A stretch of 64,000 nt of DNA, taken from Saccharopolyspora thermophila (lineage in GTDB: Bacteria > Actinomycetota > Actinomycetes > Mycobacteriales > Pseudonocardiaceae). Position numbers and translations under genes: made by a program. Shown here one piece after another: positions 1-64,000 of this stretch (within the stretch, counting starts at the first letter, position 1; each line of letters begins with the position of its first letter). The notes below the pieces were generated by a model. That model saw only the letters and a program-made list of their open reading frames with translations, searched no databases and was not told the DNA's origin. The stretch spans positions 397,930 to 461,929 of the forward strand of contig NZ_BMMT01000001.1 of the NCBI RefSeq assembly GCF_014646075.1, in the 5' to 3' direction.

Positions 1-160
1 CGGAGAAGTAGTAGGCCCGCCCGAGCAGCAGCTGCACGCTCGGCTTGTCGGCGGCGACGTCGAGCACGGGTTCCAAGGCGCGGATCGCCTCGAGCGGACG
101 GCGTTGCGCGAGCAGTTCCTCCGCCCGGCGGAACGCTTCGACAGTGCCTTCGGTCGTCAT
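1..160 (-). CDS. TPR-repeat protein, N-terminal part (runs off the window)
   Basis: Only the first 53 codons are visible, reading leftwards from an ATG at 160; the rest lies outside the window. The peptide begins MTTEGTVEAFRRAEELLAQ and continues with paired amphipathic helices and the small/aromatic spacing of a tetratricopeptide repeat (about residues 9-42, ending LLLGRAYYFS). TPR proteins act as protein-protein scaffolds; nothing here identifies a partner. There is no signal peptide, so it is probably cytoplasmic. It is divergent from enolase, with 307 bp between the two starts. Confidence 0.7.
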   Translation of the reverse strand, partial: MTTEGTVEAFRRAEELLAQRRPLEAIRALEPVLDVAADKPSVQLLLGRAYYFS

Positions 161-1754
<1,594 letters not shown>

Positions 1755-1757
1755 CCC

Positions 1758-2291
1758 ATGCCGGTCGGGCGCGCATCGGATCGACGGCGGCGCGCCCGCC
1801 GGGGCGAGGACCCGGCGGAGCGCCGGTCCGAGCGCGCCCGCCGGACCGGCAGCGGTAAGGGCACCGGGAAGCGACCGCAGTCCGCGGCACGATCCCGGCA
1901 ACGGTCGAGCACCGCGGGCGCCTTCAAGCTGTCCTCGACGCGGCGGGCCGCTGGCCTGGCGATGCTGGTGTGTGTGATGGCGCTGAGCGTGTCGGTGCCG
2001 CTGCGTACCTACCTGAGCCAGCGCGCCGAGCTCGAGGACCAGCAACAGCGCCGGGCGGAGCTGCTACAGCAGGTCCGAGAGCTGGAGCAGCGCAAGCAGG
2101 AGTTGTCCGACCCGGCGCAGGTGGAGGCCGAGGCGCGGGCGCGGCTGGGCTACGTCCGGCCCGGCGAGACACCCTACATCGTGGAGGTGCCGACCGAGCC
2201 GCCCGCGCCGCCACCGCCCGTCGAGCCCGCCGACGACGGCGTGCCGTGGTACGAAGACCTGTGGAATTCCGTGATGAGGAAGGGATCGTGA
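1758..2291 (+). CDS. ftsB: FtsB/DivIC-like septum formation initiator protein
   Basis: Bitopic divisome protein. The 177 residues show a basic, Arg/Ser-rich cytoplasmic N-terminus (1-60), one transmembrane segment (about 63-82, MLVCVMALSVSVPLRTYL), then an extracytoplasmic coiled coil rich in Glu/Gln/Arg (about 86-115), followed by the family motif ARLGYVRPGETPY (about 130-142) and a proline-rich end. FtsB/DivIC forms a subcomplex with FtsL and FtsQ that activates septal cell-wall synthesis. It starts three bases after eno and its stop overlaps the DUF501 start (GTGA). The long basic N-terminal extension is typical of actinobacterial members. Confidence 0.9.
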   Translation: MPVGRASDRRRRARRGEDPAERRSERARRTGSGKGTGKRPQSAARSRQRSSTAGAFKLSSTRRAAGLAMLVCVMALSVSVPLRTYLSQRAELEDQQQRRAELLQQVRELEQRKQELSDPAQVEAEARARLGYVRPGETPYIVEVPTEPPAPPPPVEPADDGVPWYEDLWNSVMRKGS

Positions 2292-2788
2292 CGGTGAACT
2301 CGGGCACGGTCAGTGACGCCGACCGAGAGTGCGTCCAGCGGCAGCTGGGTCGACCGCCGCGCGGGCTGCACGCGGTGGCCGCCCGCGATGCGGCGGGCGA
2401 GCCGACGGTCGTGCAGACGAAACCGCGCCTGGAGGACGGCACGCCGTTTCCGACCCTGTACTACCTGACGGCACCGCAGCTGGTCGCGCACACCTCGACG
2501 CTGGAGGCGGAGGGGCTGATGCGGGAGATGACCGAGCGGCTGGCCACCGACCCGGACCTGGCGCAGCGCTACCGCCGCGCGCACGAGTCCTACCTCGCGG
2601 AGCGTGACGCGCTGGAGCCGCTGGGCACCGACGTCAGCGCGGGGGGCATGCCGAACCGGGTCAAGTGCCTGCATGTCCACGTGGCGCACGCCCTGGCGAA
2701 GGGCCCCGGGGTGAACCCGTTCGGTGACGAGGCGATCGACCTGATCGCCACACGCTGGCCAGAACACCGCTACCTCCTCAACCGCTGA
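2288..2788 (+). CDS. DUF501 domain-containing protein
   Basis: 166-residue cytoplasmic protein of the DUF501 family, conserved directly after ftsB in actinobacteria; its function is unknown. Family features visible are the start DRECVQRQLGRPPRGLHAVA, the central FPTLYYLTAPQLV, and the C-terminal GGMPNRVKCLHVHVAHALA with its Cys-His-His cluster, followed by GPGVNPFGDEA. I chose the GTG at 2288, which overlaps the ftsB stop by four bases (GTGA), consistent with translational coupling; a second GTG at 2294 is possible. Longer upstream readings in this frame only cover ftsB. Confidence 0.92.
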   Translation: MTVNSGTVSDADRECVQRQLGRPPRGLHAVAARDAAGEPTVVQTKPRLEDGTPFPTLYYLTAPQLVAHTSTLEAEGLMREMTERLATDPDLAQRYRRAHESYLAERDALEPLGTDVSAGGMPNRVKCLHVHVAHALAKGPGVNPFGDEAIDLIATRWPEHRYLLNR

Positions 2789-2823
2789 CCCCCACCCCAC
2801 ACCGGGCCGAATCTGCCTCAGGT

Positions 2824-2891
2824 TGGGGGGCCTGGACTGGGGGTGGGGCCGGGTTGGGGTTTTGCGGGTGTTGTGGGGGTTCAGGTGGGGG
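2824..2891 (+). promoter_or_regulatory. G-rich tract with G-quadruplex potential between convergent genes
   Basis: The plus strand carries at least eight runs of three to six G within about 68 bases, including GGGGG-T-GGGG-CC-GGG-TT-GGGG, which fits the classical four-run G-quadruplex rule. It lies after the DUF501 stop and reaches the stop of the convergent acyl-CoA dehydrogenase. A CCCCACCCC at about 2791 can also pair with GGGGTGGGG. It may act as a terminator between the two convergent transcripts. Confidence 0.45.
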
Positions 2892-4491
2892 TGACCCGGT
2901 CGAGGAGGGCTCGTGCTCCGCTGATCGGGGTTGCCCCGAAGGTGTGGTTGGCCGTGGCCAGGCGGGTTGCCACGAAGGCCGCCGCGACCGCCGTCGGGGC
3001 GTGACGGAACAGCAGCGACGCCTGGAACGTGAGCGCCAGCAGCTCCGCGAGGGCCCGGGCGCGTTCGGGAGCCGGTGCGTCGAGTTCGCCGCGCAGCCGC
3101 CGCACCGCGTCGTCGTAGGCGGGATCGGCGCCGCACGCCGTGTCCAGTTCGGACATCAGCGCGTCCTTTGTGGACGGCTGCTTGGCCAAGGCGCGCAACA
3201 GGTCCAGGGCGGTGACGTTGCCGGAGCCCTCCCAGATCGAACTCAGGGGCGCCTCCCGGTACAGCCGGGGCATCCCGGATTCCTCCACGTAACCGTTGCC
3301 GCCGAGGCACTCCAGCGCCTCGGCCACCGCCGCGGGCGCCCGCTTGCACACGTAGAACTTCGCCGCGGGCAGCGCGAGCCGCAGCAGGTCGCGCTCCCCG
3401 GCCTCGACCGCGGCGGCCAGACGCATCGCCAACGTCGTCGCCGCCTCCGATTCCAGCGCCAGGTCGGCCAACACGTTCTGCATCAGCGGCAGGTCCGCGA
3501 GCCGGTGCCCGAAGGCGCTGCGGTGCCGCACGTGGTGCGCCGCCTCGGACAGTGCGATGCGGATGTTGGCCGCCGACCCGAGCACGCAGTCGAGCCGGGT
3601 CATCGACACCATCTCGATGATGCAGCGGACGCCGCGCCCCTCCTCGCCGACCAGGTGGCCCAGCGCACCGGCGTACTCGATCTCGGCGGAGGCGTTCGAC
3701 TTGTTGCCCAGCTTGTCCTTCAACCGCTGGATCCGGATCTCGTTGCGGCTGCCGTCCGGCAGCACCCGCGGCACCAGGAAGCAGCTCAGCCCGCCCGGCG
3801 CCTGCGCCAGCGTCAGGAAGAGGTCGTTCATCGGCGCCGAGGTGAACCACTTGTGCCCGACGATGCGGTAGGTGCCATCCGCCAGCGGCTCCGCCGTGGT
3901 GGTGTTGGCCCGCACGTCCGAGCCGCCCTGCTTCTCGGTCATCGACATCCCGGCCAGCAGCGCCGACTTCTCCGCCGGCGCGCGCAGCCCGAAGTCGTAG
4001 CTGCCCGCGGTCAGCTTCGGCTCGTACTGCCCGGCCAGCGCGGGCGCGTACCGCAGCGCGGGCACCGCGGAGTAGGTCATGGAGATCGGGCAGCCGTGCC
4101 CGGCCTCGGCCTGCGACCACAGGTAGAAGCCCGCCGCGCGCCGCAGATGCGCACCCGGCCCGAGCGCCCAGGGCGCGGCGTGCAGCCCGTGGTCGACGGC
4201 CCGCGCCATCAGCCAGTGCCACGACGGGTGGAACTCGACCTCGTCGATGCGGTGTCCGTAGCGGTCGTGGGTGCGCAGCCGCGGCGGGTGCTCGTTGGCG
4301 AGTCGACCGTGCTCGCGGGCCTCCGCCGAACCGGCCTGCAGAGCGAGTGCGGCGAGGTCGTCGATGCCGTGGCGGTCGAGCGCGGAGCGCAGCGCGGGAT
4401 CGCAGGCGAGCGGGTCGAACCCGTCCAGCGGCGGTGCCTGGTTGACCACCCGGTGGGTGCTGAAGGCGGGCGGCTCGTCGATGAGCGTCAT
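2881..4491 (-). CDS. AidB-type acyl-CoA dehydrogenase family protein
   Basis: FAD-dependent acyl-CoA dehydrogenase fold, 536 residues, the size of the AidB subgroup rather than the ~385-residue beta-oxidation enzymes. Visible features are GCPISMTYSAVPALRY, the flavin-region motif MTEKQGGSDVRANT (near residue 182), the FTSAPMNDLF segment, an acidic/Arg helix GRGVRCIIEMVSMTRLD, and GNVTALDLLRAL near the end. E. coli AidB is induced by alkylation stress and binds DNA; the substrate here is unknown. The start chosen is MTLIDEPPAF at 4491, after a good intergenic gap. It is convergent with DUF501 and divergent from the transglycosylase gene. Confidence 0.88.
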   Translation of the reverse strand: MTLIDEPPAFSTHRVVNQAPPLDGFDPLACDPALRSALDRHGIDDLAALALQAGSAEAREHGRLANEHPPRLRTHDRYGHRIDEVEFHPSWHWLMARAVDHGLHAAPWALGPGAHLRRAAGFYLWSQAEAGHGCPISMTYSAVPALRYAPALAGQYEPKLTAGSYDFGLRAPAEKSALLAGMSMTEKQGGSDVRANTTTAEPLADGTYRIVGHKWFTSAPMNDLFLTLAQAPGGLSCFLVPRVLPDGSRNEIRIQRLKDKLGNKSNASAEIEYAGALGHLVGEEGRGVRCIIEMVSMTRLDCVLGSAANIRIALSEAAHHVRHRSAFGHRLADLPLMQNVLADLALESEAATTLAMRLAAAVEAGERDLLRLALPAAKFYVCKRAPAAVAEALECLGGNGYVEESGMPRLYREAPLSSIWEGSGNVTALDLLRALAKQPSTKDALMSELDTACGADPAYDDAVRRLRGELDAPAPERARALAELLALTFQASLLFRHAPTAVAAAFVATRLATANHTFGATPISGARALLDRVTPT

Positions 4492-4666
4492 GCCCGGAGC
4501 GTAGGCGCACATCCGCGTGGCGGATCGGCTGATCGGCGGGTTGCTCCGCCTGACCGGGGCCCTACGGACGGGTGATGTGTCGGCTCGCCGCTCGGCGATC
4601 GTCCATTCGGTGGTGTATCCAGGGACCCGTCTGGGTTCACGCAGTTCTGCGTCTGGGGGATCGTCG

Positions 4667-6160
4667 GTGTCTGTCCGCAGGAAGCGCCACCGCAAGCACG
4701 TCCACAAATCCGCGCCGCGGTCCAGCGGACCGGTGCAGCGTAGAGCCCGCACGTGGGTGACCGTCACGGCGTTGACACCGATCCTGCTGCTGCCCGCGAC
4801 GCTGGTGGGGGCGTCGAGCTCGTTCCTCCCGGCGCCGCCCGACGGGGAGCGGTCCGATCTGCGGGAACTGGGGGCGACGGGCCACCTGCCGCAGTCGCCG
4901 CGGCTGAGCCCGCAACTGCTGGATCGCGCGGCCGACCCGCAGCGACTGGCCGAGGAACCCGCGCTCGATCTGCCGCGCGGAATCCTGGGCATCCCGCAAC
5001 CCGTGCTGGACGCCTACGTGCGGGCGGCGCGGTCCGTGGCCGACACGAACCCGAGGTGCGGTGTGCACTGGTCGGTGCTCGCCGCGATCGGCCGGATCGA
5101 GTCGGGGCACGCGCGTTCCGGCAGCGTCGACGTGCTGGGCACCACGGTGCGGGCGATCCTCGGCCCGCGGCTGTCCGGCGGGCCCGGCATCGCCGCCATC
5201 CCGGACACGGACGGCGGGCGCTACGACGGCGACCCGGTGTGGGACCGCGCGGTGGGGCCGATGCAGTTCATCCCGTCCACCTGGCGGAAGTGGGCCACCG
5301 ACGGCAACGGGGACAGCGCGGCCAGCCCGCACAACGTGCACGACGCCAGCCTCGCCGCGGCCCGGTACCTCTGCGGCGATGGCGGTGACCTGCGCAGACC
5401 CCGGGATCTGGCGGCCGCGGTGTTCCGCTACAACCACTCCGAGAGCTACGTGCGGACGGTGCTCATCTGGGCTGCCGCATACGCGAAGGGCGTGACGCCC
5501 ACCCCGGCGGACCTGGCCCCGGAGGTGGACGACGTCCTCGCGGGCGAACGCATGCCCGCCGAGCCGCTCGCCCTGGCCCGGCCACCGGCGCCCGCTCCGC
5601 CCCCGGCGCAGCCCGCCCCGTCGCAGAGTCCGCCCGGACCGGCGCAGCCGCCGTCGCCGCCCCCAGCGTCACCGTCCCCGGCGGAGCCGTCGCCGGGGAG
5701 CGGCGTCGTGCCGCCGGACGTGCCGGAACCGAGCATCCCGGAGCTGACGCCGCCGAACCTGACCCCCGCACCGACACCACCACCGGCGTCGACCGGACCG
5801 GGCGCCCCGGACCATCCCGGCGTCCCGCCGGTCACATCGACCCCGCCGGGCGCCGCTCCGCCAGAGACTCCGCCGGGCCCGCCCGGAGCCCCGCCGAGTC
5901 CGACCGCGCCGCCGGCGAGCGGCCCGGAGCCGACGACGCCGCCCTCGACGAGCGAACCACCCTCGACGAGCGAATCGACGACGGCGTGCGACCCGGCGGT
6001 GCTCGCCCGCGGGGAGTTCACGACCGCGGAGCCGAGTCCGGGCACCGTCCTCGGTCCGGGAGCCGGCGACCCGCACGCCGTGGCCCCGGGCCAGCTCGTC
6101 TACGTCGACACCGCGGGCGTCCTCACACCCTGCACGGTGCCTGCCGACTTCCACCCGTGA
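4667..6160 (+). CDS. Secreted lytic transglycosylase with proline-rich tail
   Basis: Cell-wall lytic murein transglycosylase, predicted to cleave the MurNAc-GlcNAc bond. Start GTG at 4667 with GGGGGA seven bases upstream; the frame is open further 5' but has no better site. A basic N-terminus is followed by a membrane or signal segment (about 27-48). The SLT/MltB-like domain spans about 120-290 with the catalytic glutamate in AAIGRIESGH (about 143), GPMQFIPSTW (about 198) and a late FRYNHSESYVRTV. Residues about 300-430 are almost all Pro/Ala/Ser/Thr/Gly, a wall-spanning linker, ending in a small module with two cysteines. The 497-residue protein is monocistronic, with ppx 142 bp downstream. 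Confidence 0.88.
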   Translation: MSVRRKRHRKHVHKSAPRSSGPVQRRARTWVTVTALTPILLLPATLVGASSSFLPAPPDGERSDLRELGATGHLPQSPRLSPQLLDRAADPQRLAEEPALDLPRGILGIPQPVLDAYVRAARSVADTNPRCGVHWSVLAAIGRIESGHARSGSVDVLGTTVRAILGPRLSGGPGIAAIPDTDGGRYDGDPVWDRAVGPMQFIPSTWRKWATDGNGDSAASPHNVHDASLAAARYLCGDGGDLRRPRDLAAAVFRYNHSESYVRTVLIWAAAYAKGVTPTPADLAPEVDDVLAGERMPAEPLALARPPAPAPPPAQPAPSQSPPGPAQPPSPPPASPSPAEPSPGSGVVPPDVPEPSIPELTPPNLTPAPTPPPASTGPGAPDHPGVPPVTSTPPGAAPPETPPGPPGAPPSPTAPPASGPEPTTPPSTSEPPSTSESTTACDPAVLARGEFTTAEPSPGTVLGPGAGDPHAVAPGQLVYVDTAGVLTPCTVPADFHP

Positions 6161-6302
6161 CCGGTGTCCCGCCCGGCCACTGGGGCTGGGAGCGGGGGTT
6201 GAGCGTCGCCACATCGGGTGAGGTCACCCAATGGTCCGGCGGGCGACTAGCGTGGAGACGCGCGAACCAGCGCACCGCCGAACCGAGCGCGAGGAGGACC
6301 AG

Positions 6303-7256
6303 ATGCCACGGGTCGCGGCGATCGACTGCGGGACGAACTCCATCCGCCTGCTGGTGGCCGATGTGACGGTGCACGACGACGGTCGGCGGGATCTGCGCGA
6401 CGTGCACCGCGAGATGCGGATCGTCCGGCTCGGACAGGGCGTCGACGCCACCGGCAGACTCGCCGAGGAGGCGCTGGAACGGACCCGCGCCGCGCTGGTC
6501 GACTACGCGGCCATCGCGCGGCGCAAGGGCGTGGAGCGGGTGCGGATGGTGGCCACCTCGGCGACCCGGGACGCCGCCAACCGCGAGGTCTTCTTCGCCA
6601 TGGTGCGGGACACGCTCGGCATCGACGCCGAGGTGATCACCGGTGACGAGGAGGCCCGGCTGTCGTTCACCGGCGCGGTCGGCGACCTCGACCCGGCCGA
6701 CGGCCCGTTCGTGGTCACCGACATCGGCGGCGGTTCCACCGAACTCGTGGTGGGCACCTGGGACGGGGCGCGGGCGCACATCGCCGCGGCGTATTCCGCG
6801 GACGTCGGATGTGTCCGGTTGACCGAGCGCTGCCTGCACAGCGATCCGCCCACCGACGAGCAGGTCCGCGAGGCGGAGAAGGTGGCCCGGCAGATCCTCG
6901 ACGACGCCTTCGCGGCGGTGGACTGCTCGGGGGCGCGCACCTGGGTGGGGGTCGCCGGAACGGTGACGACGCTGTCCGCGATCGCGCAGGACCTCCCCGA
7001 CTATGACCCGGTCGCAATTCACCTTTCCCATATTTCCCAGAACCGCGTCGAACAGATAACCGACCAACTGCTCCGAATGTCGCACGATGAGAGGGCCTCG
7101 ATCGGGGCCATGCACCCCGGCCGAGTGGACGTCATCGGCGGCGGTGCGTTGGTGGTGAAGGTCCTCGCCGAGGAATTGGCGGAACGCGCCGGGATCATCG
7201 AGATGACCGTCAGTGAGCACGACATTCTCGACGGTATTGCACTGTCTATCAGCTAG
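6303..7256 (+). CDS. ppx: Exopolyphosphatase / pppGpp phosphohydrolase family (Ppx/GppA)
   Basis: ASKHA-fold phosphatase that hydrolyses polyphosphate termini or (p)ppGpp. The 317-residue form with one ASKHA domain matches the short actinobacterial Ppx homologues. Motifs: N-terminal phosphate loop AAIDCGTNSIRLLVADV (4-20), ATSATRDA (about 83), second phosphate loop VTDIGGGSTELV (about 137-148) and VGVAGTVTTL (about 217). The ATG at 6303 is preceded by GAGGAGGACC. A TAGCGT box about 50 bp upstream is a plausible -10. Codon use becomes less GC-rich near the 3' end (about 7010-7250). The position after eno-ftsB-DUF501 agrees with M. tuberculosis Rv1026, although the transglycosylase and dehydrogenase genes are inserted here. 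Confidence 0.93.
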   Translation: MPRVAAIDCGTNSIRLLVADVTVHDDGRRDLRDVHREMRIVRLGQGVDATGRLAEEALERTRAALVDYAAIARRKGVERVRMVATSATRDAANREVFFAMVRDTLGIDAEVITGDEEARLSFTGAVGDLDPADGPFVVTDIGGGSTELVVGTWDGARAHIAAAYSADVGCVRLTERCLHSDPPTDEQVREAEKVARQILDDAFAAVDCSGARTWVGVAGTVTTLSAIAQDLPDYDPVAIHLSHISQNRVEQITDQLLRMSHDERASIGAMHPGRVDVIGGGALVVKVLAEELAERAGIIEMTVSEHDILDGIALSIS

Positions 7257-7383
7257 TTCTCACATTTCGGAACGCTACTTCCAGCTTCTGAGTGACGTAC
7301 TGACTGCATCGAGCCAGAAAGTGACGGCTTTGTGACAGTGCATTGCCGTGAGCTTGTTCTCACTTATGTTTACGCTCATCTGA

Positions 7384-7407
7384 CGCGGCGGTTGAAGAAC
7401 CGCCGCG
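7384..7407. promoter_or_regulatory. 10-bp perfect inverted repeat upstream of the peptide importer operon
   Basis: CGCGGCGGTT (7384-7393), loop GAAG, AACCGCCGCG (7398-7407). It sits 61 bp before the start of the binding-protein gene and 128 bp after ppx. There is no T-tract, so it could be the ppx terminator, an operator or an RNA hairpin in the 5' leader of the operon. Confidence 0.5.
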
Positions 7408-7467
7408 CGTGGTGACCCCGCGTCGGAAATCAACCGCTGGGGCACACGTGGAAGCGGGAGGACCTAC

Positions 7468-9096
7468 ATGCGAAAGGGACGTTTGGCCGCCATGGTCGCG
7501 GCCCCGCTGGCGGTGGCGATGATCGCCACCGGTTGCGGTGGTGGCGGCAGCGGCTCGGGAGAGGACGGCATCATCACTCTGCACTGGGGTGAGCCGGAGA
7601 ACCCTCTGGTCCCAGCCAACACCACCGAGGAGATGGGCGGCTTCATCATCGACGCCCTGTTCACCGGCCTGGTGGAGTACCGGGCCAGTGACCTGAAGGT
7701 GGAGAACGCGGTGGCGGAGTCCATCGAGACCACCGACAACCAGAACTTCACGATCAAGCTCAAGCCGGGCTGGACGTTCCACGACGGCACCCCGGTCGAG
7801 GCGCACAACTTCGTGGACGCCTGGAACTACGCAGCCTACGGTCCTCACGGCTTCCAGGGCGCGAGCTTCTTCGAGCAGATCGAGGGCTACGACGCCCTCC
7901 AGACGGAGGACCCGGACGGCGACGGGCCGGCGCAGGCCCCCACCCCGCCCACCGACAAGATGTCCGGCCTCCAGGTCGTGGACCCGCTCACCTTCACCGT
8001 GAAGCTCAAGCAGCCCTTCACGATCTTCCCGGTGGTGCTGGGCTACTCGGCCTACAAGCCGCTCCCCGACACCTTCTTCCGGGACCCGAAGGGCTTCGAG
8101 GCGCACCCGATCGGCAACGGGCCGTTCAAGTTCGAAAGCCGCGTCCCCAACGTCGAGCTCAACGTCACCGCGTACGACAAGTACGCCGGCGACAACAAGC
8201 CGACCATCAAGGGCGCCAAGTTCAAGGTCTACAACGAGCTGGACGCCGCCTACCAGGACCTGGTCTCGGGCAACCTGGACTTTTTGGAGGCCATCCCGGT
8301 CTCCGCACTCGTGGGTGACAGGTGGAAGCAGGACCTGGGCGACCGGGCCCACCAGAAGCCGGGTCTGCTGACCCAGAACCTGGGCTTCCCGCTCTACGAT
8401 GAGCGGTTCAAGAACCCCTTGCTGCGCAAGGCGATCTCCATGTCGATCGACCGCAAGACGATCGCGCAGCAGGTGTTCGCCGGTGGTCGCGACCCGGCCG
8501 ACGGCTTCGCCACCCCGGCCGTCGACGGCTACCGCCCGAACCAGTGCGGTGAGGCGTGCGAGTTCAACCCGGAGAAGGCCAGGCAGTACCTGCAGCAGGC
8601 TGGTGGCTTCCCGGGCGTGCTGACCGTGGAGACCAACGCCGACGGCGGCCACAACGAGTGGGTCCAGGCGGTCGCCGCGAGCATCAGGCAGAACCTCGGC
8701 ATCGAGACCCAGTTCGTCCCGACCCCGACGTTCGGCGAGTTCCGGCAGAAGGCCAACGGCTTCCAGTTCAGCGGCCTGTTCCGGACCGGGTGGAAGGCCG
8801 ACTACCCGAACCTGGAGACCTTCCTGACCCAGCTGTACCGGACCAACGCGTCGTCCAACGACTACAAGTACTCCAACCCGGCGTTCGACGCCGCGCTGGA
8901 CCGGGCGAACGCGGCTCCGACGGTGGAGGCGGCCACCGCGGCCTACGCTGACGCGGAGAAGCTGCTGGCCGAGGACCTGCCGGTCATCCCGCTGTGGACG
9001 CAGCCGGTGCAGTACGGCTTCTCGGAGCGGATCGCCGCCGGCGAGGTCAAGGCATACCGCATCCTCGACCTGACGACGGTGCGTCTGAACCAGTGA
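7468..9096 (+). CDS. ABC transporter substrate-binding lipoprotein, oligopeptide family (SBP_bac_5)
   Basis: Extracellular solute-binding protein that delivers peptides (or nickel/opine-like ligands in some relatives) to the permeases encoded next. 542 residues. The N-terminus is a lipoprotein signal with charged MRKGR, a hydrophobic stretch and lipobox IATGC, so Cys23 would be lipidated. Family 5 features include WGEPENPLVPANT near the mature start, WTFHDGTPVEAHNFVDAW (about 95-112), a conserved block around LLRKAISMSIDR (about 317) and a C-terminal LLAEDLPVIPLW. The ATG has GGGAGGACC upstream. It is the first gene of a five-gene operon; the exact substrate cannot be read from sequence. Confidence 0.95.
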   Translation: MRKGRLAAMVAAPLAVAMIATGCGGGGSGSGEDGIITLHWGEPENPLVPANTTEEMGGFIIDALFTGLVEYRASDLKVENAVAESIETTDNQNFTIKLKPGWTFHDGTPVEAHNFVDAWNYAAYGPHGFQGASFFEQIEGYDALQTEDPDGDGPAQAPTPPTDKMSGLQVVDPLTFTVKLKQPFTIFPVVLGYSAYKPLPDTFFRDPKGFEAHPIGNGPFKFESRVPNVELNVTAYDKYAGDNKPTIKGAKFKVYNELDAAYQDLVSGNLDFLEAIPVSALVGDRWKQDLGDRAHQKPGLLTQNLGFPLYDERFKNPLLRKAISMSIDRKTIAQQVFAGGRDPADGFATPAVDGYRPNQCGEACEFNPEKARQYLQQAGGFPGVLTVETNADGGHNEWVQAVAASIRQNLGIETQFVPTPTFGEFRQKANGFQFSGLFRTGWKADYPNLETFLTQLYRTNASSNDYKYSNPAFDAALDRANAAPTVEAATAAYADAEKLLAEDLPVIPLWTQPVQYGFSERIAAGEVKAYRILDLTTVRLNQ

Positions 9097-9104
9097 CGAT
9101 GAGC

Positions 9105-9143
9105 CGGTGCCCGGCCCGCCGAGACCCGGTGGGCCGGGCACCG
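9105..9143 (+). promoter_or_regulatory. Strong hairpin between binding-protein and permease genes
   Basis: CGGTGCCCGGCCC (9105-9117) pairs perfectly with GGGCCGGGCACCG (9131-9143) around a 13-base loop. Hairpins here are common in ABC importer operons, where they stabilise the upstream mRNA and reduce read-through, so that binding protein exceeds permease. There is no U-tract. Confidence 0.65.
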
Positions 9144-9168
9144 CGCTGGCTGTGATGAGGAGGCCCGT

Positions 9169-10095
9169 ATGGGTCGCTACGTGTTGCGGCGGCTGCTGCA
9201 ACTGATCCCGGTTTTCATCGGGACCACGCTGATCATTTACCTGCTGGTTTGGGCGATCCCGGGGGACCCGTTCGCCGCGAAGTGCGGGGACCGCGGCTGC
9301 CCGCCGGCATACATCGCCGAGATGCACGAGAAGTACAACCTCGACGATCCCCTGATCGTGCAGTACTTCAAATACCTGGGGCAGCTGCTCACGGGTGATT
9401 TCGGGGAGACCTACGCGGGGGTGCGGGTCAGCCAGCTGATCGAGCAGGCGTACCCGATCACGATCAAGCTCGCCCTGGTCGCGCTGGTCATCGAGGCCCT
9501 CATCGGGTTGGCCGCCGGCATCCTGACCGGCCTGCGCGGTCGCGGGTTCGTTGACAACCTGGTGCTCGTGTCGACGCTGTTTCTGATCTCGCTGCCGGTG
9601 TTCGTCACCGGTTTCGTGCTGCAGATCGTGCTCGGCAGCGAACTCGGCATCATCAGGACGACGGTCAGCTCCAATCCCTCGATCGGGGAGCTGATCGTGC
9701 CCGGCTTCGTGCTCGGCTCGTTGTCGATGGCCTATGTCGCCCGGTTGACCCGGACCAGCCTGATGGAGAACCGCCGGGCCGACTACGTGCGCACGGCGGT
9801 TGCCAAGGGCCTGGAGCAGAAGCGGGTCGTCGGGGTGCACCTGCTGCGCAACTCGCTGATCCCGGTCGTCACCTTCCTCGGCACCGACCTCGGCACCCTG
9901 ATGGGTGGCGCGATCGTCACCGAGGGCGTGTTCAACATCCGCGGCATCGGTGGCCTGATCTTCCAAGCCATCCTGACCAAGGAAGGCACCACGGTGACCG
10001 GGATCGTCACCCTGTTGGTGCTGGTCTACCTGCTGATGAACCTGCTCGTGGACATTCTCTACGCGGTTCTCGACCCGAGGATCCGATATGACTGA
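9169..10095 (+). CDS. Oligopeptide ABC transporter permease, DppB/OppB type
   Basis: Inner-membrane permease, 308 residues, about six transmembrane helices beginning at LLQLIPVFIGTTLIIYLLVW. The family pattern is clear: GDPFAAKCGDRGCPP then YNLDDPLIVQYFKYLGQLL in the first periplasmic region, the EAA-loop-like segment DYVRTAVAKGLEQKRVVGVH (about 204-223), and the terminal VDILYAVLDPRIRYD shared by DppB proteins. The start is ATG with AGGAGG nearby. Its last eight bases overlap the next permease gene, supporting co-translation of the heterodimer. Confidence 0.96.
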   Translation: MGRYVLRRLLQLIPVFIGTTLIIYLLVWAIPGDPFAAKCGDRGCPPAYIAEMHEKYNLDDPLIVQYFKYLGQLLTGDFGETYAGVRVSQLIEQAYPITIKLALVALVIEALIGLAAGILTGLRGRGFVDNLVLVSTLFLISLPVFVTGFVLQIVLGSELGIIRTTVSSNPSIGELIVPGFVLGSLSMAYVARLTRTSLMENRRADYVRTAVAKGLEQKRVVGVHLLRNSLIPVVTFLGTDLGTLMGGAIVTEGVFNIRGIGGLIFQAILTKEGTTVTGIVTLLVLVYLLMNLLVDILYAVLDPRIRYD

Positions 10096-11047
10096 CCAAA
10101 GCGCTTCCAGCCTGGTCTCCGGTCCGCCCCCGGTCCCGGAGGAGAAGGTGCCCGCGACCACGGGCGGCAGGCCGCGGAAACCCCGGGGTCTGTGGGGCGA
10201 CGCGTGGGACGACCTGCGCCGCCGCCCGCTGTTCATCGTCGCCGCGGTGATCATCGTGGTGCTGCTGTTCATCGCGGCGTTCCCGGGGGTGTTCACCTCG
10301 GCGGACCCGTCGTTCCAGGACCTGACCAAGTCCCGGCAGGGCCCGTCGGCCGAGGCGTGGTTCGGCTACGACAACCTCGGCCGCGACGTGTTCGCCCGGG
10401 CCATCTACGGCACCCGCGCGTCGATCGTGGTGGGCCTGCTCGCCACGCTGCTCACGGTGCTGATCGGCGGCACCATCGGCATCATGGCCGGGTACTTCGG
10501 CGGCTGGTTCGACAACCTCTGCTCCCGGTTCTCGGAGATCTTCCTGGGCCTGCCGTTCGTGCTGGGCGCGATCGTCATCCTGACGACCTTCAACGCGGAG
10601 ATGGTGATCCCCAGCGCGCCCCGCATCATCACCCAGGTGGTGCTGTCGATCGGGGTGCTGTCCTGGCCGATCGCGATGCGCATCATGCGGTCCGCGGCGA
10701 TCTCGGCCAAGCAGCAGGACTACGTCAAGGCCGCCCGGGCGCTCGGCGCGGGCGCGCCGCGGATCATCCTGCGGCACATGCTGCCGAACTGCCTGGCGCC
10801 CGTGCTGGTGTACGCCACGATCGCGCTGGGCGGGTTCATCGGCGCCGAGGCGACGCTGTCGTTTTTGGGCATCGGCCTGCGCGACCCGGTCGTGTCGTGG
10901 GGCGTGATGATCGCCGAGTCCCGCAACTACATCCAGGCCGCCCCGCACCTGCTGCTGTTCCCGGCCGGGTTCCTGGTGGTCACGGTGCTGGCGTTCGTGA
11001 TGCTCGGCGACGCCGTGCGCGACGCGCTGGACCCGAAGCAGAGGTAG
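10088..11047 (+). CDS. Oligopeptide ABC transporter permease, DppC/OppC type
   Basis: Partner permease, 319 residues. It has a Pro-rich cytoplasmic N-terminus (1-45), a first membrane helix at FIVAAVIIVVLLFIAAF, the DppC hallmark WFGYDNLGRDVFARAIYGTR (about 92-111) and an EAA loop around QDYVKAARALGAGAPRIILRH (about 211). The C-terminus FVMLGDAVRDALDPKQR is typical of DppC. It overlaps the upstream permease by eight bases and is followed after 10 bases by the first ATPase. Function follows from family membership and operon order. Confidence 0.96.
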   Translation: MTDQSASSLVSGPPPVPEEKVPATTGGRPRKPRGLWGDAWDDLRRRPLFIVAAVIIVVLLFIAAFPGVFTSADPSFQDLTKSRQGPSAEAWFGYDNLGRDVFARAIYGTRASIVVGLLATLLTVLIGGTIGIMAGYFGGWFDNLCSRFSEIFLGLPFVLGAIVILTTFNAEMVIPSAPRIITQVVLSIGVLSWPIAMRIMRSAAISAKQQDYVKAARALGAGAPRIILRHMLPNCLAPVLVYATIALGGFIGAEATLSFLGIGLRDPVVSWGVMIAESRNYIQAAPHLLLFPAGFLVVTVLAFVMLGDAVRDALDPKQR

Positions 11048-11057
11048 GAGAACCGCT

Positions 11058-12068
11058 TTGTCTACTGCGGACGAGAAGGCCCCGGCGGAGCGGCTGCTGG
11101 AGGTCGAGGACCTGCACGTGGAGTTCCGCACCCGGGACGGCGTGGCCAAGGTCCTCAACGGCGTCAACTACCACGTCGACGCCGGTGAAACCCTCGCGGT
11201 GCTGGGCGAGTCCGGGTCCGGCAAGAGCGTCACCGCGCAGACCATCATGGGCATCCTGGACATGCCCCCGGGGGTGGTCACCGGCGGCGCGATCCGCTTC
11301 CGCGGCGAGGACCTGCTCAGCGCCCCGCCGGAGCGCCGGCGGGAGCTGCGCGGCGAGTCGATGGCGATGATCTTCCAGGACGCGCTGTCGGCGCTGAACC
11401 CGGTCTACACCGTCGGGTTCCAGATCGCCGAGCAGTTGCGGATGCGCCGCGGCATGTCCCGCAAGGACGCCATGGCGCGGGCCGTGGAGCTGCTGGACCA
11501 GGTGAAGATCCCCAACGCCAGGCAGCGCGTGAAGGAGTATCCGCACCAGTTCTCCGGCGGCATGCGGCAGCGCGCGATGATCGCGATGTCGCTGGCGCTG
11601 GACCCGGCGCTGCTGATCGCCGACGAGCCGACCACGGCGCTGGACGTCACCGTGCAGGCCCAGATCATGGACCTGCTGGACGAGCTGCGCCGGGAGCGCG
11701 GCATGGGGCTCATCCTGATCACCCACGACCTCGGCGTGGTCGCCGAGGTCGCGGACCGGATCGTGGTGATGTACGCGGGGCGGATCGTGGAGGCCGCGGA
11801 CGCGTACTCGCTGTACCAGCGGCCGGGCCACCCGTACACCGAGGGCCTGATGCGGTCGATCCCGCGGCTGGACCTCAAGGGGCAGGAGCTGGAGACCATC
11901 AAGGGGCTGCCGCCGAGCCTGCTGGCCGTGCCGCCGGGCTGCCCGTTCCACCCGCGCTGCCCGCGTGCGGAGGAGCGGTGCCGCCAGGAGGTCCCGGCCT
12001 ACCACCAGCTGGGGCTGGGCCGGATCAGCGCCTGCCACTTCGCGGAGGAGTTGATGAGCCGTGGCTGA
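11058..12068 (+). CDS. Oligopeptide ABC transporter ATPase, DppD/OppD type
   Basis: ATP-hydrolysing subunit, 336 residues, TTG start preceded by AGGAG. Walker A GESGSGKS near residue 50, Q-loop [19 protein letters not shown] signature FSGGMRQR near 165, Walker [13 protein letters not shown] near 185 and the H-loop [15 protein letters not shown]. The C-terminal oligopeptide-transporter extension contains the cysteine cluster [15 protein letters not shown] (about 294), which in related transporters binds an iron-sulfur cluster. It overlaps the next ATPase gene by eight bases, so both nucleotide-binding subunits are probably made together. Confidence 0.96.
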
Positions 12069-13062
12069 GCCGATCCTCCAGGTGCGGGACCTGGTCAAGC
12101 ACTTCCCGGTCACCCAGGGCGTGGTGTTCAAGCGCACCATCGGGCACGTGCGGGCGGTCGACGGGATCTCGTTCGACCTGCACCGCGGCGAAACGCTCGG
12201 CGTGGTGGGCGAGTCGGGGTGCGGCAAGTCGACGCTCGCGCAGGTGCTGATGCGGTTGGAGAAGCCGACCAGCGGCAGCGCGCTGTTCGAGGGCCGCGAC
12301 ATGTTCAAGCTGCGCGGTTCGGAGCTGCGCAAGCTGCGCCGCGACCTGCAGATCGTGCTGCAGGACCCGTACACCTCGCTGAACCCGCGACGCACCGTCG
12401 GCGACATCGTCGGCGAGCCGTTCGAGATTCACCCGGAGGTGGCGCCGAAGGGCGACCGGCGGCGCCGGGTGCAGGAGCTGCTGGAGGTCGTCGGCCTCAA
12501 CCCGGAGCACATCCAGCGCTACCCGCACCAGTTCTCCGGTGGTCAGCGCCAGCGCATCGGCATCGCGCGGGCGCTGGCGCTGCGGCCGAAGGTGATCATC
12601 TGCGACGAGCCGGTGTCGGCGCTGGACGTGTCGATCCAGGCGCAGGTGATGAACCTGCTGGGTGATCTGCAGCAGGAGTTCGGCCTGTCGTACGTCTTCA
12701 TCGCCCACGACCTGGGGGTGGTGCGCCACCTGTCGGATCGGGTGGCGGTGATGTATCTGGGCAAGATCGTGGAGATCGGCACGGACGAGCAGATCTACGA
12801 GCATCCGCAGCACCCGTACACGCAGGCGCTGCTGTCGTCGGTGCCGGTGCCGGACCCGACGTTGCGCGGCAAGCGTGAGGTCATCCGGCTCACCGGGGAC
12901 GTGCCGAGCCCGGCGAACCCACCGTCGGGCTGCCGGTTCCGCACCCGCTGCTGGAAGGCGCAGGACATCTGCGCCGAGCAGGTGCCGGCTCTGGAGGTCC
13001 GCCTGGGCAACCACCCGTCGGCCTGCCACTTCGCCGAGGAGCGCCCCCGCGTGGTCTCCTGA
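12061..13062 (+). CDS. Oligopeptide ABC transporter ATPase, DppF/OppF type
   Basis: Second ATPase, 333 residues, GTG start inside the end of the preceding gene. Walker [10 protein letters not shown] near residue 50, ABC signature FSGGQRQR near 158, Walker [16 protein letters not shown]-loop [15 protein letters not shown] and the C-terminal Cys pattern [15 protein letters not shown] (about 290). The starting [10 protein letters not shown] and the linker [15 protein letters not shown] are characteristic of OppF. It is the last gene of the operon; a 21-bp terminator stem begins 18 bp after the stop. Confidence 0.96.
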
Positions 13063-13079
13063 CCGGGTGATTTTCTCCG

Positions 13080-13128
13080 AGTGAAGGGCATCTTCGACCA
13101 ATGTGCCTGGTCGAAGATGCCCTTCACT
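13080..13128. terminator. 21-bp perfect stem-loop terminator of the peptide importer operon
   Basis: The arm at 13080-13100 (beginning AGTGAAGGGCATCTTCGACC) is exactly complementary to 13108-13128, with a seven-base loop ATGTGCC. It follows the last importer gene and faces the end of the minus-strand XRE gene, so it can stop transcription from both sides. The core GAAGGGCATCTTC recurs in hairpins at 54043 and, degenerately, at 60132. Confidence 0.85.
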
Positions 13129-13269
13129 GTCACCGGATTCGGCAGTTCACCCGGTCGAGCACACCGTCCCTGATCGCACCGCGTCGAAACCCGACGCAGC
13201 AACCTCGCGGCACCGGACCTTCCGGGTGGGATGGGCGGCCCCCGCCCGCTGCCCGGCCCGCCGCCTCGG

Positions 13270-13509
13270 TCAGGCGGTGCGGTGTTCCGCCCCGATCCGG
13301 GGGAACGGGCGGATGGAGAACACCACCTCCACCGGCACCTCGAAGTACTCCGCGATGCGCAGCGCCAGGTGCAGGCTCGGGCTGTACTCGCCGCGCTCCA
13401 GGTACCCCACCGTCTGGTAGTGCACGCCCAGCGCCTCGGCGAGCTGCCGGCGCGAGATCCCGCGTTCGGCCCGCAGCATCGCGATGCGGTTGTGAATCGT
13501 CTCGGTCAT
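13270..13509 (-). CDS. Small XRE-family helix-turn-helix regulator
   Basis: 79-residue DNA-binding protein consisting almost only of a Cro/CI-type helix-turn-helix: RIAMLRAERGISRRQLAEAL then VHYQTVGYLERGEYSPSL (about residues 8-45), followed by LRIAEYFEVPVEVVFSI. Proteins of this size with the VPVEVVFS ending are commonly encoded with ABC-2 exporters and act as their repressors (family knowledge; not shown here). It is the third gene of a minus-strand operon, 19 bp after the permease stop. The likely target is the operon promoter near 15370-15395. Confidence 0.9.
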   Translation of the reverse strand: MTETIHNRIAMLRAERGISRRQLAEALGVHYQTVGYLERGEYSPSLHLALRIAEYFEVPVEVVFSIRPFPRIGAEHRTA

Positions 13510-13528
13510 GGTTCCTCTTCTGCCGGCG

Positions 13529-14365
13529 TCATCGCACGCGCTGCATCGCCTTCTCCCGCCGCGCGGCCACGCTCGACCCCGACTCGCGCCGCGCCATCCG
13601 GCGCAGCACCACCGGCGCCACCACCAGGCCGATCACGGCCCACACGCTGAGCACCCCGACAGTCTCCAGATGCCGCCACGAGCCGCCGATCTCGACCGCC
13701 GCCATCGCGTCCGGCAGCAACGCGGACCGCATGCCCAGGCCCAGCCAGTACAGCGGGAACGCCTGCGCGATCCACTGCAACCACTCCGGGGTGTCGGTGA
13801 TGGGGTAGAAGATCCCGGAAATCCCGATCAGCGCCATCATCGGCAGCATGACCAGTCCGAGGCTGCGCGGGCTGGAGAACAGCGAGCCGATGATCGCACC
13901 GATCGGCATCGTCGCGACCAGCCCGAGCACCAGAACCCAGGCCAGCGTCAGCCACGCGGCGACACCGGTGGACAACCCGTCGAAGATCACCAGCCCCGGC
14001 ACCAGCAGGATCACCAGGCTGATCAGCGACATGCAGCCGACCAGCACGATCTTGCCCACCAGGTAGCCGAGCATGCCGTCCGGGGTGGCCTTGGCGCGCA
14101 GCAACGTGCCGTCCTCGCGCTCGACGACGAGCAGCTGCGCGACGCTGATCAACCCGGCGAACGCGATCCCCATACCCAGCACGCTGGGCAGCGTCATCGC
14201 CCCCAGCGAGAAACCGGCCACAGTGGACTCTCGCTGGAACAGCATCACCACCAGCAGAATCACGTTCGGGAACAGGTAACCCCACAGGTCCTGCGGGGTG
14301 GTCAGGGTCTGCCGGAACTCGATCCATCCGCGCTGGAGCCCCGCGCGGACCGCGTTGGCCTTCAC
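13529..14365 (-). CDS. ABC-2 type exporter permease
   Basis: Membrane subunit of an ABC-2 export system, 278 residues with about six hydrophobic helices (for example GYLFPNVILLVVMLFQ, MSLISLVILLVPGLVIF, LGLVMLPMMALIGISGIFY). The motif VVEREDGTLLRAKATPDGML after the second helix is typical of drug and lipid exporters of the DrrB/YhhJ group. The GTG start overlaps the ATPase stop (GTGA), so it is translationally coupled. The transported compound is unknown; relatives export daunorubicin-like drugs, teichoic acids or polysaccharides. Confidence 0.93.
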   Translation of the reverse strand: MKANAVRAGLQRGWIEFRQTLTTPQDLWGYLFPNVILLVVMLFQRESTVAGFSLGAMTLPSVLGMGIAFAGLISVAQLLVVEREDGTLLRAKATPDGMLGYLVGKIVLVGCMSLISLVILLVPGLVIFDGLSTGVAAWLTLAWVLVLGLVATMPIGAIIGSLFSSPRSLGLVMLPMMALIGISGIFYPITDTPEWLQWIAQAFPLYWLGLGMRSALLPDAMAAVEIGGSWRHLETVGVLSVWAVIGLVVAPVVLRRMARRESGSSVAARREKAMQRVR

Positions 14366-15366
14366 CGGTCTTCCTCCTCGGTGCCGAAGGGCAGCGCCGC
14401 CTCCGTGTCACGGCCGGACTCGTGGGCGCGCACCAGCGCCATGTAGGTGTCCTCCAGGGTCGCGCGCCGGACCTCCAGCTCGCTGACGGCGTCGCCGTGC
14501 TGGGTGAGCAGCTCCCGGACGAACCGGGTCGCGTCGGCCGTCGAGTGCACGAACCGCTGGCCGTCGAGGGTCCACTTGACCTCCGAGTCCGCGGCGACCT
14601 GCCGGGACAGCGCGTCGGCCGAACCGTCGGCGACGATCCGGCCGCCGGCCAGGATCACGATGCGGTCGGCCAGCTTCTCGGCCTCGTCGAGGTCGTGCGT
14701 GGTGAGCAGGATGCCGGTGCCGCCGTCGTCGGCGAGCCGGTGCACCAGATCGTGGAACTCGCGCCGGGCCTGCGGGTCGAAGCCCACCGTGGGCTCGTCC
14801 AGGAACAGCAGCTCGGGACGGCCGACGATGCCGATCGCGACGTCGAGCCGCCGCCGCTGCCCGCCGGAGAGCTGCCCGATCCGCTTGTTCGCGTGCTGGG
14901 TGAGGCCGACGGCGGCGATGAGCTCATCGGTGTCCCACGGGCGCTGGATCTGCTCGGTGGCGTACGGCGCGTAGTAGCTGCCGAGGTGCGTGAGCAGTTC
15001 GCGCACCTTCCACTTGCTGTGGTCGCGCCAGGACTGCAGGACGACGCCGAGCCGGGCGCGCCACCGCTCGTCGCCGTGCGCCGGGTCGGTGCCGAGGACG
15101 GACACCTCGCCACCGGAGCGCATCCGGAACCCTTCCAGGATCTCGATCGTCGTGGTCTTGCCCGCGCCGTTCGGCCCTAACAGGGCGACGACCTCGCCGC
15201 GGCGGGCGGTGAAGGTGACGCCGCGGAGCACGTCGGTCGTGCCATAGCGCATCCGCAGGTCACGCACGTCGAGCACGGTGTCCTCGCCGGATGGCGGCGC
15301 GGACGGCGAGGACACCGCCGACTCCTTCGCGATTGTCATAACCCCGGTACCTTCCACAGCAGTCAT
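14362..15366 (-). CDS. ABC exporter ATPase, DrrA-like
   Basis: ATPase of the exporter. Walker A LLGPNGAGKTTT, ABC signature QLSGGQRRRLDVAIG, Walker B ELLFLDEPTVGFDPQARR and H-loop LTTHDLDEAEKLADR are all present, with the C-terminal regulatory extension usual for DrrA-type proteins. Two starts are possible. ATG 15366 (MTAVEGTGVM) follows an AT-rich promoter-like stretch and would give a nearly leaderless product. ATG 15339 (MTIAKESAVS) has GGAAGG and GGGG upstream. I give the longer form. The 3' end overlaps the permease start. First gene of a three-gene exporter-regulator operon. Confidence 0.93.
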   Translation of the reverse strand: MTAVEGTGVMTIAKESAVSSPSAPPSGEDTVLDVRDLRMRYGTTDVLRGVTFTARRGEVVALLGPNGAGKTTTIEILEGFRMRSGGEVSVLGTDPAHGDERWRARLGVVLQSWRDHSKWKVRELLTHLGSYYAPYATEQIQRPWDTDELIAAVGLTQHANKRIGQLSGGQRRRLDVAIGIVGRPELLFLDEPTVGFDPQARREFHDLVHRLADDGGTGILLTTHDLDEAEKLADRIVILAGGRIVADGSADALSRQVAADSEVKWTLDGQRFVHSTADATRFVRELLTQHGDAVSELEVRRATLEDTYMALVRAHESGRDTEAALPFGTEEEDR

Positions 15367-15376
15367 AGGCTGGTTT

Positions 15377-15392
15377 GTAGCACATATACTAC
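15377..15392. promoter_or_regulatory. AT-rich imperfect palindrome at the exporter promoter
   Basis: GTAGCACATATACTAC: outer arms GTAG/CTAC match, with six of eight symmetric positions paired. It is one of the few AT-rich stretches in the neighbourhood and lies 11-26 bp before the first possible start of the exporter ATPase, where a -10 box and operator would be expected. It is a candidate site for the XRE regulator encoded in the same operon. Confidence 0.45.
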
Positions 15393-15515
15393 GTACCGGG
15401 GCACGTCTGTGTGTTCGAAAAACGGGATGGGGCGGCCGAGAGCGTTGATCAGGTGGGATATGTGGCAGCCGAGTGGTCCGCCGCGGCCGGGCGACCGCGG
15501 CGGACCGCGGTGGCG

Positions 15516-16988
15516 CTACGGGCGCCTGGTCACGAACGCCGCGAGGTCGGCGGACTGCTGCACGCGGGACTCCTCGTGGACGTACATCATGTGACCCGCC
15601 GGGTAGTAGCGGACCTCGATGTTCTCCCGCAGCTGCTCGGGGATCGGCAGCCGGGCCAGCACGTGCTCCGCCGCGAAGTACGGCGTCGCGCCGTCGGTGT
15701 AACCGGAGGCCACGTGCACCCGCAGGTGCGGGTTGGCCTGCATGGCGGCGCCCAGTTTGTCCACAACGGACACCGCCGCGCCCTCGAACTCCTTGAACGA
15801 CCACGGGTGCACCCGGCTGGACAGCACCTCATACGGCAGGTCGTTGCGGTAGTCGAGTTCCTCGCGCACGTAGTGGTTGATGGCCGCCGCGTAGGCCCCG
15901 CGGATGTGCGAGATGCTGGGGTCGTCGGTGAACCGCTCCACAGCGGCGTCCGGCTCCCAACCGGTGAACCGGCCGTCCATCCGGCCGACGGTGAGCCGCC
16001 GGTCGCGCAGCAGCTCGGTGAAGAACCGGATGTGCTCGATGCGCAGGTTGACCCGGTCCACATACTCCTCGGTCAGCCCGGACAGCTCGGCGATCCGCCG
16101 GACGATGTCCTCGCGCTCCTCCGCGCTCAGCCGCGCCCCGCGCGCCAGCGCCCACGGGTAGTCCTCGGCGGCGAACTTCTCGGCCTCGTCGAGCACCTCC
16201 CGCAGCGGCCGGTCGCCGTGCTTGCCGTGGTAGTGCGCGATCGCCGCGTAGGTCGGCAGGAACAGCGTGTACGGCAGGTCGTTGCCCTCGGTGAACCGGA
16301 TCGTCCCCATGTCCAGCACGGAGGAGATCAGCACCAGCCCGTTGGGGTACAGCCCGTGCCGCGACTGGAGGAACTCGGCCAGCGCCGCCGCGCGCAGCGT
16401 GCCGTAGGACTCCCCGGCGAGGTACTTCGGCGACATCCAGCGCCCGTTGCGGGTGGTCCACAGCCGGATCACCTCGCCGATCGACTCGATGTCGCCCTGG
16501 TAGCCGTGGAACTCGCCCGGCTTGCCGCCCTCGACGGCCCGGGAGTAGCCGGTGGAGACCGGGTCGATGAACACCAGGTCGCTGTGCGCCAGCAGCGTTT
16601 CGGCGTTGTCGGCGAGCCCGTAGGGCGGCGGGGCGAGCGCACCGGCGTCACCGGAGATCACCCGCCGCGGGCCGAGCAGCCCCACGTGCAACCAGACGCT
16701 GGAGGAGCCGGGGCCGCCGTTGAACGCGAAGGTCACCGGCCGGTCAGGGCCGCCGCCATCAGCGACGTAGGCGGTCACGAAGACCTCCGCCTTGGGCTTG
16801 TACCCCTGGAACCTGCCGTCTTCGTGCACCTCCTCGCGGAGCACGATCCGGCCGGTGGTGGCGGTGTAGGCCAGCTCCGCACCCGCCACCGTGATCGAGT
16901 GGTGCGTGCTGACCAGGTCGTCGACCGGCTCCGCGGGGTTGGTCGACTCCTGCTTGGCCTCGTCGGTCTTGTCCTCGCTGGCTGCCAT
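15516..16988 (-). CDS. Peptidase S10 (serine carboxypeptidase family)
   Basis: Alpha/beta-hydrolase serine carboxypeptidase, 490 residues. The oxyanion segment FAFNGGPGSSSVWLHVG, the nucleophile GESYGTLRAAAL (Ser near residue 195), the Asp in ASGYTDGATPYFAAE (near 433) and the His in YPAGHMMYVHEES (near 463) form the expected triad. There is no signal peptide at the chosen start (MAASEDKTDE), unlike eukaryotic vacuolar S10 enzymes, so it is predicted cytoplasmic; an in-frame ATG at 17009 adds seven residues. Bacterial S10 proteins of this type are poorly characterised. It is divergent from the uracil-DNA glycosylase gene, with 58 bp between the starts. Confidence 0.92.
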   Translation of the reverse strand: MAASEDKTDEAKQESTNPAEPVDDLVSTHHSITVAGAELAYTATTGRIVLREEVHEDGRFQGYKPKAEVFVTAYVADGGGPDRPVTFAFNGGPGSSSVWLHVGLLGPRRVISGDAGALAPPPYGLADNAETLLAHSDLVFIDPVSTGYSRAVEGGKPGEFHGYQGDIESIGEVIRLWTTRNGRWMSPKYLAGESYGTLRAAALAEFLQSRHGLYPNGLVLISSVLDMGTIRFTEGNDLPYTLFLPTYAAIAHYHGKHGDRPLREVLDEAEKFAAEDYPWALARGARLSAEEREDIVRRIAELSGLTEEYVDRVNLRIEHIRFFTELLRDRRLTVGRMDGRFTGWEPDAAVERFTDDPSISHIRGAYAAAINHYVREELDYRNDLPYEVLSSRVHPWSFKEFEGAAVSVVDKLGAAMQANPHLRVHVASGYTDGATPYFAAEHVLARLPIPEQLRENIEVRYYPAGHMMYVHEESRVQQSADLAAFVTRRP

Positions 16989-17046
16989 GCCGCCCACATT
17001 ACGTGCCATCGAAAGGGTTTTCTGCCACTTTGGAGAGGTGCCCGAC

Positions 17047-17805
17047 GTGACCTCCCGGCTCGTCGCCGACCCGGTCGGCGACCCGGCCGCGACAGCGCCC
17101 GACGCCCGGCGGCTCGCCGGCCTCGACGAACTCGTGTCCCGCTGCGTCGCCTGCCCGCGGCTGGTGGCGTGGCGGGAGGAGGTCGCGCAGGTCCGGCGCG
17201 CGGCGTTCCGCGACGAGGAGTACTGGGGGCGGCCGGTTCCGGGCTTCGGCCCGGAGGACGCCGCGATCGGGATCGTCGGCCTGGCCCCGGCCGCGCACGG
17301 CGGGAACCGGACGGGCCGGATCTTCACCGGTGACCGCTCCGGCGACGTCCTGTTCCGTGCCCTCTACGACGTCGGCCTCGCCTCCCAACCGGAGGCGAGG
17401 CACCGCGACGACGGCCTGACGCTGCACCGCACAAGGATCACGGCTCCGGTGCACTGCGCCCCGCCCGCGAACAAGCCGACGCCGACGGAACGGGACACCT
17501 GCCGTCCGTGGCTGGTCCGCGAACTAGCGCTGCTGCGCCCGACGCTGCGGTCGGTGGTCGTGCTGGGCGCCTTCGGCTGGCAGGCCCTGATGCCGGTCCT
17601 GGAGCAGACGGCGTGGCAGCTGCCGCGACCCCGCCCGAAGTTCGGCCACGACGCCCACGTCGAGCTCCCGGCGGCGGACGGCGGAGCACCCCTGCACCTC
17701 CTCGGCTGCTACCACGTCAGCCAGCAGAACACCTTCACCGGCAAGCTGACCCCGGCGATGCTGCGCGGCGTCCTGGAGCACGCCAGGGCGCTCGCGGGGG
17801 TCTGA
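17047..17805 (+). CDS. Uracil-DNA glycosylase, family 5 (UdgB-type)
   Basis: DNA-repair glycosylase that removes uracil and other deaminated bases. 252 residues. Motif A GLAPAAHGGNRTGRIF (about 78-93) lacks the usual catalytic Asp/Asn at the family 1 position, as is typical of family 5, and the C-terminal motif CYHVSQQNTFTGKL (near 222) carries the histidine. An N-terminal cysteine pair CVACPRLVAWR and later TAPVHCAPPANK fit the four-cysteine iron-sulfur ligands of this family. The GTG at 17047 has GGAGAGG eight bases upstream; GTG 17038 overlaps that site and is less likely. Single-gene unit. Confidence 0.93.
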   Translation: MTSRLVADPVGDPAATAPDARRLAGLDELVSRCVACPRLVAWREEVAQVRRAAFRDEEYWGRPVPGFGPEDAAIGIVGLAPAAHGGNRTGRIFTGDRSGDVLFRALYDVGLASQPEARHRDDGLTLHRTRITAPVHCAPPANKPTPTERDTCRPWLVRELALLRPTLRSVVVLGAFGWQALMPVLEQTAWQLPRPRPKFGHDAHVELPAADGGAPLHLLGCYHVSQQNTFTGKLTPAMLRGVLEHARALAGV

Positions 17806-17838
17806 CTTTGGCCGACGTGGCTCTGATCCGCGTGTGAT

Positions 17839-18261
17839 CTAGCGGCTGTCCCAGGGATTGACGAGCTCGACTCCTGTCTCCTCGAAATCCTTGATGTTGC
17901 GGGTGGCCAGTGCTGCTCCACGCGCACGGCAGATCGCTGCGATCTGAGCGTCCGCGGCGCTGATGGGGCGGCCAAGCTTGTCGCGTTCGTTGACCACGAC
18001 GGCGTAGTGGGCTGCCGCTGGTGCGTCGAAAGGTTCGACCCGCCCGTGGAAGTCGTCGTTGATCAGGGCATGGACCGCCGCGGTGAGTGCGGTCTTCCGT
18101 TGTCCATCGGGAAGTCGGGATACGCCGTACAGCAGTTCGGCGGCAGTGATCGCGGTTATCGCCACCTCTGTTGCGGGGAGCGAATCAAGCCACGCCACGA
18201 CGTCAGCGTGCGGTGTGCGGCGAGTGAGCTCGGAAAGGACGTTGGTGTCAAGAATGATCAC
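17839..18261 (-). CDS. PIN-domain toxin, VapC/FitB type
   Basis: 140-residue PIN-domain ribonuclease predicted to be the toxin of a type II toxin-antitoxin pair. The acidic metal-binding residues are in place: Asp5 (MIILDTNVLSE), Glu42 (TAITAAELLYGV), Asp104 (GRPISAADAQIAAI) and, near the end, TRNIKDFEE with Asn122/Asp125. The GTG start overlaps the stop of the upstream antitoxin gene (GTGA), the usual coupling order antitoxin then toxin. The RPISAADAQIAAICR pattern is closest to the FitB subgroup. GC-content is slightly lower than in neighbours, fitting mobile acquisition. Confidence 0.93.
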   Translation of the reverse strand: MIILDTNVLSELTRRTPHADVVAWLDSLPATEVAITAITAAELLYGVSRLPDGQRKTALTAAVHALINDDFHGRVEPFDAPAAAHYAVVVNERDKLGRPISAADAQIAAICRARGAALATRNIKDFEETGVELVNPWDSR

Positions 18262-18503
18262 GAGTCAAGGTCCGCTGCACGAGGGGGTTCGTTCCGGGGA
18301 GGAAGTTCGATCTCGGGCTCACCGAGGTCCGCGAACCGGGAGTGAATGCGACTGCCCAGGCCGCGGGAGGCCGCAGGCGGCGCCACCGAGGCTCGCAGGA
18401 TCGCCCGGACCTCGGCTTCCATCGAGCGTCCGTGTCGTGCGGCCTGGATTCGGAGTCGTGCATGGGTCTCGTCATCCAAGCCGCGGATCGTCAGGGTGGG
18501 CAT
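18258..18503 (-). CDS. Ribbon-helix-helix antitoxin, FitA/VapB type
   Basis: 81-residue antitoxin. Residues 1-40 are a ribbon-helix-helix DNA-binding domain: strand MPTLTIRGLDDE, then helices around THARLRIQAARHGRSMEAEV and RAILRASV. The C-terminal part (about 50-81) is Glu/Pro-rich and would wrap the PIN toxin. FitA family members bind an inverted repeat in their own promoter together with the toxin, so autoregulation is expected. An AT-richer stretch (about 18509-18540) immediately upstream is the probable promoter. The start is ATG with AGGTGAATC in front. Confidence 0.92.
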   Translation of the reverse strand: MPTLTIRGLDDETHARLRIQAARHGRSMEAEVRAILRASVAPPAASRGLGSRIHSRFADLGEPEIELPPRNEPPRAADLDS

Positions 18504-18952
18504 GATTCACCTCCCATGCAGTCGTTGACTGCAATGCTAGCGTGACCGGGACATGCTGTGCCAGTCAGAGTTGGGCGGGTGACCCCTCGCCGACACGGTG
18601 GACCGGATCCGACCACTGTCCGCGTGACGGACGGTGGATCACGCGTCCGCCACGTCTGCGCGGCTCGAGCCCGTCGTCGCGGGACCACGCGCGGTCTGAA
18701 ACGATCGAGGTGCGGAAAAGATGATCTCGGTGGGCATCCCGGCACAAGATTCGGTAGGGTGGCGGCTAACCAGCCTCCCTGACGCCTCGGTGGCGTCATC
18801 ATGACGTCAGCCCGCAGTGCCCGCCACGGGCGCGTACGCAGCGCGTTTGTCCGTTCACGGCGCGTTGATCGTGATCGACGTTACGGCGATTGGCGTCACA
18901 TTAAGGGGGGTCGGCGCAGCACGTCCGCCGTCCGTGGTGCGACCATGAAGCC
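18504..18952. other. Gene-free stretch between antitoxin and ndh
   Basis: About 450 bp with no supported gene. It holds the antitoxin promoter on the left, a hairpin TGACGCC-TCGGT-GGCGTCA at 18780-18798 followed by TCATCATGACGTCAG, and on the right the AT-richer run around 18865-18905 that should contain the ndh promoter. Open frames on both strands lack ribosome binding sites and family resemblance. Confidence 0.4.
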
Positions 18953-20275
18953 ATGGCTGGTAAATCCGATCCCACGCGGATTCTCATCCTCGGCGGCGGT
19001 TACGTCGGCATGTACACGGCACTTCAGCTGCAGAAGAAGCTGGGTCGCCGGGAAGCCTCCGTGACGGTCGTCGATCCTCAGCCGCACATGACCTACCAGC
19101 CCTTCCTCCCGGAAGCGGCAGCGGGCTCGGTTGAACCCCGCCACGTGGTAGCGCCACTGCGACGAGTATTGAAGCGGTGCCACGTGGTCACCGCTGCCGT
19201 CACCGAGATCAACCACAGCGAGAAGCTCGTTACCGTCGAGAACCCGGAGACGGGGTCCGAGAAGCTCAGCTACGACGTGCTGGTCGTGGCGCTGGGCTCG
19301 GTGTCCCGTCTGCTGCCGATCCCCGGCCTCGCCGAGCAGGGCATCGGGCTCAAGACCGTGGGCGAGGCGACCTACCTGCGCAACCACGTGCTGGCCAAGA
19401 TGGACGCCGCGGCCAACACGGACGACGAGGAGCTGCGCAAGCGGCTGCTGACCTTCACCTTCGTTGGCGGCGGGTTCGCGGGTGTCGAGGCGCTGGCCGA
19501 GCTGGAGGACATGGCCCGCTACGCCAGCCGTGACTACGACAACGTCAAGCCCGAGGATATGACCTGGGTGCTCGTCGAGGCCGCGGGCCGGGTGATGCCC
19601 GAGGTCAGCGAGAAGATGGGCGTCTACGTCGTCAAGGCGCTCGAAGAGCGGGGCATCAAGGTCTACCTGAACACCTTCCTGAAGTCCGTCGAGGGCGGCC
19701 ACGCGGTGCTCTCCGACGGCACCGAGTTCGACACCGACACCCTGGTGTGGAACGCGGGTGTGAAGGCCAACCCGGTCCTGAAGAACAGCGACCTGCCGCT
19801 GGACGAGCGCGGTCGGGTCAAGGCCACCGCCCACCTGCAGGTGGAGGGCCTGCCGGGCGTGTGGGCGGCCGGTGACTGCGCCGCCGTGCCGGACCTGTCC
19901 AAGACCGACGAGAACCCCGGTGCGACCTGCGCGCCGTCCGCGCAGCACGCGGTGCGGCAGGCCAACCAGCTGGCGAAGAACCTGCTGGCCACGCTGCGTG
20001 GCAAGCCGACCAAGGAGTACCGGCACGCGTACGCGGGTTCGGTCGCGGGCATGGGCCTGTACAAGGGCGTCGCCGACGTCTACGGCTTCAAGGCCAAGGG
20101 CTTCATCGCCTGGTTCATGCACCGCACCTACCACGTGAGCCGGATGCCCACGTTCAACCGCAAGCTGCGGATCATCATCGACTGGACGTTGGCGTTCCTG
20201 TTCAAGCGTGAGGCCGTGTCGATGGGGCAGATCCAGAACCCGCGCGCCGCCTTCGAGCGGGCCGCCGCGAGCTGA
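18953..20275 (+). CDS. ndh: Type II NADH dehydrogenase (NDH-2)
   Basis: Membrane-associated, non-proton-pumping NADH:menaquinone oxidoreductase of the respiratory chain. 440 residues. The FAD Rossmann motif ILILGGGYVGMYTALQLQ (9-26), the NDH-2 marker MTYQPFLPEAAAGSVEPRHV (about 45-64), the NADH-binding motif FTFVGGGFAGVEALAELE (about 168-185) and the FAD ribityl segment VWAAGDCAAVPD (about 303-314) are all present. The C-terminal amphipathic region TFNRKLRIIIDWTLAFLFKRE would attach it to the membrane. A possible -10 (GACCAT) lies six bases before the start, so the transcript may be leaderless. Confidence 0.95.
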   Translation: MAGKSDPTRILILGGGYVGMYTALQLQKKLGRREASVTVVDPQPHMTYQPFLPEAAAGSVEPRHVVAPLRRVLKRCHVVTAAVTEINHSEKLVTVENPETGSEKLSYDVLVVALGSVSRLLPIPGLAEQGIGLKTVGEATYLRNHVLAKMDAAANTDDEELRKRLLTFTFVGGGFAGVEALAELEDMARYASRDYDNVKPEDMTWVLVEAAGRVMPEVSEKMGVYVVKALEERGIKVYLNTFLKSVEGGHAVLSDGTEFDTDTLVWNAGVKANPVLKNSDLPLDERGRVKATAHLQVEGLPGVWAAGDCAAVPDLSKTDENPGATCAPSAQHAVRQANQLAKNLLATLRGKPTKEYRHAYAGSVAGMGLYKGVADVYGFKAKGFIAWFMHRTYHVSRMPTFNRKLRIIIDWTLAFLFKREAVSMGQIQNPRAAFERAAAS

Positions 20276-20390
20276 CCTGGGCGCACGACAGGGACCTCCA
20301 CCGCGATGAAGCCGCGTGTCGCTGTGCGGCACGCGGCATTCTCGTCCCCCCCAACCTGCTCCGCGCGAGCGACGGAGTGGGCGACAATCC

Positions 20391-20423
20391 TTGACAATCC
20401 GTAGCGGGAAATCGAAGACTTAT
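20391..20423 (+). promoter_or_regulatory. Candidate promoter of the small-ORF / ATP-grasp unit
   Basis: A perfect TTGACA -35 hexamer at 20391-20396, rare in this GC-rich window, is followed by AT-richer DNA up to GACTTAT at 20417-20423. The -10 match is weak and its spacing (18-21 bp) is not ideal. If used, transcription would begin near 20428, leaving ATG 20446 or GTG 20467 as the first usable start codons. Confidence 0.4.
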
Positions 20424-20466
20424 GGCGCTGTCTTCACCTGAAAGGATGCGTCGTGCGGGGGATGGG

Positions 20467-20595
20467 GTGAAGCCCTTGACGCTGAAGGAACTTGCTGAGC
20501 TGTTGCGCAGCGGCGCTGTCGAAGAAGGTCCGCTCGCCGACTTCGCGGTGGACTACCGGGAAGCCTCCCAGATCTTCCGGAAGAAGGACGACTGA
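20467..20595 (+). CDS. Very small ORF coupled to ATP-grasp ligase; candidate modified-peptide precursor
   Basis: A 42-residue peptide that begins MKPLTLKELAELLRSG and ends in a charged tail (SQIFRKKDD). GTG 20467 has GGGGGA five bases upstream. In-frame ATGs at 20446 and 20422 would give 49 or 57 residues. The TGA lies two bases before the ATG of the ATP-grasp gene, so the two are translationally coupled. The first half predicts as an amphipathic leader-like helix (LTLKELAELLR); the second half is rich in Glu/Asp with Ser, Tyr and Lys, the residue types that ATP-grasp macrocyclases join. No close family is recognised. Precursor or carrier role is inferred from position and size only. Confidence 0.6.
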   Translation: MKPLTLKELAELLRSGAVEEGPLADFAVDYREASQIFRKKDD

Positions 20596-20597
20596 GC

Positions 20598-21740
20598 ATG
20601 ACGCCGGCCGACGGGCGACCCACCGGTCCCGGCGGGTCGCCCGCTCCCACTGCCGAGCCGTCGCTGCGTCCCACTCCGCTGCTGCTGCAGGGCCAGGACT
20701 ACTTCTTTCGATCCCCGAACACCCCACTGGACTTCCAGGAGCGCATGTTCTGCGCCGACCTGGTGGCCGACGAGCCGGGCGACCCCGTGCCCTGCGTGCT
20801 GGTGCTGGCGCGCGCCGCCGACATGGAGATGAACGAGCTGTCGCTGGCGCTGGCCGAGCACGACATCCGCATGGTCCGCATCGACGCCGACCGCTGCCTG
20901 GACCTCGCGCTCACCGTCTACACCGACGCCCCGCTGATCGAACTCCACCGCTGGCTGCTGCGCCCGGTGCTGGTGTGGCGGCGGCACTTCGACGTGACCG
21001 CGCTGCCGGTCAACCCCACCACGGTGCACGGCGCCTATGTGCGTGAGCAGTGGCAGGCGGTGGCGAACTGGCTGTCCTGCCGCAGCGACTGGACCCAGGT
21101 GAACTCGGTGCGCACATCCCATCACCTCGACCGGCTGACGCAGCTGTCCGACGCGGCCGCGGTCGGCCTGCGGGTGCCGCGCACGGTGGTGACGACGATG
21201 CCGGGCCGCAGCCGCCCCGGTGGGGGTCGCTGCATCGTGAAGACCGCCGGGCATCACCTGCTGGAACCCGAGCCCGGCGCGCTGCGCGGCCTGTTCCCGC
21301 AACCCATGGACATCCGCCGCACCGGTGAGGCGCGCGAGCCGGCGCCGGTGCTGGTCCAGCAGTACCTCGACGCCGACCAGGAGCTGCGGGTGTTCGTGGT
21401 CGGCGACCGGGCGATCGGCTACCGGGTGCAGAAACTCGACCCGGCACAGCTGTGGGTGGATCCGGACTCGGTGGCGGTGGAGCGGGTCGACCTTCCGGCG
21501 GACCTGGTGAGCCGGCTGCTCACCCTGTGCCGCCGGTGGAGCCTGGACGTGGCGGGTTTCGACCTGCTCGACGTGGGCGGCGACTGGGTGTTCCTGGAGG
21601 TCAACGTCAACTGCGACTGGCGCTGGTTCGAGCACCGCGCCGACTGCACGGCGGTGTCGACCGCGGTGCACGGCTGGGTCCGCGGCCGCTTCGAAGAACT
21701 GTCGGCCTCGATCGCGGCGGGCGGGTGGAGCCGCTGGTAA
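20598..21740 (+). CDS. ATP-grasp ligase, graspetide-synthetase (MvdD-like) type
   Basis: 380-residue enzyme of the ATP-grasp superfamily. The N-terminal half holds the pre-ATP-grasp pattern of peptide macrocyclases: ELSLALAEHDIRMVRIDADR (about 78), VLVWRRHFD (about 122), then LDRLTQLSDAAAVGLRVPRT, matching the usual Trp/Asn-Pro then QL-A-GL-vPrT-vT block. The ATP-grasp half shows CIVKTAG (about 212), PVLVQQYLDADQELRVFVVG (about 252) and the magnesium-binding FLEVNVNCDWRWFEH (about 332). Such enzymes form ester or amide crosslinks between side chains of a small precursor encoded next door. The upstream 42-residue ORF is the obvious candidate substrate. No transporter or protease gene follows; a tRNA comes next. 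Confidence 0.85.
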   Translation: MTPADGRPTGPGGSPAPTAEPSLRPTPLLLQGQDYFFRSPNTPLDFQERMFCADLVADEPGDPVPCVLVLARAADMEMNELSLALAEHDIRMVRIDADRCLDLALTVYTDAPLIELHRWLLRPVLVWRRHFDVTALPVNPTTVHGAYVREQWQAVANWLSCRSDWTQVNSVRTSHHLDRLTQLSDAAAVGLRVPRTVVTTMPGRSRPGGGRCIVKTAGHHLLEPEPGALRGLFPQPMDIRRTGEAREPAPVLVQQYLDADQELRVFVVGDRAIGYRVQKLDPAQLWVDPDSVAVERVDLPADLVSRLLTLCRRWSLDVAGFDLLDVGGDWVFLEVNVNCDWRWFEHRADCTAVSTAVHGWVRGRFEELSASIAAGGWSRW

Positions 21741-21854
21741 CGAGAAGGCCCGATGTGTCGCTCGACTCAGCGCTTCCCCGAACCGGGAACCAGGAGCAGA
21801 GTCGAAGCGTCAAACCAGTTGCGATCGGCAGCAACAAGCGACCCGAGAGCTGAG

Positions 21855-21931
21855 GCCCCCGTAGCCCAACTGGCAGAGGCAGACGACTTAAAATCGTCCA
21901 AGTGTCGGTTCGAATCCGACCGGGGGCACCA
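21855..21931 (+). tRNA. tRNA with UAA anticodon, class I fold, encoded CCA
   Basis: 77 nt fold as a complete cloverleaf. Acceptor GCCCCCG (21855-21861) pairs with CGGGGGC (21921-21927), discriminator A at 21928 and CCA at 21929-21931. The D-arm has a short GCC/GGC stem with GG in the loop. Anticodon stem GACGA/TCGTC encloses loop CTTAAAA, giving anticodon TAA (21889-21891), which reads the leucine codon UUA. The T-arm is GTCGG-TTCGAAT-CCGAC. The variable region is only CAAGT, whereas bacterial tRNA-Leu normally has a long variable arm. Either this is an atypical tRNA-Leu(UAA) or a tRNA of different identity. Its 3' end is a plausible attachment site for the integrase gene starting 100 bp downstream. 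Confidence 0.85.
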
Positions 21932-22031
21932 TCACCGCAGGTCAGAGCACGTGGATCTTTCCGGGTCCGGCGTACGGCGGAGATCATCCGCCGTTTACTC
22001 GTCGTTGTGGTACTCGGCAAGGGAGCTGCAC

Positions 22032-23345
22032 ATGGCTCGACCACCTCTTGAGATCGGCAGTCACGGGAAGATCCGCACCACCCAACGAGACGATGGAACC
22101 TGGGCAGCCACCACGTGGTTCCGCTTCTTTGACGGCAAGACACGTCAGGTCGAGCGCTCCGGCGCGACGGAGCGGAAGGCGGTCAAGCGGCTACGGACTG
22201 CGATCGAGGAGCTGCAGAAGTCCCGGGCCCGGCTGACGCTTGATCCAAGTTTCCGCGATGTCGCGGCCAAGTGGCTCGAGAAGGTCGCAAGGCGCCGGGC
22301 GGCCACCACACACAACACCTATCAGCGGACCTTGAACAACGTCGTGTTCGACCGCATCGGTGACCTGCGCCTCCGGGAGATTGATGTCCCGCTTCTCGAG
22401 GACCTGTTCGAGGAGCTCGAGGAGGAAGGGCTCTCGGCGAATTACCGCCGTTCGGTCCGCACGACCATCAGTGGCAGGCTGCAGACGGCTGTCCGTTACG
22501 GGTTGCTGGACCGCAACCCCGTTCGGGAGATCAGCCCGATCGAGGGAGGCTCCCGAAAGGTTCGCGCCCTCAGGGCCGACGAAAGGCTGCGTCTTCTTGC
22601 GAGTGTGGATCAGTACGTTGTTGAGAACCGGTTCTTCAAGTACTCGGAACTCCCGGATCTTGTCCGGTTTCTTCTGGGGACGGGGTGCCGCATCGGGGAA
22701 GCGCTGGCGGTGCGGTGGCGAGACGTCAACCTGACAAACAAGCCGGTGATCTCCGAGGACGGGACTGTGATCCCGCCCCGGTCGGTCTGGATCAACGGAA
22801 ACATCGTCGACGTCACGGGCAAGGGCCTGGTCCGCCATCCGGGGAAAACGGAGAACGCCAATCGGTTCCTTGCCCTGCCGCAGTTCGTCGTGAGGGTGCT
22901 CACGGCCCGACTGCTGATCGCGTGGTCCGCAGCGAAGGGTGAGGAGCTCAATACCGCACGTGTGGCGCTGGAGGGCCTGAGCGACGGCGGATACGTGGAG
23001 ACCGACTCCGAGGGCGCGGTACGGATTCTGGGGGTCGACGAGTCGATGTCCAGCATCCTCGACGATCCTGTCTTCCCATCGAGGACATTAGGATGGAAGC
23101 ACCCGAACAACGTTCGACGTAGCTGGCGCATTGTGCGCGCCGCGATTGGATTCGCGTGGGTGACGCCGCACGTTTTCCGTACGACGGCTGCGACGGTCCT
23201 CGACGACGAGCGACTGACGCCGCGGCAGATCGCGGATATTCTCGGCCACTCCAAGCCCTCGACAACGATGGACCTGTACATGGGGCGCGGGGAGGTGAAT
23301 GAGGCAGCGGCAGCAGTGCTTCACGGAGCCATCTGCGCAAGCTGA
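22032..23345 (+). CDS. int: Tyrosine-type site-specific integrase
   Basis: Phage/ICE-type tyrosine recombinase, 437 residues. N-terminal AP2-like DNA-binding strands (ten residues after IGSHGKIRTTQRDDGTWAAT), core-binding SAM-like domain (about 65-150) and catalytic domain (about 195-425). Catalytic residues: Arg in FLLGTGCRIGEALAVRW (about 219), HVFR box in VTPHVFRTTAAT (about 380-383), second His in ADILGHSKPSTTMDLYM (about 405) and nucleophile Tyr about 416. ATG 22032 with GGGAG upstream; the open frame extends back through the tRNA but only as shadow. GC is lower than the surroundings, and codon 353 is TTA, very rare in such genomes. Integration next to the tRNA is expected; no excisionase or replication gene follows. 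Confidence 0.95.
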   Translation: MARPPLEIGSHGKIRTTQRDDGTWAATTWFRFFDGKTRQVERSGATERKAVKRLRTAIEELQKSRARLTLDPSFRDVAAKWLEKVARRRAATTHNTYQRTLNNVVFDRIGDLRLREIDVPLLEDLFEELEEEGLSANYRRSVRTTISGRLQTAVRYGLLDRNPVREISPIEGGSRKVRALRADERLRLLASVDQYVVENRFFKYSELPDLVRFLLGTGCRIGEALAVRWRDVNLTNKPVISEDGTVIPPRSVWINGNIVDVTGKGLVRHPGKTENANRFLALPQFVVRVLTARLLIAWSAAKGEELNTARVALEGLSDGGYVETDSEGAVRILGVDESMSSILDDPVFPSRTLGWKHPNNVRRSWRIVRAAIGFAWVTPHVFRTTAATVLDDERLTPRQIADILGHSKPSTTMDLYMGRGEVNEAAAAVLHGAICAS

Positions 23346-23352
23346 GGGGGCT

Positions 23353-23409
23353 GAACGGTTTGGGAACCCCAGCCGCTCACGGGATAGCGAGCGGCTCGGC
23401 CAACCGTTC
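23353..23409. terminator. Nested stem-loop after the integrase gene
   Basis: Outer arms GAACGGTTTGG (23353-23363) and CCAACCGTTC (23400-23409) pair with one bulged T, and an inner stem AGCCGCTC (23371-23378) pairs with GAGCGGCT (23389-23396). It begins eight bases after the integrase stop. A terminator is the simplest reading, but the size and nesting would also suit a recombination-related DNA hairpin. Confidence 0.6.
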
Positions 23410-23568
23410 ACGGGAGTCGCTCAGGGGTGCGGTGTCCGGTGATCTAAGCGGCGCATCCTCGTCGTACACCTCGATGTACCGCGCAGCGCCCCCAGCCGCC
23501 AACCACGCTCACGCAGTGGTACTGCGGAGTTCCGAGTGCCTGACCGGCTACTGTCAGGCGTGGCGCCT

Positions 23569-23799
23569 TCAGTGGCTTGATTCTGACGACGCAGCAGCTG
23601 CGACGCCTTGCGGAGGGGATCGAGTTCGGCGAGTGCGCGCGCTGCGGAAACACCTGTTCCAGCCTGTATCCCGCGGATGTCGCATGTCGTAGTCAAACCA
23701 CAGAAACAGGCCCACTGTTCCGAGTATGGCCAGCAGGAGCAGCACGTCTACCGCTACCAGGACAATCAGCTCTTGGGGTGTGACCGAAATATCCGTCAT
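23569..23799 (-). CDS. Hypothetical small membrane protein in the element remnant
   Basis: 76 residues from an ATG at 23799 (start MTDISVTPQEL). One clear transmembrane segment (about residues 10-32, VLVAVDVLLLLAILGTVGLF) followed by WFDYDMRHPRDTG and a basic, Ser-rich tail. The hydrophobic run is a real composition signal rather than a GC-rich shadow. The tail beyond about residue 50 is low-complexity and may be out of its original frame. No family recognised. It may be a cargo or immunity-type gene of the integrated element. Confidence 0.4.
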   Translation of the reverse strand: MTDISVTPQELIVLVAVDVLLLLAILGTVGLFLWFDYDMRHPRDTGWNRCFRSARTRRTRSPPQGVAAAASSESSH

Positions 23800-24108
23800 G
23801 CAGCGACACCAGGATGCGGGTCGTCCGCAGATCCCAGAAATTACGTGCACAGGGCGAGAAAAACCTTATTGGGCGAAACCGTGCGGGGAGAGGGCTTGCT
23901 GGAACGGAGCAGTGGTGTGCTCCGGCTGGATGGGCCCGCCTTTTTGGCGGTTCCGGTAGGGGGTGCGGTTCGTCCAGACGAGGGGCGGATGCCGTGGGGC
24001 TGTCGATGCGGGCGCTCGTCGAGGCGTTCGTCCTGGTCAGTGGGGGATGTAAGAATTTTCATGGCGGGTGTGCCCGGTGGGGGGTTTCCTGCGGGGGCGA
24101 TCTACCGC

Positions 24109-24114
24109 GACAAT
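24109..24114 (+). promoter_or_regulatory. -10 box of a probable leaderless gene
   Basis: GACAAT at 24109-24114, eight bases before the ATG at 24123. There is no Shine-Dalgarno sequence between them, so the transcript probably starts at or next to the A of the start codon. Confidence 0.4.
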
Positions 24115-24122
24115 GCGCGGCC

Positions 24123-25157
24123 ATGGCCGATGAGTGCGCAGACCCCCAAGCCGGTCAGCCCGGCCCCGGCAGGCAGGGGCCCGGGCAGCCCGGTCCCCGG
24201 CGGCCGGGACCACCACCCGGCGGACCTCCACCGGGGCAACCGGCCGGTGGGCCACCGCCGCAGCGGCCGGGGCGGCCGATGCCGTCGGGCCAGCCGCCCG
24301 CGCGGCCACCCGTCCCACCCGGTCCGCCCCCGGGCCAGGCCGGGCCACCTCCGACGCAGGTCATCCCGCGACCGGGCCAGGGCACGCCGCCCGGCCAGCC
24401 CACCCAAGTGGTGAGGCCGCCAGGCCAGGGTGGCCCGCCGCCTGGCCCTCCCGGTCCGCCGCCCGCTGGTCCGCAACCCGGGCAGGCCGGACGGCCACCT
24501 GGTCCCGCTGGTCCGCCACCCGCGCCGGCCGGGCCGCCGCCCGGACCGCCGGTGCCGCCCGTGGCTCCGCTGCCGCCGCCTGCCGACCAGCCCCCGGCGA
24601 CGCGGATCCAGCAGCGCCTGGACGCCCACGACGAGCCCGTGCCGTACCGGGAGTCCGGCACGCTCCGCGATCCCGACCCGTACCCGGACGACCACTACCG
24701 CGATCCGTACCGGGACGACCCGTATGACGACCGCCGCTACCGCGACGACCGCTACGGCGACCGCTACCGGGACGACCACGACGACCGCCCGTACCGGGAG
24801 CCGGGGTGGGGCCGCTACCGCGACCGCGACCCGTACCCGGATCGGGACCGCCACGAGCGCAGGTTCGGCGACCGGTTCCACGGGCCGAGCGCCGACACGA
24901 TCGGCCGCCTGATCCAGGTGTTCACGGCGCTGATCTCGCTGGTCTTCGTGCTGCACATCATCTTCGTGGTCACCGGCGCGAACCAGGAGAACGGTTTCGT
25001 CTCCTTCACCTACGGGACCGCGAGGTTCTTCGTGTTCGGCCTCGGCGACGTCTTCACGCCGGCCGACGCGACGATCGGCGTGGTGCTCAACTACGGCCTC
25101 GCCGCGGCGATCTACCTGTTCGCGGGCCGGATCATCGCCCGGGCGATGAAGCGCTGA
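24123..25157 (+). CDS. Proline-rich, Asp/Arg/Tyr-rich membrane protein of unknown function
   Basis: 344 residues in three parts. Residues 1-160 are mostly Pro, Gly and Gln (PPPGQP-like repeats). Residues about 175-255 form a highly charged stretch with repeats of the type YRDDPY / DRYRDD, alternating Arg, Asp and Tyr. Residues about 260-344 contain two membrane helices (IQVFTALISLVFVLHIIFVV and IGVVLNYGLAAAIYLFAGRI). Both termini would be cytoplasmic, with the long disordered N-terminus inside. Similar layouts occur in actinobacterial envelope or cell-pole proteins, but I do not recognise a named family. Start at ATG 24123 on the basis of a close -10 box; no better upstream site. Confidence 0.75.
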   Translation: MADECADPQAGQPGPGRQGPGQPGPRRPGPPPGGPPPGQPAGGPPPQRPGRPMPSGQPPARPPVPPGPPPGQAGPPPTQVIPRPGQGTPPGQPTQVVRPPGQGGPPPGPPGPPPAGPQPGQAGRPPGPAGPPPAPAGPPPGPPVPPVAPLPPPADQPPATRIQQRLDAHDEPVPYRESGTLRDPDPYPDDHYRDPYRDDPYDDRRYRDDRYGDRYRDDHDDRPYREPGWGRYRDRDPYPDRDRHERRFGDRFHGPSADTIGRLIQVFTALISLVFVLHIIFVVTGANQENGFVSFTYGTARFFVFGLGDVFTPADATIGVVLNYGLAAAIYLFAGRIIARAMKR

Positions 25158-25378
25158 CCGCGGGTCGCGGGCGTGCCCGGCGCTCGCGACCCGGCGCAGC
25201 AGGTGGCCCTACCGGCAGTGCGGCGCGTGGCGATCGTCACGCCGTTTCCGGGGGTGGCGGTCGGTCGCCGGCCGGGCATGGCACCCTTGGGATGGCCGTC
25301 CATGCATGTCACGCGGGTACGGCTGCGCACGTACGCCCCGGTAGCGCCGGATAGCCGGGCCATGACCAGGAGAGCTGA

Positions 25379-26407
25379 GTGGCTGAATTCTTCTCCTTCA
25401 TCCTCTACCCGGTGTCAGCGATCTTGTGGTTCTGGCACAAGGTCTTCGGTGCCGTGCTCGGGCCGGACAACGGCTTCGCCTGGGCGTTGTCGGTGTTCTT
25501 CCTGGTGTTCTCGCTGCGAGTGCTGCTGCTGAAGCCCGCGATCAGCCAGATGCGCGCCGGGCGGAAGATGGCGAAGTTCGCGCCGCACATCCAGAAGCTG
25601 CGGGAGAAGTACAAGAACGACCGCCAGCGCATGGCGCAGGAGATGCAGAAGTTGCAGTCCGAGCACGGGGTGAACCCGCTCGGCGGCTGCCTGCCGGCGC
25701 TGCTGCAGATCCCGGTCTTTCTGAGCCTGTTCCACGTCCTGCGGAACTTCCACCCCGGCGCGACGAGCAACTACATCTTCGACCAGGCCGGCGTCGAGTC
25801 GTTCATCAACGCCAACATCTTCGGCGCCAAGCTGGGGAACTGGATCACCCAGCCCGCAAACGAGCTCGCCCTGTTCGGCACCGACCGGGCGTCGATGATG
25901 ATCGTCGGCATCCCGCTGATGTGCGTCGCCTCCGTGGCGACGTTCTTCACCATGCGGATTTCGGTGAAGAAGCAGACCGACGCGGCGATGGCGAATCCGC
26001 AGTCGGCCATGATGGCCAAGTTCATGATGTACATCGCGCCGATCGGCGCGATCATCTCCGGTTGGTTCCTGCCGATCGCGGTCCTGCTGTACTGGCTGGC
26101 CAATAACGTCTGGACGCTCGGCCAGCAGCACTTCCTGACCAAGAAGATCGACCGCGAGCAGGAGCGCGAGCGGCAGCGGGAGATCGAGGCGAAGAAGTCC
26201 GCGCCGCGGCCGAAGCCCGGCCAGAAGCCGGTGCGGCCGGAGAGCAAGCCCGGCGAGGCGGAGCCGGCTTCCACCAGGACCGGCGACGGCGGCAAGCCCG
26301 CGGCCAAGAACGGCAACGGGCAGCGGCCCGGCGGCCGCCCGGGGGCGAAGAAGAACCGGCCGGGCAAGCAGGCCGCCTCGGCGAAGAAGGGCAAGCGGCG
26401 CAGGTAG
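25379..26407 (+). CDS. yidC: Membrane protein insertase, YidC/Oxa1 family
   Basis: Inserts and folds integral membrane proteins alone or with SecYEG. 342 residues, within the Gram-positive-type size range, without the large periplasmic domain of E. coli YidC. The conserved positively charged groove residue is in the first core helix (FSLRVLLLKPAISQM), followed by the cytoplasmic coiled-coil hairpin KYKNDRQRMAQEMQKL and NPLGGCLPALLQIPVFLSLF, a strong family signature. Five membrane helices are likely. The C-terminus (about 255-342) is a Lys/Arg/Pro/Gly-rich tail that could bind ribosomes. GTG start with AGGAGAG. It is not beside rnpA/rpmH, the usual yidC position, so it may be a second paralogue. 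Confidence 0.95.
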   Translation: MAEFFSFILYPVSAILWFWHKVFGAVLGPDNGFAWALSVFFLVFSLRVLLLKPAISQMRAGRKMAKFAPHIQKLREKYKNDRQRMAQEMQKLQSEHGVNPLGGCLPALLQIPVFLSLFHVLRNFHPGATSNYIFDQAGVESFINANIFGAKLGNWITQPANELALFGTDRASMMIVGIPLMCVASVATFFTMRISVKKQTDAAMANPQSAMMAKFMMYIAPIGAIISGWFLPIAVLLYWLANNVWTLGQQHFLTKKIDREQERERQREIEAKKSAPRPKPGQKPVRPESKPGEAEPASTRTGDGGKPAAKNGNGQRPGGRPGAKKNRPGKQAASAKKGKRRR

Positions 26408-26416
26408 CGCGAACGT

Positions 26417-26455
26417 GAGAAGGGCCCGGTGGAGATCGTCCACCGGGCCCTTCTC
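26417..26455. terminator. Bidirectional terminator, yidC / sortase
   Basis: Perfect 17-bp stem GAGAAGGGCCCGGTGGA (26417-26433) and its complement 26439-26455, loop GATCG. It begins 10 bases after the yidC stop and ends 14 bases before the sortase gene's stop on the other strand, serving both convergent units. Confidence 0.88.
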
Positions 26456-26468
26456 GATCTTCGGCGGA

Positions 26469-27110
26469 TCAGACCGGGGTGGCGATGACGATGCGGTTCT
26501 CGTCATAGCCCAGGTCACCACCGACGTAACGGCCGCCGCAGGTGACCAGCACCAGGCGGTGCGGCCCGCCCTGGCCGAACAGCTCCGTGGCCCGGGCCGG
26601 CAGGTCGTCCTTGTGCACCGTGACGACCTCGGAGACCCGGTAGCGCCACTCGCGGCCGTTGTCGTCGACGACGGTCACGAGCTGGTCCGGGCGGGACTGC
26701 CACAGCTCGGCGAACGGGCCCACCGCGCCCTTCCAGTTGACGTGCCCGGCGAGCACGGTCGCGCCCTGGGGCGCGTCCAGCCCGGCACCCCACCAGGTGG
26801 CCTCGTCGACGCCGTCGGGCACCGGAAGGGTTCCGGACCGGTCGATCTCCTTGCGCACGAGCTCGGCCGTGCCGCCCTGCGGCAGCCGGACGGTGCCCGG
26901 TGGCTGCCCCGCCGGGACGTGCACCGGCTGCGCGGGCAGCGCCCGCGGTGTCACGCCCGCGACCGGCGGGGCGGCCGGTGGTGCGGGGGAGGCCGGCGCG
27001 GCCTGCTGACCGGGGGCGGTGAACAGCGTCGTGGCGATCACGACCGCCACCGCCACCAGCCCGATCGCACCGGCCGCGACCAGCGCGAACAGCGAACGCC
27101 GAGCGACCAT
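26469..27110 (-). CDS. Class F-type sortase
   Basis: Transpeptidase that anchors surface proteins to the wall, 213 residues. N-terminal signal anchor (about 8-31), a Pro/Ala-rich linker, then the beta-barrel domain. Catalytic residues: His in ATVLAGHVNWKG (about 122), Cys in HRLVLVTCGGRY (about 190) and Arg in YDENRIVIATP (about 207). The TCGG context and short size fit the actinobacterial class F group. Its ATG shares one base with the TGA of the upstream surface-protein gene (TGATG), so sortase and presumed substrate are translationally coupled. Substrate assignment is inferred from that coupling. Confidence 0.93.
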   Translation of the reverse strand: MVARRSLFALVAAGAIGLVAVAVVIATTLFTAPGQQAAPASPAPPAAPPVAGVTPRALPAQPVHVPAGQPPGTVRLPQGGTAELVRKEIDRSGTLPVPDGVDEATWWGAGLDAPQGATVLAGHVNWKGAVGPFAELWQSRPDQLVTVVDDNGREWRYRVSEVVTVHKDDLPARATELFGQGGPHRLVLVTCGGRYVGGDLGYDENRIVIATPV

Positions 27111-28510
27111 CAGTGCTTTCGCCCCGCAACGCGCCGCCGCAGTACCAGCGCACCCGCGCCCGCCACCGCGACCGCGGCCAGGCCGGCCAGGCCGAGCAGC
27201 CCGACCGGGACCGGCGGTTCGGTCGGGTCACCGGCCGGGATGTGGATCGGCACGGTCGGCGTGTTCGGCTTGTTGGTCAGGGTCAGCTCCAGCGTCGTGC
27301 CCGGTTCGAGGGTGCCGGTGACCGACGGCGGGTTCGCCGAGTCGAACGCCTCCTCGTAGCCGCGGGCGGGGGCGACCTCGGTCAGCTTGATCTCCTGCGG
27401 GGTGCGCAGGTCGGGCACGGTGACGGTGCCGTCAGCACCGGTGACGACAACGGCGGGCTGGCCGTCGGCGCCCAGCAGCGGCGTGCCGTCCTGGCGCAGG
27501 GCCGGGGAGCCGTCGGCGGCGGTCACCCGCAGCGCGACTCCGGCGATGCCCGCCTGGCTCTCCGCGTCGACCTTGCTGACGTGCACCGCGCCGGGCGCGG
27601 TGACGGCGGTGGTCGCGGCCTCCACCGAGAGCTCCTGCTCACCGCCGGTCGACACGACCCGCTGCGTGGTGTCCGGCTGGTTCACCGCCTGCCGCACGTA
27701 GGGCCGCTCGGCCGGGGCGGACAGCGTCCCGGTGATCTTCGGGTTCGGGCCGGTCGGGGTGACCTTGAGCACCAGCGGGCTGCCGTCCGACGGGGTGGTC
27801 ACCACGCCGTCGGGGCCCAGGCCCTCGACCTCGGCGTCGGTGACGGAAAGCTTCACCGGCACGTCGCCAACGCCCTTGTCGTCGGCACGCCGCACGGTGA
27901 GGGTCCAGTCGGCGGCCTGGCCGATGGTCTGCTGGTCCTCCGGCGCGGTCAGCGCCGCGTCCCACGGGCCGCGGTTGGCCGCGGCCTCCGCCTTGAGCCT
28001 CTCGACGGCCTGCTTGGCGGCCTGCGGCAGCTTGGCGTAGTGGCCCTCGATGTCGTAGGCGATGCGGGTGAAGTCGTTGTTCGGGTCCAGGTCGGCCTGG
28101 CTGCGCGGAGCCGCGGTCCACGAGTGCAGCAGGTGCGCCAGGGCGGCCGCCTCGTCGGGGGACTGCGTGGTGCCGTAGCGGAGCAGCAGGTAGGAGATGT
28201 TCGCCGCCACGTCGTCGGGGATCGGTGTGCCCCACTTGGTTCTGAGCTCGTCGCCCGGCTGGTACTCCTCGCCGCTGTCCGGCGCGGTCAGCGCGAACTG
28301 CACGCACCACACCTGCTGTCCGTTGACGAGGTAGGAGCCGAGCCAGTCGCGGGCGCGCTCCCGGCCGCCGTAGGGCTGGCCGGGGCGGGTTTCGTGCCCG
28401 ACGGCCTCCTGCGGGTCGGCGGTCGCCGCGCCGGGGGTCGCCAGCAGGCTGCCCCCGGCCAGCACGACGGTGCCGAGCACCGCCGTGAGCCATTTCCTGA
28501 ACATGCGCAT
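27110..28510 (-). CDS. Surface protein with thioester-like (TQXA) domain and SpaA-like domain
   Basis: 466-residue secreted protein. Signal peptide 1-31 (VLGTVVLAGGSLLATPGAAT). The N-terminal domain has Cys in NGQQVWCVQFALTAP (about 69) and the TTQSPDEAAALAHLLHSW block (about 125), which resemble actinobacterial domains with an internal Cys-Gln thioester. Residues about 200-300 look Ig-like; about 320-425 is a SpaA/prealbumin-like fold (VHVSKVDAESQAGIAGVALR). A Thr/Pro linker precedes a membrane helix and RRR tail. A canonical LPXTG is not visible; the sorting signal may be divergent (near PTEPPVPVG). The start at 28510 has GGAG five bases upstream. In operon with the sortase; likely a covalent adhesin. 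Confidence 0.82.
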   Translation of the reverse strand: MRMFRKWLTAVLGTVVLAGGSLLATPGAATADPQEAVGHETRPGQPYGGRERARDWLGSYLVNGQQVWCVQFALTAPDSGEEYQPGDELRTKWGTPIPDDVAANISYLLLRYGTTQSPDEAAALAHLLHSWTAAPRSQADLDPNNDFTRIAYDIEGHYAKLPQAAKQAVERLKAEAAANRGPWDAALTAPEDQQTIGQAADWTLTVRRADDKGVGDVPVKLSVTDAEVEGLGPDGVVTTPSDGSPLVLKVTPTGPNPKITGTLSAPAERPYVRQAVNQPDTTQRVVSTGGEQELSVEAATTAVTAPGAVHVSKVDAESQAGIAGVALRVTAADGSPALRQDGTPLLGADGQPAVVVTGADGTVTVPDLRTPQEIKLTEVAPARGYEEAFDSANPPSVTGTLEPGTTLELTLTNKPNTPTVPIHIPAGDPTEPPVPVGLLGLAGLAAVAVAGAGALVLRRRVAGRKH

Positions 28511-28927
28511 GCACGCTCCAGTTCCGGGTGGTGGGGAAGTGCCGCGGCGCCGGCGTGCTCTCGTCTTCGATCCCCAGGAGCAGGCGGCGCCCTTCGCGAT
28601 CCTTCCGATCACTGAGCGTGTTCTCAAGAGGTCATACGGTGGAATGGTTTGGTTACCGAGTGGTGAGGATCCGTGTTCCGGTGAGGTGTTCCATCACTCG
28701 TTCGGTCGCAGCGTGCCGGTCGAGTTGGATCACAGGGCGCAGCGGTGTCGCGCGGTTGGCGACGCAATGTGATCGTTATCGTTCGCGAAATCGATACCGA
28801 GTAGTTCTCCGCTGCGCTGGGGCGGTCGGAGATCGACGGGTAAAGTCGGCTTTACCGAAAGCGGGAACCCATCTCGAGGTCCCATCGTTGTTCCCGGTGA
28901 CGGCGCAAGCACGCCCAGGAGGATGAG
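28511..28927. promoter_or_regulatory. Divergent promoter region, surface-protein operon / Bax-inhibitor gene
   Basis: About 417 bp between divergent starts, without a supported gene. AT-richer patches at about 28765-28805 (including TTATCGTTCGCGAAATCGATA) probably hold promoters. A perfect hairpin GGTAAAG-TCGG-CTTTACC lies at 28839-28856, 72 bp before the TTG start of the plus-strand gene, and may be an operator or leader structure. Confidence 0.4.
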
Positions 28928-29716
28928 TTGCGCACAACGAGCAACCCCGCGTTCCGGAACCTGCCGACCACCGGTGGTTACGCGAACTTCAACTACGGTC
29001 AGGGGCAGGCATCGCCCTTCGGCCAGGCGCCGGCTGCGCCGCCGCAGACCGCGCGTCCCATGACGATCGACGACGTGGTCACCAAGACCGCCATCACGCT
29101 TGGTCTGGCGGTGATCACGGGCACCCTGACCTACCTGGTCGGCCCGCCCGCGGTCGCGCTGGCCCTCCCGGCCGTGCTGGTCGGCCTCGTGCTCTCGCTG
29201 GTCATCATCTTCAAGAAGAAGGTGAGCCCGGCGCTGGTCATCGCCTACTCGGCGGTCGAGGGCGTGTTCCTCGGCGGCATCAGCTACGTGTTCGGGGCGG
29301 TGTTCGCCCCGGGCATCATCATCCAGGCCATCGCCGGCACCGTCGGCGTCTTCGCGGCCATGCTCGTGGTCTACAAGACCGGCGCGGTCCGGGTCACGCC
29401 GAAACTGACCAAATGGATCATCGGCGCGGTCGCCGGTGTTGCGGTGCTGATGCTGGTGAACCTGATCGCGGGCTTCTTCGTCCCGGGTGGCCTCGGCCTG
29501 CGTGACGGCGGCGCGCTCGCCATCGGCTTCAGCCTGCTGTGCATCGGGATCGCGGCGTTCAGCTTCCTGCTCGACTTCGACGCCGCGGACCAGGCCATCA
29601 GAAGCGGTGTGGACGCCAAGTTCGCCTGGTACATCGCCTTCGGTCTGATGACCACCCTGGTCTGGCTCTACCTGGAGATCCTCCGCCTGCTCTCCTACTT
29701 CCAGAGCAACGACTGA
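28928..29716 (+). CDS. Bax inhibitor-1 / YccA-like membrane protein
   Basis: 262-residue polytopic protein with seven predicted transmembrane helices after a Gly/Pro/Gln-rich cytoplasmic N-terminus (1-45). Family features include TIDDVVTKTAITLGLAVITG at the first helix, YSAVEGVFLGGISYVF in the middle and the conserved late acidic segment LLDFDAADQAIRSGV. Bacterial members include pH-sensitive calcium-leak channels such as B. subtilis YetJ. TTG start preceded by AGGAGG. The position before the thiolase gene matches M. tuberculosis Rv1072. Confidence 0.9.
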   Translation: MRTTSNPAFRNLPTTGGYANFNYGQGQASPFGQAPAAPPQTARPMTIDDVVTKTAITLGLAVITGTLTYLVGPPAVALALPAVLVGLVLSLVIIFKKKVSPALVIAYSAVEGVFLGGISYVFGAVFAPGIIIQAIAGTVGVFAAMLVVYKTGAVRVTPKLTKWIIGAVAGVAVLMLVNLIAGFFVPGGLGLRDGGALAIGFSLLCIGIAAFSFLLDFDAADQAIRSGVDAKFAWYIAFGLMTTLVWLYLEILRLLSYFQSND

Positions 29717-29732
29717 GACCGCTGACGACGAG

Positions 29733-29769
29733 CGGGGCGCCACCGTCCACATCGGACGGTGACGCCCCG
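29733..29769. terminator. Bidirectional terminator, Bax-inhibitor gene / thiolase
   Basis: CGGGGCGCCACCGTCC (29733-29748) pairs with GGACGGTGACGCCCCG (29754-29769) with a single C-A mismatch and a five-base loop. It lies 17 bases after the plus-strand stop and ends 38 bases before the thiolase stop. Confidence 0.85.
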
Positions 29770-29806
29770 TTCCTGTCGTGGGCGAGTTCGCACGATGCCC
29801 CGGGGG

Positions 29807-31027
29807 TCAGCTGAGGCGCTCCAGGACCATGGCCATGCCCTGGCCGCCGCCGACGCACATCGTCTCCAGGCCGAACTGCTTGTCGTGCCACTGCAGGGAG
29901 TTGATCAGCGTCGTGGTGATGCGGGCACCGGTCATGCCGAACGGGTGGCCCACCGCGATGGCACCGCCGTTGACGTTCAGCTTCTCCAGCGGAATTCCCA
30001 GATCCCGGTAGGACGGGATGACCTGGGCGGCGAAGGCTTCGTTGATCTCCACCAGGTCGATGTCGCCGATGGTCATGCCCGCCCGCCTGAGCGCCTGCTT
30101 GGACGCCTCCACCGGGCCGAGGCCCATGATCTCCGGCGACAGCCCGGACACGCCGGTGGACACGATCCGCGCCAGCGGCGTCAGCCCGAGCTGCTTGGCC
30201 TTGGTGTCGCTCATGATCACCAGCGCCGCGGCGCCGTCGTTGAGCGGGCAGCAGTTCCCGGCGGTGATCCGGCCGTCGGGGCGGAACACCGGCTTGAGCC
30301 CGGCGACGCCCTCCTTCGTCACGCCCGGCCGCGGGCCGTCGTCGGCGTCCACGACGGTGCCGTCCGGGGTGGTCACCGGGGTGATCTCGCGCGCCCAGAA
30401 GCCGTTGGCGATGGCCTTCTCGGCGAGGTTCTGCGAGCGGACGCCGAAGTCGTCCATCTCGTCGCGGGTGATGCCCCTCAGGCGGGCCAGGTTCTCGGCG
30501 GTCTGGCCCATCGGGATGTAGATGTCGGGGATCTGGTCCAGCTCGCGCGGGTCGGTCCAGGAGTCCGCGCCCTGCTCGGCGGTCCGCTGGGTGCGCGCCT
30601 GGGCCTCGGCGAACAGCGGGTTCCTGGTGTCCGCCAGCGAGTCGGAGTTGCCCTTGACGAACCGGGACACCATCTCGACGCCGGCGCTGATGAACACGTC
30701 GCCCTCGCCCGCCTTGATGGCGTGCAGCGCCATCCGGGTGGTCTGCAGGCTGGAGGCGCAGTAGCGGGTGACGGTGGTGCCGGGCAGGTGGTCGTAGCCG
30801 AGCAGTACGGCCACCACGCGGGCCATGTTGTAGCCCTGCTCGCCGCCCGGCAGCCCGCAGCCGAGCATCAGGTCGTCGATCTCGGTGGGGTCGAGCTCGG
30901 GCACCTTGTCCAGGGCGGCGCGGACGATGCGGGCGGTGAGGTCGTCCGGGCGGAAGTCCTTCAGCGAGCCCTTGTTGGCCCGGCCGATGGGGGATCGCGC
31001 GGCGGCGACGATGACTGCTTCGGGCAT
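29807..31027 (-). CDS. fadA: Acetyl-CoA C-acyltransferase (thiolase)
   Basis: Thiolase II/beta-ketothiolase, 406 residues, acting in fatty-acid degradation or acetoacetyl-CoA formation. Nucleophilic Cys in [16 protein letters not shown] (about 89), the NEAFAAQ block ([15 protein letters not shown], about 318), catalytic His in [16 protein letters not shown] (about 362) and second Cys in [14 protein letters not shown]-like ending (about 392). ATG at 31027 with AAGGAG. Position next to the Rv1072- and Rv1075c-like genes corresponds to M. tuberculosis fadA3 (Rv1074c). Monocistronic. Confidence 0.95.
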
Positions 31028-31189
31028 GGGAACTCCTTCGTTCACCGGGACGCCGGGAGCGCCGCGCGCCCGCGGGGCGAGGTGGCCTACTGGTCGGTCA
31101 CTTTAGGGCCGCTGACCCCATCTTGGCGGTGACGGTCGTCACGGGACAAGAGGAAGACCGACCAGTCAGTATGCCGACACCGATGAGCT

Positions 31190-32116
31190 TCAGGAGGTCA
31201 CCCGACGGTGCAGGCGGCGGTTCAGCCGCGCCACGATCCGGCTGGTCGGGCGGCGTGCCTCGGCCGCCTTCGAGCGGGTCGGCGCGGTCGGCAGCGGACC
31301 GCCCTCCCACTCGCCGATCGCCGCGCACATCACCGGCAGCAGGATCGCCGCCGCCGCCTCGTACCCGGCCGCCGACGGGTGGAACCGGTCCGGGCTGAAG
31401 AACTCGCCCGGCCGCGCCAGGAACTCCGGCGACAGCAGGTCCGCCAGCGGCACCGCGTGCCCGCCGGACGCCTCCACCACCCGCCGCTGGGCACGGCCGA
31501 GCGCCAGGCTCCACCACGAGGCGATGCTGCGCAGCGGCTGCGGGATCGGGCGGATCGCACCCAGGTCCGGGCAGGTGCCCACGACCACCGCCACGCCCTC
31601 GGCGACCAGCCGCCGGACCGCGTCGCCGAGCAGCTCGGCGCACGCCGACACCGGCAGCTTCGAGGTGACGTCGTTGGCCCCGATGATGATCAGCGCCAGC
31701 CGCGGCGGCCGGACCAGCGCGGCCTCCACCTGCGCGGCCAGCTCCTGCGACGTGGTGCCCACGATGGCGTGCGTGGTGAGCGAGACCGGGCGGTCGAGCT
31801 CGTCGGCCAGCCCGCGGGCGAGCAGCACACCCGGCAGTTCAGCGGGAAAGTCCACCCCGAGGCCCGCCGCCGCCGAGTCGCCGAGCACCGCCAGCTCCAG
31901 CGGCTCGGCGTCCGCGGGCAGTTCGCTGGCCGGCACCGGCCCGACACCGCCGGGCAGGTGGATCCCGTCGGCCCGCAGCGGATCGGTCGCCGGCCGACCG
32001 ATGACCCGGCGCGCGTACCACGACTGGCCGTTGAGCAGCCCGTACGCCGCGCCGGAAAGTCCGCCGGCGGTTCCCGCCGCCAGCAGTGCGAGCCGGAATG
32101 CCTTCGCCGCGATCAT
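31190..32116 (-). CDS. SGNH/GDSL-type hydrolase
   Basis: Esterase of the SGNH superfamily, 308 residues, with an N-terminal hydrophobic segment (about 8-30, LALLAAGTAGGLSGAAYGLL) suggesting export or membrane anchoring. Block I ELAVLGDSAAAGLGVDFP with nucleophile Ser near residue 77, Gly at HAIVGTTSQELAAQ, Asn in LIIIGANDVTSK (about 145) and Asp/His in FFSPDRFHPSAAGYEAAA (about 245). M. tuberculosis Rv1075c at the same place is an SGNH-fold esterase. ATG 32116 has GAGGGAGGG in front; ATG 32134 would add six residues with a worse site. Confidence 0.93.
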   Translation of the reverse strand: MIAAKAFRLALLAAGTAGGLSGAAYGLLNGQSWYARRVIGRPATDPLRADGIHLPGGVGPVPASELPADAEPLELAVLGDSAAAGLGVDFPAELPGVLLARGLADELDRPVSLTTHAIVGTTSQELAAQVEAALVRPPRLALIIIGANDVTSKLPVSACAELLGDAVRRLVAEGVAVVVGTCPDLGAIRPIPQPLRSIASWWSLALGRAQRRVVEASGGHAVPLADLLSPEFLARPGEFFSPDRFHPSAAGYEAAAAILLPVMCAAIGEWEGGPLPTAPTRSKAAEARRPTSRIVARLNRRLHRRVTS

Positions 32117-32410
32117 TCGGCCCTCCCTCACCATCCCCGCCGGGGTCCCCCGGCGCGCTCAGCGAGATGGGAAACGGTCGCCCATGTCGTCTCCCCCCGT
32201 CCCGGGGCGAACGTCCCGTCATCAACCAAAGACGTCGCGGAACGCAGTTTCGTTCCCTGTCCGTGTGTCGTCCAGTAGGTCCCTTGGGTTAGCCGATGAC
32301 CAGCGCATTAGGCTCGACGCAGCATGCGCGGACCCCGCACCGGTGCGGTGGTGGCAGCCGGGCACGGTTCCGCGCGTCCGGCGAGCAGCGACGAAGGATC
32401 GAGGAACGAC

Positions 32411-33778
32411 GTGGACTACGTCGAGCACGTCACCGACCTGGTGGGCAACACCCCTCTGGTGCGGCTGAACGCGGTGGCCAGCGGGAGGACCCCGGTGCTG
32501 GCCAAGGTCGAGTACCTCAACCCGGGCGGCAGCGTGAAGGACCGCATCGCCCTGCGGATGATCGAGGCGGCCGAGGCGACCGGCGAACTGCGCCCCGGCG
32601 GCACCATCGTGGAACCGACCTCCGGCAACACCGGCGTCGGGCTGGCGATGGTCGCCCAGCGCAAGGGCTACCGCTGCGTGTTCGTCTGCCCGGACAAGGT
32701 CAGCGAGGACAAGCGCAACGTCCTCAAGGCATACGGGGCGGAGGTCGTGGTGTGCCCGACCGCGGTGCCGCCGGAGCACCCCGACTCCTACTACAACGTC
32801 TCCGACCGGCTGGTCCGGGAGATCGAGGGCGCCTGGAAGCCCGACCAGTACTCCAACCCGGCCAACCCGGAGTCGCACATGCACTCCACCGGCCCGGAGA
32901 TCTGGAAGCAGACCGACGGCAGGGTGACGCACTTCGTCGCCGGCATCGGCACCGGCGGCACCATCTCCGGCACCGGCCAGTACCTCAAGAAGGTCTCCGA
33001 CGGCCGGGTGCGGATCATCGGCGCCGACCCGGAGGGCTCGGTGTACTCCGGCGGCAAGGGACGGCCCTACCTGGTGGAGGGCGTCGGCGAGGATTTCTGG
33101 CCGGCCACCTACGACCGCGACATCTGCGACGAGATCGTGGCGGTGTCCGACGCCGACTCGTTCGCCATGACCCGGCGGCTGGCCCGCGAGGAGGCGCTGC
33201 TGGTCGGCGGTTCCTGCGGGATGGCGGTCGCGGCGGCGCTGAAGGTCGCCGAGACCACCGGGCCGGACGACGTCATCGTGGTCCTGCTGCCGGACGGCGG
33301 CCGCGGCTACCTGACCAAGGTCTTCAACGACTCCTGGATGGCCTCCTACGGCTTTCTGTCCCCGGACCACAGCGGCGGTTCGGTCGGTGACGTGCTGCGC
33401 CGCAAGGACGGCACCATCCCGGATCTGGTCCACGTGCACCCCAACGAGACGGTCGCCGACGCGGTCGCGATCCTGCGCGAGTTCGGCGTGTCCCAGATGC
33501 CGGTGGTCAACGCCGAACCGCCGGTCATGGCCGCCGAGGTGGTGGGCGCGGTCAACGAGCGCGACCTGCTCGACGCCCTGTTCGCCGGGCGCGCTAATCT
33601 TGCTGACCGGGTCGAACTGCACATGTCGCCGCCGCTGCCAACCATCGGCGCCGGCGAGGAGATCAGCGCCGCGATGAGCGCGCTGGCGGGGGCCGACGGC
33701 GCGATGGTGCTGATCGACGGCAAGCCCGCCGGCGTGGTCACCAGGCAGGATGTGCTTGGATTTATCGCCGGTCGATGA
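32411..33778 (+). CDS. cbs: Cystathionine beta-synthase
   Basis: PLP enzyme of transsulfuration: serine plus homocysteine to cystathionine. 455 residues. The PLP lysine is in NPGGSVKDRIALRMIE (about 43), with the substrate loop EPTSGNTGVGLAMV (about 68-81), the phosphate loop GIGTGGTISGTGQYLKK (about 179) and PDGGRGYLTKVFND near 300. Residues about 340-455 form a CBS-domain pair, which in some relatives binds adenosyl ligands. GTG 32411 has GAGGA upstream. The order cbs, proline-rich membrane protein, metB is that of M. tuberculosis Rv1077-Rv1079, joining the two transsulfuration enzymes. Confidence 0.95.
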   Translation: MDYVEHVTDLVGNTPLVRLNAVASGRTPVLAKVEYLNPGGSVKDRIALRMIEAAEATGELRPGGTIVEPTSGNTGVGLAMVAQRKGYRCVFVCPDKVSEDKRNVLKAYGAEVVVCPTAVPPEHPDSYYNVSDRLVREIEGAWKPDQYSNPANPESHMHSTGPEIWKQTDGRVTHFVAGIGTGGTISGTGQYLKKVSDGRVRIIGADPEGSVYSGGKGRPYLVEGVGEDFWPATYDRDICDEIVAVSDADSFAMTRRLAREEALLVGGSCGMAVAAALKVAETTGPDDVIVVLLPDGGRGYLTKVFNDSWMASYGFLSPDHSGGSVGDVLRRKDGTIPDLVHVHPNETVADAVAILREFGVSQMPVVNAEPPVMAAEVVGAVNERDLLDALFAGRANLADRVELHMSPPLPTIGAGEEISAAMSALAGADGAMVLIDGKPAGVVTRQDVLGFIAGR

Positions 33779-33880
33779 CGACTTGTTACGGAACGGCACT
33801 ACGCTGCTGATCCATCAGATAGCGTGTGCTGACGCATGTCCAGGACTTTGCTTCACGCCCCGAGGGAGTAGGACAACCCG

Positions 33881-35077
33881 ATGAGCTCTCCGCAGCCGCC
33901 GGACGGCGGTCAGCAGGGACAGCAGCCGCAGGGCGCCGGCGACCAGCCGGGTTCGGACGCCATCTCGAACCGGATGGACCCGCAGCAGGACTCCGGCCAG
34001 GAGGCTCCCAGCGGCGCTGACGCGACCCAGGTCGTGCGGCCGGTGCAGCCGCAGGGACAACAGCCGCCGTCGGACTCGACGCAGGTCGTCCCGCCGTCCA
34101 TGCAGCCGCCGCAGCCGATGTACCAGCAGCCCGGCCTGGCCGGCCAGGGCAGCGCCGCTGAGGCGACCACGGTGGTGCCGCCGTCCATGCAGCCGCCGCA
34201 GCCGATGTACCAGCAGCCGGGCACCCAGAGCCAGCCGGGCGGCTTCCCGGCCCAGCCGGGCACGCCCAGCGGCGGGTTCCCGGCCCCGCAGGCGCAGGGC
34301 GGTTTCGGCGCCCAGCCGCCGCAGGCCACCTACGGCCAGTCCGCCCAGTCGGGGCAGGGCAGCAAGGCCCTGGCGCTGACCGCGGGCTGGATCGCCACGG
34401 TCGTCGGTGGGCTGAGTGCGATCTTGTACCTGATCGGCACGATCGGCCTCGCCAGTGGCTACGCGGCGATCGAGCAGCTGCAGGAGCAGGCCGAGGAGAT
34501 GCGGAGCCGGTTCGGTTCGTCCTTCGACGTCCCCGTCCCGGACCTGCCGCCCTTCGGCCTGATTCTCACGCTCTACCTGGGGATCCTGCTCGCCGCGCTG
34601 GTGCTGTGCGTCGGCGGCATCATGACGATCACGCGGAAGAAGATCGGCCCGATCCTGATCCTCGGCGGCTCCGGCCTGTTCGTCCTCTGCGAGCTGGTGG
34701 TCATCTTCACGGGCTTCACGTACGGGGGTCCGATCGTCGGCATCATCTTCGCCGCCGCCATCGGCGTGCTGGCCTTCCTGCCGGGCACCCGGCAGTACGT
34801 GGCTTCCGCCGGTGCGGGCGCTCCGGCCCCGGCCGCGGCCGGCGCCTTCGGGCAGCAGCCGCAGGGCGGTTTCGGGCAGCAGCCGCAGGGTGGCTTCGGG
34901 CAGCAGCCGCAGGGTGGCTTCGGGCAGCCGCCGCAGGGTGGCTTCGGGCAGCCGCCGCAGGGTGGCTTCGGGCAGCCGGGCCAGGCCCCGCAGCAGGGCT
35001 TCGGGCAGCCGGGCCAACAGCCCGGTGGATTCCCGCCGCCCGGCGGGCAGCAGCCGCCGCAGCCCCCGCAGTGGTGA
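33881..35077 (+). CDS. Proline/glutamine-rich membrane protein (Pra-position protein)
   Basis: 398 residues. N-terminal 1-160 is Pro/Gln/Gly-rich and contains a near-perfect internal duplication of VPPSMQPPQPMYQQPG (encoded about 34090-34135 and 34172-34217). Four membrane helices span about 165-310 (AGWIATVVGGLSAILYLIG; LILTLYLGILLAALVLCVGG; LILGGSGLFVLCELVVIF; IIFAAAIGVLAFLPG). The C-terminal tail carries at least five GGFGQQPQ / GGFGQPPQ repeats. It occupies the place of the M. tuberculosis proline-rich antigen Pra (Rv1078) between cbs and metB, although I cannot confirm homology of the membrane domain. Both tails are probably cytoplasmic and disordered. Confidence 0.82.
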   Translation: MSSPQPPDGGQQGQQPQGAGDQPGSDAISNRMDPQQDSGQEAPSGADATQVVRPVQPQGQQPPSDSTQVVPPSMQPPQPMYQQPGLAGQGSAAEATTVVPPSMQPPQPMYQQPGTQSQPGGFPAQPGTPSGGFPAPQAQGGFGAQPPQATYGQSAQSGQGSKALALTAGWIATVVGGLSAILYLIGTIGLASGYAAIEQLQEQAEEMRSRFGSSFDVPVPDLPPFGLILTLYLGILLAALVLCVGGIMTITRKKIGPILILGGSGLFVLCELVVIFTGFTYGGPIVGIIFAAAIGVLAFLPGTRQYVASAGAGAPAPAAAGAFGQQPQGGFGQQPQGGFGQQPQGGFGQPPQGGFGQPPQGGFGQPGQAPQQGFGQPGQQPGGFPPPGGQQPPQPPQW

Positions 35078-35094
35078 CGATCTGATCCAGCCGG

Positions 35095-35129
35095 AGCGGC
35101 CCTCGACCAACGCGCGGTCGGGGGCCGCT
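35095..35129 (+). terminator. Terminator hairpin between the proline-rich protein gene and metB
   Basis: AGCGGCCCTCGACC (35095-35108) pairs with GGTCGGGGGCCGCT (35116-35129), a 14-bp stem with one T-G wobble and a seven-base loop, beginning 17 bases after the stop codon. The metB promoter follows, so the two genes are separate units. Confidence 0.8.
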
Positions 35130-35171
35130 TCGCGTTGGCGGGCCCCGAGCTGCGAATGGGTGTGCGGCACG

Positions 35172-35177
35172 TACGCT
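35172..35177 (+). promoter_or_regulatory. -10 box of leaderless metB
   Basis: TACGCT, seven bases before the metB ATG, with no ribosome binding site in the gap. This places the transcription start at the start codon. Confidence 0.55.
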
Positions 35178-35184
35178 GCTCCAC

Positions 35185-36324
35185 ATGAGTGACGGTTTCG
35201 CCACCCGCGCCATTCACGCGGGCCAGGAGGCAGACCCGACGACCGGTTCGGTGATCGTGCCGATCCACGCCACGTCGACCTACGCCCAGGACGGGGTGGG
35301 CGGCCTGCGCGGGGGATACGAGTACTCGCGCACCGGGAACCCGACCCGCTCCGCGCTGGAGAAGTGTCTGGCCGCGCTCGAGGGCGGTCGGCACGCGCGT
35401 GCCTTCGCCTCCGGTATGGCGGCCACCGACGCGGTGCTGCGCGCCGTGCTGCGGCCGGGTGACCACCTGGTCATCCCGGACGACGCCTACGGCGGGACAT
35501 TCCGGTTGATCGACAAGGTGCTGTCCGGCTGGGGTGTTGAGTACACCCCCGCCCCGGTGTCCGATGTGGACGCCATCCGGGTGGCGATCCGGCCCACCAC
35601 CAAGGTGGTCTGGGTCGAGACGCCCACCAACCCGCTGCTCAACATCGCCGACATCGCCGCGATCGCGCAGGTCGCCCGGGACGCGGGCGTGAAGCTGGTC
35701 GTGGACAACACGTTCGCCTCGCCGTACCTGCAGCAGCCGCTGGAACTGGGCGCCAACGTGGTCGTGCACTCGACCACCAAGTACCTGGGCGGGCACTCCG
35801 ACGTGGTCGGCGGCGTGGTGGTCACCTCCGATGACGAGCTGGCCGAGCAGGTCGCCTTCCTGCAGAACGGCGCGGGTGCGGTGCCCGGTCCGTTCGACGC
35901 GTGGCTGACGTTGCGTGGCATCAAGACCCTCGCGGTGCGCATGGAGCGGCACAGCGCCAACGCCGAGCGGATCGCCGCCGCGCTGGCCGGCCACCCCAAG
36001 GTGGCGAAGGTGATGTACCCGGGGCTGCCGGAGCACCCGGGCCACGAGGTGGCGGCCAAGCAGATGCGCCTGTTCGGCGGCATGGTGTCGTTCATCCACG
36101 CTGACGGCGAGGCCGCGGCGCTGGAGGTGTGCTCGCGGACCCGCCTGTTCACGCTGGCGGAGTCGCTGGGCGGCGTCGAGTCGCTGATCGAGCATCCGGG
36201 CAGGATGACGCACGCCAGCACGGCGGGCTCGATGCTCCAGGTGCCGTCGGACCTGGTGCGGCTGTCGGTCGGCATCGAGGAGGCGGACGACCTGGTGGAC
36301 GACCTCCTCACCGCCCTCGGCTGA
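35185..36324 (+). CDS. metB: Cystathionine gamma-synthase / gamma-lyase family enzyme
   Basis: PLP enzyme of the Cys/Met metabolism family, 379 residues, making cystathionine from cysteine and O-succinyl- or O-acetyl-homoserine; actinobacterial members can also work as gamma-lyases. The PLP lysine is in VVHSTTKYLGGHSDVVGG (about 198). Substrate and cofactor motifs YEYSRTGNPTRSALE (about 46), AFASGMAATDAVL (about 72) and LGGVESLIEHPGRMTH (about 331) are present. ATG 35185 follows a close -10 box, so it is probably leaderless. It pairs functionally with cbs two genes upstream. Confidence 0.95.
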   Translation: MSDGFATRAIHAGQEADPTTGSVIVPIHATSTYAQDGVGGLRGGYEYSRTGNPTRSALEKCLAALEGGRHARAFASGMAATDAVLRAVLRPGDHLVIPDDAYGGTFRLIDKVLSGWGVEYTPAPVSDVDAIRVAIRPTTKVVWVETPTNPLLNIADIAAIAQVARDAGVKLVVDNTFASPYLQQPLELGANVVVHSTTKYLGGHSDVVGGVVVTSDDELAEQVAFLQNGAGAVPGPFDAWLTLRGIKTLAVRMERHSANAERIAAALAGHPKVAKVMYPGLPEHPGHEVAAKQMRLFGGMVSFIHADGEAAALEVCSRTRLFTLAESLGGVESLIEHPGRMTHASTAGSMLQVPSDLVRLSVGIEEADDLVDDLLTALG

Positions 36325-36426
36325 CCACAACCACAACGCCCGCCAGGAAACCCCCACCACCAGGGGTCGGCACCCCCACGTTTCGGAAGCTGCCCTCTGG
36401 TGGGTTGGGGCGCCGGCTCGTGGTGA

Positions 36427-36678
36427 TCAGGGTTGGATCGACGGGTCCGTGCCGGCCGGGTGCGGGACGTTGACCGGGTGGCGCGGCCGGACCGGCAGGT
36501 CGCCGGGTTCGAGGCAGCCGCCGATGAGTTCCACGACGCCGTCGTGGGTGCGGTAGTAGCCGGGGTCGTCGCAGCCGGACTGCAGGACCGCCAGCACCGC
36601 CCCGCCGGACAGCGCGGCGGCCACCGCGATGCTGGTGACCAGCGGGAGAACACCGGTCGAGGCGCTCAGCCGCGTCAT
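36427..36678 (-). CDS. Small exported two-cysteine protein of unknown function
   Basis: 83 residues from an ATG at 36678 with GGGGAGG upstream. A hydrophobic N-terminal segment (about 9-33, LPLVTSIAVAAALSGGAVLAV) is followed by SGCDDPGYYRTHDGVVELIG, a second cysteine at GGCLEPGDLP and a Pro/Arg-rich end. The two cysteines could form a disulfide outside the cell if the segment is a signal or anchor. No family recognised. It is convergent with metB and divergent from ilvA, with its own start region overlapping the ilvA promoter. Confidence 0.7.
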   Translation of the reverse strand: MTRLSASTGVLPLVTSIAVAAALSGGAVLAVLQSGCDDPGYYRTHDGVVELIGGCLEPGDLPVRPRHPVNVPHPAGTDPSIQP

Positions 36679-36803
36679 GTTTCCTCCCCAGTGCCGCGGA
36701 GCCGCCGGGGTCGCCCCGGCAGCGCCCGATGACCGCCGCTCCCTGCGAGGGTACCGAAATCGCTGCCCGCGTGACCTGCGTTCCGCGGTGGCACGATGGG
36801 TAC

Positions 36804-38015
36804 ATGGGGCTGGTCGACCTCGACCGGATCCGCGCCGCCGGGCGGCAGCTCGCCGGGATCGCGCGGCGGACCCCGGTCGAGCACTCGCGCGTCCTGGGCG
36901 AGCACTGCGGCGGCGACGTGTTCTTCAAGTGCGAGAACCTTCAGCGCACCGGCTCGTTCAAACTCCGCGGCGCCTACGTGCGCCTGTCGGAGCTGGACGA
37001 GGAGCAGCGGGCGGCCGGGGTGGTGGCCGCGAGCGCGGGGAACCACGCGCAGGGCGTGGCGCTCGCCGCGTCGCTGCTGGGAATCCGCGCCACGGTGTTC
37101 ATGCCCGAACTGGCGCCGCTGCCGAAACTCACCGCGACCCGCGCCTACGGCGCTGACGTGCGGCTGTGCGGCGCGATGCTGGAGGAGGCCCTGGCCGCGG
37201 CGCAGGAGCACGCCAACCGCACCGGCGCGGTGTTCATCCACCCCTACGACCACCCGGACGTCGTCGCGGGCCAGGGCACCGTGGGCCTGGAGATCCTGGA
37301 GCAGGTGCCGACGGTGCGCACCATCGTGGTGCCCACCGGCGGTGGCGGACTGGTCGCCGGGATCGCGGCCGCCGTCAGGAGCCAGCAGCCGCAGGTCAGG
37401 GTGCTGGCGGTGCAGGCCGAGCAGGCCGCGGCGTGGCCGGTGTCGCTGGCGGCGGGCAAACCGGTGCGCATCACCGAAATGCCGACGATGGCCGACGGCA
37501 TCGCCGTGGCCGAGCCGGGCGCGGTGCCGTTCGCGCTCGTCTCCGAGCTGGTCAGCGGGGTGCTGACGGTCAGCGAGGAGGCGCTGTCGCACGCGCTGCT
37601 GCTGTGTCTGGAGCGGACGAAGCTCGTCGTCGAACCCGCGGGCGTCGCCGCGGTCGCCGCCCTGCTCGAACACCCCGAGCAGGCGCTCGCACCGACCGTC
37701 GCGGTGCTCTCCGGCGGCAACATCGACCCGCTGCTGCTGCTCCAGCTGATCCAGCACGGCATGACCTCGGCGGGCCGCTACCTGTCGCTGCGCGTGCGGC
37801 TGCCGGACCGGCCCGGTTCGCTGGCCGGGCTGCTCGCGAAGCTCGGCGAGCTGTCCGCGAACGTGCTGGACATCGAGCACTCCCGGATCTCCCGGGCGCT
37901 CGCGGTGGGTGAGGTGGAGGTGGAGGTCTCGCTGGAGACCCGCGGCCTCGAGCACCGCCGGCACGTCGTCGCCGAACTCGATGCCGCGGGATACGCGGTG
38001 ATCGTCAACAGCTGA
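36804..38015 (+). CDS. ilvA: Threonine ammonia-lyase with ACT domain
   Basis: PLP enzyme that deaminates threonine (and serine) to 2-oxobutyrate. 403 residues. The PLP lysine is in CENLQRTGSFKLRGAYVRL (about 53), with ASAGNHAQGVALAASL (about 76), the phosphate loop VVPTGGGGLVAGIAAAV (about 176) and SGGNIDPLLL (about 302). An ACT-like domain occupies about 325-403 (SLRVRLPDRPGSLAGLLAKL). A single ACT domain and this length match the catabolic/TdcB-long form. No clear Shine-Dalgarno; CACGAT eight bases upstream may be a -10 of a leaderless message. Confidence 0.93.
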   Translation: MGLVDLDRIRAAGRQLAGIARRTPVEHSRVLGEHCGGDVFFKCENLQRTGSFKLRGAYVRLSELDEEQRAAGVVAASAGNHAQGVALAASLLGIRATVFMPELAPLPKLTATRAYGADVRLCGAMLEEALAAAQEHANRTGAVFIHPYDHPDVVAGQGTVGLEILEQVPTVRTIVVPTGGGGLVAGIAAAVRSQQPQVRVLAVQAEQAAAWPVSLAAGKPVRITEMPTMADGIAVAEPGAVPFALVSELVSGVLTVSEEALSHALLLCLERTKLVVEPAGVAAVAALLEHPEQALAPTVAVLSGGNIDPLLLLQLIQHGMTSAGRYLSLRVRLPDRPGSLAGLLAKLGELSANVLDIEHSRISRALAVGEVEVEVSLETRGLEHRRHVVAELDAAGYAVIVNS

Positions 38016-38030
38016 CCACAGCGGCCGCGT

Positions 38031-40449
<2,419 letters not shown>

Positions 40450-40643
40450 GGTCACCACTCCTCGTCGACTGCGGCTGGCCAGCACGGACACTGGCCGCAT
40501 TTGCTTTCCGCGTGATTTCCCGGCCCAATGGCCAAGTAACGGAAAAACACGGCCCGCGCGGGACCGTGCTGGATTCGACGATAGCACAAACCTACACGCC
40601 AGGGGGCCGGATTTTCCCAGCGCCCTGCGTGGTGCGCGTGTGT

Positions 40644-41186
40644 TCACCCAGTTGGCCGCGTGTGGGTGGACAAATATTCAGGAACGTTGTAAGTGCAGCC
40701 GTACACCTCCCCGGTGATCGCTCGGGAGGACGTGCGCAACACAGTTTCCTGCCTGGTCGTGCCGTCCGCAGGGTGGATCAGGACTTCTTTGCGACCGACC
40801 TCCTCGCCGGACTCGGCGCGGGACCGGACCACGCAGTCGGCGGGCCGGGCGGGGTCGTCGCGCTGGACCTCCAGAACGATGCGCACGGAATGGTCGTCGA
40901 GCACCTCGAAGGCGACCTGCTTGCCCTGGATCGGGGGATCGCCGAGGTTGTTGTAGCCGATCACGGCCACGCCCACGAGGGCCACGAGCACGACGCCCGT
41001 CAGCAGCCACCGCAGCGCCGGGCGCGGGCGCGTGCGGGCACGCGAACCGTACCGGTCCTGCGGGATCTGCTGGTACGTCACCGCCTGGGTAGCCTTTCGA
41101 CTTCGGTCTTCGCCGGCGTCCGCGCCCGCGGTGTGGGGGCTGGCGCCGGGAACGTCGGACCCACCGGGAACAATGGGCCCTGACAT
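40644..41186 (-). CDS. DUF4307 domain-containing membrane protein
   Basis: 180 residues. Cytoplasmic N-terminus (1-57), one transmembrane helix (about 58-79, [20 protein letters not shown]) and an extracytoplasmic beta-rich DUF4307 domain (about 85-180) with two cysteines, in [20 protein letters not shown] and [10 protein letters not shown]. The family is of unknown function and is conserved beside mca in mycothiol-producing actinobacteria (M. tuberculosis Rv1081c). ATG start; divergent from mca with about 90 bp between. Confidence 0.92.
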
Positions 41187-41276
41187 CCACGTTGAGTATC
41201 CCTGGGGTGCTCTGCGGCCTTGTCAGCGGGGCCGCGTTTCGGGATCTGGTGCTGCACGCGGGAGGACGAGCGGGCG

Positions 41277-42158
41277 ATGGCGGACAAGCTGCGGCTGATG
41301 ACGGTGCACGCGCACCCGGATGACGAGTCCAGCAAGGGGGCCGCGACGACCGCGCGCTACGTGGCCGAGGGCCACGATGTGATGGTGGTCACCTGCACTG
41401 GTGGTGAGGCGGGCAGCATCCTGAACCCGGCCATGGATCGCCCGGAGGTGGCCGAGAACCTGCCGGAGATCCGCCGCCAGGAGATGGCCGAGGCGGCCAA
41501 GATTCTCGGGGTGCAGCACCGGTGGCTGGGCTTTGTGGACTCCGGCCTGCCGGAGGGTGACCCGCCCCCGCTGCTGCCGGAGGGTGTGTTCGCCACCACG
41601 CCGATCGAGGTCTCCACGCGCGAGCTGGTGAAGGTGATGCGGGAGTTCCGCCCGCACGTGGTGATCACCTACGACGAGAACGGCGGCTACCCGCACCCGG
41701 ACCACATCCGCTGCCACGAGATCTCGGTGGCGGCCTTCGACGCCTCCGGTGACCCGGACCTGTACCAGGACGCGGGCGAGCCGTGGCAGCCGCTGAAGCT
41801 CTATTACTCGCACGGTTTCTCCCGCAAGCGCATGCAGGTGTTCCACGACGCGCTGCTGGAGCGCGGCATGGAGTCGCCCTACGGCGAGTGGCTGGCGAAG
41901 TGGGACCCCAGCCGCCCCGACCCGGACGAGCGGGTCACCACGCGGGTCCCGTGTGGGGAATACTTTGAGCAGCGGGACGACGCGTTGCGCGCCCACGCGA
42001 CCCAGATCGATCCGACGAGCCGCTGGTTCGCGGTCCCGCTGGACCTCCAGCGGGAGCTGTGGCCGCACGAGGACTACGAGCTGGTGCGTTCGCTGGTCGA
42101 CACCACGTTGCCGGAGGACGACCTGTTCTCCGGCGTGCAGGAGAAGGTGTGCGCATGA
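41277..42158 (+). CDS. mca: Mycothiol S-conjugate amidase
   Basis: Zinc hydrolase that cleaves mycothiol S-conjugates to a mercapturic acid and GlcN-Ins, a detoxification step restricted to mycothiol-making actinobacteria. 293 residues, PIG-L/LmbE fold. Zinc ligands are His and Asp in [15 protein letters not shown] (His13, Asp16) and the later His in [14 protein letters not shown] (about 142). [17 protein letters not shown] and the [19 protein letters not shown] stretch are Mca-like rather than MshB-like. ATG at 41277 with GGGAGGACG upstream. The stop overlaps the next gene start (ATGA). Confidence 0.96.
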
Positions 42159-42466
42159 GTGCACGGGAAACGGTGGCCCTCGTCCTGGCGCAGGCCCCGA
42201 CTCCGCCGCCCGGTGACCCGGGCGGGCAGGGCGAGGACTTCGGCAAGTCCTCCCCGGTGGGGCTGCTGCTGCTGGTCGTGTTCGGGATCGCGGTGGTGTT
42301 CCTGGTCCGCTCGATGACCAAGCACCTGAAGAAGGTTCCGGTGGTTTTCGACGCGGAGAAGGCGGCCGCGGCGGCCCCGGCCCGCGCGAAGCGAGCCGAG
42401 GCGGCAAAGTCCGAGGAGCCTGCGGCGGAGGACGAGGCGAAGCCAGACGAAGGAAAAGCCCCCTAG
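42155..42466 (+). CDS. Small membrane protein coupled to mca
   Basis: 103 residues, start overlapping the mca stop by four bases. Short Pro/Gly-rich N-terminus (about 10-30), one membrane helix (about 34-52, [20 protein letters not shown]), then a basic segment [12 protein letters not shown] and an Ala/Glu/Lys-rich tail (about 67-103), probably cytoplasmic. It occupies the position of M. tuberculosis Rv1083. Function unknown. Coupling suggests co-expression with the thiol amidase. Confidence 0.88.
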
Positions 42467-42475
42467 CGAGGGGGC
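42458..42475 (+). terminator. Hairpin at the end of the mca operon
   Basis: GCCCCCT-AGCG-AGGGGGC; the small-membrane-protein stop codon TAG is in the loop. A second, longer hairpin follows at 42491. Confidence 0.75.
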
Positions 42476-42490
42476 CAGGAGGCGAGCAGC

Positions 42491-42518
42491 GGGGTCATCC
42501 GGCGTACCGGATGACCCC
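42491..42518 (+). terminator. Second terminator hairpin of the mca operon
   Basis: Perfect 12-bp stem GGGGTCATCCGG-CGTA-CCGGATGACCCC; flanking AGCAGC and GACTGCT extend it with a bulge. Together with 42458-42475 it forms a tandem terminator. Confidence 0.85.
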
Positions 42519-42616
42519 GACTGCTTTCCGGGGGAGAAATCACCGTGCGCCGTGTCGGTACACCGTCTGTCTGGAGTACGCCGCAGGTGGGGCTTCGGGT
42601 GGAGAATTACAAATGA

Positions 42617-42715
42617 CGTGATTTCTCCGTCGTGTTCGAGGAGATCGCCTCGTCCGCGTTGCAGCCGGACGAGACCACGGACCTGATCCACTGCCTAGCG
42701 AAGGCGTTGGGATGA
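42617..42715 (+). pseudogene. 3' remnant of an XRE/Scr1-type regulator gene
   Basis: An open reading stretch without its own start region encodes SVVFEEIASSALQPDETTDL followed by IHCLAKALG and a stop, which resembles the C-terminal tail of the XRE regulators that precede DUF397 genes in filamentous actinomycetes (a D/E-rich helix with ALxPxExxxLI). Its TGA overlaps the ATG of the broken DUF397 gene (ATGA), the usual coupling. The upstream part is missing: a stop at 42614-42616 and then terminators. Length is too small for certainty. Confidence 0.45.
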
Positions 42716-42901
42716 ACGACCTGAAGTGGCGCAAGAGCAGCCGCAGCGGAAGCGGCGCGAACGAGTGCGTGGAGCGCCATCGGTGAGAGCGAGACCTACA
42801 TCCGCGACACCAAGGATCGCGACGGCGGCACGTTACGCGTGAACCGGCGGGCTTGGAGCGCGTTTCTCGCCAAGGTGAAGGGTGATCGACCTGTGCGGTG
42901 A
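42712..42901 (+). pseudogene. Frameshifted DUF397 gene
   Basis: Begins as a normal DUF397 protein (MNDLKWRKSSRSGSGANECV) but hits a TGA at 42784. Skipping by two bases near 42771-42775 restores the rest of the domain: AIGESETYIRDTKDRDGGTL, then RVNRRAWSAFLAKVK, to a stop at 42899-42901. The expected codons after GTG GAG would be GTC GCC; GT appears deleted. The downstream part includes a TTA codon. DUF397 proteins are small partners of XRE regulators (the Streptomyces pairs include Scr1/Scr2 and BldB-like systems). A sequencing error would give the same picture. Confidence 0.7.
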
Positions 42902-43109
42902 AGCAGGCAACGCAACGGCCTTCCTACCGACGACCTGGCGGAAGTCCAGCAGGAGCACTCAGAGCGCCTGTGTGGAAGTCGCTCGTGGTAGTGGGGTGAT
43001 GGGCGTCCGGGACTCGAAGTTGGGCGAGCGCAGCCCGATCCTGTTGTTGTCGGCTGACGCCTGGAGCGGCTTCCTCGCCAGCGTCAGGGCTGGCCGACTG
43101 GACCGTTGA
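42882..43109 (+). CDS. DUF397 domain-containing protein
   Basis: 75-residue intact DUF397 protein: TTWRKSSRSTQSACVEVARG (about 17-36), MGVRDSKLGERSPILLLSAD and AWSGFLASVRAGRLDR. The first 16 residues from GTG 42882 are not part of the domain and overlap the end of the broken copy by 20 bases. DUF397 proteins usually follow an XRE gene and modulate it; here only a remnant of such a regulator is left. Not obviously co-expressed with a partner in this window. Confidence 0.82.
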   Translation: MIDLCGEAGNATAFLPTTWRKSSRSTQSACVEVARGSGVMGVRDSKLGERSPILLLSADAWSGFLASVRAGRLDR

Positions 43110-43125
43110 TCGCGGGTGGGGGCGC

Positions 43126-43157
43126 AACCGTGCGGCAGCGCCCCCACTCAGGAGGTC
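43126..43157. terminator. Terminator after DUF397 gene
   Basis: GTGGGGGCGC (43126-43135) and GCGCCCCCAC (43148-43157), perfect 10-bp stem with a 12-base loop. Confidence 0.8.
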
Positions 43158-43170
43158 AGTTGCGCGGGAG

Positions 43171-43208
43171 CTGACCACTCACCTTTCGGCCTTTCGGCCG
43201 GGTGGTGG

Positions 43209-43212
<4 letters not shown>
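43171..43212. terminator. Terminator at the end of the sugar ATPase gene
   Basis: CTGACCAC-T-CACC (43171-43183) pairs with GGTG-GTGGTCAG (43201-43212) with one bulged T; the loop contains two TTTCGGCC units. The right arm covers the stop codon of the minus-strand ATPase gene. Confidence 0.75.
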
Positions 43213-44276
<1,064 letters not shown>

Positions 44277-44378
44277 GCTGCCTTCCCTTCGCTGTAGAGA
44301 TCGCGGGAGTGGGAACCCCCGTCCCGCTGCGGTGCCGGGGAGAACGGACCCCGACCCGTCCGCGATTGCCGAAACCGA

Positions 44379-44390
44379 AAATCGCGATTT
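44379..44390. promoter_or_regulatory. 12-bp palindrome before the sugar ATPase gene
   Basis: AAATCGCGATTT, perfectly self-complementary, AT-flanked, 103 bp upstream of the ATPase start and 18 bp after the xylulokinase stop. Candidate operator for an independent ATPase promoter. Confidence 0.4.
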
Positions 44391-44407
44391 CCCTGGAATC
44401 GACATCC

Positions 44408-45790
44408 TCAGCCGTGGACCTGCGTGAACGCCTGCGCGTGCTGGGCCCGGATCTGCTCGCCCGCGGCCGGGTCGGTCACCTCCAGAGCCGCGGTGCCCGC
44501 CAGCGCCCACTCCGGCGGGTTCGCGGACCCCGCCAGCGCCCAGGCCGCCTGCCGGGCCGCTCCGCGCGCCACGTACTCGGCGGGCTCGGGTACCACCACC
44601 GGCACCCCGAACACCTGCGGCGCGGCCAGCTGCACCGCGGCCGACTGGGCCGCGCCGCCGATGAGCAGCACGCGCCGCAGCTCGACGCCCTGCGCGCGCA
44701 ACGCGTCCACCCCGGCGGCCACGCCGCACAACATCCCCTCCACGGCCGCGCGCGCGAGGTTCTGCGGCGTCATGTTGTCCCGGCGCAGGCCGACGAGGGT
44801 GCCGCTGGCGTCCGGCAGGGTCGGGGTGCGCTCGCCGTCCAGGTACGGCAGCAGCGCCAACCCGCCCGCACCCGGCGGCGCCTGGCACGCGAGCTGGTCG
44901 AACTCCGCCAACCCGACGCCCAGCAGCGCCGCCGTCGCGGTGAGCACCCGGGCCGCGTTGAGCGTGCACACCAACGGCAGGAAACCGCCCGCCGCGTCGG
45001 CGAAACCGGCGATCGTGCCGGTGGCGTCGGCGCTTGGCCGGTCCACCGACGCGAACACCGTGCCGCTGGTGCCCAGCGACACCACCACGTCACCGGGCCC
45101 GATCCCCAGCCCGAGCGCGGCACCCATGTTGTCGCCGGTCCCGGCCGAGACGAGCCGCCCTTCGGGGGTACGGCCCGCGGCCTCGGCCGGCGCGAGCACA
45201 CGTGGCGTCCGTGGCGTCCGGCCGCCGAAGGCGGTCGCCAGCACGTCGGTGCGGTACCGGCCCTCGCGCGGCGACCAGTAGCCGGTGCCGGAGGCGTCGC
45301 CGCGGTCGGTGACGAACTCGCCGGTCAGCCGCCAGGTCAGCCAGTCGTGCGGCAGCAGGACGTCGGTGACGCGGTCGGCCAGTTCGGGCTCGTGCTCGGC
45401 CATCCACCGCAGCTTGGTGACGGTCATGCTGGCCACCGGGACGCTGCCGATCGCGTCGGCGCAGGATTGCGGGCCGCCGAGCTCCTCGGTCAGCTCCACC
45501 GCCGCCCGCGCCGAGCGGTTGTCGTTCCACAGCAGCGCCGGGCGCACCACCTCGCCGCGCTCGTCCAGCGCCACCATGCCGTGCTGCTGGGCGGCGATTC
45601 CGATCGCGGCGACGTCGTCCAGCAGACCGTCGGTGGCGACCGTCAGCGCGTGCCACCAGTCCTGCGGGTCGGCGACCGTGCCGTCCGGGTGCGGGGCGCG
45701 GCCCTCCCGCACCACCTGCCCGGTGTCACCGTCGCAGACCACGACCTTCGTCGACTGGGTGGAGGAGTCGACCCCGGCGACCAGGCTCAT
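44408..45790 (-). CDS. xylB: Xylulokinase (FGGY family)
   Basis: Phosphorylates D-xylulose to xylulose 5-phosphate. 460 residues. First phosphate loop [20 protein letters not shown] (5-24), substrate region [20 protein letters not shown] then LWNDNRS (about 69-95), [15 protein letters not shown] (about 115), catalytic-domain phosphate motif [12 protein letters not shown] (about 238) and [20 protein letters not shown] (about 378). The product of the zinc alcohol dehydrogenase of this operon (for example xylulose from xylitol or arabinitol, or fructose from sorbitol) would be its substrate. ATG with AGGAGG; the start overlaps the stop of an 18-codon ORF. Confidence 0.93.
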
Positions 45791-45843
45791 CGCACCTCCT
45801 CGGTGTCGTGCGGGACATCCGCACGCAGCAGGGTTTCGCCCAT
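45787..45843 (-). CDS. 18-codon micro-ORF coupled to xylulokinase
   Basis: [18 protein letters not shown], with GAGGAAACG upstream and a TGA overlapping the xylB ATG (ATGA). The first base of its ATG overlaps the stop of the preceding 11-codon ORF. It may couple translation of xylB to the upstream genes or encode a real micropeptide; sequence alone cannot tell. Confidence 0.4.
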
Positions 45844-45878
45844 CACGTTTCCTCGTTGTCGGACTCGGCTGCCCGCAT
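45843..45878 (-). CDS. 11-codon micro-ORF after the DeoR gene
   Basis: [11 protein letters not shown], with GAGGAGG six bases before its ATG and nine bases after the DeoR stop. Its TGA shares a base with the next ATG (TGATG). A strong ribosome site for only 11 codons suggests a coupling or leader role. Confidence 0.35.
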
Positions 45879-45887
45879 GGGGCCTCC

Positions 45888-46688
45888 TCACGTCTCGGGT
45901 GGGGGCACCGGAACCACGCGGACCTCGGTGCGGAAGTTGCGCAGCGCCGCCAGTTCGTGCTCGGGAATGCCCTCGTCGGTGATGACCACCTCGTAGGACC
46001 CCACGTCGCCGTGGGCGAACGTCGCGGTATTGCCGAACTTGGAGTGATCGACCAGCAGCACGTTGCGTGCCGTGGAAGAAAGGATCGCCTCCTTGATGTC
46101 GGCGTAGTCCTGGATCGGGTGGAACAGGCGGCCGTTGGTGATCGTCGTGGCCGACATGAACGACACGTCGGCGTGCAGTCGGGACAACGCACGCAGCACG
46201 TCGGGGCCCGTGCACGAGTCGAACTCGGCCCGGTAGCGCCCGCCGAGCAGCACCACCTCGCGCCCGGCCCGGGACAGGATCTGTGCGACGCTGACGGAGT
46301 TTGTCACCACGGTCAGCCCGTCGATCTCGGCGATTCGCCGCGCCAGCGGGAACACCGTGCTGGAGTCGTCGAGGAGCACCGTCATCCCCGGCCGGACCTC
46401 GTCGATCGCCGCGGCGGACAACGCCTCCTTCTCGTCGACGTGCAACCCGATGCGGAAGCGGGTGGCGGTCTCCACCGTCAACGACGGGTACGACTCCACC
46501 CGCCCGCGCAGCTTGCGCAGCAGTCGGCGCTCGGCGAGCTCGTCGAGGTCGCGGTGCATCGTCATCAGGCTCACGCCGAACCGCTCGGCGAGCTCGTCGA
46601 TGCGCGCCTCGCCGTGCTCGATGACGTGCCGCAGGATGTTCTGCCTGCGCTGCTCGACAACCGCATCCGACGGCCGCACCCTGCCCAT
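45888..46688 (-). CDS. DeoR/GlpR-family transcriptional regulator
   Basis: Sugar-phosphate-responsive repressor, 266 residues. N-terminal winged helix-turn-helix (about 12-65): [20 protein letters not shown] and [20 protein letters not shown]. The C-terminal DeoRC effector domain (about 85-255) has [31 protein letters not shown] and the [15 protein letters not shown] block. It sits inside the operon it presumably controls. The operon promoter region at 51119-51153 has direct repeats suited to such a regulator. ATG 46688 follows GGAGGGCTG and overlaps the stop of a 40-codon ORF. Confidence 0.94.
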
Positions 46689-46810
46689 CAGCCCTCCAGT
46701 GTCGTGCGGGGTACCCGGCCCTGGAACGCCCACGCGGGCCGGGCGCTGCGCGCATCCGCGCCGGTGGCGATCTCGATCTCCACCGAGATCGCCACCGGAC
46801 GCGGGTGCAT
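46688..46810 (-). CDS. 40-codon small ORF between dehydrogenase and DeoR genes
   Basis: MHPRPVAISVEIEIATGADA followed by RSARPAWAFQGRVPRTTLEG. GGGGAGA lies eight bases before the ATG, 12 bases separate it from the dehydrogenase stop, and its TGA overlaps the DeoR ATG (TGATG). It fills an otherwise unexplained 134-bp gap exactly, which argues for real translation. No family recognised; it could simply be a coupling ORF. Confidence 0.5.
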   Translation of the reverse strand: MHPRPVAISVEIEIATGADARSARPAWAFQGRVPRTTLEG

Positions 46811-46822
46811 GCGCAGTCTCCC

Positions 46823-47845
46823 CTACTCCTGCGGGCGCACGACGGCCTTCACCGCCGCCTCGTCGCGGGCGGAGGCGGTGAGCGCCTGCTCCACGTCGGC
46901 GAGCCCGAACCGGTGGGTGACCAGCCGGTCCAGGTCCACCGCACCGGACGCGGCGAGGTCGATGGCCGTCGGCCAGGTGTTGGCGTACCGGAACGTACCC
47001 GTCAGCTCGATCTCGAAGTTCTGCACGTGCGACAGCGGCAGCGCCAGCTCGTCACCGCCCATGCCGACCAGCACCACCCGCCCGGCGCGGCCGACGGTGC
47101 GGATCGCCTCGGCCGCCGCGCTGGGCACCCCGGAGCACTCCAGCAGCACGTCCGGCACGTATCCGCTGCTGGCCAGCGCGGTCTGGCGCACGTCGATGGT
47201 TCCGGTCGCGCCGACCTCCGCGGCCAGCGCCAGGCGGCGCGGGTTGACGTCGGTGACCACGACCTCGGTGGCACCGAAGGCGCGGGCGGTCTGCGCGGCG
47301 ACCAGACCGATCGGCCCGGCCCCGGTGATCAGCACCCGCGCGCCCGGGCCGACCCGCCCCCTGCGGCACGCCCACACCCCGACCGACAGCGGTTCCAGCA
47401 GGCCGGCCGCGTCGTCGGAGATCGAGTCCGGCACCGCGTAGGCGAAGTCCTCGTGCACCGCGACGTACTCGCAGAACGCGCCGTCAATCGGCGGGGTGGC
47501 GAAGAACCGCATGTCCGGGCACAGGTTGTAGCGCCCGCCGCGGCACTGCGGGCAGGTGAAGCACGGCACCCCCGGCTCCACGGCGACCCGCTGCCCCAGC
47601 GCGTGCCGGGTCGCCGCGGAGCCGCGGGCGACGACCACCCCACCGGCCTCGTGCCCGAGGACCAACGGCCCGTCGACCACGAACGAGCCGATCCGGCCGT
47701 GCTCGTAGTAGTGCGTGTCCGAGCCGCAGGTGCCGACCGAGGTGACCTGCACGAGCACCTCCCGCGGGCCCGGCTTGGGCACCGGGCGCTCCTCCAGCGC
47801 GATGTCCCGCACCCCGCGCAGCACCGACGCGCGCATGGTCTTCAT
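46823..47845 (-). CDS. Zinc-dependent polyol/alcohol dehydrogenase (sorbitol dehydrogenase-like)
   Basis: Medium-chain dehydrogenase, 340 residues, oxidising a polyol to a ketose with NAD. Catalytic zinc ligands Cys40 (SVGTCGSDTHYYEHG) and His65/Glu66 (PLVLGHEAGGVVV); structural zinc cysteines CFTCPQCRGGRYNLC (about 95-109); Rossmann motif VLITGAGPIGLVAAQ (about 168). The GSDTHYYEHGRIG pattern is typical of L-iditol/xylitol dehydrogenases. Its ATG overlaps the upstream permease stop (ATGA). With xylulokinase it gives a route polyol to ketose to ketose phosphate. Confidence 0.93.
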   Translation of the reverse strand: MKTMRASVLRGVRDIALEERPVPKPGPREVLVQVTSVGTCGSDTHYYEHGRIGSFVVDGPLVLGHEAGGVVVARGSAATRHALGQRVAVEPGVPCFTCPQCRGGRYNLCPDMRFFATPPIDGAFCEYVAVHEDFAYAVPDSISDDAAGLLEPLSVGVWACRRGRVGPGARVLITGAGPIGLVAAQTARAFGATEVVVTDVNPRRLALAAEVGATGTIDVRQTALASSGYVPDVLLECSGVPSAAAEAIRTVGRAGRVVLVGMGGDELALPLSHVQNFEIELTGTFRYANTWPTAIDLAASGAVDLDRLVTHRFGLADVEQALTASARDEAAVKAVVRPQE

Positions 47846-48699
47846 TCGCCTGTCACTGCTCCCAAGGTCAGGCCGGTGACCAACCACCGGCGCACGGCAA
47901 GTCCCGCCAGAACCATCGGCACCACCACGAACGTCCCGATCGCGGTGAGCTGGCCCCAGTCGATCCCGGCCTGGGTGACCAGCTGGTTCGCCGCGATCGG
48001 CAGCGTCTGCGAGTTCGGGCCGCTGAACACCAGCGCGAACGCGTAGTCGTTCCAGGCGAACACCAGGCACAGCACGAACGTGGTGACCAGGCCCGAGCGG
48101 GTCAGCGGCAGCACCACGTGCCAGAACGCCTGCCACCGGGTGCACCCCTCGACCTGCGCCGACTCCTCCAGCGACGGCGGCAGCTCGGCGAAGAACGCGC
48201 TCATCAACCAGATCGCGAACGGCAGGTCGAAGGTCAGGTACGCCAGCACCAGCCCGGGCACCGAGTCGATCAGCCCCACCTGGCGGAACATCAGGAACAG
48301 CGGCAGCACCACCGCCGCGATCGGGGCCATCCGGGTCGAGATGATCCAGAACGACAGGTGCTTCTTGCCGCGCATCCGGGTGCGCGCCAGCCCGTATCCG
48401 GCGGGAGCGCCCAGCGCGACGGCCAGCACCGCGGAGATCACGGCCGCCAGCACGCTGTGCACGATGTAGGGCGTCAGGTCGTTGGCCCCGCTGAACAGGT
48501 TCCGGTAGTTCTCCAGCGTCGGGGTGAACAGCACCTGCGGGGTGGCCGCGGTGACGTCAGCGGTGGACTTGAACGACGACAGCAGCATCCACAGCAGCGG
48601 CACGAGCGTCCACAGCAGACCGGCGCCGAGCACCAGCCACACGCCCAGGCGCAACCGGCTGCTGCCGCGTTCCAGCGGGCTGACCGGCACGGCGCTCAT
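47842..48699 (-). CDS. Carbohydrate ABC transporter permease, MalG type
   Basis: 285 residues, six membrane helices, first at LRLGVWLVLGAGLLWTLVPL. The EAA loop is ELPPSLEESAQVEGCTRWQA (about 183-202), followed by FWHVVLPLTRSGLVT, diagnostic of MalG/CUT1 permeases. VLFTPTLENYRNLFSG in the early periplasmic segment is also typical. It overlaps the other permease gene by four bases and the dehydrogenase gene by four bases. Confidence 0.95.
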   Translation of the reverse strand: MSAVPVSPLERGSSRLRLGVWLVLGAGLLWTLVPLLWMLLSSFKSTADVTAATPQVLFTPTLENYRNLFSGANDLTPYIVHSVLAAVISAVLAVALGAPAGYGLARTRMRGKKHLSFWIISTRMAPIAAVVLPLFLMFRQVGLIDSVPGLVLAYLTFDLPFAIWLMSAFFAELPPSLEESAQVEGCTRWQAFWHVVLPLTRSGLVTTFVLCLVFAWNDYAFALVFSGPNSQTLPIAANQLVTQAGIDWGQLTAIGTFVVVPMVLAGLAVRRWLVTGLTLGAVTGE

Positions 48700-49625
48700 C
48701 GGGTCAATCCCTTCTTGTCCAGCATCCGCACGAACGCGCGGGCGATCGCGATGGAGGCGGCCAGCATCACCAGGCCGATGGTGGCCGCGTAGCCGAGGTC
48801 GAAGAACCGGAACGCGGTCTCATACAGCCGGACCGGCACGATCTTCGTGGCGTCCGCCGGGCCGCCGCCGGTGGTGACCCAGATGATGTCGAAGTAGCGG
48901 ATCGCGTCCATCGACCGGATCAGCAGCGCCACCAGCAGCACGTTGGAGATCGACGGCAGCACGATGTGCCGCAGGCTCTGCCAGCCGTTGGCGCCGTCCA
49001 GCGCGGCGGCCTCCCGCAGGCTCAGCGGCACCGAGGACAGCCCGGCGAGCGCGATCAACGCGATTAGCGGCGTCCACTCCCAGACGTCCATCGCCACCAC
49101 CGCGACGAACGAGGAGACCTTCCCGCCGAGGATGTCGCCGGTGTAGCCGAGCTGCCGCAGCACCCAGGCGTAGAGGCCGAACGTGGAGTCGGTGAGGAAC
49201 CGCCCCAGCAGGCCCACGATCGCCGGGGCCACGAACATCGGCAGCAAAAACAGGCTCAGCACCGCGTTGCGGCCCCGTAGCAGCCGCCACATGCACAGCG
49301 CGAACAGCAGGCCCAGCAGCATCTCCAGGCCGAGCGTCGCGGCGAAGAACAGCCCGGTGCGCACCCAGTTCCAGCCCAGGTCCGGGTCGGTGAACAGGCG
49401 CACCCAGTTGGTCAGCCCGGCCCACTCCAGGCGGACCCCACCCAGCAGCCGGACGTGGGTGAAGCTCATCGCCACCATCGTCACGAACGGCACGATGCTC
49501 AACGCGGCGAGCAGCGCGACGCCCGGCGTGAGCAGCTTCCCCTCGAAGCTGAGCCACCGGCGCTTCGGGCGCGGGGACTGCGCGATCCGCTCCGGTGCGG
49601 CGGTCCTCTCGATCGTCAGGCTCAT
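48696..49625 (-). CDS. Carbohydrate ABC transporter permease, MalF type
   Basis: 309 residues. After a basic cytoplasmic start, six helices begin at LLTPGVALLAALSIVPFVTM; VRLEWAGLTNWVRLFTDPDL is the family first-loop motif. The EAA loop is SSVPLSLREAAALDGANGWQ (about 212-231), then SLRHIVLPSISNVLLVALLI. Start at ATG 49625, overlapping the binding-protein stop by four bases. Confidence 0.95.
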   Translation of the reverse strand: MSLTIERTAAPERIAQSPRPKRRWLSFEGKLLTPGVALLAALSIVPFVTMVAMSFTHVRLLGGVRLEWAGLTNWVRLFTDPDLGWNWVRTGLFFAATLGLEMLLGLLFALCMWRLLRGRNAVLSLFLLPMFVAPAIVGLLGRFLTDSTFGLYAWVLRQLGYTGDILGGKVSSFVAVVAMDVWEWTPLIALIALAGLSSVPLSLREAAALDGANGWQSLRHIVLPSISNVLLVALLIRSMDAIRYFDIIWVTTGGGPADATKIVPVRLYETAFRFFDLGYAATIGLVMLAASIAIARAFVRMLDKKGLTR

Positions 49626-51082
49626 CCTGCCGCCACCCACCCCCGGGCCGTGATGCGGTCGATGCGCTCGGCGGTCTCCCGCATCGCCTCCTCGGGCGTC
49701 GCGTCGCCGACGAGCATCCGCGACAGCTGCGTGTAGATCGCGGTGTCGCACTCGTTCCACATCGGAATCTTCGGCCGCAGCCCGGCGTTCTCCGGTTTCC
49801 ACGCCTGCCGCACCGCGCCGGCGGTGAGCATGTTCGGCATCGCCGAGGGGCGCTGCTCGGCCGCACGCACCTCCGGCAGCTCGTAGACGGACGTGCGGGT
49901 GGGGGTGCCGCCACCGGCCTCGCTCTGCAGGTTGCGCAGCTGCACGTCCCGCGCCGTCGCCCAGTTCACGAACAGCCAGGCCGCGCCGCGCTCGTTGGGC
50001 AGCGTGTTGGCGCTGATCCCGATGCCGGTGCCGCCGAAGATGTTCGCCGAGCGCCGCGGCCCGCGGGGCAGGCGCGCGTACCCGACCCGGCCGGGCAGCA
50101 CCGCCTCGTTGTTGGCCGCGTACTCGTGCCAGTTCGGGCACATCGCGATGCGCCCGGCGCGGAAGGCGGCCCCCAGGCCGTCCCAGTCCCAGGTCCGCGA
50201 CGCCGGGTCGGCCACCGACAGCAGGCGCTGGTAGAAGGCGGCGGCCTCGATGGCACGGTCCTCGGCGAGCAGGCAGCGGCCGGGCTCCACCGCGCCGATG
50301 CGGCCGACCTCGAAGCCGTTGGCGAAGTAGTCGCCGCCGTGCGCCCACAGCACGTTGGAGAAGTCGCACATCAGCGAGTCGTGCTGCTTGGCCTGGTGCC
50401 CGGTGCCGTAGCGGACGTCGTCGGTGTTGTCGTTGAACCAGCGGGCGATCGCCAGGTACTGCTCCCACGTGGTGTCGTCGCCGGGCGTCGGGTCGAAGCC
50501 CAGGTCGGCGGCCATCCGGTCGTGGTGCTTGTCGAACAGGTCCGCGCGGTACTGCCAGATCATCGTGGGGCTGTCGTAGGGCAGCGCGAAGACCTTGTCC
50601 TCGGTTCCGAACCGGCCGGTGGCGTCCAGCTGCACCGGCACGAAGTCGGCGAAGTCGGCGACCTCGCCGGGCAGCGTCGGGTCGGCGGCCAGTTCGCGCA
50701 GGTCAACGAGGCCCTTCGAGTACGGCGCGAGCACCTGGTAGGGATCGGCGTAGATCACCTGGTACTGCGCCTGGCCGGAGGCGAGGTCCAGCGCAACCTT
50801 CTGCACCAGCGCCGACAGCTCCAGCGTGACGATGTTGACCCGGATGCCGGTCAGCTCGGTGAACGGGGCCAGGTCGGCGGCGATGGCCGCGGTCGGCGCG
50901 GTGTTCTCGGAAATGAAGTTCAGCGTGGTGCCGGCGAACTGGCGCCAGCGGTCGTCGGTGGCCAGCCGCCGCGCGTCCTGGCGCGCCGTGCAGCCGCCGA
51001 GCAGCCCGCCGGCGGCGAGCGCGGCACCGCCGGCGACGGCGCCGCGCAACAGCCGTCGGCGGCTGAGCCTCGGCTTGGTCAT
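49622..51082 (-). CDS. Carbohydrate ABC transporter substrate-binding lipoprotein
   Basis: Family 1 (SBP_bac_1-like) binding protein for a sugar or sugar alcohol, 486 residues. The N-terminus has a twin-arginine motif SRRRLLRGAVAGG and lipobox GLLGGC (Cys about 31), so it is probably exported folded and lipidated. Features are TLNFISENTAPTAAIAADL, FTELTGIRVNIVTLELSALV, the YDSPTMIWQYRADLFDKH block (about 165) and WDWDGLGAAFRAGRIAMCPN (about 300). ATG 51082 with AAGGAGAG. First gene of the operon; the substrate is inferred to be a polyol from the downstream dehydrogenase and kinase. Confidence 0.93.
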   Translation of the reverse strand: MTKPRLSRRRLLRGAVAGGAALAAGGLLGGCTARQDARRLATDDRWRQFAGTTLNFISENTAPTAAIAADLAPFTELTGIRVNIVTLELSALVQKVALDLASGQAQYQVIYADPYQVLAPYSKGLVDLRELAADPTLPGEVADFADFVPVQLDATGRFGTEDKVFALPYDSPTMIWQYRADLFDKHHDRMAADLGFDPTPGDDTTWEQYLAIARWFNDNTDDVRYGTGHQAKQHDSLMCDFSNVLWAHGGDYFANGFEVGRIGAVEPGRCLLAEDRAIEAAAFYQRLLSVADPASRTWDWDGLGAAFRAGRIAMCPNWHEYAANNEAVLPGRVGYARLPRGPRRSANIFGGTGIGISANTLPNERGAAWLFVNWATARDVQLRNLQSEAGGGTPTRTSVYELPEVRAAEQRPSAMPNMLTAGAVRQAWKPENAGLRPKIPMWNECDTAIYTQLSRMLVGDATPEEAMRETAERIDRITARGWVAAG

Positions 51083-51118
51083 GGTGTCTCTCCTTGCGGG
51101 GTCGAGCCGCAGCGATGG

Positions 51119-51153
51119 CCGTCATTATTAGCAGAGATGCAACCGTCTATTAA
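51119..51153. promoter_or_regulatory. Promoter and direct-repeat operator candidate of the polyol operon
   Basis: Read on the minus strand, TTAATA, 17 bp, TAATAA gives -35/-10-like boxes in an AT-rich patch. The same stretch holds two direct repeats, CCGTCATTATTAG (51119-51131) and CCGTCTATTAA (51143-51153), 24 bp apart on the plus strand. This is a suitable operator for the DeoR protein of the operon. Confidence 0.5.
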
Positions 51154-51267
51154 CACGTTTTCCGAGAAGTTTGCCCTTAATCGAGCAAGAAATGGGAGAC
51201 CTTCGGGCAGCTGCCGCCACGAACGGAGTAGTCCCCGCGCGGGCATGAGCCCGCAGCGCCTCGGCTC

Positions 51268-51273
51268 TACGCT
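51268..51273 (+). promoter_or_regulatory. -10 box of leaderless DUF255 gene
   Basis: TACGCT six bases before the ATG at 51280, with no Shine-Dalgarno between. Confidence 0.5.
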
Positions 51274-51279
51274 GGGCCC

Positions 51280-53304
51280 ATGGCGAACCGGCTTGCAGAT
51301 GCGACCAGCCCCTACCTGCTCCAGCACGCCGACAACCCGGTCGACTGGTGGCCGTGGACGCCGGAGGCGTTCGCGGAGGCCCGGCGGCGGGACGTGCCGG
51401 TTCTGCTGTCCATCGGCTACGCGGCCTGCCACTGGTGCCACGTCATGGCGCACGAGTCGTTCGAGGACGCCGAGACGGCCCGGCTGATGAACGACCACTT
51501 CGTCAACATCAAGGTGGACCGCGAGGAACGCCCGGACATCGACGCCGTCTACATGGAGGCCACCCAGGCCATGACCGGCCAGGGCGGCTGGCCGATGACC
51601 TGCTTCCTCACCCCCGACGGCGAACCGTTCCACTGCGGCACCTACTACCCGGTGGAGCCGAGGGCGGGCATGCCGTCGTTCCGCCAGCTGCTGGACGCGG
51701 TGGTGCAGGCATGGCAGGGGCGCGGTGCCGAGGTCCGTAAGGCCGCCGCGCGGGTGGTGGAGCAGCTGAGCGCGCAGCGCGCGCCGCTACCCGAGTCCAT
51801 TTTGGACGAAGACGTGCTCGCGGGCGCGGTTTCCCGACTGCACGCCGAGTTCGACGCCGACCACGGCGGATTCGGCGGGGCGCCGAAGTTCCCGCCGTCG
51901 ATGGTACTGGAGTTCCTGCTGCGCCACCACGAACGCGTCGGTTCGTCCGGCAGCGGGCACTCCGCGCTGGAGATGGTCGAGGGCACCTGCGAGGCGATGG
52001 CCCGCGGTGGCGTGTACGACCAGCTGGCGGGCGGATTCGCGCGCTACAGCGTGGATTCCGCGTGGGTCGTGCCGCACTTCGAGAAGATGCTGTACGACAA
52101 CGCGTTGCTGTTGCGGGTGTACGCGCACCTGGCCCGCCTCGGCAACCCGCTCGGCGCGCGGATCGCCCGGGAGACCGCGGAGTTCCTGCTGCGCGATCTG
52201 CGCACCCCGGAAGGCGGGTTCGCCGCGTCGCTGGACGCCGACACCGAAGGCGTCGAAGGGCTCACCTACGTGTGGACGCCCGACCAGCTGCGCGACGTGC
52301 TCGGCCAGTCCGACGGGGACTGGGCGGCGGAGCTGTTCGAGGTCACCGCGACCGGCACCTTCGAACACGGCACCTCGACCCTCCAGCTCAGGCGCGACCC
52401 CGGGGACCAGACCCGGTTCCGGCGGGTCCGCGAGGCCCTCCGCGACGCCCGCGACCGGCGCCCCCAACCCGCCCGGGACGACAAGGTCGTCACCGCCTGG
52501 AACGGCATGGCGATCACCGCGCTGGCCGAAGCGGCCACGACGCTCGACGAACCGGCCTGGCTCGACGCCGCGGCCGCCGCGGCCGACCTCCTGCTGCGAC
52601 GGCACCTGGTGGACGGCCGGTTGCGCCGCGCCTCCCGTGACGGCGTGGTCGGACCGGCGGACGCGGTGCTGGAGGACTACGCCTGCCTCGCCGACGGCCT
52701 GCTCTCCCTGCACCAGGCGACCGGCGAGCCCCGCTGGCTCGACGCCGCGTGCTCGCTGCTGGACACCGCGCTCGAGAAGTTCGCCGACGCGCAGCACCCC
52801 GGCATGTACCACGACACCGCCGCCGACGCCGAAACCCTCGTCCGCCGCCCGTCCGACCCCACCGACAACGCCAGCCCCGCCGGGGCCTCGGCGCTCGCCT
52901 CCGCCCTGCTCACCGCCGCTGCGCTCGCCGGGGCCGACGCCACCGCGCGCTACCGCACCGCCGCGGAGCAGGCGCTCTCGCGCGCCGGGCTCCTCGCGCA
53001 ACGCGCGCCCCGCTTCGCAGGGCACTGGCTCAGCGTCGCCGAAGCCCGTGCCCACGGGCCGCTGCAGGTCGCGGTGGTCGGCGCAGCCGACGACGCCGAC
53101 CGCGCGGCGCTGATCGCCGCGGCCCGGCGCGCGGCACCCGGCGGAGCCGTGGCGCTGGCCGGGGAGCCGGAGACGGCCGGCGTGCCGCTGCTGGCGGGGC
53201 GGCCGCTGGTCGACGGAGCCGCGGCGGCGTACGTCTGCCGGGGCTACGTCTGCGACCGCCCGGTGACGACCGTCGACGACCTCACCGCAACTCTCACCCG
53301 CTGA
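51280..53304 (+). CDS. DUF255 / YyaL-type thioredoxin-domain protein
   Basis: 674 residues. N-terminal thioredoxin-like domain (1-165) beginning [20 protein letters not shown] with active-site pair Cys50-His-Trp-Cys53 in [16 protein letters not shown] and [20 protein letters not shown]. The remainder (about 180-674) is an (alpha/alpha)6-barrel resembling N-acylglucosamine epimerases, with [17 protein letters not shown] and [18 protein letters not shown]. Homologues include human SPATA20 and M. tuberculosis Rv1084; the reaction is unknown. Codon bias is very GC-rich near the 3' end. The position before hemolysin III matches the mycobacterial order, with one inserted gene. Confidence 0.95.
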
Positions 53305-53394
53305 CCCCGGCGCCCGCGGGGCTCGGCCCCGACCTGGCGGGTCTGCATGCGCGACGCCCGATTCAGCCCTGAGCGGACCAGCGCCCACCTGGGT

Positions 53395-53418
53395 TGTAAT
53401 CGTGTAATCCTGTAATAG
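53395..53418 (+). repeat. Three TGTAATNN repeats with exact 8-bp period
   Basis: TGTAATCG (53395), TGTAATCC (53403), TGTAATAG (53411), directly before the AGGAGG ribosome site of the next gene. The unit also looks like an extended -10 (TG-TAAT). Short direct repeats with a 7-8 bp period are typical operators of ribbon-helix-helix repressors, and the downstream gene encodes such a fold. Confidence 0.7.
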
Positions 53419-53430
53419 GAGGTGGTGACG

Positions 53431-54024
53431 ATGCATCCCAGATTCCGCCGAACAGCACGCGGCCGCGGTGGACCGCCCTGGGCCGGCGGCGGCCGGGGAC
53501 GGCGACCCGAACCGCCGGCCGCCGACGACGCGCTGGCCTGGTTCACCGGGCGGCTCCCGGAGGGCTGGTTCACCAGCGCACCGACGGTCACCGTGGACCG
53601 CGAGGAGATCGTGGTCGTTGGTGAACTCCCGCCGGTCGAAGGCGATTTCGCCGACGACGCCGAACGCGCCGCCGCGGAGAGCGGCCGGATCGCCCGGTTC
53701 CGCGAGGAAACCCGCGAACAGCGCATCGAGATCGCCCGCCAGGCGGAACACCGCTACGGGCGCAAGGTCGCCTGGGGCGCGCGGCTCGGCGACACCGAGG
53801 AGCTGTTCACGACGCTGTCCGTGCCGGTGATGACCCGGCTGCACCAACCGGAGCGGCGGGTGCTGGACACCCTGGTCGATGCGGGCATCGCCCGATCCCG
53901 CTCGGAAGCCCTCGCCTGGGCGGTGCGCCTGGTCGGCCACCACACCGAGGAATGGCTCGGTCAACTGCGCGAGGCGCTCGCCAAGGTCGACGACCTGCGC
54001 AACCGTGGCCCGGAAGGGCTCTGA
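53431..54024 (+). CDS. Putative ribbon-helix-helix regulatory protein
   Basis: 197 residues. Basic Gly/Arg-rich N-terminus (1-35), a middle domain (about 40-120; AWFTGRLPEGWFTSAPTVTV then EEIVVVGELP) unlike any family I can name, and a C-terminal ribbon-helix-helix-like segment (about 135-185): strand VPVMTRLHQPE, helix RRVLDTLVDAGIA, helix RSRSEALAWAVRLVG, then a helical tail. ATG 53431 is eight bases after a perfect AGGAGG; a GTG at 53422 overlaps that site. The 8-bp-period repeats just upstream suggest autoregulation. Monocistronic. Confidence 0.78.
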   Translation: MHPRFRRTARGRGGPPWAGGGRGRRPEPPAADDALAWFTGRLPEGWFTSAPTVTVDREEIVVVGELPPVEGDFADDAERAAAESGRIARFREETREQRIEIARQAEHRYGRKVAWGARLGDTEELFTTLSVPVMTRLHQPERRVLDTLVDAGIARSRSEALAWAVRLVGHHTEEWLGQLREALAKVDDLRNRGPEGL

Positions 54025-54042
54025 GCACACGATCCGGTCACC

Positions 54043-54059
54043 GCGAAGGGCATCTTCGC
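54043..54059. terminator. Short hairpin of the GAAGGGCATCTTC type
   Basis: GCGAAG (54043-54048), GGCAT, CTTCGC (54054-54059), 18 bp after the stop of the ribbon-helix-helix gene. It has the same core as the terminator at 13080. Confidence 0.6.
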
Positions 54060-54268
54060 CCAAGCAACAACGTGTGACGGGAACCGTCCCGTCAGCGAGC
54101 GTCGGCGCAGCACCGACCCTGGTTTCTGGGCAGCCGACCGCCGTAGCCGTAGCCGTCAACGACCGCCGCCACGTCGTCCGGCGTTTCGCCGGTGACGAGT
54201 TCCAAGTCTGCCTAGATCTGGGAACTGGGGTTCTCTCGTTGGGGACTGGGGTTTTCTCGGGGAAGGAG

Positions 54269-54323
54269 CCTCTTCGCCGGAACCCCCGGCAAGTCGACCG
54301 GGGGTGCAACCTCCGCGAAGAGG
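54269..54323. promoter_or_regulatory. Nested stem-loop of unknown role
   Basis: Outer stem CCTCTTCGC (54269-54277) / GCGAAGAGG (54315-54323), inner stem ACCCCCGG (54282-54289) / CCGGGGGT (54298-54305). A tandem 18-bp repeat precedes it. It could be a terminator for the hemolysin III transcript, 110 bp away, or a small structured RNA. Confidence 0.45.
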
Positions 54324-54434
54324 TACGGCCGAGCGTAGCGATCTCCCGATCAGGTGACGAGGAGTCGGGCGGCCCTGCGCGGGCGCGGAGCACCTGTCCG
54401 GAGTAGTGATCCACTACCCGCGGCGCGCGTGTTC

Positions 54435-55112
54435 TCACGCGTAGAGGGCGAGCCAGATTGCCACGTGGTGGCAGAGCGCCGCCAGCGAAACGGCCGCGTG
54501 GAAGAACTCGTGGTAGCCGAAGGTCTTCGGCCACGGGTCCGGCCAGCGGGACGCGTAGAAGATCGCCCCGGCGGTGTAGAGCAGGCCGCCCACCAGCAGC
54601 AGCACCAGCGCGGCGACCCCGGCGTTGTGCAGCAGGTCGGGCAGCACGAAGATCGCCACCCAACCCAGGGCGATGTACACCGGGACACCCACCCAGCGCG
54701 GCGCGTTCGGCCACGCCAGCTTGAGCACCACACCGCCCAGCGCGCCACCCCAGACGACCGCGAGCACCACCGCGCCCGTCGTCGGCTGCATGGCGACCAT
54801 CGCGAACGGCGTGTACGTCCCGGCGATGAACAGGAAGATCATCGAGTGGTCCAGTCGCCGCATCCAGGTGCGGGCGCCGATGGTCTTCCACGTCTTGCGG
54901 TGGTACAGGGCGCTGACGCCGAACAGGCCGAGCACGGTCGCGACGTAGACGGAGGTGCCGACCGCGGCGGCGGTCGAGACGGTGGCTGCGGCCAGCGAGA
55001 TGAGCACGGCACCGGCGACGACGGACACCACCAGCGACCACAGGTGAATCCAGCCGCGCATCCGTGGCTTGACGAGCGCGTTCGGGCGGCGAGCGGTGAG
55101 GGCGTTGGTCAC
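54435..55112 (-). CDS. Hemolysin III family membrane protein (PAQR-like)
   Basis: 225 residues, seven transmembrane helices. Conserved residues of the family are in VSALYHRKTWK (His after helix 2), MRRLDHSMIFLFIAGTYTPF (Asp-His, about 89) and FGYHEFFHAAVSLAALCHHV (His pairs, about 200), the putative metal-binding hydrolase site of the CREST/PAQR superfamily. GTG 55112 is preceded by TAGCCT seven bases upstream, consistent with a leaderless message; a longer ATG at 55193 is possible. Position next to the cis-prenyltransferase equals M. tuberculosis Rv1085c. Confidence 0.93.
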   Translation of the reverse strand: MTNALTARRPNALVKPRMRGWIHLWSLVVSVVAGAVLISLAAATVSTAAAVGTSVYVATVLGLFGVSALYHRKTWKTIGARTWMRRLDHSMIFLFIAGTYTPFAMVAMQPTTGAVVLAVVWGGALGGVVLKLAWPNAPRWVGVPVYIALGWVAIFVLPDLLHNAGVAALVLLLVGGLLYTAGAIFYASRWPDPWPKTFGYHEFFHAAVSLAALCHHVAIWLALYA

Positions 55113-55205
55113 GGGTTCGAGGCTACGGGACCGTAGGTTCAGCGGAAGGTGACCTGTGCCGCGTTCGGCGGGTGAGGCGGGGGCCGCCCGCAAACCGCAT
55201 CCGCG

Positions 55206-55211
55206 TAGTCT
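55206..55211 (+). promoter_or_regulatory. -10 box of leaderless cis-prenyltransferase gene
   Basis: TAGTCT, eight bases before GTG 55220, with no ribosome site in between. Confidence 0.5.
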
Positions 55212-55219
55212 CGTCTGGC

Positions 55220-55996
55220 GTGACGCTCAAGGATCGGCTGAAAGACCTCATCTACGACGTCTACGAGCGGCGGCTGCGGCGCAAGCTCGACGGGGTTCAA
55301 CACCCGCGGCACGTCGGCGTCATCCTGGACGGGAACCGCAGATGGGCGCGGGAAGCGGGCCTGGACGCCGCGCACGGCCACCGCGCCGGCGCCCGCAAGA
55401 TCGCCGAACTGCTGGAGTGGTGCCAGGAAGCCGAGGTCGAGATCGTCACCCTCTGGCTGCTGTCCACCGACAACCTCAACCGCAGCCCCGAAGAGCTCAA
55501 CGCGCTGATGGAGATCATCGCCGGTGTGGTGGACGAGCTGACCGACCCGGCCACGCCCTGGCGGGTGCGGATCGTCGGCGCGCTCGACCTGCTGCCCACC
55601 GAGACCGCTGCCCGGCTGTCGGCCGCCGCCCTGCGCACCAAGGGCCGCACCGGCATGCAGGTCAACGTCGCGGTCGGCTACGGCGGGCGGCGCGAGATCG
55701 CCGACGCGGTGCGCAAGTTGCTGCAGCAGCACGCCGAGGCGGGCACCACCATCGAGGAACTGGCCGAGGTGCTGACCGTCGACCACATCGCCGAGCACCT
55801 CTACACCTCGGGGCAGCCCGACCCGGACCTGCTCATCCGCACCTCCGGCGAGCAGCGGTTGTCCGGGTTCATGCTGTGGCAGTCGGCGCACTCGGAGTTC
55901 TGGTTCACCGAGGCGTACTGGCCGGAGTTCCGCCGGGTCGACTTCCTGCGCGCGCTGCGTGACTACGCGATGCGCCACCGCAGGTTCGGCGGGTAG
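55220..55996 (+). CDS. uppS: Short-chain cis-prenyltransferase (Z-farnesyl diphosphate synthase type)
   Basis: Isoprenyl transferase making Z-prenyl diphosphates on the route to decaprenyl phosphate, lipid carrier of cell-wall synthesis. 258 residues. The catalytic motif VGVILDGNRRWAREAG (Asp37) binds the diphosphate; later conserved blocks are TLWLLSTDNLNRSPEEL (about 75), NVAVGYGGRREIADAVRKL (about 151), PDPDLLIRTSGEQRLSGFML (about 197) and the ending WPEFRRVDFLRALRDY. The N-terminus MTLKDRLKDLIYDVYERRL and the hlyIII neighbour match M. tuberculosis Rv1086, the C15 enzyme, rather than the longer Rv2361c; product length is inferred from that. Confidence 0.94.
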   Translation: MTLKDRLKDLIYDVYERRLRRKLDGVQHPRHVGVILDGNRRWAREAGLDAAHGHRAGARKIAELLEWCQEAEVEIVTLWLLSTDNLNRSPEELNALMEIIAGVVDELTDPATPWRVRIVGALDLLPTETAARLSAAALRTKGRTGMQVNVAVGYGGRREIADAVRKLLQQHAEAGTTIEELAEVLTVDHIAEHLYTSGQPDPDLLIRTSGEQRLSGFMLWQSAHSEFWFTEAYWPEFRRVDFLRALRDYAMRHRRFGG

Positions 55997-56048
55997 CAGA
56001 AAGGCCAGGTCGGTCCGACCTGGCCCTTCCGGTGGAAACGGACCTGCC

Positions 56049-56291
56049 TCAGACCCTCGGGTGGTCGGCGATCGGCGCGTTGACGCAGTCGTTGAGCTGC
56101 GGGGACAGCAGCGGGACGACCGCGCCCAGGACGGCGACGTTGTTGCCGCACAGCTGGACCGGCACCGCGCTGATGTTGTTGTCGTTGAGGATGTTGATGC
56201 CGTCGTTGTCGGCGCTGTCGGCGTACGCGGCCGGGGCCACGGCCAGCAGACCGGCGGCGGCACCAGCGACAATCCCAGCCTTCTTCAGCAC
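56049..56291 (-). CDS. Chaplin-like small secreted protein, copy 1
   Basis: 80 residues from GTG 56291 (ATG-like GTG at 56300 adds three). Signal peptide VLKKAGIVAGAAAGLLAVAP then AYADS; mature part of about 52 residues: ADNDGINILNDNNISAVPVQ, a Cys in QLCGNNVAVLGAV, LLSPQLNDCVNAP and terminal ADHPRV. The VPVxLCGNNVAVLG...CVN layout resembles the chaplin domain of streptomycetes (two cysteines about 20 apart, hydrophobic, Asn-rich), although the spacing and Leu content differ. GGAG is 10 bases before the start. A near-identical copy lies 546 bp upstream. Confidence 0.82.
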   Translation of the reverse strand: MLKKAGIVAGAAAGLLAVAPAAYADSADNDGINILNDNNISAVPVQLCGNNVAVLGAVVPLLSPQLNDCVNAPIADHPRV

Positions 56292-56427
56292 TTGATTCAC
56301 TCTCCTTCGATTACTGCGGGAACCGGAGTCCGCGCCTCGCGAGCCGAAAGTTCCGCGAGGTGGCCACCGAGTGTGGTGGGTACTCGCGGAAAAGGGCCAG
56401 GGGCATGCCGATCAGTCCGTCTCCTTA

Positions 56428-56439
56428 ACACGATCGTGT
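56428..56439. promoter_or_regulatory. Palindrome ACACGATCGTGT upstream of chaplin-like copy 1
   Basis: Perfect 12-bp palindrome inside CTCCTTAACACGATCGTGT (56421-56439), 130 bp before the start of copy 1. The same 19-bp element with one difference occurs at the same distance before copy 2, in otherwise unconserved DNA. Confidence 0.65.
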
Positions 56440-56594
56440 AAGGCGAGGTTCGTATTCGCGGACGAGGGGCGCCCCCTGCGCGCGGAAACCGGAAAAAAAG
56501 AACGCGGGCACGCAAAAAGGAGCGTCGGGAACGGGCCCGACGCCCTTTTCGGCACCTGAATTGCGCCCGCGAACCCAGGCGATCCGCCCGTTTG

Positions 56595-56837
56595 TCAGAC
56601 CCTCGGGTGGTCGACGACCGGGGCGTTGACGCAGCCGCTGAGCTGCGGGGACAGCAGCGGAACGACCGCGCCCAGGACGGCGACGTTGTTGCCGCACAGC
56701 TCGACCGGCACCGCGCTGATGTTGTTGTCGTTGAGGATGTTGATGCCGTCGTTGTCGGCGCTGTCGGCGTTGGCGACCGGGGCCACAGCCAGCAGACCGG
56801 CGGCGGCACCAGCGACAATCGCAGCCTTCTTCAGCAC
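56595..56837 (-). CDS. Chaplin-like small secreted protein, copy 2
   Basis: 80 residues, GTG 56837 with GGAG eight bases upstream. Differs from copy 1 at only a few positions (for example VANADS for AYADS, VPVELCGNN, SPQLSGCVNAPVVDHPRV). Coding DNA is about 90 percent identical by eye, so this is a recent tandem duplication; the spacer between the copies is not conserved apart from the promoter element. Expected to be exported and possibly surface active with an intramolecular disulfide. Expression is likely tied to aerial growth if the chaplin analogy holds. Confidence 0.82.
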   Translation of the reverse strand: MLKKAAIVAGAAAGLLAVAPVANADSADNDGINILNDNNISAVPVELCGNNVAVLGAVVPLLSPQLSGCVNAPVVDHPRV

Positions 56838-56971
56838 TTCGGTTGCTCCTTGTTGGATGGGATGAATCGAGCGCCGCCCATTCCTCGGCTGTGCACCCCA
56901 AAGCCAGCCGCGGGGAGCGGGCACCCGGCGTGAAAGATATCGAGCCAATGGAGCAAAACGACACCTCCTTA

Positions 56972-56983
56972 ACACTATCGTGT
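56972..56983. promoter_or_regulatory. Near-palindrome ACACTATCGTGT upstream of chaplin-like copy 2
   Basis: Within CTCCTTAACACTATCGTGT (56965-56983), 128 bp before the start of copy 2. One base differs from the element of copy 1. Confidence 0.65.
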
Positions 56984-57073
56984 GATCATTTTCGGATGTC
57001 GCCCACAGATTTGGTTGTTCCGGCAAATTCGCGGGGTTCGCGCCCGCCTTCGCGGCGCCCGGCGAAGGCGGCG

Positions 57074-57079
57074 TAGTGT
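57074..57079 (+). promoter_or_regulatory. -10 box of leaderless DUF885 gene
   Basis: TAGTGT six bases before ATG 57086; no ribosome binding site between. Confidence 0.5.
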
Positions 57080-57085
57080 CCCCGC

Positions 57086-58297
57086 ATGGACTCCGCTGCA
57101 CTGGTGGCCGAATATGTCCGACTCGGGCTCCGGTTCGACCGGCTCCTGCCCGGCTTCGTGGACTCCTACACCGGCGATCCGGCGGTGCGGCGGCGCGTGG
57201 CGGACGAGCCGGTACCCGAACCGGCGCGGCTGCTCGACGACGTGCGCCGGCTGCTGGCCGCCCTGCCCGGCAGCGACCTGGCCGACGAGCGGCGCAGGTT
57301 CCTGGTCGCCCAGCTGACCGCGCTGGAGTGCTCCGCCCGCAAGCTGTCCGGCGCGCAGGTGCCCTTCCCCGCCGAGGTCGAGGCGTACTTCCAGGTGGTC
57401 CCGCAGCTCGGGGACACCGACGAGTACCGGCAGGCGCACCGCGAGCTCGCCGCGCTGCTGCCCGGCCGCGGACGGCTGGCGGAGCGACTGGCCGCGGTGC
57501 GCCGCCGGGACGTGATTCCCGCGGAGCGGCTCGATGCCAGCGTGCGGGCGCTGTCCAGCGCGTTGCGCGACCGGGTGCACCGGCGCTTCGGCCTCCCGGT
57601 GCAGGAGGTCGTGGAGTACCGGATCGTCACCGACAAGCCGTGGAGCGGGTTCAACCACTACATCGGTGGGTTCCGCTCGCGGGTGGCGGTCAACGCCGAC
57701 GTCGGGCACCGCGCCTCGAACCTGCCGCACCTGGTGGCGCACGAGTCCTACCCGGGGCACCACACCGAGCACTGCCGCAAGGAAGCCGGGCTCGCGCGCC
57801 GGCACGCCCTGGCCGAGCACACGATCTTCCTGGTGAACACGCCGCAGTGCCTGATGGCCGAGGGCCTGGCCGACCTGGGGCTGCACGCCGCGGTCGGGCC
57901 GGGCTGGGGGCCGTGGGCCGCGGAGATCTTCGCCGACCTGGGCATCGCGCTGGACGGCGAGCTGGCCGAGCGGATCGAGCGGGTCATGGTCGGCCTGCTG
58001 CCGGTCCGCCAGGACGCGCTGCTGATGCTGCACGGCGGCGCCGACGAGGCCGAGGTGGTGGCACACCTGCAGCGCTGGCTGCTCATGCCGGAAGCGCGCG
58101 CCCGGCACCTCGTGGAGTTCATGCGGGACCCGCTGTGGCGCGCCTACACCACGACCTACGTCGAGGGCTACCGGCTGCTGCGGCGGTGGCTGGAGGCCCG
58201 TCCGGCGACCGCTTCGAGTGCTGATCGTTATCGCAGGTTGCTTGACGAGCCGCTGGTGCCGGAGGTCCTCCGCGCGGAGCTCGCCGCCCGAATCTGA
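57086..58297 (+). CDS. DUF885 family protein, putative metallopeptidase
   Basis: 403 residues, shorter than typical DUF885 proteins (about 550-600). The zinc-binding motif HLVAHESYPGHHTEHCRKEA (about 215-234) has the HExxxxxHH arrangement of the family, followed by AEGLADLGLHAAVGPG with a further acid. GFNHYIGGFRSRVAVNAD (about 190) is also characteristic. No signal peptide, so cytoplasmic. Family members are predicted peptidases with poorly known substrates. Divergent from the chaplin-like pair. Confidence 0.9.
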   Translation: MDSAALVAEYVRLGLRFDRLLPGFVDSYTGDPAVRRRVADEPVPEPARLLDDVRRLLAALPGSDLADERRRFLVAQLTALECSARKLSGAQVPFPAEVEAYFQVVPQLGDTDEYRQAHRELAALLPGRGRLAERLAAVRRRDVIPAERLDASVRALSSALRDRVHRRFGLPVQEVVEYRIVTDKPWSGFNHYIGGFRSRVAVNADVGHRASNLPHLVAHESYPGHHTEHCRKEAGLARRHALAEHTIFLVNTPQCLMAEGLADLGLHAAVGPGWGPWAAEIFADLGIALDGELAERIERVMVGLLPVRQDALLMLHGGADEAEVVAHLQRWLLMPEARARHLVEFMRDPLWRAYTTTYVEGYRLLRRWLEARPATASSADRYRRLLDEPLVPEVLRAELAARI

Positions 58298-58527
58298 CCC
58301 GAAATTCACCCGTTCGGATCAGTTTTGATCACCGCGCGTGCCAGGGTCGTCCGGGGCGGCTCCCTGCGGCCGGATGTGCTCTGACCTGCTGCGCGGGCCG
58401 GGCACCGCGCGCGCCCGATTTGTCCCGCAACCCCCTGACCAGCGATTTCGCTCGGATATGTCGACGAATTACTGAATCACCTGGGTGGCTGTCTGCCGAG
58501 AGCGGATCACGCAGGTAGCGTGCGCTG

Positions 58528-58794
58528 GTGACGGGCCGTTTCAAGAAGCTTGTCCGTACGCGGCCCGTCCGGGAGGCCCTGATCGTGGCTGTTGGCTGGA
58601 GCGGACGGTTACGTCCACCGAGGTCGCGAGGGGCCGGTGCCCGGCCCCTGCAGCCGCGGCGGACCACCGGTCCGGCCGGGGCGCGACGGGGGCAGGCCCG
58701 GCCCGCCGACGAGCGGGTGTGCACGCCACGCCCGCGAGGGAGTAGCCGTGACCGCACGACGTTCCCAGCCTCACGCGGAGATCCCAGCCCGTAG
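58528..58794 (+). CDS. Small basic ORF overlapping phoH2; PhoAT-like antitoxin candidate
   Basis: 88 codons from GTG 58528: [31 protein letters not shown], then an Arg/Pro/Gly-rich tail that overlaps the phoH2 start by 47 bases. A TAGCGT box ends six bases before the GTG, so a leaderless transcript would begin exactly here and this ORF would be its first cistron. In mycobacteria an overlooked ORF, phoAT, overlaps phoH2 in the same way and behaves as its antitoxin. Only the first 30 residues look protein-like; the tail could be shadow. Confidence 0.45.
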
Positions 58795-60124
58795 CGGCGA
58801 GTCCGCGCGCACCCTGCAATCCGGTGGCATCGGGATCCGGACCTACGTTCTGGACACCTCGGTGCTGCTGTCCGATCCGTGGGCGATGTCCCGCTTCGCC
58901 GAGCACAACGTGGTGCTTCCCGTGGTGGTGATCAGCGAGCTGGAGGGCAAGCGCCACCATCCCGAACTCGGTTGGTTCGCCCGGGAGGCCCTCCGTGTGC
59001 TGGATGACCTGCGCATCCGGTACGGGCGGCTGGACCGGCCGGTGCCGGTCGGCTCGTCGGGCGGCACCCTGCACGTCGAGTTGAACCACTCCGATCCGCA
59101 GGTGCTGCCGCCGGGATTCCGCACCGACTCCAACGACGCCCGCATCCTGGCCTGCTCGCTGAACCTCGCCGCCGAGGGGCACCGGGTCACCCTGGTCACC
59201 AAGGACATGCCGCTGCGCGTCAAGGCGGCCGCGGTGGCGCTGGAGGCCGAGGAGTACCGGGCGCAGGACGTGGTGTCCTCTGGGTGGACCGGGATGGCGG
59301 ACATCGACGCGTCCCCGGATGCGGTGGACGTGCTGTTCCGCGACGGCGTGGCCGACCTGGACGAGGCGCGGGACCTGCCGCCGAACACCGGGGTGCGGTT
59401 GCTGGCGGGGTCGCAGTCGGCGCTGGGGCGGGTCACCAGGGACAAGCAGGTCCGGCTGGTTCGCGGCGACCGGGAGGCGTTCGGGCTGCACGGGCGTTCC
59501 GCGGAGCAGCGGATCGCGCTGGATCTGCTGCTTGATCCGGAGATCGGGATCATCTCGTTGGGCGGCCGGGCGGGCACCGGCAAGTCGGCGCTGGCGCTGT
59601 GCGCCGGGCTGGAGTCGGTGCTGGAGCGCCAGCAGCACCGCAAGGTCGTGGTGTTCCGGCCGGTGTACGCCGTCGGCGGCCAGGAGCTCGGCTACCTGCC
59701 GGGCACCGAGAACGAGAAGATGGCGCCGTGGGCGCAGGCCGTGTTCGACACGCTCGGCGCGCTGGCCAGCGAGCACGTGCTCGACGAGGTGATGGACCGG
59801 GGCATGCTCGAGGTCCTGCCGCTGACCCACATCCGCGGCCGCTCACTGCACGACTCGTTCGTCATCGTCGACGAGGCGCAGTCGCTGGAGCGCAACGTGC
59901 TGCTGACGGTGCTGTCCCGGCTCGGTGCGAACTCGCGGGTGGTGCTCACCCACGACGTCGCGCAGCGCGACAATCTCCGGGTCGGGCGGCACGACGGCAT
60001 CGCGGCGGTGATCGAGAAGCTCAAGGGGCACCCGCTGTTCGCCCACGTGACGCTGACCCGCTCGGAGCGCTCCCCGATCGCGGCCCTCGTCACGGAGCTC
60101 CTCGAAGGCGAGTTCACCCCGTAG
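58748..60124 (+). CDS. phoH2: PIN-PhoH2 protein (RNA helicase/RNase)
   Basis: 458 residues. N-terminal PIN ribonuclease domain (about 30-155): [57 protein letters not shown]-terminal PhoH ATPase (about 225-458): [20 protein letters not shown], Walker [11 protein letters not shown] (about 273), [20 protein letters not shown], Walker [16 protein letters not shown] (about 370) and [19 protein letters not shown]. Mycobacterial PhoH2 unwinds and cleaves RNA and is paired with PhoAT. GTG 58748 has GGGAG upstream. Corresponds to M. tuberculosis Rv1095. Confidence 0.95.
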
Positions 60125-60131
60125 CGGTCCG

Positions 60132-60168
60132 GGTGGAGGGCACCTCCGCCTTGAAGATGCCCTCCACC
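60132..60168. terminator. Terminator between phoH2 and guaB1
   Basis: GGTGGAGGGCA (60132-60142) pairs with TGCCCTCCACC (60158-60168); inner part is imperfect. Begins eight bases after the phoH2 stop and lies before the guaB1 stop. The right arm contains GAAGATGCCCTCC, related to the hairpin core at 13080. Confidence 0.75.
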
Positions 60169-60184
60169 GCATCGCTTCGAGCGG

Positions 60185-61627
<1,443 letters not shown>

Positions 61628-61724
61628 TCACCACCCTACGTCCCGCAACACCCCCTCGTCGTCCCTCCGATGGACCAAGCGATCGCAGCCGGGTCCAGGC
61701 AGGCCGGGACTGGCGCTGCGGGCG

Positions 61725-62147
61725 TCAGGCGTCTTCCTCCGTCAGGGGATCGAAGGACCGGTACGCCTCATAGTTGCGGAAGAAGCGGCTGTAGAGTTCC
61801 GCGCCGTCGTCGAGGGTCGCGTCTTCCAGCGGTTTCACCTCGACGACCTGCCTGAGCTTCCACGTGATCATTTCGTGGTTCTCGTTCTGGTAACTCGTTT
61901 CCTGCTGCCTGCCGTATTCGGTGGCCTTCTCCTGGGCCTCCTCCGGCGACTCCGCCTTGACCAGCACGAAGGACTCCTCATACAGCGGCTCGTGGTCCGC
62001 CGCGTCCGAGATGGCTTCCAGGACCAGGACGGCGACGTAGGGCTCCAGCTCGACCGGCTCGGTGGCGGGCCGGAACTCGCGCGGGTCGATGGTGCCCGGG
62101 CCGATGGTGATCGAACCGATCGCGTCGAGGTCGTCGTTGCCGCTCAT
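61725..62147 (-). CDS. DUF4288 domain-containing protein
   Basis: 140-residue acidic cytoplasmic protein. The DUF4288 pattern is visible: PYVAVLVLEAISDAADHEPL, YEESFVLVKAESPEEAQEKA, TEYGRQQETSYQNENHEMIT, then WKLRQVVEVKPLED. Function unknown. ATG 62147 with GGGATATG-like upstream region overlapping the gap after the DNA ligase gene (12 bp), so it is probably co-transcribed with it. Confidence 0.85.
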   Translation of the reverse strand: MSGNDDLDAIGSITIGPGTIDPREFRPATEPVELEPYVAVLVLEAISDAADHEPLYEESFVLVKAESPEEAQEKATEYGRQQETSYQNENHEMITWKLRQVVEVKPLEDATLDDGAELYSRFFRNYEAYRSFDPLTEEDA

Positions 62148-62159
62148 ATCCCCAGGATC

Positions 62160-63674
62160 TCACCCGCCCGGCAGCATGCCGCGCACCGCCTCGATGCTGT
62201 CGGCGGAGGCGGCGTCCTTGTCCGGCCGGTAGCGCCGCACACGGGCGAAGCGCAGCGCGACACCCCCGGGGTAGCGGGTGCTGGCCTGCACCCCGCCCAG
62301 TTCGACCTCCACGACCAGCTCCGGCGCCAGGTACACCGTCCAGTCGTCGCGGTGCGTCTCCAGTCGCGGGAACTCCGCGGTCTGCCAGGCCAGCAGCTCG
62401 TCGGTCAGGCCCTTGAACGTCTTACCGACCATGATCGGCGGTCCGCCGTCCGGGTCCCGGGCGCCCAGGTGCAGGTTGGACAGAAAGCCGCGGCGCCGAC
62501 CGTGGCCCCACTCCGCGGCGAGCACCACCAGATCCAGGGTGTGCTCGGGTTTGACCTTGCGCCACGCGCGACCGCGCCGCCCGGCCGCGTACGCCGAGTC
62601 GAGATCCTTGACCATGACGCCCTCGTGTCCGGCCGACAGGGCCTCGTCGAACAGCTCCGCAGCGCGTTCCGCGCCGGGGGAGAGCACCGCCGGGATCCGG
62701 TGCCGGGAGGCGACCCGCTCCAGCGCGTCGAGGCGTTCCCGCAGCGGCAGGTCCAGCAGGTCACGGCCGTCCAGGTGCAGGCAGTCGAAGAAGTACGGGT
62801 GCAGCAGCAACTCGCGCGGGTTCTGGGCGCCGAAACGGCCCATCGTCTCCTGGAACGGCCGGGGCCGACCGGAGTCGTCCAGGGCCAGCGTCTCGCCGTC
62901 CAGCACCACGGACCGGCAGTCCAGGCCGCGCACCAGCCCGACGAGTTCGGGCACGTGGCGGGTGATCTCGCGCAGCGTGCGGGTGTAGACGTGGACCTCG
63001 TCGACGTCGCGGTGCACCTGGATGCGGGCACCGTCCAGTTTGTACTCGACGCTGACCGCGCCGAGCTCGGCCAGCGCGGAGTCCAGGTCCTCGGCGGGCG
63101 AGGCCAACATCGGCCGCACCGGCCGGCCCACCTCCAGGCGGAACTCGGCCAGCGCCGCCGCACCACCGCGCAGCGCCGCCTCGGCGGTCGCGGGCAGCCG
63201 CCCGGACAGCATGAACGCGCGCCGCACGGGCTCGGCGGCGACCCCGGCCGCGGCCGCGATGGCCTCCACCATCACGCCTTCCAACGCGCCCTGCCGCAGT
63301 TCGCCACAGAACAGGCGCACCAGGAACTCCTGCTCGGCCGCGGTCGCCGCGCCCAGCAGCCCGGCCAGCGCCTCGGCCCGGCGCTGCCCCGATCCGGCGC
63401 CCCTGATCCGCCGGACCTCGGCGATCGCCGCGGCCACCTGGCCGATCGTCAGCGACGGCTCCGGCGCCGGGTCGACGGCCAGCGCGGCGAGCGTCGACCA
63501 GCCCACCCCGGCCCGCCCGCCGGGCAGCTCCCCGGCCAGCAGCGCGGTCGCCGGGGCCACCTCGTCGGGATCCAGCCGGCCCAGCAGCTCGGCGATGGCC
63601 GTCGTCTTCGCCCTGCGCGAGCGGGTGGCCGCCACCGCGCCGGAGGTGGCGACCACGGCTGCGAGCAGCACCAT
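62160..63674 (-). CDS. lig: ATP-dependent DNA ligase, LigB type
   Basis: 504 residues. N-terminal DNA-binding domain (about 15-175), nucleotidyltransferase core with the adenylated lysine in SVEYKLDGARIQVHRD (about 211), then VVLDGETLALDDSGRPRPFQ (about 255), DCLHLDGRDLLDLPLRERL, HEGVMVKDLDSAYAAGRRG (about 355) and RAWRKVKPEHTLDLVVLAAE. The C-terminal OB-fold has VYLAPELVVEVELGG. The architecture equals the archaeal/eukaryotic ligase I group and M. tuberculosis LigB (Rv3062), an accessory ligase beside NAD-dependent LigA. It overlaps nothing but starts 64 bp after fumC. Confidence 0.95.
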   Translation of the reverse strand: MVLLAAVVATSGAVAATRSRRAKTTAIAELLGRLDPDEVAPATALLAGELPGGRAGVGWSTLAALAVDPAPEPSLTIGQVAAAIAEVRRIRGAGSGQRRAEALAGLLGAATAAEQEFLVRLFCGELRQGALEGVMVEAIAAAAGVAAEPVRRAFMLSGRLPATAEAALRGGAAALAEFRLEVGRPVRPMLASPAEDLDSALAELGAVSVEYKLDGARIQVHRDVDEVHVYTRTLREITRHVPELVGLVRGLDCRSVVLDGETLALDDSGRPRPFQETMGRFGAQNPRELLLHPYFFDCLHLDGRDLLDLPLRERLDALERVASRHRIPAVLSPGAERAAELFDEALSAGHEGVMVKDLDSAYAAGRRGRAWRKVKPEHTLDLVVLAAEWGHGRRRGFLSNLHLGARDPDGGPPIMVGKTFKGLTDELLAWQTAEFPRLETHRDDWTVYLAPELVVEVELGGVQASTRYPGGVALRFARVRRYRPDKDAASADSIEAVRGMLPGG

Positions 63675-63737
63675 GCGTTCATGGTGCGTGCGGACACCGA
63701 CAACCCGCCCGCCGGAACCCGCGGGTGCCCCGCCAGG

Positions 63738-64000
63738 TCACCCGCCGTGGGCCATGCGGAGCACGTCGAGGGCCTCGTCCAGCTGCTCCAGCGTCAGCCT
63801 GCCCGCGTCGACGTGGCCGCGTTCCAGCACCACCTCGCGGATCGTCCTGCGCTCCTTGAGGGCCTGCTTGGCCACCGCCGCCGCCTCCTCGTAACCGAGG
63901 TAGCGGTTCAGCGGCGTCACGATCGACGGCGACCCCTCCGCGTACTCGCGGGCCCGATCGGCGTTGACCTGCACCCCGGCGAAGACCTTGTCCGCCAGCA
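63738..64000 (-). CDS. fumC: Fumarase class II, C-terminal part (runs off the window)
   Basis: The last 87 codons are visible. [40 protein letters not shown] and [17 protein letters not shown] are the standard C-terminal segments of class II fumarases; the shared SS-signature and N-terminal domains lie outside. Converts fumarate to malate in the citric acid cycle. Its presence after phoH2 agrees with M. tuberculosis Rv1098c. Confidence 0.95.

Follow-up and report, generated by a model that had tools for sequence, protein, structure and literature searches.

A short peptide with a fixed KKDD tail and its adjoining ATP-grasp ligase form a probable substrate–ligase pair in Pseudonocardiaceae

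Ligases of the RimK and LysX/LysW types ligate onto an acidic C-terminus, and in the precursors of modified-peptide natural products the modified part is often variable. Graspetide chemistry is described in a 2026 survey (PMC13097080) that extends the graspetide groups to 43; in its main text, the terms SagB, nitroreductase, Saccharothrix, Saccharopolyspora and Lentzea do not occur. Of particular relevance here is branch 6 of Makarova 2022 (PMC8939145). It holds pheganomycin-type loci, SagB-like enzymes and two precursor clusters, 367 and 1115, that have neither GG nor Phhx(1,2)h, and that paper regards it as possibly comprising RiPPs outside the graspetide class. The same paper finds GG and Phhx(1,2)h each in only about half of the precursors, making them a weak criterion, and treats PGM1 as a distantly related ATP-grasp protein; KKDD does not appear in its main text. 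Among the titles and abstract openings of open-access papers, none is about the gene pair described below; three such papers (PMC10885120, PMC13039773 and PMC11888242) mention both graspetides and Saccharopolyspora.

We analyzed a 64,000-nucleotide stretch of Saccharopolyspora thermophila DNA (the window), in which a small ORF (20476..20595, + strand), the predicted ligase substrate, precedes a gene for an ATP-grasp ligase of 380 aa (20598..21740, + strand), with 2 bases between the stop codon of the one and the start of the other. A sequence-only reading had described a small ORF ending two bases before a 380-residue ATP-grasp gene, a perfect TTGACA upstream and several protein blocks within the enzyme; the coordinates agree, the TTGACA lies at 20391-20396, and the blocks are present. 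That reading also gave the small ORF 42 codons, or 57 at most. Both forms exist, one from GTG 20467 (42 aa) and one from ATG 20422 (57 aa; 20422-20595, 57 codons in the ORF list), but the homologous start points to TTG 20476 and a 39-aa product, MTLKELAELLRSGAVEEGPLADFAVDYREASQIFRKKDD. This TTG is probably the true start rather than GTG 20467, because it is the homologous start codon in the alignment with other genera: across 21 aligned upstream regions, the equivalent codon is ATG after AGGTGA in most other genera. A probable ribosome-binding site, GGGGTGA (20464..20470, + strand), sits 5 bases before the TTG and aligns with the AGGTGA found before ATG elsewhere, and the GTG is missing at the equivalent place in one Saccharopolyspora (L021/L047).

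The small ORF is under purifying selection. Among 12 hand-picked, equal-length sequences out of 70, pN was below pS in 11/11 comparisons with the window small ORF (pN 0.05-0.32, pS 0.36-0.61), and over all 66 pairs mean pN was 0.215 and mean pS 0.500. A chance ORF is ruled out by this relation, by the profile matches in 108/297 genomes and by the fixed KKDD tail.

Presence of the two genes coincides almost completely. A profile built from 25 enzymes (E<=1e-50) matched 110 of the 297 family genomes, in 20/46 genera, and one built from 24 small ORFs (E<=0.001) matched 108, in 18/46 genera. The small ORF never occurred without the enzyme, and the enzyme lacked the small ORF in two genomes, namely G032, in which the contig begins inside the gene, and G228, which carries a distant paralogue with a different small ORF and SagB. 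In 108/108 genomes the two genes share contig and strand, with the small ORF upstream; the median gap between matched segments is 47 nt, and the gap is <=250 nt in 105/108. The three larger gaps (557-1022 nt) have no bearing on whether the tail codons are kept merely as a ribosome-binding site, because the ligase reading frame there is open back to the small ORF, as in G103 (L271). At that locus (1773-3896) the ATP-grasp frame is ~300 residues longer upstream, Pro/Ala-rich, and reaches the small ORF; L272 and L274 likewise have long gaps between the two genes. A neighborhood search had been proposed from the sequence alone, with homologues lacking a small ORF named as refuting cases. It placed the small ORF upstream in 108 of 110 enzyme-bearing genomes and left merely one cut contig and one distant paralogue without it. 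The pairing is real, and stronger than sequence alone had indicated. A class-wide search of 394 genomes with the small-ORF profile gave a single match, the window's own genome.

The C-terminus of the peptide is nearly invariant. Among 108 peptides (27 from the first locus set plus 81 fetched additionally; 52 distinct sequences), 107 end in KKDD and one in RKDD, the latter from a Kutzneria MAG (L093; L299 has the same sequence) whose enzyme match is intact. A second locus set of 69 loci plus the window, which overlaps the first and leaves out L101 (a cut contig) and L102 (a distant relative), has [KR]KDD ends in 70/70 peptides. Residues L6, A7, R11, K-3, D-2 and D-1 are invariant in the 108 peptides, K-4 and G13 are each kept in 107, and position 5 is acidic throughout (E 102, D 6). 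Position 2 is Ser or Thr in 108/108, as the extraction pattern, which partly fixed positions 2-7, itself demanded. The last nine residues contain no Thr in any of the 108 peptides, in line with the scarcity of Thr and the mismatch to described graspetide cores noted earlier; Ser is found there in 79/108, its place not fixed in all. No Ser or Thr is invariant within the tail, leaving Lys and Asp as its sole invariant residues. GG occurs in 0/108 peptides; Phhx(1,2)h, a leader motif, is present in 57/108 and so is not conserved. Covariation of the acidic tail, which the sequence-only reading had predicted, was not seen: the tail hardly varies.

Codons of the tail, the predicted modification site, occupy 20581..20592 (+ strand). 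At the 70 loci they vary synonymously (D-1: GAC 46, GAT 24; K-3: AAG 56, AAA 14), so it is the protein that is conserved, not DNA alone. Part of these codons (AAGAAGGA) is usable as a ribosome-binding site of the ligase gene, which may inflate the conservation of the two Lys. As the only cause of tail conservation, a ribosome-binding site is insufficient, given that Asp is always kept at D-1 through GAC or GAT and that Saccharothrix has AAGAAAGAC where others have AAGAAGGAC. Judged from these sequences, a tail fixed across 18 genera is unlike a diversifying natural product, and the fixed sequence and single copy suggest a product serving the producer rather than a diversifying antibiotic.

A third gene accompanies the pair in some genera. 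At 20/70 loci the ATP-grasp gene runs straight into a gene for a SagB-type dehydrogenase. In 20/20 the SagB match begins either 4 nt ahead of the point where the ATP-grasp match stops or 5 nt beyond it, and in the three loci with known ORF ends (L050, L090, L271) the SagB gene overlaps the ATP-grasp ORF by ~20 nt. The protein scores 117.7 bits on TIGR03605 (cut-off 78.4) and 177.8 bits on TIGR04511 (cut-off 240) and matches Pfam Nitroreductase. SagB is at the locus in 13/13 Saccharothrix, in both Streptoalloteichus and in one each of Longimycelium, Solihabitans, Umezawaea, Goodfellowiella and Actinoalloteichus. At this position, loci of Saccharopolyspora, Lentzea, Kutzneria, Crossiella, Allokutzneria, Gandjariella and YIM PH 21723 yielded no SagB; two Lentzea loci among them (L056, L089) end within 300 nt and carry little information on its absence. 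In a second set of 39 carriers, SagB is adjacent in 12 and hidden by a contig break in 1; it is missing in G221 and present in carriers of the same genus (g44). The window's genome has no SagB match at E<=1e-10, and the same query matches 23/56 genomes at E<=1e-25, the window's genome not included. Since the tail is identical with or without SagB at the locus, whatever keeps the tail conserved does not depend on SagB. SagB-like genes also occur at L135 (G036) and L136 (G071), where no match to this ATP-grasp was found within the fetched 10-11 kb; a short acidic ORF (40-42 aa) stands ahead of each, and these may be separate peptide-modification units.

The layout of small ORF, ATP-grasp and SagB recurs in three distant relatives, L102 (Pseudonocardia nigra), G228 (L120) and G623 (L143/L172), whose ATP-grasp proteins are 35%, 36% and 41% identical to the window's. 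Their small ORFs, hand-picked from mechanical ORF lists, start with MSTVQELA, MSIQELA and MTIQEQA and end in CGKGCH, CKSCHGG and CKGCHGG, respectively; each tail has a Lys and none has an acidic residue. The shared start and swapped tail point to the tail as the part that would be modified. Elsewhere in the same large clade, the ATP-grasp genes of L145, L146, L147 and L149 are preceded by 30-32-aa ORFs whose last two residues are always Pro-Cys (AVTPC or AVPPC), a further case of a small ORF with a fixed tail.

The enzyme matches Pfam RimK at 21.7 bits, against a cut-off of 21, and its PDB profile matches include CdnC (7mgv), AMdnB (7m4s), 'ATP grasp ligase' (5ig8 and 5ig9) and 7drm. CdnC, AMdnB and similar entries are the best of these matches, and RimK-type ligases are among the weakest of ten. 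R264, D322, E334 and N336 are invariant in two enzyme alignments (25 and 11 rows), persist in the two relatives with 35-36% identity as well, and are matched by identical letters in CdnC; their equivalents we take to be catalytic residues. On family models the window enzyme stays below the cut-offs, with 80.9 bits on TIGR04187 (cut-off 350), 52.4 on MvdC (425) and 40.7 on MvdD (475). Four comparison actinobacterial enzymes reach 372.8 and 395.4 (passing) and 231.8 and 247.2 bits (below) on TIGR04187, all far above the window's 80.9. These four were drawn from 23 graspetide-synthetase-like ATP-grasp ligases that lie opposite the KKDD enzymes in a maximum-likelihood tree of 42 enzymes (midpoint root; 100/100). 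A branch with 100/100 support sets the KKDD enzymes and their SagB- and pheganomycin-type relatives (19 rows) apart, and among these the nine KKDD enzymes cluster together (100/100). Beside the KKDD group stands the enzyme of G460 (L173), placed with weak support (80/69) on a long branch; its gene adjoins PGM1-type and DpgA-type genes. The earlier description of an MvdD-like macrocyclase therefore survives in part: the ATP-grasp similarity and the Arg/Asp/Glu/Asn set stand, but MvdC, MvdD and TIGR04187 scores are far below cut-offs. Membership of a described graspetide class is not supported, given the low scores, the separate clade, the lack of GG and the absence of Thr from the last nine residues.

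Upstream of the small ORF lies a promoter-like element (20391..20420, + strand) formed by TTGACA and a conserved block ending AAGACT (20415-20420, a possible −10). TTGAC stands 85-91 nt before the second codon in 68/70 loci, and TTGACA is present in 65/70 loci versus 0/70 in a 140-nt control taken from farther up, inside the NADH-dehydrogenase-like gene (ndh). Downstream of TTGAC come a conserved GA(A/G)AC-type block and then TCACCTGAA. Alignment of 21 upstream regions also marks a conserved TTCACCTGAA block (20433..20442, + strand), a putative element that is possibly an operator or RNA hairpin. A sigma-70 consensus scan of the upstream region gave 0 sites, because no TATAAT-like −10 follows the TTGACA, and a known RNA element was discarded as a candidate, there being no Rfam match at E<=1.

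The surroundings of the pair are stable. Upstream lies ndh, also in 69/71 other loci, and in the window the pair is followed by tRNA-Leu(TAA) at 21855-21931. A gene for an S10-type peptidase (29.7 bits; cut-off 21.9) sits ~3.5 kb upstream on the other strand. In genomes without the pair (14 fetched of 18 searched), an S10-like gene is near ndh in 12/14, and a UDG-like gene and ndh lie within the same 13-14 kb in 13/14. A functional link to the upstream ndh finds no support, the neighborhood being merely stable, with the UDG-like gene and ndh together in 13/14 non-carriers. No protease or transporter gene adjoins the pair in the window, as had been noted from the sequence alone; across the loci, neither a leader protease nor an exporter was found to recur next to it, and no further gene is conserved beside it throughout Saccharopolyspora. 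In G019, of the same genus, and in G026, both without the pair, the tRNA follows ndh after ~360 and ~265 nt, respectively, and BLAST with the window pair region found the tRNA and not the pair genes. Both of these empty sites are consistent with joint loss of the two genes. The pair is thus carried by some genomes and missing from others at a stable chromosomal site, with loss in G019 the simpler reading.

Several other features were seen nearby. A tyrosine-recombinase-like ORF (21753-23345) overlaps and follows tRNA-Leu(TAA), its true start probably lying after the tRNA, and looks like part of an integrative element; no second copy of an 18-base tRNA stretch was found within the window. The pair itself is unlikely to be carried on this element, since it is located ahead of the tRNA-Leu, toward ndh. 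At 17839-18503 (− strand), overlapping ORFs of 81 and 140 aa resemble a VapBC-type toxin-antitoxin by eye, with matches in 3/71 related loci. Genes that by eye are pqqB-, pqqC-, pqqD- and pqqE-like lie ~1.5-7 kb downstream of the pair in L051, L055, L094 and other loci; a pqqB-like gene is near the pair in up to 8 genera, no Saccharopolyspora among them.

We consider it likely that the two genes form a dedicated substrate-and-ligase pair that makes an amide at the invariant KDD tail. The small peptide is very probably the substrate of the enzyme, and, granted that status, the KDD tail is very probably where it would be modified. The 39-residue peptide would be produced beside the ATP-grasp enzyme, behind the conserved promoter-like region, and would probably bind it through the conserved N-terminal part (MSLEELA...R.G). 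The enzyme would activate a carboxylate at the expense of ATP, and the bond made at the C-terminal Lys-Asp-Asp would more likely be an amide than an ester. In some genera, the SagB-type flavin dehydrogenase probably adds a further step. K-3 and the two Asp, all invariant, are the candidate sites, K-4 being Arg in one MAG. With no invariant Ser or Thr in the tail, an ester is the less likely linkage; position 2 is always one or the other, and an ester involving the N-terminal part through that residue is conceivable. For the topology, an internal Lys-to-acid lactam is tentatively, and slightly, favored over addition of an outside amine or acid. The lactam would fit the chemistry of the nearest solved enzymes (CdnC, AMdnB-type), presumably graspetide-type linkages. 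Joining K-3 to D-2 or D-1 would give a very small lactam, which counts against the best explanation, and because distant tails have no acidic residue, one shared lactam scheme misfits the whole clade.

The exact stop at DD and the acid-free distant tails would both be better accounted for if an outside group were added. The sequence-only reading had offered either a new class or a small carrier protein, and each may be right. In this second topology within the best explanation, which we hold to be possible, the peptide would be a carrier or scaffold to whose C-terminal Asp or tail Lys the enzyme ligates an outside amino acid or small molecule, with SagB, if present, oxidizing the attached group. 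An exact C-terminus fixed in 108/108, a terminal nonapeptide without Thr or conserved Ser, a Pfam RimK score just above cut-off and closest clades holding SagB-type clusters, plus one with PGM1- and DpgA-type genes, are consistent with it; the CdnC/AMdnB-like best PDB matches, with RimK-type ligases near the bottom, and the lack of a further conserved gene beside the pair in Saccharopolyspora argue the other way. Carried wholly outside graspetides, the idea would have the ATP-grasp enzyme ligate an outside molecule onto the Lys-Asp-Asp tail of the 39-residue carrier, an optional SagB oxidize the adduct, and the released or carried product act as a cofactor or signal, a reading comparable in logic to mycofactocin or LysW systems that we find doubtful.

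Two further accounts were weighed. The small ORF might be a partner subunit, activator or translation leader of a ligase acting elsewhere: its tail codons resemble a ribosome-binding site, its stop lies two bases from the ligase start, and partner-protein-dependent graspetide synthetases are described (PMC13097080). This is unlikely, since amino acids are kept despite synonymous change, including D-1, which a ribosome-binding site would not demand, and distant relatives retain the leader-like part and swap the tail. An ordinary graspetide of an undescribed group, its side chains joined by several lactones and lactams in the manner of microviridin or plesiocin, is unlikely as well. The precursor is upstream, Lys and Asp are usable as donor and acceptor, and the enzyme has profile similarity to, and residues in common with, solved graspetide-type ligases; set against these are TIGR04187, MvdC and MvdD scores far below cut-offs (comparison enzymes score far higher on TIGR04187), a separate clade, 0/108 GG, 57/108 Phhx(1,2)h and no invariant Ser or Thr in the tail. 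The substrate–ligase pair with an amide at the KDD tail is thus the reading that we carry forward. Its ATP-grasp chemistry would misfit the usual graspetide rules, and its tail has not moved across 18 genera despite free synonymous change, while the pair is absent at the same site in some relatives.

Compared with known systems, the window family very likely belongs with branch 6, whose own sequences are not among the 42 tree rows, and others have very likely come across this enzyme group already. The two share broad ATP-grasp company, small GG-less precursors, a neighboring SagB-like nitroreductase and the pheganomycin link; the passages of that paper covered here (PMC8939145) describe for branch 6 neither a KKDD tail fixed from genus to genus nor the promoter-like region, the empty sites or the SagB-less two-gene form. 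Graspetide systems (MvdC/MvdD, TIGR04187, plesiocin) resemble the pair in ATP-grasp similarity, the Arg/Asp/Glu/Asn set and an upstream precursor, whereas the window enzyme falls far below their cut-offs in a separate clade and the peptides lack GG and, in the tail, a conserved Ser/Thr-plus-acid core pattern. With RimK and LysX-LysW it shares the ATP-grasp character and a predicted substrate with an invariant acidic C-terminal end, yet it is only a weak RimK match. The pheganomycin PGM1 system has a counterpart in the clade relative G460, with its adjoining PGM1-type and DpgA-type genes, but no PGM1 or polyketide synthase was seen at KKDD loci. Unlike SagB-type azole-forming systems, the window's genome yielded no SagB, which stands beside the ligase in 20/70 loci. 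As far as the covered literature shows, the fixed tail, strict pairing, conserved upstream region, empty sites and SagB-less two-gene form are new, and the pair would offer a simple two-protein example of an ATP-grasp peptide ligase with a product that may benefit the organism making it.
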